From NCBI GenBank assembly GCA_029834535.1, contig JAQMWT010000643.1:1-51571 (forward strand): DNA of 51,571 bases. The letters are read 5' to 3'. Position 1 is the first letter of the stretch; each line of letters starts with the position of its first letter. Position numbers and translations under genes: made by a program. This document shows positions 1 to 51,571 of this stretch, one piece after another. The notes beneath the pieces are model-generated. The model saw nothing but the letters and a program-made list of their open reading frames with translations. It had not been told where the DNA came from and did not search any database. The DNA is from Chrysophaeum taylorii. Its lineage: Eukaryota; Sar; Pelagophyceae; Pelagomonadales; Pelagomonadaceae.

Positions 1-21
1 CACAATCCCCTCCCATCGGAC

Positions 22-267
22 ATGTCGTTCATACGTAACAGTCCTATACTGGGAAACTCTGCCTCTGCTATTCATCTTTCCAACAATCCCGACAGAGCGA
101 CGAAGGCCAAAGCTATCAGCACACGCTGGTTCCGTATTCGCAACTACATACAGTTAAAACGTACACGTCTACATCATGTTTCCGGTACCCAAAATATCGC
201 CGATGGATTTACTAAACCCTTTGGAGCTCCCCTCTTCAGCAGATATCGCACGTTACTCGGCTTATAA
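22..267 (+). pseudogene. Ty1/copia polyprotein, C-terminal RNase H fragment
   Basis: This is the last 81 codons of a Ty1/copia-type pol. The order SAIHLSNNP, then TKAKAISTRWFRIRNYI, then RLHHVSGTQNIADGFTKPFG matches the end of the copia RNase H domain, where an SAI..L..NP box, a TKHI..R..HFIR box and an ADxxTKP box follow one another. The upstream part of the polyprotein lies outside the window. It ends in TAA at 265-267. No LTR with clear TG..CA ends is visible just downstream, so I cannot tell whether the element was intact. Base composition is clearly AT-richer than in the host genes further right. Confidence 0.8.
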
Positions 268-704
268 CAACCCATAGCTCAACAAGGTGGTTAATCCTTA
301 CCCTTCATTATGTCCTAAATGATTTTAAACTTACCCTGCTATGCAAAGGAATGGAATACTGGCTCGCTAAAATGTGAAATGCAATGGAAGATGTGATGTG
401 GATATTCTTTTTACGATGAACCCCACTAAAAACAAAGATGCTGCGAGGCGGCGCCATTGTACCCTGAACCGTGGTCGTGGTGGTGCACCGTCAATATCCC
501 CGCCTTTTAATGCTCTAACTCCAAGCGTTGCACCGTAGTTCCCCTAATCGGAAACATCAAACCTATTTGTCGGTGGCTCAAGGACATCAAACTACGCCCG
601 TTGCGCCTAAGGTACCCAAGGCAACTGTCCAACAACCGTCTGAATCGCAACCATCAAAGTCTGAGTATTTCCTGCTTAAACATTGCAAATTTGGCGCACT
701 TGCG
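268..704. other. Non-coding stretch between copia tail and ORF 705-2294
   Basis: No gene is recognised. The frame of the next ORF is open from TTG at 528 (stop TAA at 516-518), but the first ATG is at 705. The stretch could hold the copia polypurine tract and LTR, yet no convincing LTR boundary can be seen. Confidence 0.4.
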
Positions 705-2294
705 ATGATGTCAAGGAACACATCCGCCCTTGGTGCATCCCCGCCGAACTTCCTCATCCCTCAGCATAAGAATCCTGAGTGTTGGCTTAAGTCTGTGCAG
801 CAGCTGCTTACCGAAGCACAACAGACAGACTTTGTGGACGACATCCAATATCTTAGTTCATTGCTGTGCGTCAAAGCAAAGCGCATTCGGAATGCCCCCG
901 CTATATCTCCGAATGAAGGTATACGTTTTCATCGCTTTCCACCCATTAAAGGGGTTCCACCCATTAAAGGGGTTGTCAAAGTACATGTGGCGTGTACAGA
1001 GTGCTATAATAAAACTGAGATGCAAGGCACACCCCTCGTGCTCATCATCTGTACTGAAGATGAGCTTAAAACTGACAGGATTCGCCAAATTATTGAGGAT
1101 CATCTCGCGTCTGAGCAACATGCATCGCACTGCTTCGATGTACCGCGCCCTTTCTTTCTGTTAATTTGTGTGATGTGTAACTTGTCGAATCATGAGATAG
1201 CGATAATTCGCAATAATCAGCTGCCCTTCCAACTCTCTTGTTATAATGATCCAGCTGCCCACATAAGAGCCATAATCCTTCGTCTTGGAAAGTCCATTGC
1301 TATTAACAAGCTGCTCAAAGAGGCAATCACGCAGACCGCAACATCCCGTAACATTGATGCTTCTAAAATCCTCGTCAACCCTGACGCTAACACCATGCTC
1401 TTACTGCAGCTGCCCTTCTTTTCGAGTGTAAATCTTGAGATTCTTGTAGCAGCTTGGTCTTTGTTACAATCTGTGGAAGGTAAAACCTGCGTAGTTACCA
1501 ATCCTGAGGAGCTACTTAACGTACTCATTGAACGCTTTGTTAACGATGTTTCTCATCACCTTGACGCAACTTCTTCCGAGACGGTACCGCCAATGCTACA
1601 CTACTTTTGCCAGCTTCCACTTAATCAACACCTAGCATTTAAAAACGTATTAATCCAAGTTGGCTACCCATCCCATATCATTGACACCTTTAATAATACC
1701 CCTTCTGAAGATATGTCACCAGCGCCGATCGATAATCCACCCGCTGAGCCCACGCCAGATAAAGCTAACGACAATATGGCTGAATCCTTACACCAATTAA
1801 AAGAAGAGATTCGGTCTTTATCTCTACGTCTCACTACCACCGAACAGCAATTGATGGCACGTGAACATCAACTATCGCTTGCACTGACTTCTCTCACACA
1901 GATGCAAGAAACCTACGAGACTCTTAATACTCAAGTGACCGAGAACATCAAACGTGTTTCTTTATTAGATAACATTGTGTCAAGTCTTCAAATGCATCAG
2001 AACACCATAATCCCGGCCTCTGCTGTATTTGTCCATATCATTTCTCGGTCGCTAATCTCGTCTATTGGACAGCTCCCTCCAGATACGTATAATGAGGCAC
2101 AACGAGTTCTAATCGACGCAGCAGTTCATCACCTCCACACAGCTATGTCTGATGCACATGATCGTGTTATTCCTGCTTTGGATCTACACGCTCTTACACC
2201 AGATGCTGCTATGTCTTTCCTTTCGTCTGTCATGTCACACTTGGTCACCTTGAGTGATGCAATGACTACGCACAATACCAACACTGCTACCTAG
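705..2294 (+). CDS. Unknown protein, probably retroelement-associated, coiled coil
   Basis: I do not recognise this protein. From the first ATG (705) it has 529 residues, beginning MMSRNTSALGASPPNF. The middle is mixed alpha/beta-looking and carries an exact 18-bp tandem duplication (937-972, giving PPIKGVPPIKGV). Towards the C-terminus is a heptad-rich stretch (around LHQLKEEIRSLSLRLTTTEQ and on to QMQETYETLNTQVTENIKRV) that should form a coiled coil. AT-rich base use like the neighbouring copia tail, and its place between retroelement pieces, suggest an extra or gag-like ORF of a retrotransposon, not a host gene. After the TAG at 2292-2294 a -1 frame continues with an acidic tail to TAA at about 2432, so the gene may be frameshifted or read by a programmed shift. 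Confidence 0.5.
   Translation: MMSRNTSALGASPPNFLIPQHKNPECWLKSVQQLLTEAQQTDFVDDIQYLSSLLCVKAKRIRNAPAISPNEGIRFHRFPPIKGVPPIKGVVKVHVACTECYNKTEMQGTPLVLIICTEDELKTDRIRQIIEDHLASEQHASHCFDVPRPFFLLICVMCNLSNHEIAIIRNNQLPFQLSCYNDPAAHIRAIILRLGKSIAINKLLKEAITQTATSRNIDASKILVNPDANTMLLLQLPFFSSVNLEILVAAWSLLQSVEGKTCVVTNPEELLNVLIERFVNDVSHHLDATSSETVPPMLHYFCQLPLNQHLAFKNVLIQVGYPSHIIDTFNNTPSEDMSPAPIDNPPAEPTPDKANDNMAESLHQLKEEIRSLSLRLTTTEQQLMAREHQLSLALTSLTQMQETYETLNTQVTENIKRVSLLDNIVSSLQMHQNTIIPASAVFVHIISRSLISSIGQLPPDTYNEAQRVLIDAAVHHLHTAMSDAHDRVIPALDLHALTPDAAMSFLSSVMSHLVTLSDAMTTHNTNTAT
937..972 (+). repeat. 18-bp perfect tandem duplication
   Basis: TTCCACCCATTAAAGGGG occurs twice head to tail, adding six in-frame codons to the 705-2294 ORF. 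The identity of the copies suggests a recent event. Confidence 0.9.
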
Positions 2295-2434
2295 CCTCTG
2301 ATGATCATAATTCGTCTTTTCCAGAGTTCAAGGAACTGGACGATAATAGCGAGGATGAATTGGACCACACATCTGATGTTGTGAATACCGATACAGCTTC
2401 TTTGCGCAACATCACAACACGCTCGACATCATAA
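2291..2434 (+). other. Acidic -1-frame extension of the preceding ORF
   Basis: In the frame one base back from the 705-2294 ORF, about 47 codons stay open from the region of its stop, encoding LASDDHNSSFPEF, then KELDDNSEDELDHTSD, and ending TTRSTS before TAA. The strongly acidic composition looks like a natural protein tail. It is either the true C-terminus after an indel or the product of frameshifting; no classical slippery heptamer is visible. Confidence 0.35.
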
Positions 2435-2596
2435 TCAATTTGTCCTGTTCTGTTGTTGTCTGTTCCACTGTTCACTGTTCTCATGCATATTACACAAGAT
2501 CCGCTTCAAGAACGTCTGAAATGCATAAACCGTTTTCACACGTTGAGGGGGTCCAGAGAGCTACACTATTATGTGTGCGACACTGGAGCATTTCAC

Positions 2597-2955
2597 ACCT
2601 ATCTCTACACGAGGGTTTTCTCTCCGTAATACGGCTTTCTCTCGTTCCTTCTTTTTTTTCCTTACCCTTCCGCAATTATATATTTCAGGACTATGAAAAA
2701 CCCAGTCTGAAGCTCTTTTCTAACGCGGAGTAGGCCTCCAGGTGCGTACCGTCAGGTACGGGGTGTTCTGTTTAATTAACAGAGGCTTCGTTCCTCGTTG
2801 TCAGTGTAAACGCTTCTATGGGACCTAATTTTCTTAAGGAGTTAGGGCTTAAATCCCTACCTTGTGTAGTAGCATGTGACAAGCGGAATGGTCTGTACAC
2901 GCCTAAGACTGCACGCAGCCTCTACCATGTACCCGGAGAGGGTCAAATCTCTCCA
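2597..2955 (+). repeat. 359-bp dispersed repeat, copy 1
   Basis: This segment recurs at 42254-42612 in the same orientation with scattered differences and the same total length. Both copies begin at ACCTATCTCTACACGAGG and stop abruptly at CAAATCTCTCCA, after which the flanks are unrelated. A pyrimidine-rich stretch, a TATATATTTCAGGA-like segment (2676-2691), a short inverted repeat GTACCGTCAGGTAC and a short reading frame starting MGPN are shared. It is probably part of a retroelement. Confidence 0.75.
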
Positions 2956-3072
2956 GCCCCTCCTCGTCGTAGCAGTCGACTTTTAAACACCCGCGCTCGC
3001 ACACCTCCCCTTCTTTTCAGTCGACCTTTAAGCCCCCTCGATGTAAACTCACGGCGCAGAAGGAAACGTTAA
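2818..3072 (+). CDS. Short basic ORF starting within the 359-bp repeat
   Basis: An 84-codon frame starting ATG GGA CCT (MGPNFLKELGLKSLPCVV) runs through the end of the 359-bp repeat and on into unique sequence, ending in the very basic SRRRRKR. The first part (to about GQISP) is kept open in the second repeat copy at 42476-42612, with one deviation each at FL/VL and L/P. That conservation suggests it once belonged to a translated element ORF. No domain is recognised. Confidence 0.3.
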   Translation: MGPNFLKELGLKSLPCVVACDKRNGLYTPKTARSLYHVPGEGQISPAPPRRSSRLLNTRARTPPLLFSRPLSPLDVNSRRRRKR

Positions 3073-3262
3073 CGACGACATGGTTGTCAGTCAAATCGCG
3101 GTCTACGCGTCGTAATGCGACAAACGTCACATCTCCCACGACGCACCTTCCAGCGTCACTTGTCTCTCGGCCCCGTGACTTCCCGAGCTCCACGGCGCTG
3201 GGATTAGCCTACGCCCCATGCACTGGGCTTGTCTATAGATAGTTAGTATATTCAAAATACAG
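3055..3262 (+). repeat. LTR-like relic, copy 1 (related to 29.78-30.11 kb)
   Basis: About 70 bases from CGCAGAAGGAAACGTTAACG onward match 29778 onward at roughly four positions in five (shared core GGTTGTCAGTCA.ATCGCGGTCT.CGCGTCG). A second shared block is CACGGCG.TGGGATTAG, and a third is TAGTTAGTATATT near the right end. Order and spacing are kept but the copy here is shorter. The pattern fits two decayed LTRs of one family; no intact TG..CA ends are seen. Confidence 0.5.
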
Positions 3263-3311
3263 CTGCAGCAAAAAAATTGCAACTGCCGACAGTTCTCCTA
3301 GGCGAAAAAGT

Positions 3312-3920
3312 TTAGTCTCTTCCTCGTTTATTTGGGAACAGTCCGGTTCCAATGCTCAATGAATCGTTCCTGGCATGCTGCTTCCCTTTGTCATTCACGA
3401 ACGCTACTTTCAGCAATAAACATGCTTCTATACCAAAGGGAGATGCGTCTATGCGAATGTAGAGCGGTTTGAAATTGCCAGTGTGATAGTCACTGTCAGA
3501 TGAAACCAGGGGATAAACAATAGCACCCCATGCTTCTTGACATTCCGAGACCACAATCAGATTCAACATACGGCAGAATTGGTTTGCCGTGACATTAGCG
3601 AACTTGCGAATGTAGCGTCAGCAGAAACTCAGTATATGAAAGATCGCCATTGCCTCTTTGGATCTACAGCTGGAATAGTGTCAGGAATCGGCACGCGACG
3701 GATAGAATCCGATGGCCGAGCACTGATGGGCGCTTTCCATCAGGCGTATAAATAGATGTCCCTAGAGTTTGATGTTCATTTTCATTAAATAGTCCTTCTT
3801 CGCCATGTCACTGTCCCCAGATGTGAAATGACAAGGACAATGAACCGCAGTGACCACATGCTTCTGCCCATCTTCAAGTATATCGCTGTAAGCCACGAAT
3901 TCAGAGCGAGTTGATTTTAA
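3312..3920 (-). pseudogene. Ty3/gypsy RT-RNase H relic
   Basis: Read on the minus strand, a mostly continuous but stop-interrupted frame gives, in order, FVAYSDILEDGQKHVV (degraded catalytic FVDD region), MKMNIKL.GH (the LGH box), RYIRKFANVTANQF (the YYRRFI..F box), ECQEAWGAIVYPL and LYIRIDASPFGIEACL (start of RNase H, DAS..G). The same order and several of the same residues occur in the gypsy pol at 46.1-46.6 kb. At least three in-frame stops are present (after KL, after ADS, after SFC), so this is a dead fragment. The 3312-3569 part alone is an 85-codon open frame. Confidence 0.65.
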
Positions 3921-4580
3921 GCCATTACTTCTCGTCATAAGCGAGATCAGGATGCGTCGGAATCCCCAAGTTTCTTCGCATGATTGACCTGCTCAACAGC
4001 ATGCGTGATGACCCGCATACTTCCCTGTCTCTTTCAGATGAGTAGGCCACACGAGCGAGTGGTTGGGTCACGTCGACTTCGTCCGTCTGGCCGACGACAG
4101 GCGAGTGCATGACGACGAATTTAGACCGATCCACGTTGCCCGGCGCCAGGTGTGTCTGCTTGATCCTTGCTGACGGAATTCTTGCGGTCGAAATGGGTGC
4201 TCCATCGCATGCGGTGAATCCAGCTGCCGTCGAATCTGACCGGACACAAGCAGCCCAGATCTCGGCCTACCCCAAGTAACCAGTCGAAGGCGTCTTGGAT
4301 ACCGACAGCATCTTCGCGTTTTCTGCGGCGCGGAACGTGTATTGTCAAACCCTTGGACGGAAGCGCGCGACTTGTGGTACCAATAAATATCGGCGGTCTC
4401 TCGACTCAGACAGACATTCGGCGACTCGCGCCGCGAATGATCGCCGAGCCCAACAACAGACCCAATTGTCGAGCCGAGAGTCGCAACTCAGTAGTGTGGA
4501 AGGAAAGAAAGCTATCTTTTTGGCGATAGAAGGAAGCCTCACACGAAGAGGGTAAGTAAGTATTGGGCGAGAGAGATAGG
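3921..4580. other. Spacer before the host gene block
   Basis: No gene recognised. Base composition shifts from AT-richer (mobile) to GC-rich (host) across this stretch. The last 100 bases should hold the promoter of the Bud20-like gene; no TATA box stands out. Confidence 0.4.
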
Positions 4581-4988
4581 ATGGGCCGCACCAAGCCGAA
4601 GAAGGGCGCGCACGCGAAGAAGAAAGGCTTCAAGAAGAGCCGCGACACGAAGCGGAGGTATGTTATGGTGTGTTGGCGACGCGAGCCAAGTCGCTTGCGT
4701 TGCAGGGCGCGGGACGTGGACCAAATCTACGACGACGTCGAGAAGGCCGCGACGTCGGTGGAATACGACGACGAGCTGCCTGGCGGCGGGCAGTTCTATT
4801 GCGTTGAGACGGGTCGACATTTTGTCGACGAGAATGCGCTCGAAGCCCACAAAAAAACCCGGTTCTACAAACGGCGGGTTAAGGAGCTCGCGGAGGAACG
4901 GCAATACACCCAACAAATAGCCGAGTGGGCGGCGGGCATGACCCGCGAGGAGTTGCCGCGCGTGCGCGGAGGAATGATACTAGACTAA
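4581..4988 (+). CDS. Bud20/ZNF593-like ribosome biogenesis factor (one 48-nt intron)
   Basis: The family shuttles with pre-60S ribosomal particles. The start ATG (4581) gives MGRTKPKKGAHAKKKGFKKS, the very conserved basic N-terminus, followed after splicing by KRRARDVDQIYDD, LPGGGQFYC and a C2H2-like segment. A GT-AG intron 4658-4705 joins AAGCGGAG to GGCGCGGGAC; it has 48 nt with no stop, so the unspliced mRNA is also open. The spliced product is about 119 residues. Unusually, the C2H2 finger seems to have lost two ligands: the usual second Cys is Thr (CVET) and the usual second His is Tyr (RFYKRR). The stop codon lies one base from the stop of the convergent WBP4-like gene. Confidence 0.85.
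   Translation: MGRTKPKKGAHAKKKGFKKSRDTKRRYVMVCWRREPSRLRCRARDVDQIYDDVEKAATSVEYDDELPGGGQFYCVETGRHFVDENALEAHKKTRFYKRRVKELAEERQYTQQIAEWAAGMTREELPRVRGGMILD
4658..4705 (+). other. 48-nt GT-AG intron, in frame and without stop
   Basis: Donor AG|GTATGT and acceptor TTGCAG|G. Removing it restores the family sequence KRRARDVDQ; retaining it inserts 16 codons and keeps the frame. Both readings are therefore translatable. Confidence 0.8.
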
Positions 4989-4989
4989 T

Positions 4990-6150
4990 TTATCTAGTTG
5001 TTTTCTTCCGGAACGCGGCGGTGGCCTTGCGTTTTTTGAAGACGGGGGCGGGCGCGTCGGGGGCCGCGTCATCGCCGACTTGGACCACCGGCGGGACGGC
5101 GGCGGCGTCGTCGGCGAGCTGGATGCCGCGATAGACGTCGGTGCGGTCGAAGAGGCCGAGGTGCGAGTTGAGGGCGTCGCGGTTCTCCTCAATCTCGCAC
5201 AGATACCTCGCCTGTTCCTCGGCCTGGCGTTCCCTCGCCTTGATCCTCGCCTCTCTCCGCGCTCGCTCGTCGTCGCGCTTCTTCTCGGCTTGATCTCGTT
5301 TTCTCTCCTCCTCAGCCTCGTCGACCTCGCGCACCGAGACGGTCGTCCAACGGCCCATGCCCGTGTTCTCGTCGACGGGCGCGCTCGGGACTTCCCTGTG
5401 CGTTCGTCTGGGTGGGTGCCAGACGCCGTCGGCGCCGGCCGCGACTCGCAGGTCGGCGGCCTCGACGTCGCGGATGATGCCGTCGCGCTGCTTGGCAAAA
5501 TGTCGCTCGAGACGGCTCGCCTCGGTCGGCACCTCGGCCTCCTCCACCTTGACGTCGTAGAACCGCTGCTCGCCGTCGACCGACGCGAACCGCTTCACCC
5601 TCACGACCTCGCCCGGAACCCACGCCTCGGCAGCCTCGATCCACACCTCGACGGCGACGCCCGTCCTAAACTTTTCGGCATGCGCGCGTCCCTGGAAATA
5701 TTTAACGCCGCGCGCCACGTATTCCCCCCCCGCATCCTCCTCCTCTCGAGCGACAGCCGGCGGCTTTTCGTTGGAGAAGCTGTTGGCGTTGAACTTCTTG
5801 TAGAAGTCGGCCGTCGCGTCGCCCTCGTACCAACCCTCGCCGTCGCGGGGACCGCCGCCAGGCCGAAACCGCACGCCCCACGTCGGGTCGCTGTCGATGA
5901 CCCCGGCAAACTTGCCGCCCGCGGCCGTCGCCCGCATCGCCTTCGCCGCCCCCGCCTCGATCTCGGCGAGCTGCTGAGCGAGATCACCGTCTAGCCGTGG
6001 GGCGCTCCGCTTCGCCTTGAGCCGGTGCGCGACCTTGTTCTTGTGCCCCACGCCCTCCTCGTGCCTCTTGATCGACACGGGGTCCCCCTGGCACCACACC
6101 TTGCACAAATTGCAAAAATGTTTCGCCTTGCTGACCCAGAACTCGGTCAT
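4990..6150 (-). CDS. WBP4/FBP21-like splicing factor with U1-type zinc finger
   Basis: The 386-residue protein starts MTEFWVSKAKHFCNLCKVWC (ATG at 6150; an in-frame TTG at 6156 is not needed). Residues 13-37 form a matrin/U1-C-type C2H2 finger: C-x2-C, then H-x5-H in IKRHEEGVGHK. This N-terminus is typical of WBP4 (formin-binding protein 21), a spliceosome-associated protein. The middle contains WGVRFRPGGG and a VWIEAAEAWVPGEVVRV..Y.V segment that looks Tudor/SH3-like. GMGRWTTVSVREVDEAEEERKRD begins a long charged helix, and the C-terminus is basic (KKRKATAAFRKKTTR). The WW domains of animal WBP4 are not visible. It is transcribed divergently from the kinase gene and convergently to the Bud20-like gene. 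Confidence 0.75.
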   Translation of the reverse strand: MTEFWVSKAKHFCNLCKVWCQGDPVSIKRHEEGVGHKNKVAHRLKAKRSAPRLDGDLAQQLAEIEAGAAKAMRATAAGGKFAGVIDSDPTWGVRFRPGGGPRDGEGWYEGDATADFYKKFNANSFSNEKPPAVAREEEDAGGEYVARGVKYFQGRAHAEKFRTGVAVEVWIEAAEAWVPGEVVRVKRFASVDGEQRFYDVKVEEAEVPTEASRLERHFAKQRDGIIRDVEAADLRVAAGADGVWHPPRRTHREVPSAPVDENTGMGRWTTVSVREVDEAEEERKRDQAEKKRDDERARREARIKARERQAEEQARYLCEIEENRDALNSHLGLFDRTDVYRGIQLADDAAAVPPVVQVGDDAAPDAPAPVFKKRKATAAFRKKTTR

Positions 6151-6483
6151 CGTCAAAGTCTTTTTAAAGGACGACTCCTACGAAGAGGGGAGGGTCAAAG
6201 TCTTTAAATGTCGACTGGTAAGAGGGGGGGGTGTGTGTGGGGAGCATGAAGGATGTGGGTCAAAGTCTTGGGTCACTGACCGTTGAATTTATTACGAGCC
6301 GTTGGATGATTTCATCGCCAATTGTCGAAGTTTCCGTTCCCTTGAAGCGATAGGATATGTACCCGAAACGAAACTACTACAACCCACCACCTCGCCAGAA
6401 ACGACTATTCAAAGAAAGAAACGAAACGAAACGAAACGAAACGAAACGAAACCACCGCGCTAGTACAACTAGACAGACACGCG
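6151..6483. promoter_or_regulatory. Divergent intergenic region with three GTCAAAGTCTT repeats and a (GAAAC)n tract
   Basis: This 333-bp region must serve both the WBP4-like gene (leftward) and the kinase gene (rightward). GTCAAAGTCTT occurs three times in direct orientation at 6152-6162, 6194-6204 and 6259-6269; the first copy abuts the WBP4-like start codon. A pentanucleotide tract of GAAAC units lies at about 6417-6452, just upstream of the kinase ATG, probably in its leader. The function of the repeats is not known. Confidence 0.45.
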
Positions 6484-6692
6484 ATGACGACCTATGTCAT
6501 GCCCCCCGCCGCCGCCCACTCGACGGTGTCCGAGGCGACATTGTCCGAGGCAAGGAGCATGTCCGAGGCGGCCTCCGAAGCGGCGACCCCCCCGGCTACG
6601 CCCAAAGCCGTATTCCACTTAATCCAAGATCTCTCAGACAAGGGCTGGACCCTCCAGGACATTGAGCTCATGTGCAACATGTGGCGCGCCGA

Positions 6693-6723
<31 letters not shown>

Positions 6724-8038
6724 GAGAGTAAAAAGCCCACCCGCAAAATGAAGCTCAAGGCCGCGGCGACGGCGATCATGGCGTCTCGACGCTTCTACTC
6801 GTCGTCGTCGCGCGGAAACAGCTTCGAGGACGCGTCCAAACAGCTGCCAAAGCGTTTCAAAGCGGCCGCGCGCGCCATCATGGTCGCCAACAAATTCAAG
6901 GCGAGCCACGCGAAGCGGACCTTGGTCGACGACTTTGACTTTGTCGCGGGCGGCGAGCTCGGGACGGGCGCGCTCAGCGTCGTCAAAAAGGTTCTTCACA
7001 AGCGCACGGGAGACCATTTCGCGTGCAAGTGCGTCGACAAGCACCGGTTGTCGCTCAAGATGCGAAAGGCCTTGGTCGCAGAGGCCACTCTGATGCGCGA
7101 GCTCGACCACCCCAACGTCGTCAAGCTCTGGCACTGCTACGAAGACTCGCGCTACTTCCACATCGTGATGGACCTCATTCAGGGCGGCGAGCTGTTCGTA
7201 CCAGTGTCGTCAAAATCGTAGTCGTCGTTCAAACGCGCGCTCTGTCTGTTGTTGAGGCGCGTGGACCGGGGATGAAAAAAAAAATCAGTTGTTTTATCGT
7301 GACGCGCTGCTGCTGCTGGTGGTGGTCTGACGTTCGGCGCGCAGGTTCGACCGCATCGTCGCGAAGGATTACTACAATGAAAGGGAAGCTCGGGACGTCG
7401 TTCGGACGCTCTTGGACGTGTTGGGCTACCTCCACTACGAGTGCGCTATAGTTCACCGCGACATCAAGCCAGAAAACATTCTGTGCGTGTGCACCAAGGA
7501 CGACACGCGGATCAAGCTGTGCGATTTCGGTTTTGCCGTCAGGCTAGATAACGCCAACTCAACAGCGTGCCTCACGAAGCTGTGCGGTACGCCACAATAC
7601 GTCGCTCCAGAAATCCTGAGGCGCGTGCCGTACGGCGCCGCGGTGGACTTGTGGAGCGTCGGCGTCGTGAGCTACATTTTGCTGTCGGGCTACGCGCCGT
7701 TCGGCGACCAGCCGAGTTTGTCGGACAACATAATCAATGCGAACTACTCCTTCTGCACCCAGTCGTGGGCCCGCGTCTCTAACGAAGGTAAGGACTTCAT
7801 CGGGCACCTCCTCACCGCGAATCCCGCCAACCGCATCACTGCTGAAGAGGCGCTGATCCACCCGTGGATAGCCGAGGACGGCTCGCTGCTCGAAGAACAC
7901 GACCTCGGCGACAATCTCCAGCACCTTATGCAGTTTAACGCCAAGGCCAAATTCAAGGCCGCAGCCAAGACGGTGATCGCGGCGAGGCGCATCGCCAACG
8001 GAACATCTGCCGGATGGACGAGCCCCGCTGCGTCTTGA
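6484..8038 (+). CDS. Ca2+/calmodulin-dependent-type protein kinase (one intron)
   Basis: Exons 6484-7193 and 7345-8038 give 467 residues. The intron 7194-7344 (151 nt; GAGCT|GTTCGT...GCGCAG|GTTCGA) rejoins GGELFDRIV. The Ser/Thr kinase domain (about 150-410) has the Gly loop GELGTGALSVV, Lys in FACKCVDK, Glu in LVAEATLM, the HRD loop IVHRDIKPENIL, CDFGFAV, CGTPQYVAPEIL and DLWSVGVVSYILLSGYAPFG, which places it in the CaMK group. The C-terminus (QFNAKAKFKAAAKTVIAARR) resembles the autoinhibitory/calmodulin-binding helix. Two further copies of that helix sit N-terminal of the kinase at about 89-104 (KMKLKAAATAIMASRR) and 123-139 (KRFKAAARAIMVANKF). A run of ten Asn codons (AAC) precedes them at 71-80. 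Confidence 0.92.
7194..7344 (+). other. Intron of the CaMK gene
   Basis: A GT-AG intron of 151 nt, the longest I can define here. Both junctions carry GTTCG, so exon 1 could be mis-extended; only the junction GAGCT|GTTCGACC restores the kinase motif ELFDRI. Confidence 0.8.
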
Positions 8039-8398
8039 TGAATCTATGCCGACAACAGCGAAATGCTCAAAATCATCCATAGGCTGTCCTTGCGTGAGCA
8101 TTCACACCCCACGTGATTCTCAACGAACACGAGCCATCATCGAGACGGTGTTATTTTCTTTATGAAAGTGAAGCCAACCAGCGGGCTTCGCGACAGCGTC
8201 GCTGCCGATCCTCCTGTTGATGCATGCACGGCCTCTTTTCATCATACGGGTGGTGGGTATCTTCTTATTCTCATTTTTTTTTGTTTTGCGCGTTGGCAGC
8301 ACGGAACGAGAGGTGCCCCCCCCCCACACCATTACTCGCGACGAGGGTTGAAAGTGGAGCGAATCCTTCATCGCCAAGAAGAAGAAGAAGAAGAAGAG
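8039..8398. other. Intergenic spacer between kinase and FKBP genes
   Basis: No gene. The frame of the FKBP protein is open upstream to 8162, but that stretch reads like non-coding DNA, ends in a GAA run (8375-8396) and would bury the signal peptide, so I do not include it. Confidence 0.5.
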
Positions 8399-9136
8399 AT
8401 GAGGACAGGAGTCGTCGTGCTGTTGTGCGTCGTTCGCGGATTTACGGCCCCGCCTCCCGCATCGAGATGGGGAGCGTTGCGCGTCGCCACCGAGGGCGAG
8501 AGCGTCGCGGAGAGCGAGGACACGTTGTACGCGTTTGGTGTGAATATGGCCCTCAAGCTCGGCGACGTGCGGCGGTTGTTCAAAGAGGAGGAGATGGGGA
8601 CGATCGTCAAGGGAATCGAGGACGCGTTGACGGGCGAAATCGCTGATCCCATCGAGTTGCTGCGGCCGCAAGCTTCGCTGATCAACGCGATGCTCGAGCG
8701 CAGGATGGTCGAGTCTCTCGAGGTGGAGAAGGCCAGGGGCGCCGAGTTCATCGAGGCTCAGGCTTTGGTCGAGGGGGTGAAAAAAACTCCGAGCGGCATG
8801 CTCATCGAGACGGTCGCGTCGGGATCGGGTCCGAGTCCGACCGCGTCGTCGACGGTCGAGGTCCACTACCACGGCACCCTCTTGGATGGGACGGTGTTTG
8901 ACTCGTCGGTCGACCGAGGCGAGCCTATCAAGCTCGCCGTGAATCAGGTCATCAAGGGGTGGCAGGAAGCGCTCGTGAAGATGTCGGAGGGGGACAAAGT
9001 CAAGCTCACCATACCGTCGGACCTCGCGTATGGGGACGGCGGCTCGGGGGATCGCATCCCGGGCGGCGCCACCTTGTGTTTCGAGGTCGAGCTCATCAAA
9101 GTGCTGACGGGCGGGGTCGGTGGCCTCATCCTTTAG
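8399..9136 (+). CDS. FKBP-type peptidyl-prolyl isomerase, plastid-type presequence
   Basis: The 245-residue protein starts MRTGVVVLLCVVRGFTAPP: a short signal peptide whose likely cleavage site is followed by Phe, as in proteins sent into secondary red plastids. Residues about 45-125 (DTLYAFGVNMALKLGDVRRL... through INAMLERRM) resemble the helical FKBP N-terminal dimerisation domain. The catalytic FKBP domain follows (about 145-235): TVEVHYHGTLLDGTVFDSS, GEPIKLAVNQVIKGWQEAL, MSEGDKVKLTIPSDLAYGD, IPGGATLCFEVELIKV, with the core aromatic and Ile positions kept. The enzyme isomerises Xaa-Pro bonds and assists folding. The start at 8399 is chosen because the signal peptide begins there. Confidence 0.9.
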   Translation: MRTGVVVLLCVVRGFTAPPPASRWGALRVATEGESVAESEDTLYAFGVNMALKLGDVRRLFKEEEMGTIVKGIEDALTGEIADPIELLRPQASLINAMLERRMVESLEVEKARGAEFIEAQALVEGVKKTPSGMLIETVASGSGPSPTASSTVEVHYHGTLLDGTVFDSSVDRGEPIKLAVNQVIKGWQEALVKMSEGDKVKLTIPSDLAYGDGGSGDRIPGGATLCFEVELIKVLTGGVGGLIL

Positions 9137-9285
9137 TTCGAAGTCAGATGATTGAGGTGAAGGTTGTAGAGTTTTGCGACTTGAGACAGAACATTATCAA
9201 GTGTTATAAGGCTACAGTATTGATAGTCAGTATGTAGCCAAAGGGGCAGCAGAAGAAAAAGCAAGAAGGAAGGGTCGTGCCGACG

Positions 9286-11014
9286 ATGCGTTCCGACGAG
9301 GAGCTGTCGGGCCTCCGGGCCGTCATCTTGCAGATCGCGGCCGTGGTGCAATGGATAGTGGACGTGTCGATCGACGCGTTGTGCTTGGCAGGGTTGGCCA
9401 TCGGCGTCGCGTTGGTCCCTTTTCGCATCGGGGGGGTGTGGCGTAGACTGATGCTTTACGAAGGGCCCCGCGAAGCCGTGCGCGAGGTTGGGCCGTGGGT
9501 GCTGGGCGAGGCCCTCGTCGAGGTGGAGACGGTGGGGTTCGCCATAGCGGCGCCGACGCGATGGGTCGTGTTGTGGCTCGATTGGGTCGACCGAGACACG
9601 TCCGAGTTCGACTTGGAGGCGCGACTCTTTCGGGTTCAGAACTTCTTCTGCGGTCTCGTAGACCTCGTTGGGTTTGGTATCGGTGCGTGCGCGGTCGTGT
9701 CGCCCCTCCGGCTGGGGGGGCTGATCGTCGCGCTCCGGAACCTCCGATCGCGGGAGCTCGCGGACCGGATCTCCGAGGCGCGGCGCGCGGCCGCGGGTTA
9801 CGGGATCGCGGCCGTCCTCGATATTGTGCTCCTCCCCTTCTTCGTGCTCCCGCTGGTCGTGCCCTCGCGGACGATGAGCCACTTGCGCACGCATGCCGAC
9901 ATCTGGCGGCAGCGCGGCCAGGTCGCGGAGAGCCCGCGTCGTTGCGACGACTTTCGTATTTTGGCGCGCGGCCCGCCCCTCCTCGACGTCCACTGGCTCT
10001 GGCTCGCCCAAAGCAGCCTTGCTGTCGTGGACTTGTTTGTGTTTCTCACCGCGGGGCTGGCGGTGTGTTCTCTGGTGCGCGCCCGGCCTCTGGCGGCGCG
10101 CTTGATGCGGCGCGAGGAGACCGAAAGCCACGTTTTCGAGGGCTCGATGTGGTCGTTCGAGTACGATTGGGCTCTTCGGCGCGGATGCGTCGCGGAGTTC
10201 GTGGTTGCGGCCTACGATGTGGTCGGGATCATCCCTCTGTGCGTCACGCGCCTCGCCGCGCACCGGTGGCCCCCGGTCCGCGAGGCGCGCGATGCCCGCG
10301 ATTCCGGCGATCCTCAGGTGCCTTTGGTCGCGTGGAAGCAGCTCGCGCTCGTCTCGTGCGATCTCGTCGTCCTGCCCTTCGCGATTCTCGGGGCGTGCGG
10401 GCCGCGGCGCTCGGTGCTCTACGCCGAAATTCGCGACGCGAGCAACACGGGCTTGGCCCTCCACCGCGCGGTCCTCTTCGAGGCCGCGGTCGCCGCGCAC
10501 GATCTCGCGCTCTTGCCCGTCGCGGGCGTCGCGCTTTTCGCCTACGACGGCTGTCCCGCCGCCGCCGGCGCCGCCGCCGACGCGTCACCCTTCGCGCCCG
10601 ACGGGGTGCGGGCCCAGGCCTGGCGCGCCTTTGGGAACTGTCTCCTCGACCTCCCCTTGGTGCCGCTGGGCCTTTTCGTGGTCCTCACGCGCTGGCGCGC
10701 CGAGCCCCTCGAGAGCGAGCTAAAAACGCGGTACCGCCGCCGCCGCCGCCGCCGCGAGATGATGCCGAATATCGACAACGACAAGTGGGCGACGCGGCGG
10801 CTCGTCGCGATGGAGTTTCTCCGGCTCCTGCGCGACGCGGCCTGCGTGCCGCTGGCGCTCGTGCTTTTCGCGACCTTGTACCGGTGGCCGGCGGTCTACG
10901 CGCCGCTGCGCGCGCGCGCGACTCCGCCGCGCCGCGGCGCGCCGACGCTCGTCGCGACGCGCGCGGAGCTCACCGTCGCGACCCGCGGCGGGCTTTCCCT
11001 CAAAATCCAGACGA

Positions 11015-11046
<32 letters not shown>

Positions 11047-14000
11047 ACGGCGACGCCAGTAGCAGATGGCGCGTTGCCGGCCCGGCTGACGCTCCGGCTC
11101 GTCGGCGAGGGCGCGTGGCGCCGCGCGGCAGAAAAGTTCGGCGCGGCGGCCGTCGGCGTCGGGCGGGCGGCGTTCCCCTTCCCCCTTAAAGTCGGCGAGC
11201 ACGTGTCGTACGACCAAGGGATTTTGGAGCTCCGGTTCAAGCGGGCCAGGCTCAAGGCGACGACGGTCGCGAAGCGCGCGACGGCCCTCGAGGACGACGC
11301 GCGGTTCCTCGTTCAGATCGAGAGCCGAGGGCAGACGCGGCCGGTCGTCGCTATCGTCGTCAGGCTCGCTGACGTCGCCGCCGCCGCGCGCCAGCCCGAT
11401 CGCCCGTTCGAGATCGTCGCGCTCGGCGACGACGACACCGCCGACGCGGTCCACCTCGAGGGGGGCGGCGCCGACGGCGTCGTCGACGGCTTCTACGCGA
11501 TCGTCCTCGCGCAATTCGCGCTGCTCGTCTCCGACGCGGCCTTGCTGGGCCTCTGCGTCTTGGTGCTGGCGGTGCCGTGGCGCGCCGCGTCTCTCTTCCA
11601 CGCGCTCTGCGAACCGAAAAAGAGGTGGCCCTACCGCGTCGCGAGCCTCGTTTCAAAGACGGTCAAGCACGCCGAAAAGTCGATGGACGCGTACCGCGAG
11701 GCGCTCGCCCCAATCCTCAACCAAGCCGCCAAGGAGTGCGCGGCGCTCGACGAGAACGGTGATAGCAACAACAACAACAGCCGCCGCTGCCGGCGGCGGA
11801 GTCACCTCTCCTCGTCGTCGTCGGGGGTTGGTCCGCATCGCCACCGCACGTCGCTCCTGAGCGATCTCGCGGCCGACGCTTCAAAGAGGATCGAGCATCT
11901 CGCGGGCGCGCACTGGGCGAGGTGGCGCAAGATGCGAAAACGGGCCCTCGCCCAGCTTTCGCTGCTTTCGAGAGACGACGAGGACGCGCAGAATGTCGCG
12001 GAACTGGTCGAAGAGTGCCTCGAGTTCCAGGACGCGAGCCTCTACTACGTCTGGCTGCGCGCCGACGTCCACGGTTTGCTCGTCGAGGCGAGACGGAGGC
12101 CCGTTCTCGAGGACGCGCACTCGCTGTGCGTCGAGGCAATCGACGAGGCCCAGCGCGCGGCGGCCGCGCACCGCGCCGGCCTCCGTGTGCGCTTGGACGA
12201 GGCGATCGACCGCCTCCGCGCAACGACGTTCCTTCTTGGTTCGCGAAAACCGTCGTTCTCGAAGTACGGCTTCTGGCACAAGCGGCCCGCGCTGTGCCGA
12301 ACGATAATCCTCGCGACGTGCGCGCAGGCGGCGCTCGACGTAGGATTTCTAGTGCTGGTCGCGTTTCTGGTCGCGACGGTCTACCGCGCGATCCCGCTGG
12401 CGCGCGATCTCTACGCGGCGCGCGCTTTTTCGGTCACGCGCGCGACGGCCCGAGACGTCGTTTCGGCCCACGTCCGGGGCGTCGGGAAGGACGCGTGGCT
12501 GGTTGCGACGACCTCGCTCGCGGTCGTCGCCGTGTGCGCGACCGTCGTCTCGATCCCGGCGTTTTTTGAGAGCCTCCCGACCTGCGAGACGCTCGCGGAC
12601 GTCCGGTCCGCGGCCGTCGACCACCTCGAGCTCGCGAGACGGTACTTTGGCGAGCTCTTCGCGCTCGCTTTCGCGTGGAGAACCTACCGCGTCGCGCTGA
12701 GAGCGACCTTGTTCGCCTACTTTGCGCCGGCGGCGGCCGTCGCCGACGGCGCCTTGGTTTGCGTCGCCGACAAGGCGATGGCCCTGCGCCTGGGCGCCGC
12801 CGTCGTCGCGGGACTCGGGGCCGCCGCGATCCTCGGTCGCCGCTCGGCGCTGCTGTGGGGTACCTTTCTGACCCTCGTCGTCTCGGCAGTCGCTCCCGCC
12901 GTTCTCGCGAGGAGGAGCTTTTTTACAACCGTAGTAACCGGCGCCGGCCCCCCCCCGATCCTGCCGCGGCTCACGTGGCCCAACGTCCTCGCGCTCTCGT
13001 CTATCCCGCTCGACGGACTCGCGTGCGCCGCTTCGCGAGGCGGCGTTTTGTTTGGAGCCCTCGCGGCGGTCGAGTGGCCTCTCCCGCTCCTGTACGCAGC
13101 GGTCGCCGCGGCGGCGTTCTGGATCCTCTTGGTCTCGGGCCCGCTCGCCGAGCTGACCGAGGACGAGAAAAACCGGCTCGAGGCCGACGTTCCGCACCGC
13201 CAGTGGCGCCACTTCTTTGGCCACTTTTTGTTCGTCTTCTCGACCCACGGCCTCGTCGAGCTCGGCCGGCGGACCGGGGTGGTCTCGCGCGCGACCGACG
13301 TCCTCCTCGTTGCCTTTGTCCTCTCGGCTGCCTCGGCCCTCTCGAGTCTCGGGGAAGACGAAAACGACGCGACCGCGACCCTCGAGGAGGGGAGATCGAG
13401 GTACGTCTCCGAGGAGGACGACGTGGTGCTCTCGAGGGAGGAGGGCCTCGACGTGCGGTACCATGTTCGCCACGTCGCGGCCGTAAGGACCTGCCAGTTT
13501 GGCGTGCTCGCGGCGCCGACGCGAAAGTTGGCGTTCGCGGCCGCCGCGTCGTGGGTTTCCGTCGAGTTGCTTTTCGCCGGCTCGTCGTGCCCGGTCGCCT
13601 TCGTCTCTCCGCTTCGGGTCGCGGCCGCGGCGCTCGCCGCCTTGATCATCCTCTCGTCCTCCATTTCCTCCTCCTCCTCCTCCTCGGGCCGCCTGGTTAT
13701 TCTGGCCGCCGGCATCGTGTTGGTCGGCGCCGTTTTCGCGGCGCTCCGCGCTTACCGCGCGACCGCGTCCGCGCGCGGCACCCTCGACGCGACCATCGCG
13801 TCCGTCGTCGCCAGAGTCGCCGACGTCCACGGCGCTCTCTTCGACGACGAAATTGCCGCCGTGACTGGGTGCCGCGCCGAGCCCTGGCGCCGCAAACTCG
13901 CGGCCGCGAGAGACGTCGCGACGCTCGGCCGCCTCCTCGCGCGCCTCGAGGCTGCCATCCTCTTCGAGCGCCTCGACCCCGACTTCTTGGCGACCCGGGC

Positions 14001-14811
14001 GCACGCGTGGCGCCAGCGACTCGCGACGGCCAAGACCTTCGAGGCCGTCCGCGCCGACGCCCTCGTCCTCCGGAAGAGCCTCCGGATGCCCGCCCGCGCC
14101 GCGATCCTCCGCCGGGAGCTCGCGCGCCTCGCCGTCAAAAAACAAATTCCCGTCGACCTCGCGACCCGCGTCATCCTCTCCTTTGCCGTCGCCGTCGACG
14201 CGAGTCTCCTGCGGCCCGCCCTCCTGTGCTCGACGACGGCCCACCTCGCCGACCGCGCGACTACGGCCCACGCCCTCCGCGCCTCCTCGCAGGTCGACTG
14301 CCTCGACCTCCTCTTCTCGATCGAGACGATTCCCCTCCCGATCGCGAGGCGCGCAATCTTTGGTGGAAGCCAGATCGTCGACGGCCTCGTTTCTCACCGC
14401 AGCAGCATTACTTGTCCTGGGGACGAACGAACCACCGGCCGCGTCTTGAAGGCGGCCTTCGCCGCGCCCGGAATAAGACCCCTCCGCCGCCTCGACTTGA
14501 TGTCGTCCACCCAACAACCCGCCGCCGCCGCCGAGCGGCTCCACGACCACGCGCTCGTCCCCCTCGACGTCCCCCAGCAGACGCTTATCCGCGGCCGCGT
14601 CCGACCCCGCGACGACACCGACAAGGTCGACCTTTCGGAACGAATCGCGCGCGACCGCGACTTTGGTCTCTCGGGATTCTTTTTCGACCACCGGACCGTC
14701 CACGGCCGCGGCCGCGTCTTCCGCCCGAACGGCGACGCCATATTCTCCACCATCCTCGACGAAGACGACGACGACGACGACCTCGCGTCCTTCTTCATCG
14801 ACGACAACTAA
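9286..14811 (+). CDS. Giant multi-span membrane protein built of degenerate repeats, unknown function
   Basis: A single open frame of about 1841 residues from ATG 9286. I recognise no known family. It contains many hydrophobic hairpins that follow one loose pattern: a hydrophobic helix with a central Asp (often followed by Leu/Val and Pro), a second hydrophobic helix, then a basic Arg and a Leu. Examples are IVDVSIDALCLAGLAIGVA, AVLDIVLLPFFVLPLVVPSR, LALVSCDLVVLPFAILGACG, GNCLLDLPLVPLGLFVVLTR, RLLRDAACVPLALVLFATLY and AALDVGFLVLVAFLVATVYR. At least ten units are visible in the first two thirds. Soluble stretches include poly-Thr (ACG repeats near 11010-11045), a charged helical region (about 11640-12250) and an acidic C-terminus (DEDDDDDDLASFFIDDN). 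Very strong codon-driven antisense ORFs overlap it but are shadows. Confidence 0.75.
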
Positions 14812-14923
14812 AAAAGTGCAGGGCAGGGCAGGGCACACATATATTATTATTTGTCTCGCGGGCGGTGGTGGTGGTGCTGGTCCTTTCATCACATAACAAC
14901 AACAACGACAAAAACAAAGACTA

Positions 14924-16057
14924 CTAGAGGAAGAGGCAGACGAGGTAGAGAATGGTCGAGGGGGCTTCGGCGAGGTAGCGGAGGGTCTGGGCGTGGGCGT
15001 CGACGCGCGCCCAGGGGGGCGACGCGAGCGCGGGAAATAAGAGCCAGCGGGCGAAGAAGAAGGGGTGGTCGATTTGGAGCTTGGCGATGCGCTTGAGGAG
15101 GAGGGCGAGCGTGATCCAGCGTTGGCGGCGGCGCTCGGGCTGCGAGGGAACCCGGAGCGCGATGATGAGGTTGTCGGTGGTGGTGACGTAGAGGAGACCG
15201 CGGTCGTCGTCGAGCGCGAGGCTGTTGGGTCCTCGGAGGTCGCGCGCGAGGGTCCTGACGTCGTCGCCAGCCGCGCGATATACCGCGCCCGCCTTGTTGT
15301 CGGTGAAGTAGAGGGTGCCGTCGGCGTCGACGGCGAGGCCCTCGCGGTTCGAGAGGCGCCGCTTGGGAGGTACCGTGCGTTTCTGGCCGACGACGGTCGT
15401 GACGAGGTCGGAGCGAGGATCGACGCGACGGACGCAAGGTCCGTGGTCGTGGACGTAGACGGCGCCGTCCCGCGCGACGGCGAGGGCGGAAATGACGCAA
15501 AATCTCGCGCGGCGGCCCACGCCGTCCCGCGAGACGCGCCGCAGACGTTCGTGAACGTACGCGCCGACGAATCGATGCTCGCCCGTCGCCTTGTCGATGA
15601 CAACCAGGCGATTTTCAGACCAGGCGGCGCCCTCGGCGAGGAATATGGCCGTGTCGGTGACGGCGACCGCCGAGGCGACCCCAAACCGCGGCTCCTCTCC
15701 AAGATGGCCGTCGTACGACCTCTGTTCCGGTTCGCTCACGACGTTTCTCTCGCGGGTCACGAACAGGCGCCCGACGCGGTCAACGGTTCCGACCTCGTAC
15801 CGCGTGAGCTCCATCACCGTACGTACGACGCCCTCCCGCAGCACGCGGACGCGGTGAGCGTGCGACGACCGGTCGCAGAACAACAGCCCCTCGCGCGTCA
15901 CGCCGACGCACCGCGGAAACTGCAACGTCCGCGTCAGGCCAAACCCGTCGCCTTCTTCGCCCATCTCCTCCCAGACGTCCGCCGTCCCCGGAAAAATCCG
16001 CGCCCGCGTCCCGGCGACCACGTTCCGCGGCGGCCGCGGGTCCTCGCTGTCTAGCAT
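14924..16057 (-). CDS. NHL/SMP-30-like beta-propeller protein
   Basis: About 377 residues from ATG 16057 (MLDSEDPRPPRNVV); an in-frame GTG lies nine codons further upstream. Repeating blade-like segments are visible: RCVGVTREGLLFCDRS, VGTVDRVGRLFVTRE, ISALAVARDGAVYVHD, REGLAVDADGTLYFTD and NSLALDDDRGLLYVTT. This G/S-LAVD-xDG-xLYVTD pattern is that of NHL and SMP-30/gluconolactonase propellers, which bind partners or small substrates; catalytic residues cannot be assigned. The last 60 residues leave the propeller and are hydrophobic/basic (DHPFFFARWLLFPALASPP... TILYLVCLFL), possibly a membrane-associated tail. Its 3' end faces that of the giant membrane protein across 112 bp. Confidence 0.7.
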   Translation of the reverse strand: MLDSEDPRPPRNVVAGTRARIFPGTADVWEEMGEEGDGFGLTRTLQFPRCVGVTREGLLFCDRSSHAHRVRVLREGVVRTVMELTRYEVGTVDRVGRLFVTRERNVVSEPEQRSYDGHLGEEPRFGVASAVAVTDTAIFLAEGAAWSENRLVVIDKATGEHRFVGAYVHERLRRVSRDGVGRRARFCVISALAVARDGAVYVHDHGPCVRRVDPRSDLVTTVVGQKRTVPPKRRLSNREGLAVDADGTLYFTDNKAGAVYRAAGDDVRTLARDLRGPNSLALDDDRGLLYVTTTDNLIIALRVPSQPERRRQRWITLALLLKRIAKLQIDHPFFFARWLLFPALASPPWARVDAHAQTLRYLAEAPSTILYLVCLFL

Positions 16058-16431
16058 CACGCAAACACGAGCATATCCATACACCCCACGTCAGACATTC
16101 AACCAACCACTATTTACCCGAGCCGAAATGGTGCGGTGTTGGTCTCTCCAACAGGGTGCGCTGCTGAGATTATACGTTCGCTCCTTTCTTTCCTCCACTG
16201 CCTCGCTCCTCCTCCACGAAAAGCGCTCTTGTGATGGCCTCTTCTGCGCCTTTGTTGGCCCTCGCCGCCGCCGCCGCCGCCGCCGCTGTGTGCCAACAAC
16301 CGACCTTCTTGCGTCGTTGTTGACTGACTTCTTCTCCTCTGTTTTCCCTTTTTTTTTGCCGCTGTACTACTTGCATATATTACGAAAAAAAAAAATCGGA
16401 AAAAAAAAATCGGAAAAAAAAAAAAAACCTG
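16058..16431. other. Divergent spacer with three adenine tracts
   Basis: Between the propeller gene (leftward) and the DUF1826 gene (rightward). A GCC run at about 16263-16288 and, immediately before the DUF1826 ATG, three A-tracts separated by TCGG (16384-16426) are the only structures. No TATA box is certain. Confidence 0.4.
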
Positions 16432-17112
16432 ATGATGCTCTCCCTCATTCTCGTCGCGTCGGTGAACGCCTTCTCGTCCCCCGTCTTGTGGCACCATGAA
16501 GCCATCGCTGTGGGAAACGACTGGGCCGAGGCGGGGAAGGACCTCCGGCACCGTTCCGTCTCGGCGGCCATCGTCGTCGACGGCGGCGCGCCCCTCGTGC
16601 AACACGAGGTCTGGGGCTGCGCGCGCGAGGGCGATGCGAATCTCCTCTTCGACCTCAGTCTCCCGCGCGACTACAACCTCGGGACGGCCGAGCTTTCGCT
16701 GGCTTCGCTCTGGGACCCCGCCGACGCCGCCCAAGTCGCCCCGCAACTCCTCGACCTCGCAGAGCGCTACGCGGCCGTCCTCGAGGCCGCCACCGGCAAC
16801 CGCACCACCCTCGTCCGCCTTCGGGTCACCGTCGCCACGGGCGCGAGATGCACGGCGCCCTGCCCCAAGATACACGCCGACAACGTTCTCATGCGCTGCC
16901 TCGTGCCCGTCGCCGGTCCCGGCACCGTGTGCGTCAAGAGCGCCTTCGGCCTCTTCGGCTACTCGGAAACCCTCGTCCCGACGGCCCCCGGCGACGTCCT
17001 CTTCTTGAAGGGCCGTCTCTGGCCCCAGGCCAGACCTGGCCGCCATCGCTCCCCCGACCCAACCGAAGACACCCGCATCCTCCTCGCCATCGACCGCCAC
17101 GAGGATGTCTGA
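16432..17112 (+). CDS. DUF1826 family protein with plastid-type presequence
   Basis: 226 residues. The N-terminus MMLSLILVASVNAFSSPVLW is a signal peptide with Phe after the cleavage site (VNA|FSSP), as in secondary-plastid proteins. The body matches DUF1826: CPKIHADNVLMRCLVPVAGPG, then ETLVPTAPGDVLFLKGRLWP, then HRSPD...DTRILLAID. In that family the His/Asp of H-x-D and the late HRSP box are the conserved polar residues, suggesting a metal- or oxygenase-like site, though the biochemical role is unknown. The two adjacent Met codons at 16432 and 16435 both suit the signal peptide. Confidence 0.75.
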   Translation: MMLSLILVASVNAFSSPVLWHHEAIAVGNDWAEAGKDLRHRSVSAAIVVDGGAPLVQHEVWGCAREGDANLLFDLSLPRDYNLGTAELSLASLWDPADAAQVAPQLLDLAERYAAVLEAATGNRTTLVRLRVTVATGARCTAPCPKIHADNVLMRCLVPVAGPGTVCVKSAFGLFGYSETLVPTAPGDVLFLKGRLWPQARPGRHRSPDPTEDTRILLAIDRHEDV

Positions 17113-17330
17113 CTGCACCGACGCCGCCGCCGCCACCACCACCATCTTGATGACGACGTTTTTCTTTCTCCTGTTGCTGCTTCTTGGTTTCTTGTGCTTG
17201 TGATATATACATACCCCGACGACAACGACGACGACCCCTTTTGCGGGTGACGGAATCACAAAATAGAGAAGAACAATGCGCGCGATGTTTGAGATAGTAA
17301 TGGGTGCTTGAGAATAAAGAAGGTGGGATG

Positions 17331-18740
17331 TCAAAATCGGAGGGTGTCTGTGTTGGGGGCTACCCGTGGCATTCGCAGGGCGGTGGTGGACCGTCCCGTC
17401 CCGTCGTGGAATAATCCATCCGTGCGGTGTCGCGTCGTCGCGTTGTAGAACGGCAAGCGGCGGACGGGTGTGCGATGATCCGCAGGCATCGGAGTGGGTC
17501 GCCGCGTCGTGTAGGGGACGGCGTAATAAGGGTCCGTCAGATTAGTCCCGAGGATGAGGAAGGCGATGGTAACGTAGGTGATTCCGCGCGCGAGAAGGTC
17601 CTTGGCGAGAAAGGAAACTCTTTTTCCGTCGTCGTCGTCTTCGCCGACGCCGTGATGCGGCAGCTTCAACGGGGTTTCAGCCTTTGGCGAAAACATGTAG
17701 CCCACCAGGCCACCAAAGGCCGCGAAGAGGCCGAGGATCCGTTTGGGGGAGAGCGTAAAGTCGTTGAGAGCGAAAATCGAAACGACCAACGAAATAATTC
17801 GTTTTCCGAGACGAAGTTGTGCGTGAGTAACTGGGGTGACGTAGCTCAAGACTCGAAAGGAAAGAAGGTTATAAACGGCACTGAGGACAGCCATTCCCAC
17901 GAACAACGTGAGATTGGTGGTGATGTGGGTTGAGACGGTCGGCATGACCGCGACGCGACCAACGAGTACGGGTAACACGAGGGCGAGACCTCGGACGCAG
18001 ATTGCCGTGTACGCCGGCGCACCCTTCACCGCCATGCGCTTCGAGTAGACGTTCCGGAGGGGAAACGATGTCCCCATCACGACGAGCCCCGCCAACCACA
18101 CAGCGTGCCGCCGCCACGTGACCTCGCTGGCCGCCGCCGCCGACGACGACGACAGGTAGACGCCCGCGCACGTGATCGCCATGAAAACGAGACGCGGGCG
18201 GCTCGTGAGCTCGCCGAGCAGCAAAAACGAGACGACAACCGTGATCGGTGGCTCCATCAACTTGAATACCTGGCTAAGACTCGCTCCGCCGACGATGATC
18301 ACCCAGTTCGTCGCCGCCGTGCCGGCGACGTCGAATGCCGACGCCAACACCAAAGCCTCGCTCTCGGCGGCCGTCTCCGACGATCCGCTCGTCTCGTCGG
18401 TCAGCATCTCGTACAACTTTCCGCCCACGACCCCGCAAATGAGCTGAGCCGTCGTCGCATCCACTACCCCGCTCACGGCATTCTCGTCCACGACGAGCAC
18501 TTCCTTCAAAAATATCACGCTCCCGGCAGAAGCGAGGTACCACAGCGGCACGCACACCACCAGCGCCATCAGCTGCTCCCACGCCATCAGATTGTCCCTG
18601 AGGCCCATCTTTCTCGAGTTGATGATGACCACTTCTGATTCGTGACTTCCTGAGCTTTCGTGGCGAAACGGCGTTTTATTACAACAACTGATAGCAAGTA
18701 TTGTTGTGTACATGTTGTGTACACTAGGTCGTTCGTTCAT
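17331..18740 (-). CDS. Drug/metabolite transporter superfamily protein (TPT/nucleotide-sugar-transporter type)
   Basis: 469 residues if translated from ATG 18740; MGLRDNLMAWEQLMALVVCV (ATG at about 18608) is an equally likely start because the first helix begins there. About ten hydrophobic helices follow the DMT layout. Typical segments are SLSQVFKLMEPPITVVVSFLLLGE, which matches the K-x-x-E-P half-site of TPT/EamA transporters, FPLRNVYSKRMA, and TPVTHAQLRLGKRIISLVVSIF, which corresponds to the second-half T..G..K box. Substrates in this superfamily are sugar phosphates, phosphoenolpyruvate or nucleotide sugars; which applies cannot be read here. After a final hydrophobic segment (GITYVTIAFLILGTNL) comes a 65-residue polar, Arg/Thr/Pro-rich tail. 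It converges with the DUF1826 gene. Confidence 0.75.
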   Translation of the reverse strand: MNERPSVHNMYTTILAISCCNKTPFRHESSGSHESEVVIINSRKMGLRDNLMAWEQLMALVVCVPLWYLASAGSVIFLKEVLVVDENAVSGVVDATTAQLICGVVGGKLYEMLTDETSGSSETAAESEALVLASAFDVAGTAATNWVIIVGGASLSQVFKLMEPPITVVVSFLLLGELTSRPRLVFMAITCAGVYLSSSSAAAASEVTWRRHAVWLAGLVVMGTSFPLRNVYSKRMAVKGAPAYTAICVRGLALVLPVLVGRVAVMPTVSTHITTNLTLFVGMAVLSAVYNLLSFRVLSYVTPVTHAQLRLGKRIISLVVSIFALNDFTLSPKRILGLFAAFGGLVGYMFSPKAETPLKLPHHGVGEDDDDGKRVSFLAKDLLARGITYVTIAFLILGTNLTDPYYAVPYTTRRPTPMPADHRTPVRRLPFYNATTRHRTDGLFHDGTGRSTTALRMPRVAPNTDTLRF

Positions 18741-19562
18741 TGAAAGACGGCAAGGGAAGAAAATGCCTGGAATACAACAATTTTGGAAAAAAAAACTTGT
18801 TTGTTCTCAACCTTCTGACTCCCGCCATCGCGCCACCACGTCGCCGCATCTCGTGTGAGTGGACTTCGAGAGGAACCTCATCTTTGCGTCGGGTCTTTGG
18901 TGGCTGACCTTTTTTTATTCTCTCCGTCCCTGTCACCTTCTCTTCTTCAGCAGAGTGCTTCTTTGAAGGCCCTGGCCTAGCAAGTCGTCGTCGTCCTTAG
19001 TCCCTAACACTTTTAGGCACGCCGCTCTGCGGGCGGTGCCTGCTCTCTTTTTGCCGGTCGCCGAGACTGTCGTCCGATGGCTGCCCCCGAGCGATTGTTA
19101 AGACCCCCAAGAAAAGTGTGGAAGAGGCAGCTCGTTTCTAAATTTATCAGACTTATTATTATCTCGATATTCAAAGCGGTTGACATGATACAACAACAAA
19201 GAGTGAAAAATATAGGTGCTCTCGCCCGAGAATGGTCGCCGCCGCCGCATGCCGCCGCCGCAGTCGTGGCGATTGTTCGGATTGTAGAATCCGGCGCGTT
19301 GTCTTCTTCTTCGTGCAAGCGAAGGAATTCGGAACGAAAGAGACCGGAAAGACCACGAAAAACAAACACCATGATGAACGTGAGAATGCAAAAAGTGCTC
19401 GAGAGATCCACGGCATGACCACCAACTCTTTCGCCATGCGCGCGCGTCGTCCCTTTCGCTCCAACAACAACAACAACAAGACCGCGAACTTGATGTCTGG
19501 CGTGCATCCTTACTTACTTACCCTTATCTCGGCGAAGGTAGCGATACTACCCTCGGCGAACG
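18741..19562. other. 822-bp spacer, no gene recognised
   Basis: Several short overlapping frames exist on both strands (for example minus 19507-19013, containing a possible membrane segment TFCILTFIMVFVFRGLSG), but none shows a known domain or convincing start. It should hold the promoters of the divergent transporter and p32-like genes. Confidence 0.4.
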
Positions 19563-20216
19563 ATGAGCGCGTTGCTGCGAGTCGCGCGTTGCGTACGGCC
19601 GGCATGTGGGGCGGTGCGCGCGCGCGGGTTGAGCAGCAGCCAGAGCGCGCTGCCCAGTATCTTGGCGGAGGAAATTGATGGCGAGAAGGCGAACTTGGCC
19701 GTCGATGTGAGTTTGAGTTTCGTCGGGTGTCCGACGCTGTGTTTTAGGAGAAGCTCAACGCGGCGATTGCCGAGCTGCAGGCGCGGGGGGGGTCGATCGC
19801 GCACGATAAGGGGTCGGGCCGCGTCCAGGTAACGCTGAGCAAGGGCGTCGTCGCACAGTTTGACTGCCGGGACGTCGCGACCGAAGAAGACGAGAGCAAC
19901 GAGGGGTCGATCGAGTTCGACGTCAAGGTCACGAACGATGCCGGCGACCGGCTGATATTCGAATGCCTCGCCGGTGACGCCGTCCAGATCGACGGCGTCG
20001 CCTTTTATAAGTCGGCCGCCGCCGACGACGACAAGGATATTTACGACGGGCCCAAATTCGACGAGCTCGACCCGCGCGTCCAGGCCGCTTTCTATTCGTA
20101 TCTCGACGAGCGCGGCGTCGACCCCGACCTGTGCGGCTTTATCAATTCCTACGCCAATCATAAGGAGGTCGTCGAGTACGTCAACTGGCTCGAGAACGTC
20201 CAGGCCTTCGTGACCA

Positions 20217-20221
<5 letters not shown>
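19563..20221 (+). CDS. p32/gC1qBP (MAM33) family mitochondrial matrix protein (one 41-nt intron)
   Basis: Exons 19563-19706 and 19748-20221 give 205 residues. The N-terminus MSALLRVARCVRPACGAVRA is Arg-rich and lacks acidic residues, like a mitochondrial presequence, and ends near ARGLSSSQSALP. The intron 19707-19747 (GAT|GTGAGT...TTTTAG|GAG, 41 nt) joins NLAVD to EKLNAAIAEL. The body follows the p32 fold: RVQVTLSKGVVAQFDCRD, EFDVKVTNDAGDRLIFECLA, DGPKFDELDPRVQAAFYSYL, ERGVDPDLCGFINSYANHKE, VEYVNWLENVQAFV at the very end. These acidic trimeric proteins act in mitochondrial ribosome assembly and respiration. A (GA)n tract starts at the stop codon. Confidence 0.88.

Positions 20222-20250
<29 letters not shown>
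20220..20250 (+). repeat. (GA)n microsatellite at the p32 stop codon
   Basis: About 15 GA units directly after ACCAAG; the TGA stop is formed by the first bases of the tract. Confidence 0.9.
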
Positions 20251-20255
<5 letters not shown>

Positions 20256-20420
20256 TATGGCGCTGCGCGTCTGTCTCGAAAAAAAACGAGCGTGGTTGGT
20301 GCCTCAATCAACATCTTAAGTTTTTTGGTGGTTCTCGAGTGGAACATCTTTCTCCTACAGTAATACAAAAAGCAGGGTTTGAATGAGTTCAGGAAAGCGC
20401 CAGCGTATCCACCACCAATA

Positions 20421-21902
20421 ATGACGTCGACGCCGGTCCGGAGGCGGTCGACCGTGTCGGTGGTGCGGGGCCACGAGGAGCGCGTGAGCCGCGTGTTCTA
20501 CGAGCACGATGCCGACGGAAGCGGTCGACTGTCGCGGTCGCAGCTGCGGTCGGCCCTGGCGGCCCTCGGCGCCCTGGAGGAGGAGGGTTGCGACAAGTTC
20601 ATCGACATGCTGCTGTCGAGGGCGGCGGTCGACTACGAGGGTCACGTCGATGGCGAGCTGACGCTGTTGGAGTTCCGGTCTTTGTTCTACGCGCAGCGGC
20701 TGAAAATGGTATTCGACGGAATCGCGAACGCGAGCGGCCTGATCACGGAAAAGGAACTCGTGTTCGCGTTCCGGGAGGTGATGGCCATCAGCGAGTTTGA
20801 GGCGAAACGGATGGTCGAGTTGTTGGGGGGACGGGTGGATTTCGAGGAGTTTTTCCGGCGGTTCGAATTCGTGCCGGCGGTTGACCTGAAACGGATCGCC
20901 GAGCGGTGGCACCACCCGAGCTGCGAGGACTACGCGATCCAAGTCCCGCCGGGGTTAACGATGGCGCAGACGGTGGTTGTTGGGGGCGTGTCGAGCATCG
21001 CCGCGAGGACAGTGACCGCGCCGTTCGAGCGGCTGAAAATTGAGGCTCAGACGTCGTCGTCTCCTCCGGGTCTCATCGCCGAGGCGCGCCGGATAGCGAG
21101 GAACGAGGGCCCGTTCCGGGGCTTGTTCCTGGGACATTTATTGAACTGCCTGCGCGTCTTTCCGAACGGCGCGATCGGGTGCTCGGTTTTTGTGGGTTTG
21201 CTGCGACGCGAGCCGCAGTCGACGCTGTCGAACCCGAACCTCCACGAGCTCTGGCGCGTCTCCTGCGCCGTCGCGAGCTCGACGTTCGTGACGACCTTAA
21301 CGTACCCAATCGATTCGCTCCGGACGCGCTGGACTGTGATTGGGGGTGGCTCCGAGTCGACGTTTTACGTATCGCCGAAGACCGTCGGCGAGCTGTTCCG
21401 ACTCATTATTCGAGAAGAGGGTTTCGCTTCTCTCTTTCGCGGTCTGGCGCCCGCGCTCTACGCCGTCGCGCCCTTCGTCGCCGTGCAGCAGGCCGCGGTC
21501 GACTTCGCGAGGACCTACACGGTCAAACACCGCATGTGCGACGGCGAGAACCATAACCCGGCGCTGCTGGTTTTCGTTGGAGCCTTTGCCGGCGTCTGCG
21601 CCCAGACCCTCGCCTATCCCTTCGAGGTCGTGCGCAGGCGCATGCAACTCGGTGCCTCGCAGACCGTCGCGACCGCCGATCCCGTTCCCACTCGCACCTG
21701 GCCCGCGCTCCGACAAATTGTCAGAGAACAGGGTGTTCGCGGCCTCTATCACGGTATCCTCCCGACCTACATGATGGTCGTCCCGAGCTGCGCCGCCGGC
21801 TACGCCATCGCCCTCACCATGTTCGATTTTTTCAAGACTCGAAACCACGTTGGTGAAGTCGGAGGACGTCCGCCGGACCTCGTCGCACCGCCACCCCTTT
21901 AA
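20421..21902 (+). CDS. EF-hand mitochondrial carrier (SCaMC/ATP-Mg-Pi type)
   Basis: 493 residues from ATG 20421. The N-terminal ~150 residues are a calcium-sensor module: the first EF-hand loop is canonical (DADGSGRLSRSQ); later hands are degenerate (for example GHVDGELTLLEF, SGLITEKELVF). Then come three mitochondrial carrier repeats with signatures APFERLKIEAQ, YPIDSLRTRW and YPFEVVRRRM, each of P-x-[DE]-x-x-[KR] type, and G-x-x-x-G helices between. This layout is that of short Ca-binding mitochondrial carriers, which exchange ATP-Mg for phosphate across the inner membrane under calcium control. It sits 199 bp after the p32 gene on the same strand. Confidence 0.9.
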   Translation: MTSTPVRRRSTVSVVRGHEERVSRVFYEHDADGSGRLSRSQLRSALAALGALEEEGCDKFIDMLLSRAAVDYEGHVDGELTLLEFRSLFYAQRLKMVFDGIANASGLITEKELVFAFREVMAISEFEAKRMVELLGGRVDFEEFFRRFEFVPAVDLKRIAERWHHPSCEDYAIQVPPGLTMAQTVVVGGVSSIAARTVTAPFERLKIEAQTSSSPPGLIAEARRIARNEGPFRGLFLGHLLNCLRVFPNGAIGCSVFVGLLRREPQSTLSNPNLHELWRVSCAVASSTFVTTLTYPIDSLRTRWTVIGGGSESTFYVSPKTVGELFRLIIREEGFASLFRGLAPALYAVAPFVAVQQAAVDFARTYTVKHRMCDGENHNPALLVFVGAFAGVCAQTLAYPFEVVRRRMQLGASQTVATADPVPTRTWPALRQIVREQGVRGLYHGILPTYMMVVPSCAAGYAIALTMFDFFKTRNHVGEVGGRPPDLVAPPPL

Positions 21903-22300
21903 TATGTGTTGTCGTTGTTGTCGTGCGAGGGTGGGCGCATTCATTATTTAATATTCTCGCGCCCGCTCGCGTTCGGTCTGTTTTCTTTACACAGTCATTT
22001 CTTCCTTTCTGTCGAGGGGTTCTCGTAACAATCATATCGCAGGAAAACGGGAGGGCCTAATAAGCTGCTGCTGCTGTTGCTGCTGCTGTTACTGCTGCTG
22101 CTGCTGCACAAAGGAGAGAGAGAGAGAGAGAAGTTATAGGTGGGCGGCAGGTAGTAAGTGGACAACGACGAAGACATGGACGCTGAGGAATGAGGACGGG
22201 GACAAAGAGAAAAGGAGATCTTTTTGATACCTTTGCCTCGGAGGGTCAACGCACGGACTTTGCGGCGGCAGCAGCAGCAGCAGCAGCAAGGGTGGTTGCA
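21903..22300. other. Convergent spacer with CTG and CAG runs
   Basis: Holds an interrupted (CTG)n tract (22064-22107), a (GA)n tract (about 22112-22130) and a (GCA)n run (about 22265-22289). The CTG and CAG runs are complementary, so a transcript through this spacer could fold into a long hairpin. Confidence 0.6.
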
Positions 22301-23451
22301 CTATAGGAGCGAGTAAAGAACAAACATGTAGCCCATGACCTGCAAAGCGCAAATGACACAACTCACATAAAACGACGTACGTTGAGATGCGTGCCGCCCG
22401 GAAGTGGCGCAATACGCGGGTCGTCATCGGAAGTCCAGTACCAGGAGTCGAGGCGCACCGTGTCGTTGCGGCGCACGACGAGAGGGGCCGGCGAGTCGTC
22501 TTTGTCGTAGCAGTAGGAAATTTTAACAAGGTAGCCCTGTTCGTTGCCGGCGGTGTTGTTGGGGTCGGTGCCGTACGTAGGGTAACTCGCGCAGACAAAC
22601 ACGTCGTTGACGAAGAGCGAGATGTTGATGGCGCCTACGTGTTGGTGACCGATCGCCAGGAGGATCTCCATGTCGAAAGGCGGGGTGAACGATGTGGATG
22701 AGAGCTGTTCGGGGTGTGTCTCATTGTGCAAGACCTGATAGTAAGTGGCGCAGTCGGGGGTCGTCCAGACACCGACGCGAGCAGGTTCGACGGCCGCGTA
22801 ATCGGTGTAGTTGACGGTGTAGCGCAGCCGATAGATTGCGGGCACCGAAGGCGCGTCATCGGCGAGCGGACAATGGCCTGGTGCCATCGAGGTGTCGCCG
22901 CAGCACGAAAAGGTGCCGTTCTGGCGCGGGAGGCAGCCCTTGCCGGGGGCGTAGTAACACTCGTTGCATTCTTTCGCGGCTTTGGCAGCGTCGTCTCCGG
23001 CGAGATACTGCGTTCGTATCAAGTGAATGTTGGCGCCCCAGTAGGCGTCGTCGTCGAGCATGCGGTACCCATACCCCCGCGGAAATTTCACGGGGGTGTT
23101 CCGGCTCTCGGCGCCTACCCCAAACGTGTAAACCGGACCGTCCGGGCAAAACGCGTTCTGAAAGCCGCGCCGCTTGATGACCCAGTGATGGTCGTAGCAC
23201 TCGCTCAGGGGAACCGACTCGTTCATTTCGTTCACGATTTCCCCGAGGATTCCGGTGATGGCGTATGGTCCGTTCGCTGGGAACGGCACGGGCGTCGCCG
23301 AGTCGTCCGTGTAGATGAACCCGCCGGGATTGACCGGCAGATCTTGGCTGATGTACGTAGCCGAGACGACATCGGCCTGCTCGACACGACGCACTAGCGT
23401 CCATTCAAAAGCCTGGGCCTGGCCCGCCGCGAAGGCCAACGCGACAAGCAT
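22301..23451 (-). CDS. SURNod19-domain secreted/membrane protein (one 41-nt intron)
   Basis: Exon 1 is 23451-22381 and exon 2 is 22339-22301 (369 residues). A signal peptide MLVALAFAAGQAQA precedes FEWTLVRRVEQADVVSA. SURNod19 hallmarks are present: GPYAITGILGEIVNEMNESV followed by PLSECYDHHWVI, then a long beta-rich body with paired Cys (ECNECYYAPGKGCLPR; GTFSCCGDTSMAPGHCP). The intron 22340-22380 (AAC|GTACGT...TTGCAG|GTC) links GGTHLN to VMGYMFVLYSLL, restoring a C-terminus close to the family's GGTH end; without splicing the protein would end in VRRFM. Several N-glycosylation sequons support a secretory location. The family's function is not established. Confidence 0.78.
22340..22380 (-). 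other. 41-nt intron near the end of the SURNod19 gene
   Basis: GTACGT donor and TTTGCAG acceptor on the minus strand. The final exon encodes only 12 residues and the stop. Confidence 0.65.
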
Positions 23452-24377
23452 GAACGCTGCGGAGTCTTCCAGGAACTAGAAAAGATCAACCAATCAAAAG
23501 CCTTTCTTCGCCTGCACCCTATCCGTTGCAGGAAGGAACACACCGGTAGTGCGCTTCGCCTGCGACGCCACCGTGTGGGTTTTCCACCATCCATGGTCTT
23601 CTTCATGGTTATTTTTTCCCCCCAGCCACCGCATGTCGGGGACAAGCCGCCGCCCAACCGCTGCTCTACTCTGGCATTCGCTCCGACGTCTTCACCACTC
23701 TGCTTTCGCGGTTTCGCGGCCCCGGTATCCTCGCTTTGCATACCCCCCTTGCTTCCGTTACTTGCGGCCAGGTTTTTCAGGTTGCCTCCTCATCTTGCAA
23801 GCGGCCGAGCAGTTGCCGTGCCCGTGCGTCCTTTGCGAGCGCGTCGACGCGGTTTTTCGGCGTCACGTCTGTGCAACTCTTTGACCACCTATGCACGGCG
23901 TGACGGTTGTTGTGCTCCGACACACCCTGGATCTCGCTAAACCTGGGACTCCCGTTTCGCTCCTTCACCAATCCAACTCGAATTTCACAGCTACTCATTA
24001 CCCCCCGCCTCGTGCTGTACTCCCAGCGCAATCTCGGCCTCTCAAGCAAGGCACCGTTTGCTCATAATATCCGAGTGTTCTGATTTCACGTGTTGTTTTT
24101 TTTTGCCTCGCGGCCTGAGAAAAAGCCTCGGCGGGCATGTGCACGGCCAAGAAAGAGACATTCCTTCAGAAAAAAAAACCTCTTGTTAAAAAGACCGTGC
24201 CGCCGCAGTCTCGTCGAATTTAATAACATACTATAAAGTGCGGTGCGGGAAAAGAGTTCGTTCTCCATCATTGTGGAGCAGCCGACAAAGACGACGAGGT
24301 GCCTCAAGGGGTGGTGGTATTGAGGAGGAGGAGGAAGAAGAAAGGCATGGGCGAAGAAAAAGTGTGGAGGTTTAGTA
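23452..24377. other. 926-bp spacer, no gene recognised
   Basis: Upstream of the SURNod19 gene and downstream of the pyruvyltransferase gene. Short frames are present but carry no recognisable domain. A GGA/GAA-rich run lies at 24321-24345. Confidence 0.4.
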
Positions 24378-25466
24378 CTACTCTCCCGCGCCGGTGCAAA
24401 TTTTGTGCCACGGGAAGTTTCGCGCGAAGGTGGTAGCGCTCGCGGCACGTACGTGGAATGGAACGCGCGAATTAATGTTGAGGGGGCGGCGGCCGATGCA
24501 GATATCGGCGGCCTCTTCAAGCTTATCGGTGATAAAGCGGGTGTAGTCGGCGGAAAACTTGGTCGCTTGATCGTAGTCGGCGGCGTACGCGAGGAGGCGA
24601 GGGTCGTAGAAGCCATCCCCGGTTCCGTCGACGGATATGCTGGTCACGTAATCGAGGTACTTGACGAGGGGCTCGAAGGGGGGCGGAATCAAAAAGCTCG
24701 GGATGCCGTAGGCGTCGGCCAAGATGGCTCCGTGGAGGGATGTCGCCAAGACGAGTTCGCAGTCGGCAATCTGCGAGACGACGGCGGTCGCGCTTGCCCT
24801 GACGTTGACGAAGCGCGCGCGCGGATCGCGCATCGCGAGGTCCCTGAGGAAGGTGTCGTGGAAATGGGGGATGACGCACAAGCCCCCAGTGCCGTTGAGG
24901 ACGCGGCTTTCCGGGAGCGACTGGTCTAACAAGGGCGCGACGAGACCGGGGTCTCCGAGATCGACGTTTCGGTTCGGCATGCCCGAATCTCGCAGCAACG
25001 CTGCCGTCAGGGGGCCGCGGACGCGCGCGATCGTCGAGCCGGGTTGATATCGCGCGCGGCCGCGCGAGCCGGCACCGATCACCACATCCCCGGGACCGTA
25101 GTACCAGAGGTCGACAATAGAGCCCACGAAGAGGACGTGTGGGTGCTCGGACTTCGCCGTGCTCGTCCGGAGCGTATCGAGGCCGAGGATCGCCTTCATC
25201 AAGTTGTTGTTGAGGTCGTCGCCAAAATTTGGCGGGTTGTGGGCGTTCCAGTTTGCCAGCACGTACAGCGGGAGTTTCATCTCGCCGCAGGCCCCGTTCC
25301 GGTCCAGGAGGCGCCGCACCTCGGCACGGGCATCGGCGATCTCCTCTGTACTTCCGGTGTAATACGCTTTGGTCCCCTGGCGCTGATCGTCGAACTTGCA
25401 GCCACCGCCTTGATGGACGAAGAGGCAGACGAACGACAGAACGACGAGACACATAAAAGAGTTCAT
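24378..25466 (-). CDS. Polysaccharide pyruvyltransferase family protein, secretory
   Basis: 362 residues. MNSFMCLVVLSFVCLFVHQGGG is a signal peptide or anchor, so the enzyme should face the ER/Golgi lumen. Family signatures in order: NPPNFGDDLNNNLMKAILG near the N-terminus; HVLFVGSI and DVVIGAGSRG; ARVRGPLTAALLRDSG; DLGDPGLVAPLL; LCVIPHFHDT; and LVLATSLHGAILADAYGIPS, the SLHG box of the second Rossmann half. Such enzymes add ketal-linked pyruvate to sugars from phosphoenolpyruvate, or belong to related glycan-modifying groups. The next gene upstream, 214 bp away on the same strand, looks like a glycosyltransferase. Confidence 0.85.
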   Translation of the reverse strand: MNSFMCLVVLSFVCLFVHQGGGCKFDDQRQGTKAYYTGSTEEIADARAEVRRLLDRNGACGEMKLPLYVLANWNAHNPPNFGDDLNNNLMKAILGLDTLRTSTAKSEHPHVLFVGSIVDLWYYGPGDVVIGAGSRGRARYQPGSTIARVRGPLTAALLRDSGMPNRNVDLGDPGLVAPLLDQSLPESRVLNGTGGLCVIPHFHDTFLRDLAMRDPRARFVNVRASATAVVSQIADCELVLATSLHGAILADAYGIPSFLIPPPFEPLVKYLDYVTSISVDGTGDGFYDPRLLAYAADYDQATKFSADYTRFITDKLEEAADICIGRRPLNINSRVPFHVRAASATTFARNFPWHKICTGAGE

Positions 25467-25679
25467 TGGAGTCTAAAAAACGCAACTCCACAAGCACCAA
25501 CGTTCATCAGAACATTCGCACAAACCTCAACAGAACATTAGCAAACCTTAACCCTTGCTTGGTCTGATGTGGGCGTTTTGTCCTACGCCCAGACCCGCCC
25601 TGCTCTCGCCTGATGGTCTGTCTTTCTGATCAGCCCCCGCCCTGCCCATAACCTTTGGTGCTGCATAAACTTCCTAGCC

Positions 25680-26765
25680 CTACTTGCTCGTATTATTATT
25701 AACAACATCAAGAGTTCCGTTGCGCCGGAGACGAGCACACCCCTCTGGACAGTGTCGGCTGTGGCGCGTCGCGCACTGCCGCGCGAAATGGCTGCAGTGG
25801 CGGTGGTAGCTTTGCGGAGATGGGCGACCGATCACGCGTTCGGAGGGCTCCTCCGGAGAGGGTCCGTAGACAAGGTCTCGCAGCGAGAGGCCAGCGCGGC
25901 GGCCGAAGGCGGCGAGATCGTGGCCTATCCCTTGGACCCCCGGGTGCGACGCGGGCGGCGAGGGCCGGAGAAGCACGGCCAAACCGGGATGCGCGTCCTT
26001 GAAGGCGCGAAATTCGAGGCCGGCTTGCTCGGCGTCGTTGCGCGCGTAGAATAAGAGGGCGCGTTCGTTGTTGGAGACCTTGATCGAGCAGTCCAAGACG
26101 CGCGCGGCGACGCGGTAGAGGACGTCCGCGTAGGCGCGCGGCGCCGTCCACCAGAAGTCGACGCCCGAGGCGCGCTCGCACTGCACGTTCGCGGGCATCA
26201 CGAGGTCGCAGTCGGCGCCGGCCGAGTGGTATATCATCCGGTCGCCAAAGCCGCACCAAGGTCCAGCGGTACGATAATAGACCAGGTCAGGTCTAGAGAA
26301 AACCAAACGCTCAAATTTTCGCGCCGTCGCGTTTTCGTGAGCGCGGAGCAACGCGATCAACCGTCGGGTGGTCGACCAATACCCGTGGACCCCGACCATC
26401 CGGTTGTTGAACATCGTTTTCGGGTCGTCGTTCCGGAGCTGAGCGCACGTCGTCGCCCACCGCTCGAAGCTGATCGAGGAGGCGCCCTCGTCGAGAACCT
26501 CGAAGGCTGCCGGACCCAGGGAATCGCGCGCCCTCGCGAGAGCCGCGGGGTCCTCGGGCGCGAAGGTCGGACGGGTGCCGACCCATCCATTGTCGGGTGG
26601 TTTGTCCGGAGTCTTGACCACAACGAAGATCTCGCTCGGGGCTTGCCAGTCCACGACGCTCCGTCGCAGCGAAAGGAACCGCGATGGCTGCGAAAAGCCG
26701 CGCGCCAGCCCGCCGACCAAAAACGCGGTCAGGGGCGGGGCGCGGTCGCAGACGTCGTCGCCCAT
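25680..26765 (-). CDS. Putative glycosyltransferase-like protein
   Basis: 361 residues starting MGDDVCDRAPPLTAFLVGGL. The pattern FLVGGLARGF..P.RFLSLRRSVVDW..PSEIFVVVK near the N-terminus and KFERLVFSRPDLVYYR with a following GFGDRMIYHSAGADCD resembles algal and giant-virus glycosyltransferase-like families in which an R-P-D-L box precedes a D-R acceptor loop. No domain name can be given with certainty. Cys residues cluster near the C-terminus (CSHFARQC..RHSRHCPEGC), which suggests a secreted disulfide-bonded module, although no signal peptide is evident. It neighbours the pyruvyltransferase gene, consistent with a role in surface glycans. Confidence 0.45.
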   Translation of the reverse strand: MGDDVCDRAPPLTAFLVGGLARGFSQPSRFLSLRRSVVDWQAPSEIFVVVKTPDKPPDNGWVGTRPTFAPEDPAALARARDSLGPAAFEVLDEGASSISFERWATTCAQLRNDDPKTMFNNRMVGVHGYWSTTRRLIALLRAHENATARKFERLVFSRPDLVYYRTAGPWCGFGDRMIYHSAGADCDLVMPANVQCERASGVDFWWTAPRAYADVLYRVAARVLDCSIKVSNNERALLFYARNDAEQAGLEFRAFKDAHPGLAVLLRPSPPASHPGVQGIGHDLAAFGRRAGLSLRDLVYGPSPEEPSERVIGRPSPQSYHRHCSHFARQCATRHSRHCPEGCARLRRNGTLDVVNNNTSK

Positions 26766-27712
26766 AGCAACGTATTAAATTTGTGGCAGAGAGGGACCAG
26801 AATATTTCAAGAGTGAACCCTAAAATAAGGGTCTAGGGTTTTTGCATCCCTCCGCGCAACCCTCCTTAGTAGTAAGGACTTCTTTTAACCCTTGATTAAA
26901 ATACTATACGACCTACTTCGTCGTCGATCCCCCGGGCTCGGCCGCGCCCAAGTAGTAGCGGAGGATGGAGGTCATCTCGCGGACCGTGATCATCATCGTG
27001 ACGTCGTTGCTCTTTGCTTGAGTTTTGCGATGGCCTTGGGCGCGAGGTCGTGTAGACTGGCCTGCTGTGCGTCCTTTTTCGACTTTTCCTCCGCCTGGGT
27101 GGTGCGCGTAATTTATTTCGGAGACAAAAGAGGCGAGTCTCGCGAAGCGATCGAGCTGGGCAATACGGTCTGGAGCATTGGCTACGCCGTAAAGCGCTGC
27201 GCGCATCCACAAGTGTCTCCGTCATTGTCCCGCACTTCCGGAAGCAGCTGAGCTTTGCGCGCGCGGCGGCGGCGGCGACGTCCAGGCAGAAGATGTTGTT
27301 AAAAAGAAAAATGTCTGCACATTGCCAGAGGAAGGGGGTGAGGTAAAAAAATGGTCCCAGATAGCTCTCGGCGCTGCCGCTAGTTTGGCGGCAGCACGGG
27401 GGCCTCACGGACGACTGTTCGAACGTCCTCTAGAACTCTGTCTCGATCAAGCTTAGAGCTTACTTAATACGCCCATAAAAATAATAATAATAATGATTAA
27501 ACGTGTGGCGGTGTCGTTTTATCGATCGTGCACTAGAAAATATTCCCACACACCTTCGAATTATTTGGAGCTTCGCGATTTTCCTGCGCGTAGTGCGGAA
27601 CAACAAGGGGCGTCGGTTGCACACCATCTACAGTGACTACACCCACCGCCTGAATTTGGTTCTTACTTTAAGAGGGGGGTCCAAAGCGAAGTAGGGGGGA
27701 GCGGCGTTTAGG
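26766..27712. other. 947-bp spacer with a possible small spliced gene on the minus strand
   Basis: Minus-strand frames between 27250 and 26910 look partly coding: PDRIAQLDRFARLASFVSEI, KKDAQQASLHDLAPKAIAKL in a second frame and ITVREMTSILRYYLGA. Acceptor-like ACCCAG precedes GCGGAGGAAAAG. A small multi-exon gene is possible but I cannot build a consistent model or name it. Confidence 0.25.
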
Positions 27713-29527
27713 ATGATGAAGAGCGATATGGGCGTCATCCTCGCGTACGTGTGGCCCGAGAGGTTCCGGCTCGCGATCGGGTCGGGGGCGCTGGTGGTGT
27801 CGGCGTTCAGCAACGCGTACGCACCGCGCGCGATGGGGCGGGTCGTGGACGCGTATGCGCGGCGGAAGGAATCGGGGGGTGCGGCGCTTCGCCGCGAACT
27901 CGTGACGACCGCCTGCGTGTTCGGGATTGGCGCCCTCGCCTCGGGGGTGCGGCTGCGGCTCTTTTTGTCTGCCCTCGAGCGGAGCGTCGCGAGGTTGCGG
28001 CGCGATGTCTACCGCGCAGCACTAAAGCGACGGAGCGCGTTTTTCGACGCGAGCGAGAGCGACGGGCGGCTTCCTCCGCGCGAACTCGCCGAGGTCGTCG
28101 AGCGCGACGCGCGGCTCGCGTGCGCGACCCTGACCGAACACGCGCAGAACGCGGTGCGGTACTGCTCGAGCGTCTTGAACGGTGCGGCGAACCTCGCGAG
28201 ACTAAACCTAAGCCTCGCGCTCGAGGTCGCGCTGTGCGTGCCGGCCGCCGCGCTCGTGCTCCGGCGAGCGGGCAAGGCCTCGTCGCGGACCGCGGCGGTT
28301 TCGACGGCCGCCGAGGCGCGGTGCGCTTCGCGATCGCGCGAATGCCTCGCGCACATGCGGTTCGTGAGGGCCGCGGCGGCCGAGGGCGCCGAGTGGGCGC
28401 GTTACGGCCTTCTCTGCGACGACGCCGCGGACGCCGCGGCGCGCCACGCGACCTCGCGCGCAATATTCCACGGCCTTCTCGACGCCGTCGCCAAGACCTT
28501 GCTGCTGGGCGTGGTGGCACGCGGCGGGGCGTCGGTCCAGAACGGCGCGATGTCCGCGGGCGACCTCCTCACTTTTAGCGCGCACGCGGCGTACTTGGCG
28601 CTCGGCCTCGGCGGCCTCGGCAAGCTCGCCGTCGCAGAGGTCGCCGCGGGCCGCCGCGCCGCGACGCGCTGCGCTGCTGTCCTCCGCGGCCCCGACGACA
28701 AAGACAGGGGCGCCGTCGCCCTCCTCGACGGCGTAGCGCTCGAACCCGCGGCGTTCGACCGACGCGCGCCCCACGTCGAGCTGAGGGACGTCTGGCTCGC
28801 CTACGGCCGCCAGGAGCCCGCACTGCGCGGGGCGACCCTGTGCATCCAGCGCGGCGAGGTCCGCGGCCTGGTTGGGGCGAGCGGCGCCGGCAAGACCTCG
28901 GTGTTCGGCCTCTTGCTCGGGCTCTACGACGCGGATTCCGGCACCGTTTCCGTCGCCGGTCTCGACGTTTCCAAGGCCACGCCACCGCAGCTCGCCGCGC
29001 TCCGCGCCTCGGAAATAGCCACGTCGGACCAGGCCGCCGCCGTCGTCTTCGCCGATTCCCTCCGAGCCGCCCTCGCCTATCCCGAGACCCCCGACGCCCC
29101 CCACGTCGAACTCGCCGCCAAACTCGTCGACCTCGACGGCTTCGCCGAAACCCTCGGCTACGATGCCCCCCTCGGCGACAAGGCCAGCGCGCTCTCGGGG
29201 GGACAGCGCGCGCGCGTCGCTCTCGGCCGCGCCCTCCGACGCCGAGACGCGAGCCTTTTGCTATTAGACGAACCCACCGCTGCCCTCGATCGTCGCACCG
29301 AAGAACGCCTCCTCGACGCCGTCTTCGCCGACGCCCGCGAACGCGGCCTCACCCTCCTTGTCATCGCCCATTCCACCGCCGCCATGGCCCGCTGCGATGC
29401 AATCTCCGTCCTCAAGGGCGGCAGGATAGTCCAGACCGGCACCTACGACGACCTCAAACGGGATCCAACCTCCGAACTCGCCATTCTCCTCCGTCAGTCA
29501 ACCCCTTCCATCGACTCCTCCCCTTGA
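27713..29527 (+). CDS. ABC half-transporter (ABCB-like exporter)
   Basis: 604 residues: an N-terminal transmembrane domain (about 1-330) followed by one nucleotide-binding domain (about 345-595), the half-transporter layout that dimerises. NBD motifs: A-loop region VWLAYGRQEPALRG, Walker A VGASGAGKTSVFG (about 388), signature SALSGGQRARVALGRAL (about 493), Walker B SLLLLDEPTAALD (about 515), and H-loop VIAHSTAAMARCD. The Q-loop stretch (ATSDQAAAVVFADSL) is unusual compared with the common V-x-Q-x-P form. ALVVSAFSNAYAPRAMGRVVDAY matches the first helices of type IV exporters such as the ABCB10 group. Substrate and membrane cannot be read from the sequence; no clear organelle presequence is seen. 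Confidence 0.88.
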   Translation: MMKSDMGVILAYVWPERFRLAIGSGALVVSAFSNAYAPRAMGRVVDAYARRKESGGAALRRELVTTACVFGIGALASGVRLRLFLSALERSVARLRRDVYRAALKRRSAFFDASESDGRLPPRELAEVVERDARLACATLTEHAQNAVRYCSSVLNGAANLARLNLSLALEVALCVPAAALVLRRAGKASSRTAAVSTAAEARCASRSRECLAHMRFVRAAAAEGAEWARYGLLCDDAADAAARHATSRAIFHGLLDAVAKTLLLGVVARGGASVQNGAMSAGDLLTFSAHAAYLALGLGGLGKLAVAEVAAGRRAATRCAAVLRGPDDKDRGAVALLDGVALEPAAFDRRAPHVELRDVWLAYGRQEPALRGATLCIQRGEVRGLVGASGAGKTSVFGLLLGLYDADSGTVSVAGLDVSKATPPQLAALRASEIATSDQAAAVVFADSLRAALAYPETPDAPHVELAAKLVDLDGFAETLGYDAPLGDKASALSGGQRARVALGRALRRRDASLLLLDEPTAALDRRTEERLLDAVFADARERGLTLLVIAHSTAAMARCDAISVLKGGRIVQTGTYDDLKRDPTSELAILLRQSTPSIDSSP

Positions 29528-29542
29528 CCCCGCCTCTGCGAT

Positions 29543-30124
29543 TTGATGTCGAATGTCCCGCCGAAACATTAACGGCGACCGGCATCAAAATCATCTCCGG
29601 CCACAGTATTACACTTTACTGCCTACAGTCAGTATTATTGCGTCGTTGCGAGGGCATCCGCCCTCTCGGCGTGAGTTAGTTGGGACCTTTCCTTTCTTCG
29701 CCTCCCGGCCGCGGGCCGGTTGGTCGCCGGGACGTTCACACTGGCTGTGTGGGACAGGGTCCTTACTCTACGTCCGGCGAGCGCGCAGACGGAACGTTAT
29801 CGACGAGGTGGTTGTCAGTCACATCGCGGTCTCCGCGTCGAATGGCGACAAGAGCCTGATGATCACTCTCCGCCGACTTACTCACCTTCGCTCGTCTGCA
29901 GACCCTGTGACGCTGATCCCACGCGCCACGGCGTTGGGATTAGGAGTTAACTCAAAGGCGAAAGGGCGGAGCGTACGCTGAATAAAAGCAGCATAGATTG
30001 GCGGGAGTCCGAGCGTCGAGCGGAAAGGAGAACACAGTGTGTGGTGAGGAGAAGGATTAGTCTATGCCGCATAATATGCACTGTGCTGGACTATAGTTTA
30101 GTTAGTATATTGCACTTAATAAAT
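29543..30124 (+). repeat. LTR-like relic, copy 2 (related to 3.06-3.26 kb)
   Basis: Between the ABC gene and the receptor pseudogene. It shares three ordered blocks with 3055-3262 (from CGCGCAGACGGAACGTTATC at 29778, the GGGATTAG block near 29941, and TAGTTAGTATATT near 30100). A TGAATAAAAGCA promoter-like stretch lies at 29979. It is longer than copy 1 and is a candidate solo LTR with unclear ends. Confidence 0.4.
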
Positions 30125-30153
30125 CTAGTGGTACGACGGGTCTCTCGTTTTTT

Positions 30154-33100
30154 TTGTGGCGCCGTGCGTTGAAGACTGCTGGTGGTGGTCTGCCCCAGCT
30201 TTTCGCGTTGCTCTTTTTCGGTTCCTGCGTCTGGGTCGACGCTCTTCAAGGTGAGCGTGTTCATCAACACCGAAGAGTTCGTTCGAGTTGGTGCCCGAGG
30301 CGTTCCACCGAGTCAAGTACGTGTTGCGCCACATCAACAATGCGAAGTTACAGGGCTCGGACATCGAAATGGATGTTGAAGTGGGGATTGCCGCGACGAT
30401 CAGCAAGGCGCTGCTTGGCGCGATCGAGCTGTGCGACAACGTCGTCGGGTTTGTGGGAGCAACGAGCGGCGTCGCGAGCAAGTCGGCGGCACACCACGCG
30501 ACGATCGCTCTCGAGAGGCCAATGATGACGACAGAAGCGAGCTCGCCCGATCTCGTGGACAATACCGATACGGAGTATTTTTTCCGAGCGACGAGGTCCG
30601 ACAGCGAGCTCATTCGGATGATGGCGATGACGGCGGGACACTACGACTGGCAGTGGATGACGGGAATCGGGGCCAACAACGCGAATGGGTACGTGCCAGA
30701 GTTTCCAATTTGAACGCGATGAAATAAGAATCCCGATAACATATGCGCAGGTACGCAAGAATGGAGTTGTTGAGAACTGACCTCGGGAAGGTGGAGGCGA
30801 CGCTCATCGGGGCACTCTACTTTTCAGTAGACGAGAATGGAAACATGATACAGAGTTAGGTTTTCGCGATTATGAAGAGCAATGAGCTGACGGGTGCAAC
30901 GGTGACGTGCCTCAAGGGCGGTCCCGACCAGAAGATGCACCTTGTGCACGCTTTGATCGCCAGCGACATGCCCGACCACGTGTTTACCAAGATGGTTGAG
31001 CCGTCCAAACTTATACCGGGCGGTGCGTCAGGCCTCTTCGCGAGCCAAGATGGTTGGTTGTATGCGGCCGAGGACCCCGCGGACGAGGTCGAATACTCGT
31101 CCAAGTCCGCGTACCAGGTCGACGCACTCGAGGCGCTGTTCTACGGCAATTAGGCCAACGCAACGACGATGCGACGAATTTGCTCGAGTCAACATTTATT
31201 CGAGCTTGGAGGAAGACCGCGCACCCTTCGACTTAACGCTCTTCAGTTCATATCTGAACGCGGATCTTCCCATCATCGGCGCGTTTCCCTTTCGTGTCGA
31301 CGGCGATAGCATCCCCGGCGGAATCCCGGGCGTCTCGATGAGCCCCAAAGAGGAGACTCAACCAGGGTCATTAAGATTCGGCGTGGCTCTGCGCGTTCGC
31401 GTTACGCCGGATGCTTGAAAAAAATGCGGCCATCCAAGACACCTCAGGCACGACGGCGCGCAGCTCCGCGCTGAACTGCTCAAATTTTCGTGGCAAGGTA
31501 TCGATCGCACGTACGCCTTCGATCCGACGACCCAGGATCTCGTGCAGCGCGTTGCCTTGTACAGTATGATTAAGATTGACAGCGTCGCCGACGACTACGA
31601 GTCCGTACGCGTTTCAAAGCCACCGATGCGTTCTGCGACGAAGGCGCTGACTGCCATATCTATCCTCGCGAGGCGAGCGATTGCGTCTCCAAAGTCCGAA
31701 GCGTCACGAGGACACCGCACCAGCGCCGCGAGCTTTCGCTCGACAGGCGGCAAGTGTCGGCGCTCAATTATCGATGTGATGATGGCCTGCAGACGCGCTT
31801 TCGTGGCCTCGGAAACCGACGCAACCGTCGAGATCGTCTTGTCTTCGATTTTCTGCGAGCTCGCGGACTTAGGCACCATCTTTGAGATCGAGCTTCAATC
31901 AATCGATTCTCGTGCCGTCGTATGGAACGGCACGCTCCCGCGCAACAGGACGTCGTCTCACTCACGTACCAGATCACCGAGTTAGGAGAGTTCTCACTTC
32001 ACGTCTTCGACTACTATTCCGTCGAACTCGTCCAGGACACGACCCTCGCAATCTTCGCCATCAAACCCGACTGACAGCCTCGGGCGAGGTCTGGAGCGAG
32101 GAAGACGGAGAGTGTCAATCGTGCCCCTTAAGCCAGAATGTGCAAAATGGTGCATGCGAGGACTGCCCGCTTGGTCGATCTCGCAGTATAGAAAATGTTG
32201 CTGCTGCCCGTGCGTCGCCCTTTGTTCGACGACCAAAGCCGCGGTGTGAGACCACTCCTCCTCACAGACATTCCATGCAGCAAGTACTTACGAGTTCGCG
32301 TCCGAGCTTGGCGCGACAAAACGCACGGCTTAGAGAACACAAACCGAAGAGCGCGATTACATCATCTCGTGGCTCCAGCAAGGAATCCCTCCCGCTCGAT
32401 AAAATTCTCTTGTCGCAAGCGACGAGCATCGACGAATGCGAGTATCTATCTGGCTTCTACGCGAGCGAAAGCCTACGGCGGGATTCCAAGAAAAACGACG
32501 GCGGCAATTGGGGCATCTCGGGATTCGAATGCTTATCGTACGCGAGCGATGCAGTGGCGGTGGCACTTTTATTCCACCATACAGGGAAGCGTACTGGGAT
32601 GATCGCAATGCTGAAGGCTAACGAGGGCGCCTCCGTAGCATGCTTGTGACCGGCGCGTACTTCTCGATCGGTGGGGTCGGCCCCTTCCGCTGTCCAAAGC
32701 TCAGTCCCATTTTGAAGTCGGTGTATTTCGGCGTCGTGTTCTTCGGCGTCTTTGGGTCTACGTGAGTCCCTCGAGTAGCAAGTCTGGCGCGCGCAGAGGT
32801 CAAACTTCTTAACGTCCACAAATCGATGAGCATATTCTTCGTTCAAGTGCAGCTCATCGCGGTGTGTGCTCACTTCAACGTCGACTACCCCTCGAGCACC
32901 AACGAGTACTTTTCCGTGCTCTACAGTTTCGTGCTGAGAGGCGTCTCTTCGTGGGCGCTGTTGGCTGACTTTCTTGAATGATAGGTTCGATGTCGACATC
33001 GTCTCGCCTACGTGCCTCACGCCTTGGCGCAAATTGTCGACGACGTTCTTTATGACTATCGCCATGCCGTTAATCGGGATCGTCTTCTAAAACCCATCAC

Positions 33101-34766
33101 ACGTAAGATCTTGACACGCTCATTCATCGATCGCGACTTTCGCGCCCTATTCTCGTTGAGTTGCGCCATCGACTTCGATCACAGCGACGAGGGCAAACAG
33201 CACGCTGCTGCAACCGCACTCGCACTCCAACTCGTCGACATGATCTACCCCAACCTTCGTCCCAGACAGCGTTTTTTCGCTGTTGTCGTTCCACTGTAGT
33301 CTGACAACCATGATGATTGTTTCGTGTGTGCCCAAAAAGTTCTTGGGGATGCTCGAGTGCGACAAGGATGTAGTCGCAGGCGTCGCGCACTCGAGCATGA
33401 TCCTAGCTTGCGTTACGGTTCGAAATCGAATGTGGTGGCGTTCAGCATATCGGGCGTTGGCCTGTTTGGGGTTATCGAGTTTCCGTCAATCATCGCCTTG
33501 GGCATCCAGCGAGCCTACAGGCGTTCAGATGGCGTCCACGAGCCGAGCTTGCTCGCGTGCATCGGCTTTATTTACTATAAGCTGCAACCACCCCACCACA
33601 TGAACGTAATCCTGCCGCACTTGCAGATGCTCTTGATTAGCATTATCGCAAACTTGTGTACGGATGGATTTTTGCAAATGTACCTCGCGACGCACGTGTT
33701 CCTCCTGGCCTTTTCGTACGTGTCGATCTGCCCGCGGTTCGCCAAGGATCGCGATAGCAAACTTGTGATCTACGGCTTGCTGAGCGTATTCCTGTTCGTT
33801 TGTTTGAGCTTCCCAGTGACACAGAATCAATTCTCAACGCTCTGGACAGCGTTGGTCATCATAATGCTCCTCGCGCGCTTCGCCGCCGCGCTCACCATCG
33901 CGAGAGACAAGCGCCCGGAATCGCGCACCGGCACACGGCCAGGGGTTGCTCAAAGATCTGCTCAAACTCAAAAGAGATGCACGCTCAGCTTCAGTCTGGC
34001 GTTCACCAAGACGATGGGGCTCAGCCAGCTCGTCACGTTTTCTTGGTTCAAGCGAAGCGAGCGTTCTACGGGGGGGAACAGGACGGCCGTCGTCGATACG
34101 CATCTCACAAATATGTCCGCAAACGACGACGCGGATCATGTTCCGCCGCGATCGCCGACGAAACACTCCTCGCGCTGACACCAACGGCTGATACGGGCAC
34201 GACAAATCCCTGGACGGAGGGAGTTCGACACACCAATCAGCGCGACACACGCTTAGCCTCGATCAGCGCGCGCGACTATGCTGGGGCCGAGGCGACGGCC
34301 CGAGGCTTGCGGACGTTTCCGGGGATGATCGACTTTGTGACGACAGTTCTCACGTGCGAGGAGCGCCTCAACATGTTTGGAATGCTCGTTGATTTAGAAC
34401 ATTTCCTTAGATGGACGCAGCACGCCGTCAACTGTGAGCTCGACGAGTTGTCGAGCAGCCCATGCGGCATCCTCTTCTCGCTCCTCGCGGCGTCTGCCGG
34501 CGATAACGACGACGACGGCCTCACGCTCTTCTTGCAGTCGTGCGCTGCCGCTTCAGCGCCAGGCACGGCACACGTCTTCTCGGTCGCGGCTTTCGTCTCG
34601 GTCGCTGATCGAACACAAGGCGCGCACGCACTTTTCGTTGCGCGCACGGTCGAGTTTCGGTTCCTACGTCAGCGAGACGCGGGTCGTCTCAGCCACCACC
34701 CCTGACGAGCACAAGCAGGTGCTTGCGTCCCTCAACGCGAAGGCGCCATTCAGCACGTCGCTCTAA
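30154..34766 (+). pseudogene. Decayed receptor: ligand-binding domain, Cys-rich segment and multi-TM domain
   Basis: Pieces of one large receptor-like protein lie in order but in changing frames. A signal-peptide-like start (LPQLFALLFFGSCVWVDALQ) is followed by a type-1 periplasmic-binding/ANF receptor fold (LVPEAFHRVKYVLRHINNA, ELCDNVVGFVGATSGVASKS, MTTEASSPDLVDNTDTEYFF, DWQWMTGIGANNANG). A GT-AG intron 30689-30750 links NANG to YARMELLR. Then come VEATLIGALYFS, an in-frame TAG (30857-30859), a Cys-rich piece (CQSCPLSQNVQNGACEDCPL near 32.1 kb) and a multi-helix membrane domain (SMSIFFVQVQLIAVCAHFNV, VVAFSISGVGLFGVIEFPSI, IANLCTDGFLQMYLATHVFL). A 4-base duplication (GTTC near 30277) breaks the N-terminal part. 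Either a pseudogene or an intron-rich gene with sequence errors. Confidence 0.6.
30689..30750 (+). other. 62-nt intron in the receptor relic
   Basis: AATGG|GTACGTGCC...ATGCGCAG|GTACGCAAG. Removing it keeps the frame of the ligand-binding domain open and shows the locus once had normal splicing. Confidence 0.55.
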
Positions 34767-34796
34767 ATGAAGAACGTATTAAACCGTTAGAAAAAG

Positions 34797-37700
34797 ATGT
34801 CCTTCGCGGAAGGAGACTTGGTGGTTGTCGCCGCGCGCACGGGTGTCGGGGAGAACAAGCCCGGCGGTGTGGGTCGCGTGACGCGGTGCGGGGAGGGGTG
34901 CGTGGACGTCAAGTACGTCCTCGGCGGGCGCGAGCGCGGCGTTGGTTTAGCGTTTGTTTCGGCATACGCGGACGAGGAACGCGCCAAGCGCACGGTCCAC
35001 GGTCGGTGCCGGCGGTGCGGGTGCCTCGTGGTGGATTGCCTGCACGCGCAACCGGATGATAATGGTGACCGGGACGACGTCGAGCGCCAGCAGGCATTGG
35101 CGCGTCGGCGGAAGATCGCGCGGTCGTGGCGCAAGGCGATCACCGGGGCCGCGCGAGAAGACCTCCTCTCGTCCGAGGGGTCGTCGTCGGAGGACGCGCT
35201 TGATGAGGATGGCGATGCGTCGTCGGACGCGCTCGATGAGGATGGCGAGGCGCCGTTTATCGAGGACGTGGGCGCGAACGAGGATACGGGTGGCGAGGCG
35301 CCGTTCATCGCTGCCGAGGACGACGGCGAGTCGATGCCGCGGGACCTAGAGCCGCTGGCGCCGCCGAAGCGAGCGAGTGCGAACGCGCTGCGGCGACGCA
35401 TGCTGCGGATCCAACGATTCGTCGAGACGAGAGGCGTGCAGCACGCGCGCGACGAGGTGGCCAAGCTCCGCGTGCGGGCGACGACCGTCCAGGACGGCGG
35501 AGCCCTCGACGCGCTCGAGCGAGCCGCGTCGAACGTCGGTGCTTTTGTGCTGCGCGGCCTTCGTCGCCGCGGCGTCGACGTCGCCGACGCGTGCTACCGC
35601 CGCCTCGTGGCCAAAGGAGCGCCTGGCCTAGAGGCCGCAGCGCGCAAGCAGGATCTCCTCGACGACGCCCTCCGAGACATCGAGACCGACCTCGACTCGC
35701 TCCTCGAGCTCGCCCGCGATCGGTGCTGCTCCCAAGAGGACGCGGCTCCGACTCGCGCCGCGAGAAAGGAAAGGGACGCTGTCGCCGCCGACGCGGCGCT
35801 CCTCGACGTTTGGGGCTGGAACATTGACGAGGTGGAGCCGGATGACGTGGACGACGACGACGTCTGGGGCTGGCAATCCGCGCGCGAGAACGAACGACCG
35901 CATCGACGACAATCCGCGGAGGATCTCGACGAAGATGTCTGGGGCTGGCAAGCCGCTCGCGTCGAAGAGACGACGGCCATGGAAGAACGACGCACCCGGC
36001 AGCAAGTTCCGGGTCGCGTCGAAGAGAGACGGAGACGACAACGCCCGGCCGAGTCATCGTCCGACTACGACTACGGGAGTCGCGACGACGGGCGGAGAAA
36101 TAATAAGAGACCGCTGGAAGATGTTGCAGAAGAGACGTCGAGCCAGCGACGACGAGTACGCGTGGTAGAGGCGGCAACAATCCGCGCCGTGTCGGTGGTG
36201 CCGCTCGCAGCGACGGCGTTCGCGCGTCCGAGCTCGTCTTACCGCAACGCGGCGCTCGAGGTTGATGACGACCTTGCGGCCGGCGTGCTGCGACGGGCCA
36301 TCGACGACGCGGCCTCCGGCATCGAGGGAACAAGGTTCGAGGAGTTTGCGCGTGCCGCGCGCCGAGCAGCGCTCGGCCTGCTCGAGGAGACCGTCTCGGT
36401 GCGTCGCTGGGGGGCAGATCTGATGCCGGCCGCGCTCGCCGCGCTCGACGACGCCGACCGCGCCGCGGCGCACGCCGCCGACGACCGCGCGGAGATCGAC
36501 GATTTGCGTCTCGCGTTGCTGGGCCGCGCCGCGATGGAGACTCGGTGTCGAGACGTCGGCGAGGCGCTCGTGTGCTCTTTGGTCGCCGCGTCCACCCGCG
36601 ACGCTGCGCGCAGGAGCGCGTGCGCTCTCGCCGTCAAAGGCGGCGACGGCGAACGCGCCCGCCGCGCGGCGACTGCCGCTTGGGCGTGGCGCGCGAGCGC
36701 AGCCGCGCTTTCGTCTGATGGCGAGTCCGCGGCGCCCCTCTGGCCCGTCATCGGGCGTCACCTCGGCGGCGACGCTCGCTTCTCGCTCGAGGTGACCACT
36801 TTCGCGGCCGTCGCGCTGGCGGCCGAGCCGCCATTCTCGGGCCTCGAAGGTGCGTGGGACCTCGTTCGCGACCGAATAGAGGTCGTCGCCTCGTTGCGCG
36901 CAGCCACGCTCTTGTGCGTCGCCAAAGCGCGTGGAGACGACGCGAAACTCTGGAGGCTATGGGACCGGGCCGTCGCGGCCGCGAAGAGCCCTTCCTCTCG
37001 AGAGGACGACCGCCAGTGGTCCGCGTTTTTCGCCAGAAGGCGACGACGGCACATTAAACGATCCCCCACCGGTCTCGCGCTCGTCGGCGCGTCGTTCGCG
37101 ACCGCTCCGCCGGGCGTTCCGGGCCTCGCGCGGGCCGTCGCGGAAGTCGTGCTGGCATTCGCGACCTCGCGGCCCGCGGGCGTGCGAAGGCGGCGCGTCA
37201 CGCTCGAGCTCGTAAGACGACGCGCGCTGCCGGCCGTCGCGAAGAACCCCGCGGCGCGCGCGCTCGTCGTCTCGGCGCTCCTCTCGCTGGCGGACGCCGG
37301 CCTCCTCGACGTCGACGTCGGCCTCGTCCGCGCCGTCGCGTCGTGCTGCGCCGGCGACGCGTCGACCGACGCCAAGCTCGCCGCCTCCGCCTTGGCGTGC
37401 CTTGCTGGCGACCAGCACGCCCGTGCCGCTGTCGCGAAGTGGCTCGCCTCATTTGCCGCGACGGACGATGGGGCGGCGGTCCTCCTCGTCGACCTTCTTC
37501 GAGATCTCGACGCCTCGTCCGAGCCGAGCGAGGACGACGCGCTCGACGCGATGGCGGCGGGCGTCCGCGCGGCCGCAGAGCGCTTCTCTTCGTCCACCCC
37601 ACCATCTCTCGCATCTCGTCTCGCGACTGCCGGTCTCCGCGCGACGGTCGTGGCTTTGGACGCGGCAACGCCACCGCCGCCTCGCGAGGCGTCGCCGACG

Positions 37701-38096
37701 ACGCCTCGACCCGAGGGAACTGACCCGTTCTTTGTCGACGACGTCGACTGGGATGCTGTTGGTGCAGCAACCCTAGTTGCCGAGGCAGAGCACGAGCGAA
37801 CCTTGGTCGCGCGGGCGCACGACCCTGTCCTCCGCGCGGCAGGCGCGTTGCTTTCCGCGATTCCGGCCGACTTGCCGCGTCGTTGCGCGGACGACGACGA
37901 CGCCACCGCTCTCGTCGCGGGAGCGCTTGCGGACGCGGCTGTAGCTCGAAGCGCCGCGAAGCCAGAGAGCACACAGCAACTCCCGGGACTCGCTGTGCTT
38001 GGGGCCCTTGTGCGCCACTCGCAAAACGCCCGAAACGTTGTTGCTCGATGCCAAGCCGCCCACCCTTGGGCGCCCTCTATCTGCGCAAGGTCGTAA
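34797..38096 (+). CDS. Large helical protein with Tudor/SH3-like N-terminus and DVWGW repeats, unknown function
   Basis: 1099 residues from ATG 34797. I do not recognise the whole protein. The first 60 residues (EGDLVVVAARTGVGENKPGG, VGRVTRCGEGCVDVKYVLGG) look like a small beta-barrel of the Tudor/SH3 kind used in chromatin proteins, followed by a possible zinc knuckle (CRRCGCLVVDCLH). An acidic low-complexity stretch has a duplicated unit (DALDEDGDASSDALDEDGE). DVWGW occurs three times (about residues 340-400). The rest, about 430-1095, is Ala/Arg/Asp/Leu-rich and helical, suggesting HEAT-like repeats. A nuclear scaffold or DNA-repair role is only a guess from this layout. Confidence 0.6.
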   Translation: MSFAEGDLVVVAARTGVGENKPGGVGRVTRCGEGCVDVKYVLGGRERGVGLAFVSAYADEERAKRTVHGRCRRCGCLVVDCLHAQPDDNGDRDDVERQQALARRRKIARSWRKAITGAAREDLLSSEGSSSEDALDEDGDASSDALDEDGEAPFIEDVGANEDTGGEAPFIAAEDDGESMPRDLEPLAPPKRASANALRRRMLRIQRFVETRGVQHARDEVAKLRVRATTVQDGGALDALERAASNVGAFVLRGLRRRGVDVADACYRRLVAKGAPGLEAAARKQDLLDDALRDIETDLDSLLELARDRCCSQEDAAPTRAARKERDAVAADAALLDVWGWNIDEVEPDDVDDDDVWGWQSARENERPHRRQSAEDLDEDVWGWQAARVEETTAMEERRTRQQVPGRVEERRRRQRPAESSSDYDYGSRDDGRRNNKRPLEDVAEETSSQRRRVRVVEAATIRAVSVVPLAATAFARPSSSYRNAALEVDDDLAAGVLRRAIDDAASGIEGTRFEEFARAARRAALGLLEETVSVRRWGADLMPAALAALDDADRAAAHAADDRAEIDDLRLALLGRAAMETRCRDVGEALVCSLVAASTRDAARRSACALAVKGGDGERARRAATAAWAWRASAAALSSDGESAAPLWPVIGRHLGGDARFSLEVTTFAAVALAAEPPFSGLEGAWDLVRDRIEVVASLRAATLLCVAKARGDDAKLWRLWDRAVAAAKSPSSREDDRQWSAFFARRRRRHIKRSPTGLALVGASFATAPPGVPGLARAVAEVVLAFATSRPAGVRRRRVTLELVRRRALPAVAKNPAARALVVSALLSLADAGLLDVDVGLVRAVASCCAGDASTDAKLAASALACLAGDQHARAAVAKWLASFAATDDGAAVLLVDLLRDLDASSEPSEDDALDAMAAGVRAAAERFSSSTPPSLASRLATAGLRATVVALDAATPPPPREASPTTPRPEGTDPFFVDDVDWDAVGAATLVAEAEHERTLVARAHDPVLRAAGALLSAIPADLPRRCADDDDATALVAGALADAAVARSAAKPESTQQLPGLAVLGALVRHSQNARNVVARCQAAHPWAPSICARS

Positions 38097-38488
38097 GGGC
38101 CCTTCGACTGCTCACCCAGGGCGCCTCGGTAATCTCATTATTGCGTAGGAGTAGCTACAATCATCATCATCAGACTCTCGCGACTGTGACTATTAAGTGA
38201 GACGTGTTGTGCGTTGCTCCAGCGTCTTTGTCTTAGAGCGCCAAAAGTCAAATCGCCTACCTCACTGAATAAAAAGAAAGTGGCTCTTAATTTATGCTGC
38301 CGCAATGACGGCCGGGCCTTCTGCGCCTGCGCATGATGACCGCGCTTGCCTGCATCCCATGGTGACTTATCATCATCATATACGTAGACTGAGGTGTACT
38401 CGCGGGGTGAGCAACGACAACCAAGGAGGAGATATCTCAAGGAGCTTATAAACGTCAGTCACGAAAATAACAACGAAGGACGGCGCGG
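38097..38488. other. Spacer, no gene recognised
   Basis: Between the 1099-residue gene and the minus-strand sulfotransferase-like relic. Only short frames without known domains. Confidence 0.4.
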
Positions 38489-39333
38489 TTACACGGCGGC
38501 GGGTCGCGACGTTGTGTGGTAGACTGTCCCAATACCGCAAACGGGGCAGATTCTCCCTTCACAGCATCCTGCCCACTTGTGTGCTGAGTAGAGTGGCGCG
38601 TCGAAGGAGTCTACTGCCACAAAGCGCGCGAGGTCCTCGTCGTCGTCGTAATAGTACTTGCATGGTGCATGGGGGGAAATGTTGGACGGGCCGGACTCCT
38701 CGTGCATCAGCTCGCGTCGTTCGTCGAAGCGGCGCCGCAGCTCGACTTTGCCGCCTTGCGCGCCTCAAAGGCCTCGAGGCAGCAACCGTAGGTGTCGTTG
38801 ACGAGATTTTCCTTGTTGATCCAGCAGTCGACGTATGGTTCAAAGCCAAAGTACGACAGGTACCTCGCCGCTAACGTGCCCCGCGAGTAATTTCCAGTCA
38901 AACATCTCCGGAAAGCCTCTTTGTCGCGCGGCGTGTCGAAGGGTTCCTTCGTGGCATAAAGCTGCGTCTCCCCTCCAATCTCTTCCTTGAGATGCAACTC
39001 GAATTGTCCATATCCGAGCCTCCACGGAGAGACGTACCAATCGCACGGTTCGCGGATGTGAGCGATTACGTATGACTCGAACCACTAGGACATTTTCACC
39101 TGTTGCCCCTCTTTGAGCAACAATGTCGGGAATCGCTCATTGTTTGCTTCATGAAGTTAAGTTCCCCGCGCATTTCGGAAAGTGTTTGAGAGTGAGGTTG
39201 GAGCGGGTTTGGAAGGTGGCTCGAGATGCACGTCAAACGACGCGCTCCTGATGCGAATCTCTTCGACCTCATCAGCCACGTGGCTGTCTCTCGCGGCGAC
39301 CACGGCTACGACCAACGCGAGTGCGGCGTTCAT
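38489..39333 (-). pseudogene. Sulfotransferase-like gene, broken or with unresolved introns
   Basis: A signal peptide (MNAALALVVAVVAARDSHVA, ATG at 39333) is followed in the same frame, past stops TAA and TAG, by WFESYVIAHIREPCDWYVSP, which resembles the I-x-x-x-R-x-P-x-x-x-x-x-S box of sulfotransferases, then ELHLKEEIGG, KEPFDTPRDKEAFRRCLTGN, LAARYLSYFGFEPYVDCWIN. A frame change near 38735 leads to VELRRRFDERRELMHEESGP and a Cys-rich end (CCEGRICPVCG). An intron with donor TTTGAC|GTGCAT and acceptor TCCTAG|TGG would remove both stops, so a functional spliced gene cannot be excluded. The identification as sulfotransferase is tentative. Confidence 0.35.
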
Positions 39334-39985
39334 CTCTTCGTCCTTCGAATGGCCGTCGCAAATAATGTTCTCTTCCGCATGCCCCTATTTTGAAAAAAAA
39401 CTGTGGTTTCCGAATTCTTAGTTCTCCTCCGAATTCGAATTTAGAGATATGCAACGCTGGAGGAACAGTGTCTTATGAACGAGCCTGCGCCTTTGCGAGG
39501 TCATCGGTCCTGCCGGCGTAGGTTGTCACTTGTTCGCCACCCGGACAGGCCAGGCCGGTGGGAAGCCGGAACTTTCGCTGTGTGACGGGGTCAATATGGC
39601 CGAGGTATGTACGCAAAAGGAAGGGAGGAAGGAAGGAAGGAAGGAAGTTATCGTTGAAAACGACGACGAAATTTGGTGTCAGGTCGTCTGAACGCCCTGG
39701 GCGCTACGGCGTTCCGTATTAGTAGCCTACTACTACGCCCCGCGCTGGGGCCGTCTACTTGGAGTCAACAATCTGATGTGCCGGAATTACTATTTTAACG
39801 CAGACTAACAACAACAACAACAACAACAACACAGGATCGACCAACGTAAGATCAACATTTTTATTGTTGCACTTGTGGCAGGCGCGCACGGATGGTAATA
39901 AGTAGGTGTACAGGAGAAAAAGACGGGCGCCTTAAGAGAGAAGTCGTCGTAGCAGTGCCATGACAATAATACAGGAGAAGTAAGT
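39334..39985. other. Spacer with two microsatellites
   Basis: No gene. A (GGAA)n tract lies at about 39620-39648 and an (AAC)n tract at 39808-39831. The 3' end of the F-box gene transcript probably extends into it; a minus-strand frame 39985-39861 encodes a possible membrane helix (MVDHLRYVLLGLLNLLLLYY) one frame off the F-box protein. Confidence 0.4.
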
Positions 39986-40885
39986 TCAAGAGGCCCAGAA
40001 GGACGTAACGAAGGTGGTCGACCATGATGATGAATTGGTCCTTTTTGGCACGTCGACGAGGATGCGAGACGCAAAGCCACAGCAGGGCCACCACTGGTGC
40101 CAGCGGGCGGTGGTCGCGTCGTAGAAGGGGCGGTGGGGTGGCGCGATGGCGTCCGGCGGACACCTCGGACACGGGAGGGTGAGCTTGGACAGGCGACTTT
40201 TGGCGTGGTCGATGTCGGCCTTGACGAGGGCTAGGCTTCCCGTTTTGGGTCGACTCACGATAAGCATCGATGACATGAGGCCGCTGGCGACGGTCGAGTG
40301 TCCAACCGCCTCGAAGGTCTGGGTCGCGTCGGAGCCGGCGAAGTCGAGGAGAGTATCCGCCGATCCCGGATGGCTGCTGGCGAAGGTCGTGACGTCGTAG
40401 AGCGCGCCTCGGATCCCGACGTGGACCCGGGAATCTTCCAAATTGGCCCCGACCAACGCGTGTTCGAGCCACGTGACGGCGTACTGCGAGTAAAACAACT
40501 TCCACGGCGTGCCAGGGGGCGCCCGCGACCGCCGCCCGATTGCTCGACTTAGTGCCGCGTCCACCTCAAAAAAATCGCGATGCCACACGCTCTGCCAGAC
40601 CGCATCGGCGTCGGCCATCGAGCGCCATCGCGGACATACGACGGCAGCTGCCGCGATGCGTCGCGCCTCCAGCAATTCGAACACACACCGAACCACGTCG
40701 TCGGGTACCTGCACGCTTGACACGCTCGGCGACGCCACCTGCACCACCTTGGCCTTGTAGCACCATGCGTCGGCGTACGATCGCATCGTCGACGGCACCG
40801 ACTGCCAGTAGGCCACCGACAGCGACACCAACACCATCACGACGTGCGACCAAAACTGCCACTCCTCGCCGCAAAACCACAACAT
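39986..40885 (-). CDS. Membrane-anchored F-box protein with cytochrome b5-like domain
   Basis: 299 residues. The N-terminus has a hydrophobic helix (FWSHVVMVLVSLSVAYW). Residues about 60-105 (VPDDVVRCVFELLEARRIAA through VCPRWRSMADADAVWQSVW) form an F-box, which recruits Skp1-cullin ubiquitin ligases. A cytochrome b5-like domain follows at about 150-210: VHVGIRGALYDVTTFASSHP and GSADTLLDFAGSDATQTFEAVGHS, with both probable haem-ligand His residues (HPG and GHS) kept although the usual HPGG is HPGS. The C-terminus is Pro/Cys-rich (CPRCPPDAIAPPHRP). Fusion of F-box and cytochrome b5 suggests a haem- or lipid-linked substrate adaptor; that is inference. Confidence 0.75.
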   Translation of the reverse strand: MLWFCGEEWQFWSHVVMVLVSLSVAYWQSVPSTMRSYADAWCYKAKVVQVASPSVSSVQVPDDVVRCVFELLEARRIAAAAVVCPRWRSMADADAVWQSVWHRDFFEVDAALSRAIGRRSRAPPGTPWKLFYSQYAVTWLEHALVGANLEDSRVHVGIRGALYDVTTFASSHPGSADTLLDFAGSDATQTFEAVGHSTVASGLMSSMLIVSRPKTGSLALVKADIDHAKSRLSKLTLPCPRCPPDAIAPPHRPFYDATTARWHQWWPCCGFASRILVDVPKRTNSSSWSTTFVTSFWAS

Positions 40886-40920
40886 CTGCTCTTAATAACA
40901 ATTCGAAACAAGTACACTGT

Positions 40921-40967
40921 GTGCAGCCAGTAAGAAGTTCACCTAGTCACAAATCTTAAACCCCACA
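40921..40967 (+). repeat. ~45-bp repeat (AAGTTCACCTAGTC family), copy 1
   Basis: GTGCAG.CCAGTAA..AGTTCACCTAGTC..AAATCT.AA.CCCCA. Related copies are at 41030-41077 and 42129-42247, so the family flanks and overlaps the Helitron relic. Confidence 0.6.
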
Positions 40968-41029
40968 ATATTTCGTACATGTCCCTCTTGAACCCTCGCA
41001 GTCGCCCGACGACCGGGTCGTTCTCCAAG

Positions 41030-41077
41030 TGCAGGCCAGTACGATCACCTGGGCCCAAATGTCAAACCTCACACAGT
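41030..41077 (+). repeat. ~45-bp repeat, copy 2
   Basis: Begins GTGCAGGCCAGTACGATCAC and ends CCTCACAC. It matches the first 45 bases of the array at 42129 at most positions. Confidence 0.55.
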
Positions 41078-41274
41078 TTCGTTCTGCGCAGCTTGCGCTC
41101 GCTTCGACCCGGTCCCTTTCAAACATTCGTCCTTCTACAGGAGCTTCATCCCTTCGTTCTCTGTCCTTTGGGCATGATGCTTCGCCCTTCGAATCGGAGA
41201 TTAGAGACACGCATGAGTCGATGCTGCGGCCATGGGCTCTGCGTTCGACTCGACGACTCTGCTGCGAGAGAGAG

Positions 41275-41850
41275 GGTGGCAACCCGAGGACCTCGCGGTA
41301 GACGACACTGCGCGTGCAGAGGGTTGTCGATATTGCACAACGTGGGGTAGGGCGGAGTCGTTGACCCAGATTACGGTGCCCTCGGGCTTGCCGACTCGAC
41401 AGAGAACCACTTAGAGCTAGCCGTGGCTGAAGACAGGCTTGGGCAAGAGGACGCCAACCTCGCGGGGCGTCTGGACCTGGCTCTTGTTTGTCGTTTTGGC
41501 GTAGGCGGGCCTTAAGGGAAACTGGTTGGAGGAGCCTCGGCGACACGATACGATCGATGATGTATCGGGTGCCGTTGCAGTGGCCGTGCGATGGGTCGAG
41601 ATCGCGAAGACTTTAAGCTCGCGCTCAAAGTCGGCGTGCCGTTGATTGTCATGGAGTTGGGAAACTCAACTGGAATGAGCGAGGCATCGTCTTCCGACCC
41701 ACCTCGTCGTCCGAAAAGAACTCCGACGCCTCGTCTCCGGGAAAAAAAGGCCGCGGTCATGCGCGCGTTGACAGCATCCACAGCATCGTTTCGGCGGGGC
41801 GTGAGAATGGCACGCTGAAAGAGCCGCCGCGGGTCGTGGAAATAGTCTGC
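41275..41850 (-). pseudogene. Helitron-type PIF1 helicase, C-terminal relic
   Basis: Read on the minus strand with several frame changes, the typical order of the Helitron PIF1 helicase end is clear: RRLFQRAILTPRRNDAVDAV (usual AIL.P.N..V..IN), FPGDEASEFFSDDEVG, ASLIPVEFPNSMTINGTPTL (usual P.EFLNS....G.P.H.L), LRDLDPSHGHCNGTRYIIDR (usual LLRNLDP..GLCNGTR), FPLRPAYAKTTNKSQVQT (usual FPL..A.A.TINK.QGQT), VGVLLPKPVFSHG, VVLCRVGKPEG (usual YVALSRV) and SVVYREVL. Indels and a stop (HG*L) show it is dead. The Rep nuclease part and Helitron termini were not found. Confidence 0.75.
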
Positions 41851-42128
41851 GAGGTCGCCGTAGACGGCAGGTCTGACTCGCGCCTACCTGAGTCTTGGAC
41901 CCGTCCTAGACCCGTTCTTTACTGTGGGCTTGAGCCTTATTTTTGGCTTAAACCGCTGGTAGATTCCTGTTCCGGTACCTTCGGATTCTGTGTCCGGTAC
42001 CATCTGCCTGTACCGGAATAAGCCATTACTTACCCATTACCATGTTTTATCAACATGGTATAAAGTAAAGTGTAAAGCAGCCGATCCAAGTTGTGAGGAT
42101 CAGGCGGCCTGGAAGTTGTTTGTGACAA
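41851..42128. other. Spacer with fragment of the gypsy LTR
   Basis: No gene. CCGGTACC motifs occur at 41972, about 41993 and, as TACCGG, at 42012. From about 42062 the sequence ATAAAGTAAAG...CAGCCGATCCAAGTTGTGAGGAT, then CAGGCGGCCTGGAAGTTGTT, matches part of the gypsy LTR at 49169-49230, so a truncated LTR piece lies here. Confidence 0.45.
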
Positions 42129-42247
42129 GTGCAGGCCAGTAAGTTCACCTAGTCCCAATCTCTAACCCCAGTAAGTTCACCTGGTCCCAGTAAGTTCACC
42201 TGGTCAGAAAGTTCACCTAGTCCAAATCTCTAACCCCAGTAAGTTCG
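42129..42247 (+). repeat. ~45-bp repeat, copy 3, expanded into a short tandem array
   Basis: CCAGTAAGTTCACCT[AG]GTCC recurs four to five times with variable spacing (42137, 42169, 42189, 42209, 42237), two of the units carrying the longer CAA.TCTCTAACCCCAG tail. It ends where the 359-bp repeat starts. Confidence 0.65.
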
Positions 42248-42253
42248 GCGTAA

Positions 42254-42612
42254 ACCTATCTCTACACGAGGGTTTTCTCTCCGTAATACGGCTTTCCCTC
42301 GTTACTCCTGTCCTTCCTTACCCTTCCGCAATTATATATTTTCATGACTATGAAGAACCCTGTCTGATGCTCTTTTCCAACATGGAGTAGGCTTCCAGGT
42401 GCGTACCGTCAGGTACGGTGTGTTCTGTTTAATTAACAGCGGCTTCGTTCCTCGTTGTCAGTGTAAACGCTTCTATGGGACCTAATGTCCTTAAGGAGTT
42501 AGGGCTTAAATCCCTACCTTGTGTAGTAGCATGTGACAAGCGGAATGGTCCGTACACGCCTAAGACTGCACGCAGTCTCTACCATGTACCCGGAAAGGGT
42601 CAAATCTCTCCA
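42254..42612 (+). repeat. 359-bp dispersed repeat, copy 2
   Basis: Same length and orientation as 2597-2955. It ends at CAAATCTCTCCA and is joined directly to the truncated gypsy pol, so this end marks a recombination or insertion point. Confidence 0.75.
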
Positions 42613-43010
42613 CGATGAAGGCGAGCTTCCGATTAAGCGCAAGCTGTGCGGATCGGGGTTGAATACGACGACGATCTATCGTTGGATCGCGATCCGGGTT
42701 GCTCTCGCCGACGACATCGCTGCCCCCATTGTCGCTATTGCGGCCGACACCAATCATCTTTTCCTGTTGGGAGGGCGCGACATCTGAGTTTTAGGAGCGG
42801 TGGTGGACTATCCCCACGACCGAATTTGTTTTTGCCGAACCCAAGTCGTCTACGGGCGCGAGAAGATTAAAGTCAAGGGTGAACGAGTCGATGCACCCAT
42901 TGTGACCTTTCGATCTGTTTACGCCCTGCGATCGCTAACCGTTGGTTGCGATGGAGGACGGCGCCTAACACGCTTGCTCCCTGCGGCGGCCCCGGCCGTC
43001 CCGGAGTGAG
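42613..43010 (+). pseudogene. Retropepsin-like fragment of gypsy pol
   Basis: The frame 42613-43010 (one TGA at 42785) reads RWIAIRVALADDIAAPIVAI, then HLFLLGGRDI*VLGAVVDYPHDRICF. The LLG-R-D-I...-AVVDY-.DRI.F pattern matches the C-terminal half of retropepsins, where ILGxDFL precedes a D-Y/F-x(n)-I-x-F strand. The active-site DTG part is not visible, so the fragment starts inside the domain. Confidence 0.45.
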
Positions 43011-43285
43011 ACGGTGCCTGCTCGCCTCCCGGGCTGGCCGGTTAGCACCCGGAAAGTCCGCGCTGGGATGGGGTTCGCTCGGTTGGGCAGAACGCGACGG
43101 ACAGGTCGATTGTTCGTGGACCAACACGTCCGCTTCCTGCGACGCTTTTGCAAGACCTCGCACAAGACCGCGCGCAGTGGCGGTCCACCATCAACAAGTC
43201 CGTCCTCGTCCCTCGCCTCTGGCCCCAACTGCGTGATTTTCCTCTGTGATTCCGTACCGGCTCCTGCCGGTCCGGCCTGGCTCCC

Positions 43286-44131
43286 ATGCTCGGGAGAGGT
43301 CTGAAGTTAGTTAGATCTGTTTACGATCGAGATCCGGTAACCGTGCCGATTTACAATCATCAGCACGACGCCTTTCGACGGAGTCTCGACCTGGTCAAGA
43401 CCCGAGTTTATGCTCGTTTGAGCACGATTAAAGATCTCCGCAGCCCGCCGCCGGAACGAGCGGTAGCCTTGACGACGCGGGGACATTCTAAGACCAAACT
43501 TTCCCCAGCTCCGGGAGAAGCCGCGCATGAAGTTGTTGCTTACGCTGCGCGCACGCTACTAATCGAGCCCGGTCGAACTTACAATTTGCCGGTTATTTTG
43601 TCGAAGCCTATGGGATAAGGACAGGTCTTCGTCGCTACGTTTGCTGAAAATGAGCAGATGGGAATTGTCGAAGGGATGTGCTCTTCTTGCGAAGAGCACG
43701 ACAAGTCATCTGCTCGCTTGGCTGTTATTTCCACGCAAGAAGTGCCGACGGTCGTCACTCAAGGCGAGGTTCTCACAATCGGCGATATCGCTCGGTACGA
43801 AGATGAGTTGAGCGTTTCTGCGATTAACGAGCTTACGAATGAATGTAAGGAAGGGTACGACAAGGGGAGCCTTTCCTTCACCGTTTCCGTCGCTAGTCAT
43901 TTGACGCGCTGCGACGAATCTCCCCTGCCGATGTTGCTGAGCACGGCGCAGAAGGACGCTCCAGCTGCTGCGTCCTCCCCCAAACGACCCAAGCGAGACG
44001 ACGACTTCGCTCGACGGTCTGAAGAAGATGAGAAAAAGTGCCGCGAGATCACCGAAGCAGAGATCCGCCGCCGATACGGAAAGGTCCAAAAGGCTCATTG
44101 TTTATTGCGATCACTTATCGCAAGGTGGTGA
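43286..44131 (+). pseudogene. Beta-rich domain between protease and methyltransferase
   Basis: RTLLIEPGRTYNLPVILSKP, then (across a stop at 43616) GQVFVATFAENEQMGIVEG, then ARLAVISTQEVPTVVTQGEV and LTIGDIARYE. This resembles the beta-rich module that follows the protease in many gypsy elements (P.G....V.V......G..LVEP....L...V......V.V.N.....V.L..GT.LG). It is followed by a charged linker with KRPKRDDDFARRSEEDEKK. The two halves share one frame. Confidence 0.45.
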
Positions 44132-44990
44132 TGCTGTTCAGTGGAGCCGGAGGCAGTACTTTAGGTCTCCAACGAGCCAACGAAATGCGTGGAACGTCGT
44201 TTCGAGTCGTGTTAGCACTCGATTCGTCGGACACCGCCAACAAGATCCACCGCAAGAATTTTCCGAACATTCCTGTGGTGCAGCACACGCTTTGTGGTCG
44301 CTATGTTACAACCTTACGGTTGATCGAAACTTATTTACCTTACGCGGAATGGTCGTCGTCGATGTGCATCGCGTCGCCACCCTGCGTACACTCCGCTCTG
44401 TGCAACTTGACTTCCAGTGATGTTGGCAAGGGAGTCACCGCCACCCACTGGACGATGAAATTATGCAAGATGGCTGGTTTCTTCATGTGGCTGATAGAGC
44501 AGGAGGCCTCGATTATTTCTTATGTCGCGCGTCTACACCCTTAAGTGTACGTCGTCAATTTTTACGACATAACGCCCAGTTTGATGAGCTGTCGCGTGTG
44601 ATTGTTGGTTTCCAGCCACCCGCTCCACTTGCGCGCAGTTCCCATGACCTGCAAGAATATGCAACAAGAGTTCGCCGCTGCGCTTGGCTACGCAGACGAA
44701 CGGCATTTACTTCAGATGAACAATTTAGGATCATCACGAGCCGCGACGGACGCACCTTATACCGTTACGCGTGTCCCGCTTCGCGTAGGACCGCACCGTT
44801 CCGATTACCGATCTCTGAATTTGAAAATGACTTCGGAGTTGCTCACGATGCCCCTTGATTTTGATTGGGCCGGCTTCTCCAGGACGACCTCGTTGAAAAA
44901 CCTGGCGTACGTCGTACCACCAGACACGATGGCTTTATTAGTACTCGATCTGCACAACTCTGTGACCAAGGATTTTCACTTGAGCGGCGA
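44125..44990 (+). pseudogene. C5-cytosine DNA methyltransferase domain inside gypsy pol
   Basis: Motif I VVMLFSGAGGSTLGL (44125-44169, S-adenosylmethionine loop), motif II region VVLALDSSDTANKIHRKNFP, motif IV CIASPPCVHSA with the catalytic Cys codon at 44383-44385, motif VI region FFMWLIEQEASII (usual E-N-V is E-Q), a TAA at 44542-44544, then VYVVNFYDIT, motif VIII AQFDELSRVIVGF in the neighbouring frame (usual Q-x-R-x-R), and back in the first frame motif IX YRSLNLKMTSELLTMPLDFDW and motif X LAYVVPPDTMALLV (usual GN-x-VPP). The enzyme family transfers methyl to C5 of cytosine. The frame changes look like a one-base loss in a C run near 44567 and a compensating change near 44655. Confidence 0.85.
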
Positions 44991-45342
44991 GGCTTTGCCG
45001 TCCGCGTTGAGCCCTGCAGACCGACCGTTCGACCATTATTTGCAAATCGATGAAACCGCCCTTCGTCACGTACAAGTTCCGCTGTTAAACACGCGCACAC
45101 GTGTCGTAAGGTGGGTGTCGACTGATGATCCCCAAGATCGCACCAAATGGAAACCTTCCGAAGTGCCTTTGCTTCCGCCTGCAACAGATGAGCCGCGGAC
45201 GTCTCATGCTTTTTCTGCTGCCCCCCCCCGACAACCAAAGTTAGACGTTCCGCCAGATCCTGAGTAAGATCAGGAACCGAAGATTAAGAGCGAGCCGAGC
45301 GTTCGTGTCAAAGGCGAGAAGATCAACAAAAGCCACCCGGAA
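44991..45342 (+). other. Linker between methyltransferase and reverse transcriptase
   Basis: The methyltransferase frame continues to TAA at 45265-45267 with HNSVTKDFHLSGEALPSALS and DETALRHVQVPLLNTRTRVV; the latter looks structured but I cannot name it. The stretch after the stop reads as a charged linker (KIKSEPSVRVKGEKINKSHP-like) in the same frame. Confidence 0.4.
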
Positions 45343-46137
45343 GTGAGATTAAATTACGAGAAAAAGTTCGAGGTGCCATGGAAAGATGCGCCGCGCGATG
45401 CTGATGGTGCACCGCTACCGCAAACTCCCGAGCATGTCAAGAATAACGAGGCTATGAAAGTGAAGATTCCTACGAAGGAAGAAGTTGACAAGGTTGTTCA
45501 GGAGCTTGGAATTCCTGACAATCCGCACTTAGACAATGATGCGAAGTTGATGCTCCGTCATTGTGTGCAATACTCGTGGGCCTTTTTCGACCCGACTATG
45601 AGACCTGTGGACTCGCCACCTGTGTCTCTACGATTCAAAGACGCGAATCCGCGACCGATTAAGATGACGCCCTACCGATTGACGCCTGCGAAGCTCGATT
45701 GTCTCCGCAAGCAGATCAGTGAGTGGTGTCGCGATGGAGTTATTCGCCCGGCTAACTCACCTTGGGGCTTTCCTGTGTTGATGCTTCCCAAGAAAGGAGC
45801 TGAGATTGGAACGTCAAACGCGTTCCGCGCTGCAGTTGACTTACGTCAGCTCAACGATCAATTGGTCAATGACAGTTGGCCGAACATTCGACAAGATGAT
45901 GCTTTAGCTTTTCTCGCCATGCGACGCTGGCGGACATGCATTGATATTAGATGGGGATATCACAACCTTCGTCTGGATACGGCAGCGCAAGACGCTGTCA
46001 CGATGGTTAGCCCACTTGGAGCTCATAGTTTCTTGCGATTACCTCTGGGTGTGAAAAAGGCCGGAGCTCTATTCTGCAAGCAGATGGCGAGCGACCATTT
46101 CGAAATGGATGTATCGAGACTTAGTTGCGTTTGTTGA
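45343..46137 (+). pseudogene. Gypsy reverse transcriptase, palm/fingers part
   Basis: RPIKMTPYRLTPAKLDCLRK, EWCRDGVIRPANSPWGFPVL, AFRAAVDLRQLNDQLVNDSW, RTCIDIRWGYHNLRLDTAAQ, GAHSFLRLPLGVKKAGALFC: conserved RT blocks of Ty3/gypsy pol. The normal D-L-x-x-G-Y-H reads DIRWGYH. The frame ends at 46137 because of an indel near 46105; the catalytic FVDDI (46130-46144) is in the next frame. Confidence 0.85.
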
Positions 46138-46942
46138 CGATATTATGATGGGACCCGACGATCTTCATCGACATTCAAAAGTTTTGATAGAAATTATGTG
46201 TCATTTGGCACAGAGAGGGTACAGCGGTCGAACCGCAAAATTCCACCTCCTCAAAGATGAGACAGAATTTCTGGGACACATTTCGACTCCAGAAGGCTTG
46301 AAGCCGAATCCGAAGACGCTGGAAGCGCTGCAGAACATGTCGATTCCAGGTACTTTGCCGAATACTTCTCCGAAGACCCAGATACGGTCTTTCATCGGCA
46401 TGAGCAATTATTGCCGGCGATATGTGAAGGGCTATTCGAAGATCGTGGGGCCGTTGAGACGATTATGCCTCGAAGGTGTAATGTTCGAATGGACGCCCGA
46501 GTGTCAGAAAGCTTGGGATACGATTATTGAAGCTTTGGTTGATTCCCGTGGAGTCTACCACCCCGATTGTGATCTGCCTTTTCAGATCCGATCCGATGCT
46601 TCCAAGGATGGACTTGGAGCATATCTCTTCCAGATTGTCGAAGTCAAGGACAAGGCAGGAAGAGTAACTCGAGAAGAACGAGTGATTGAGTACTGGAGCC
46701 GAGCCGTGCCGAAGGAGATGCGCAATTATGAGCCTCGTCCGCTGGAGCTGCTGGCTGTTGTCCTTTCTCTGGAGCACTTTCGAGCCTATATCGAAGGGCA
46801 CCGGACTGTTTTGGAAACCGATCACCGAATTTTGACGTTTTTACGTAAGGCGACGCACTCGTCTGGACAGCCTGCTCGCTGGGCGATGTCGCCAACTTTG
46901 ACCCTGAACTTGGTTACGAGCCGGGAAAGTCACCGGGTATGA
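46109..46942 (+). pseudogene. Gypsy reverse transcriptase end and RNase H
   Basis: LVAFVDDIMMGPDDLHRHSK carries the catalytic Asp pair; FLGHISTPEGLKPNPKTLEA, FIGMSNYCRRYVKGYSKIVG and FEWTPECQKAWDTI complete RT. RNase H follows with IRSDASKDGLGAYL, EYWSRAVPKEMRNYEPRPLE and LETDHRILTFLRKA. A one-base change near 46890 shifts the frame; the correct continuation NFDPELGYEPGKSPG lies in the integrase frame. Confidence 0.88.
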
Positions 46943-48501
46943 GTATCTCTGGCTGTCTCTCCCGCAATCCGATAGATCATGTCATCGAGACTGACGAGTT
47001 TGGAGAACCTTTGAACCACGTCTATTTGGTGTTCCAAGAGCTTCCCCGACCTATTGATGACCACGGAATTCCTGCCTCCGGCTGTCACTTTATATTGTCG
47101 TTTGTCACGACCGAACTGCCGGAAGACGAGGAAGAAGATCCCGAAAAAGATCCGATGAAATTGGCTACGTCTCACGCTACGAGACAACGTCGGAAGCACC
47201 GCGTGCGCGATGAGCCGCAGGTCTTCAAGGACGCAGCCGCGTACAAGGATTACATTCATAAAATTCCCGATAATATCACGCTCGATGAGATCGCGCGTGA
47301 GCAGGAAGCTTATGCTACCTGCGAGGATATTCGTTATCGAATGGCCCAAGGTCATACGTTGCGACGTTACGGAGCTAACGAACGATATGAAGTTGTGAAG
47401 GACATTCTTTACCGCATTTCTGTTGATTTGCACCCGATGATTGTGGCCCCTGCCACGTTGCGCAAGCGCATTATTCGACTCTACCATGACACTCCGGTTA
47501 ACGGTGGTCATATGGGACGTCACAGTACCGTCCAGGCTATCCAGGAACGATTTTGGTGGCCCCACATGTCGAACGAAGTCGGAATCTTCATTTCCGAATG
47601 TTTAGTCTGTCAGAAAGCTCGTACGCCTGAGCCGAAACGAGCTGGACTCTTGCAGCAGCCTGTCTACGATGGTGACGGCGCTGTACTACGCATGGATTTA
47701 TTCGGGCCTTTGCCCAGTGCTGGTCCCGAGACGTATCTATTAGTGTTTTTCGATCCGTTCTCAGATTTCTTGATTTTGGATGTGTTGAACGACAAGACTG
47801 CTGAATCCATTCTCGAGTCCTTTGTCATTAACATCCTCCTCAAGGGCTACTTGCCCCAGATGATTCGTACCGACAACGGTAAAGAGTTCGTGAACAAGTT
47901 GATGCGCGAGTTTTGCCATCTCTTCAACACGCGCTACAAAACCACGATCCCGCATCATTCCCAGTCGAACCCTGCTGAGCGTGTGAGCCGGTTTATCAAG
48001 GCCATCCTCCGTGCTTGCCTTCAGGGCCGGAACATCACGGATTGGCCCGACTTTGCCCACTATATTGCGTTTTGCTACAATCGCAAATTCATTCCAGGCA
48101 CGCAGATTTCTCCCTTTATGCTACGCCTGAACCGTCAGCCTATGTTGCCGACCGATTATACCCTTATGGATGTCGATACCCGACTGTTGCCGAAGACTCG
48201 CTCTGATGCAGTCGCTGAAACTCGTGAACGATTGAAGTATTATACGAAGATCGTCCACGACGCTCGTGATAAAGCTTTGAAGAAACAACGATTGGCTTAT
48301 AACGCCGATCATGTCGATGTAGAATACAAGGAAGGATCGCATGTTTTGCTCTACATTCCTTTCCTTCAGAACAAGCTTCGACCGGAATGGCGAGGACCGT
48401 TTATTATCAAGGAACGGCTTTTCCCGGTCATCTACAGATTGAGTCTTTCGACTCTCCGCCCGAAGAACAACGTGTTCATGTTAGTCAGATCACCCCTGTG
48501 A
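46939..48501 (+). pseudogene. Gypsy integrase (left element)
   Basis: 520 codons. The HHCC zinc domain (LYHDTPVNGGHMGRHSTVQA ... ECLVCQKA), the DDE core (VLRMDLFGPLPSAG, MIRTDNGKEFVNKL, NPAERVSRFIKAIL) and a GPF/Y-like module (LRPEWRGPFIIKERL) are all intact. The frame breaks near 48440, where the right copy has one more G in the run before ATTGAGTC. RNase H-to-integrase linker contains a proteolytic-linker-like charged stretch (PEDEEEDPEKDPMKL). Confidence 0.9.
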
Positions 48502-48986
48502 TGGTTCCTCCGATCGTTGATCAAGCCATCCGCAAACCCGAAGACACTGTCCGCGACGATTATCAGCACGGTAAGTTTGTCGTTTTCCGGATTCTTGACC
48601 GGAAGCGCTCTGATTGGCGCAAGAAGGTCTATGTTCCTGAAGTTTACGAGCCTTACGATTACCAGAATGATCGTGTTGCTCTACATTTCTATTCTGATTT
48701 GGGTCCGAATGACGATGTCGCTTATTTCAAGCCGACCTCTCACCTTTCGAACCGCAAGCTTAAGCCTGAGTACAAGGACGTTGACGGTCGCAGTTTCACC
48801 GACAAGTCCAAGATCTCCTCCAGCACAACTCCTTGTGTCACGGATTTCGCTCCGCACGAGATTGATGTGTTGGTCCCCAAGTTTACTCTACGCAGTGATC
48901 GAGTTCCCGAACGGAGCATCACCCGCGTTTACAAGAAGATTCGTGCACGAGATGCTCGTAAGGCGAAGCCGCGCTCCTCGCGCTAG
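48502..48986 (+). pseudogene. Integrase C-terminal extension (left element)
   Basis: In the frame that starts at about 48440 the protein continues with VHVSQITPVMVPPIVDQAIR, GKFVVFRILDRKRSDWRKKV, YVPEVYEPYDYQNDRVALHF, FKPTSHLSNRKLKPEYKDVD and the basic end KKIRARDARKAKPRSSR, stop TAG at 48984-48986. The same extension is encoded in the right element, so it is a real part of the family. A W-x-V-x-x-V-like strand after FVVFRI could be chromodomain-like, but I cannot identify it. Confidence 0.6.
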
Positions 48987-49026
48987 CCGCTCGCTGGGGC
49001 AGCTCGTAATCTTACCAGGGGGGTCC

Positions 49027-49340
49027 TGTGGCGGCAACTCCCGCCTCCTAAGGCTTACCCCTCTTCTAGGGCCCCCTGTTATCAGGGGCGCCCTACTCCG
49101 ATCTGATGACCTCAGTTTCCTCTATGACATCATCTTCCCTAATTTCTGTGATTCAAGAGTTCTTAATCATAAAGCAACAGCCGATCCTCAAGTTGCGAGG
49201 ATCAGGCACGGATGTTGTTCGTGATTGTGTGGCGGGTGAACGGCCGTCCACGTCCAGCGACTCGATCAAGAGCACGGGCGTGAGCGGTGAGCCTATATTC
49301 GAAGGTGAGCCCAGGTAGGAAAGTTTCCCTGTCCGCCACA
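49027..49340 (+). repeat. 3' LTR of the left gypsy element
   Basis: 314 bp beginning TGTGGCGGC right after the polypurine stretch AGGGGGGTCC and ending TCCGCCACA, so the ends form an 8-base inverted repeat (TGTGGCGG/CCGCCACA). Inside is the hairpin GATCCTC-AAGTTGC-GAGGATC (49183-49203) and a TATATTCGAAGG stretch. The reverse-complement partner is at 49534-50025. Confidence 0.8.
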
Positions 49341-49533
49341 GACTCTTCAACCGCCACTTTTTTAGGTCGCCCCCCAATTTCGACGCATGGGTTTAAGGTC
49401 GCCCCCCCAAAATCACCACTTTCTTTAAGGTCGCCCGCCCCAAAATCACCACTTTTTTTAAGGTCGCCCCCCCAAAAACAATATGTTTATAACGTCGCCC
49501 CCCCAAAATCGCCACTTTTTTTACGGTCGTCCC
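49341..49533. repeat. 32-bp minisatellite between the two gypsy LTRs
   Basis: About five tandem copies of a 31-33-bp unit, consensus GGTCGCCCCCCCAAAATCACC followed by ACTTTTTTTAA, with unit starts at about 49365, 49397, 49429, 49462, 49493 and 49525. It fills nearly the whole gap between the two inward-ending LTRs. Confidence 0.85.
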
Positions 49534-50025
49534 TGTGGCGGACACGGAAATTTTACCTACCTGGGCTCACCTTCGAATCTAGGCTCGCCGCTCACGCCCG
49601 TGCTCTTGATCGAGTCAACTGGACGTGGAAGGCCGTCCACCCGCCACACAGCCACGTCCGTGCCTGGTCCTCGCAACTTGAGGATCGGCTTGTGGCGTTA
49701 CAGGAAATTATGCCTGCCTGGCTCATCTTGAATCTAGGCTCGCCGCTCACGCCCGCGCTCTTGATCGAGTCACTGGATGTGGAAAGCCGTTCTCTCGCCA
49801 CACAACCACAAACAACTTCCGTGCCTGGTCCTCACAACTTGAGGATCGGCTGTTGCTTTATGATTAAGATACTCTCGAATCACAGAAATCAGGGTGACGT
49901 ATGTCACGGAAAAAGGAAGATGATGTCATAGAGAAAACTGACATCATCGGAACGGAGTAGGATGCCCCTGATAGGGGGGCCCTAGAAGAGGGGTAAGCCT
50001 TAGGAGGCGGGAGTTGCCGCCACAG
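49534..50025 (-). repeat. LTR of the right gypsy element, with internal 161-bp duplication
   Basis: On the minus strand it begins TGTGGCGGC at 50025 and ends TCCGCCACA at 49534, the same ends as the left LTR, but it has 492 bp instead of 314. The extra length is a tandem duplication of about 161 bp: GTGCCTGGTCCTC.CAACTTG occurs at 49660 and again at 49821, and GAATCTAGGCTCGCCGCTCA at about 49574 and 49731. Confidence 0.75.
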
Positions 50026-50064
50026 GACTCCCCTGGTAAGATTACGAGCTGCCCCAGCGAGCGG

Positions 50065-50419
50065 CTAGCGCGAGGAGCGCGGCTTCGCCTTACGAGCATC
50101 TCGTGCACGAATCTTCTTGTAAACGCGGGTGATGATCGGTTCGGGAACTCGACCACTGCGTAGAGTAAACTTGGGGACCAACACATCAATCTCGTGTGGC
50201 GCGATGTCCGTGACACAAGGAGTTGTCCTGGATGAGATCTTGGACTTGTCGGTGAAACTGCGACCGTCAACGTCCTTGTACTCAGGCTCAAGCTTGCGGT
50301 TCGAAAGGTGATAAGTCGGCTTGAAATAAGCGACATCATCGTTCGGACCCAAATCGGTATAGAAATGCAGAGCAACATGATCATTCTGGTAATCGTATGG
50401 CTCTAAACTTCGGCAACAT
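50065..50419 (-). pseudogene. Integrase C-terminal extension (right element)
   Basis: From about 50352 leftward the frame gives GPNDDVAYFKPTYHLSNRKL, EPEYKDVDGRSFTDKSKISS and the same basic end KKIRARDARKAKPRSSR, stop at 50065-50067. Between 50420 and 50352 an indel and TAG replace the left copy's VYVPEVYEPYDYQND stretch. Confidence 0.7.
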
Positions 50420-51124
50420 CTATATCTTCTTGCGCCAATCAGGGCGCTTCAGGTCACGAATCTGGAAAACAACAAAATTACCGTGTTGATAATCATCACG
50501 GAAGGTTTCTTCGGGTTTGCGGATGGCTTGATCAACGATCGGAGGAACCATCACAGGCGTGATCTGACTAACATGAACACGTCGTTCTTCGGGCGGAGAG
50601 TGGAGAGACTCAATCCTATAGGTGACCAGGGAAAGGCGTTCCTTGATAATAAACGGTCCTCGCCATTCCGGTCGAAGCTTGTTCGGAAGGAAAGGAATAT
50701 AGAGCGAAACATGCGCTCCTTCTTTATATTCGACATCGACATGATCGGCGTTGTAAGCCAGTCGTTGTTTCTTCAAAGCTTTATCACGAGCTTCGTGGAC
50801 GATCTTCGTATAATACTTCAATCGTTCACGAGTTTCAGCGACTGCATCAGAGCGAGTCTTCGGCAACAGTCTGGTATCGAAATCCATAAGCGTATAATCG
50901 GTCGGCAACATTGGCTGACGGTTCAGGCGTAGCATAAAGGGAGAAATCTGCGTGCCTGGAATAAACTTGCGGTTGTAGCAAAACGCAACGTTATGGGCAA
51001 AGCTGGGCCAATCCGTGATGTTCCGGCCCTGAAGGCAGGCACGAAGGAAGGCCTTGATAAATCGGTTCACACGCTCAGCAGGGTTCGACTGGGCATGATA
51101 GGGAATCGTGGTTTGGTATCGCAT
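50420..51124 (-). pseudogene. Integrase, C-terminal half (right element)
   Basis: RYQTTIPYHAQSNPAERVNR (third catalytic residue E), CLQGRNITDWPSFAHNVAFC, RPEWRGPFIIKERLSLVTYR, IESLHSPPEERRVHVSQITP. The frame is open across the point where the left copy is broken, which shows how the two halves of the left integrase belong together. Confidence 0.85.
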
Positions 51125-51571
51125 GTTGAAGGCAAAACTCGCGCATCAACTTGTTCACGAACTCTTTACCGTTGTCGGTACGAATCATCTGGGGCAAGTG
51201 GCCCTTGAGGAGGATGTTAATGACAAAAGACTCGAGAGTGGATTCAGCGGTCTCATCGTTCAAAACATCTAAAATCAAGAAGTGCGAGAACGGATCGAAA
51301 AACACTAGAAGATACGTCTCGGGACCAGCGCTGGGCAAAGGTCCAAATAAATCCATGCGCAGAACAGCGCCACCACCATCGTAGACGAGCCTGCAAGCCA
51401 GCCTGTTTCGGCTCAGGCGTCGGCTTTCTGGCAAACTAAACATTCAACAATGAAGATTCCGACTTCGTTGACATGTGGGGCCACCAAAATCGCGTCCTGA
51501 CACGGTACTGTGACGTCCCCGTATGACCACCGTTAACCAGGTGATCGTAATAATGCGCTTGCGCAATGTTG
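51075..51571 (-). pseudogene. Integrase, N-terminal part and first catalytic residues (right element)
   Basis: LVYDGGGAVLRMDLFGPLPS, PETYLLVFFDPFSHFLILDV, PQMIRTDNGKEFVNKLMREF: first and second catalytic Asp. A five-base deletion near 51133 shifts to the frame of the next feature. Upstream to the window end, HHCC-region codons (WWPHMS, LVCQKA equivalents) are present with indels. Confidence 0.8.

Follow-up and report, generated by a model that had tools for sequence, protein, structure and literature searches.

Retrotransposons that carry DNA methyltransferases (MTases) are already known, with MTases reported in LINE and DIRS elements of the dinoflagellate Symbiodinium and in a gypsy element of the charophyte Klebsormidium (de Mendoza et al. 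2018; PMC5890265). Expression in yeast of two MTase domains from SymbioDIRS-Dnmt3 led to de novo CG methylation; no activity was seen there for the Klebsormidium gypsy MTase or for that of the LINE, a result that the authors deem inconclusive (PMC5890265). PMC12344493 names DNMT3-bearing LTR Copia and DIRS elements and credits the former to the 2018 paper, where the Klebsormidium element is a gypsy. Dam- and Dcm-encoding gypsy and DIRS elements are mentioned for several groups including stramenopiles in PMC6338049, whose available text names no such element, and PMC12477816 describes Dam-type MTases of DIRS elements and, in the brown-algal DNA transposon Sola1 of Ectocarpus, a ParB-MTase gene of the N4/N6 type. 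Orchid gypsy elements contain an RNA demethylase domain (PMC9289625). MTase capture presents the paradox of a parasite that carries the tool of its own silencing.

Here we describe MTase-bearing LTR retrotransposons in Chrysophaeum taylorii, starting from a stretch of 51,571 nucleotides (the window; contig JAQMWT010000643.1 of assembly GCA_029834535.1, positions 1 to 51,571). A sequence-only reading of this stretch had proposed a cytosine-5 MTase (C5-MTase) captured by a Ty3/gypsy element, and had guessed that the host is a stramenopile, as indeed it is (a pelagophyte). Like KnitGypsy-Dnmt3 of Klebsormidium nitens, the C. taylorii gypsy element has a C5-MTase within a Ty3/gypsy Pol frame, with key residues kept and purifying selection; compared by description, the two differ in that the K. 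nitens MTase is a DNMT3 and its element has DIRS-like repeats (PMC5890265), whereas the C. taylorii element has a direct LTR pair (seen in one copy), no visible DNMT3 affinity, 150 scored places and a pelagophyte host. SymbioDIRS-Dnmt3 and SymbioLINE-Dnmt are likewise high-copy, intronless retrotransposon MTases spread over several element classes of an algal genome, but those classes are DIRS and LINE rather than gypsy and copia, and in the available text of PMC5890265 Symbiodinium copia elements are without a DNMT domain. The LTR Copia elements of PMC12344493 resemble the C. taylorii copia elements in carrying a C5-MTase, yet the motifs of the latter's MTase are Dcm-like, and none of the three PDB chains it matched is a DNMT3. 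The Dam-type DIRS and Sola1 MTases are also DNA MTases of mobile elements, Sola1 in a stramenopile, but are adenine or N4-cytosine enzymes in DIRS elements or DNA transposons (PMC12477816). Among the top-listed papers of our literature search, outside which lay most subscription papers and bioRxiv preprints, there was no account of MTase-bearing elements in a pelagophyte. What is new here is another eukaryote group, the involvement of two LTR superfamilies and the absence of any sign of DNMT3 ancestry.

Results

The window contains a decayed Ty3/gypsy element with an MTase domain

The window MTase is part of a decayed, 5'-truncated Ty3/gypsy copy on the plus strand that spans 42596 to about 49318 and comprises, in order, a partial protease-like region, a linker, the MTase, reverse transcriptase (RT), RNase H, integrase and a 3' LTR remnant. 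We mapped these parts by comparison with a better-preserved copy elsewhere in the genome (L031/L035). The C-terminal part of the protease-like region lies at 42596..42943 (79% identity to L031 residues 865-980 by tblastn; 86% over 42613-42923 by blastn) and is followed by an insertion of ~390 bp at 42924..43315, across which L031 is continuous (7080-7089) while the window alignment jumps from 42923 to 43316. The linker occupies 43310..44119 (L031 residues 969-1240, 77% identity), and the MTase domain 44122..45030, colinear with L031 residues 1238-1540, its ends being inferred from the tblastn alignment. RT lies at 45787..46280 (PF00078 at L031 residues 1793-1957) with a frame change near 46091-46095, RNase H at 46490..46900 (PF17917/PF17919), and integrase at 47449..47957, with an H2C2 zinc finger (PF17921, 3.9e-18) and an rve core (PF00665, 2.2e-10), all three being mapped via L031. 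By these profile matches integrase follows RT and RNase H, the Ty3/gypsy order. The LTR remnant at 49027..49318 is 77% identical to the 336-bp LTR of L031/L035 by blastn. The copy is broken by in-frame stops at 44029, 44542, 44599 and 45265, the middle two within the MTase domain, and by frame changes further along pol. Its match to the L031 polyprotein begins at residue 865, past the putative protease active site at residue 846, and that site is absent from the truncated window copy. The MTase was expected to lie between a retropepsin-like region and RT of one element: the position and the common element hold, but the protease-like region is partial and lacks the putative active site in the window.

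Tail to tail with this copy, and forming inverted repeats with it, lies another copy of the element, represented by its 3' half (49689..51569, minus strand; 87% identity to L031 by blastn), with its own LTR at 49730-50024 (minus strand, 86% to the L031 LTR). Five ~32-bp tandem units of the AGGTCGCCCCCCCAAAATC type, at 49355-49532, separate the two copies. A decayed gypsy-type RT of a separate lineage, ~25% identical to the L031 RT and containing stop codons, is present at 3301-3902 (minus strand). The window also includes a mitochondrial carrier with N-terminal EF-hands (20364-21902, plus strand) and a host-like frame in which an F-box is joined to a cytochrome b5-like domain (39986-40891, minus strand).

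The domain has the motifs and profile scores of a C5-MTase

Five motifs lie in order in a single plus-strand frame: motif I, LFSGAGG (44134..44154), in which Phe and Gly-x-Gly-Gly are invariant among seven aligned stop-free copies; motif IV, ASPPC (44371..44385), with the catalytic Cys in a Pro-Cys pair invariant in the same seven; the motif VI-like LIEQEAS (44491-44511); the motif IX-like ELLTMP (44836-44853); and motif X, VVPPD (44911-44925). In all, motifs I, IV, VI, VIII, IX and X, numbered as in general use, are assigned to the domain. The order proposed earlier stands for these five motifs and fails for QFDELSR, which begins at 44577 in another frame, the conserved frame reading ITPSLMSC at 44569-44592. 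A loose motif I-IV-Glu pattern, written after the sequence had been seen, had no second match in the six frames of the window. Across seven gypsy sequences of subfamilies A to C, chosen as stop-free, the Gly-rich loop of motif I, the Pro-Cys, the motif VI Glu and the motif VIII Arg-x-Arg are present in all seven; motif VI itself is unusual, reading IEQE instead of ENV. Because the motif residues, invariant in 17 of 17 cases, had been picked after the alignment was viewed, their invariance was not used as a test.

The anticipated C5-methyltransferase profile hit was obtained with Pfam PF00145 (DNA_methylase) for the window frame and for related copies. The window frame at 44032-44544 scored 22 bits (E 1.2e-4), at the curated cut-off of 22 bits, and stop-free domains of other copies scored 25.9 (gypsy A), 26.4 (gypsy B) and 35.6 and 34.9 bits (L064 and L063 of gypsy C). 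In gypsy A and B the match is confined to 57 N-terminal residues, the better of two matched stretches in L064 corresponds to the C-terminal part of the profile, and the full L031 polyprotein reached just 18.7 bits, below the cut-off. Matches to NCBIfam dcm (18-34 bits, far below its cut-off of 100.65) and to PHROG DNA-methyltransferase agree with the MTase identity. The predicted fold of the N-terminal part of the window MTase (146 residues, single sequence, no alignment) was uninterpretable at a pLDDT of 33.8. Taken with the selection data below, the domain in these elements is almost certainly a C5-MTase domain maintained by selection.

The MTase is a regular part of the gypsy element across the genome

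The genome searched has 697 contigs totalling 70,800,356 bases. Of 857 first-look candidates for the window MTase fragment, 150 places were scored, among them the fragment's own, and every one of these matched at 80-100% identity. A 737-residue query covering MTase to RT gave 65 matches (61 of 1746 candidates scored), 58 of which start at or before residue 180, in the MTase, and end at or beyond residue 560, the start of RT; 45 of the 65 extend from residue 30 or earlier to residue 640 or later. These data bear out the proposal that the domain belongs to the element and is no one-off host insertion. The suggested genome check for full-length copies yielded L031/L035, an element of ~10.3 kb with an open frame of 3,067 codons that encodes, as a single frame, a protease-like region, the MTase, RT, RNase H and integrase. 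Its LTRs are 336 bp long, 100% identical, and have TG...CA ends (C5:520043-520378 and 529995-530330). Comparison of the flanking bases by eye showed no target-site duplication at this one copy; such duplications can be lost through recombination. An Asp-Gly motif is visible by eye at residue 846 of L031, and a Pfam search of L031 gave no protease match.

For subfamily C (L063 and L064), identity is 38-39% across the MTase alignment, or 38-42% when measured by tblastn, and reaches 51-64% in pol. Its MTase precedes RT, and it retains the catalytic Pro-Cys, Glu and Arg-x-Arg; its MTase had at least 126 matches in the genome, with 117 of 925 candidates scored. Judged from these alignments, the predicted gypsy MTase is old, having descended together with its Pol for long enough to reach 38% identity with its catalytic residues kept.

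Ty1/copia elements also carry an MTase

The sequence-only reading had not foreseen that MTase-bearing Ty1/copia elements are present in this genome; they lie outside the window, which has no such copy. PF00145 had at least 57 matches in the genome (123 of 474 candidates scored). Thirty of these came with loci, two being other genes (L001 and L002) and 28 (L003-L030) matching one copia MTase, copia-1; one further match (C314, L032) is also copia-1, and the remaining 26 fall outside this count. Within 1.5-kb flanks, 27 of the 28 loci have the protease part and 25 the downstream pol (L017 being the query copy). In L033, a frame of 1,952 residues encodes a protease-like region with an Asp-Gly-Gly-Ala motif (seen by eye), the MTase (349-475), an rve integrase core (1016-1110; E 0.0061, 17.2 bits, under the Pfam cut-off of 32.6) and an RVT_2 RT (1686-1933; E 1.6e-38). 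Integrase thus precedes an RT of the RVT_2 type, the Ty1/copia arrangement, and L033 has an LTR pair of ~200 bp with 84-96% identity in two pieces. A perfect 217-bp tandem duplication (L033:957-1390) lies on the 5' side of this copia-1 element, between the LTR and the gag-side frame. The copia-1 MTase domain scores 35.2 bits against PF00145; its motif I is degenerate (AGGLHQEG), and Cys, Glu and Arg are present in all 28 loci, a count biased towards retention by the use of the MTase profile to pick them.

A second lineage, copia-2 (L065 and L066; 50% mutual identity, 121/240), had at least 99 matches in the genome (97 of 1339 candidates scored). Its domains matched no Pfam (PF00145 included) or NCBIfam MTase profile, and a PHROG match was obtained for L065 alone (E 0.028, weak), but motifs occur in order (TPPC/TSPC, AEMTPP/MEMTPP, YQ-RERW) and the domain aligns colinearly with copia-1 (E 0.049 for one pair, probability 1.1%). 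By its motifs, the copia-2 domain is probably an MTase.

At the sequence level, two LTR retrotransposon superfamilies of this genome have a C5-MTase as a constitutive Pol domain; in both it follows the protease, and it precedes RT in Ty3/gypsy and integrase in Ty1/copia. Eight reverse transcriptase matches, in frames of 565-716 residues, are listed on contig C696 (58,038 bp, very probably mitochondrial); these are likely group II intron proteins.

The MTase is under purifying selection

We estimated dN/dS (Nei-Gojobori) for 24 of 25 extracted gypsy copies (L062, in neither group, was left out) and for copia-1; because copies recur in several pairs, the pairs are not independent, and dS values close to 1.9 are saturated, such that the direction is clear and the figures are inexact. 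Between gypsy A and B, dN/dS was 0.073 for the MTase (ratio of sums, 140 pairs; dS about 1.8-1.9) and 0.029 for RT of the same copies. The corresponding values were 0.191 (91 pairs) and 0.188 within A, and 0.363 (45 pairs) and 0.315 within B, where eight of ten copies contain stops. For copia-1, dN/dS was 0.162 in the MTase (the 197 of 378 pairs with dS >0.5), 0.164 in the protease part (249 pairs, with 38 of 378 removed for shortness or saturation) and 0.208 in early pol (84 pairs; 104 of 378 dropped). Selection that keeps the MTase in working shape suggests that it has a role for the elements themselves or for their host.

The element MTases are distinct from host and known MTases

A search of 5.8 billion proteins (requiring shared 5-residue words and a length of 0.55-1.75 of the query) found no relatives of the gypsy MTase alone, the copia-1 alignment or the MTase part of a long gypsy C frame, and IMG/VR held none for the L031, A1 and A2 queries. 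In phage tblastn searches the best E was 0.3 for gypsy A and 0.01 for gypsy C; copia-1 matched a phage MTase at 2e-6 (25% identity over half of the query), and copia-2 had no match. On these results, a prokaryotic or viral donor is possible. In a first profile search of PDB with the gypsy MTase, two unrelated proteins came out on top (E 0.16 and 0.26), followed by DNMT2 chains (0.34 and 0.35); a more diverse alignment placed two chains labelled cytosine-specific methyltransferase (0.28 and 0.57) above DNMT2 (1.6). The DNMT2 matches cover ~60 residues and none is significant. Copia-1 matched three chains labelled cytosine-specific methyltransferase (0.04-0.07). Among PDB matches up to E 10, all of them weak, no DNMT3 chain appeared for gypsy or copia-1, in searches run without a DNMT3 control, and no DNMT1 chain for gypsy; together with the protein searches, this upholds the earlier suggestion of a distinct MTase lineage. 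At least two MTase acquisitions are likely, because the gypsy and copia-1 MTases fail to align with each other by profile, although fast divergence from a single acquisition is possible.

Of the two other genes recovered with PF00145, L001 is the host DNMT2 (human DNMT2, PDB 1g55, E 4e-39), and L002 matches a single PDB sequence (E 3e-143), which appears in four entries under the label Rad8 and which we take to be Cryptococcus DNMT5. Neither the gypsy nor the copia-1 MTase matched host DNMT2 or L002 by tblastn at 1e-3. Membership of the gypsy or copia-1 MTase in DNMT5 was rejected: the gypsy profile aligned with host DNMT5 over 19 columns at a probability of 0.2%, and tblastn gave no match. 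The alignment of host DNMT2 with the gypsy MTase spans 133 columns and pairs up motifs I and IV (probability 5.6%; single-pair E 0.0068), and DNMT2 membership was likewise rejected for want of significant full-length similarity. Support for a DNMT2 origin is weak, and a DNMT2-like activity is weighed below as a rival explanation. No DNMT1, DNMT3 or DNMT6 was found among the PF00145 matches that were opened, which represent part of the candidates and were read with introns ignored. A review credits Aureococcus with DNMT5 (PMC3145265), and DNMT6 is tied to RNA modification in PMC12344493. Since a survey found DNMT5a and DNMT6 in pelagophytes (PMC9998398), the host likely has a DNMT6 that escaped detection.

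Element copies bear no clear CpG methylation footprint

In gypsy A the observed/expected CpG ratio was 1.27-1.29. Gypsy C (1.02-1.04) and copia-1 (1.01-1.02) had lower ratios and copia-2 the lowest (0.90-0.93), compared with 1.41 in host-like DNA of the window (4001-38000), itself richer in G+C. CpT had the most C/T differences per site, followed by CpG, in gypsy A (0.056 against 0.041), gypsy B and copia-1, in copy pairs that are not independent and with coding constraint uncorrected. With so little CpG depletion in gypsy A, and with CpT rather than CpG at the peak of C/T differences, there is no clear CpG methylation footprint, gypsy A showing none in either the depletion or the mutation test. 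These data speak against heavy CpG methylation of old copies and leave methylation in other contexts, or transient marking, unaffected; a mild CpG footprint is possible in gypsy C and in the copia families.

Discussion

We propose that the Pol-linked enzyme methylates newly made element DNA, an explanation whose chances we put at about even. The MTase would be produced within the Pol polyprotein and would be present at the site of cDNA synthesis, where it would methylate cytosines of the double-stranded cDNA no later than integration, a step to which we give equal weight for and against. A new copy would then land pre-marked, to be taken for resident DNA or placed under tolerable silencing, and host DNMT5 could maintain that mark. 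In favour of this explanation count the PF00145 scores, the uninterrupted Pol frames, the linkage of MTase and RT, the identical LTR pair, purifying selection, the kept catalytic residues, the host DNMT5 and the yeast activity of SymbioDIRS-Dnmt3; against it count the CpG and C/T results, the unusual motif VI, the short Pfam match of gypsy A and B, the unrelated proteins ranked first in one PDB search, and the inactivity in yeast of the Klebsormidium gypsy and LINE MTases.

Other explanations must be weighed against this one. DNMT2 is a tRNA C38 MTase, and the gypsy enzyme could, in the same manner, modify RNA, either that of the element or the tRNA primer of reverse transcription. Its SPPC and NFP segment resemble DNMT2, DNMT2 chains are among its weak PDB matches, the host DNMT2 alignment includes motifs I and IV, and RNA methylation was also raised for SymbioLINE-Dnmt by de Mendoza et al. 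(PMC5890265). We nonetheless consider RNA unlikely to be the target, given non-significant PDB scores that unrelated proteins surpass in one search and cytosine-specific methyltransferase-labelled chains in the other, and the failure of tblastn to match host DNMT2. Far divergence from known families and the odd motif VI of the gypsy form would suit an MTase descendant that has lost its activity and serves as a structural or nucleic-acid-binding module, but the cofactor-loop and catalytic residues are invariant across gypsy copies 38% identical, Cys, Glu and Arg persist in all 28 copia-1 loci, and a scaffold has no need of a catalytic Cys, which makes loss of activity rather improbable.

The MTase might instead serve host or element in defence, by modifying DNA that belongs to rival elements or to DNA viruses. 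Methylases in retrotransposon polyproteins have been given such a role in a general proposal, itself speculative (PMC6338049), and many copies would supply dosage; we find this quite improbable. The window copy by itself, broken and merely at the Pfam cut-off, might have passed for a chance insertion of a host MTase gene or a chance likeness of motifs, but the matches at every scored place, the presence of the MTase in a second gypsy subfamily (C), its in-frame fusion with Pol and purifying selection refute this reading, to which we attach practically no credence.

The finding of these elements bears on the source of new methylation in DNMT5 hosts. Nuclear de novo cytosine methylation in this host might come largely from retrotransposon MTases that arose at least twice, and be maintained by DNMT5, in which case the genome would have handed its epigenetic writing to its parasites; we hold this to be very doubtful, and the likely presence of DNMT6 weighs against the elements as its main source, although DNMT6 is tied to RNA modification in PMC12344493. 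The genome of C. taylorii NIES-1699 was sequenced by Nanopore (PMC10366177), so existing data may allow a test of methylation across element copies. Within a single genome, both major LTR superfamilies hold an MTase at a matching place, kept by selection across deep divergence, and for these reasons an accident is unlikely and a benefit tied to LTR replication is suggested.
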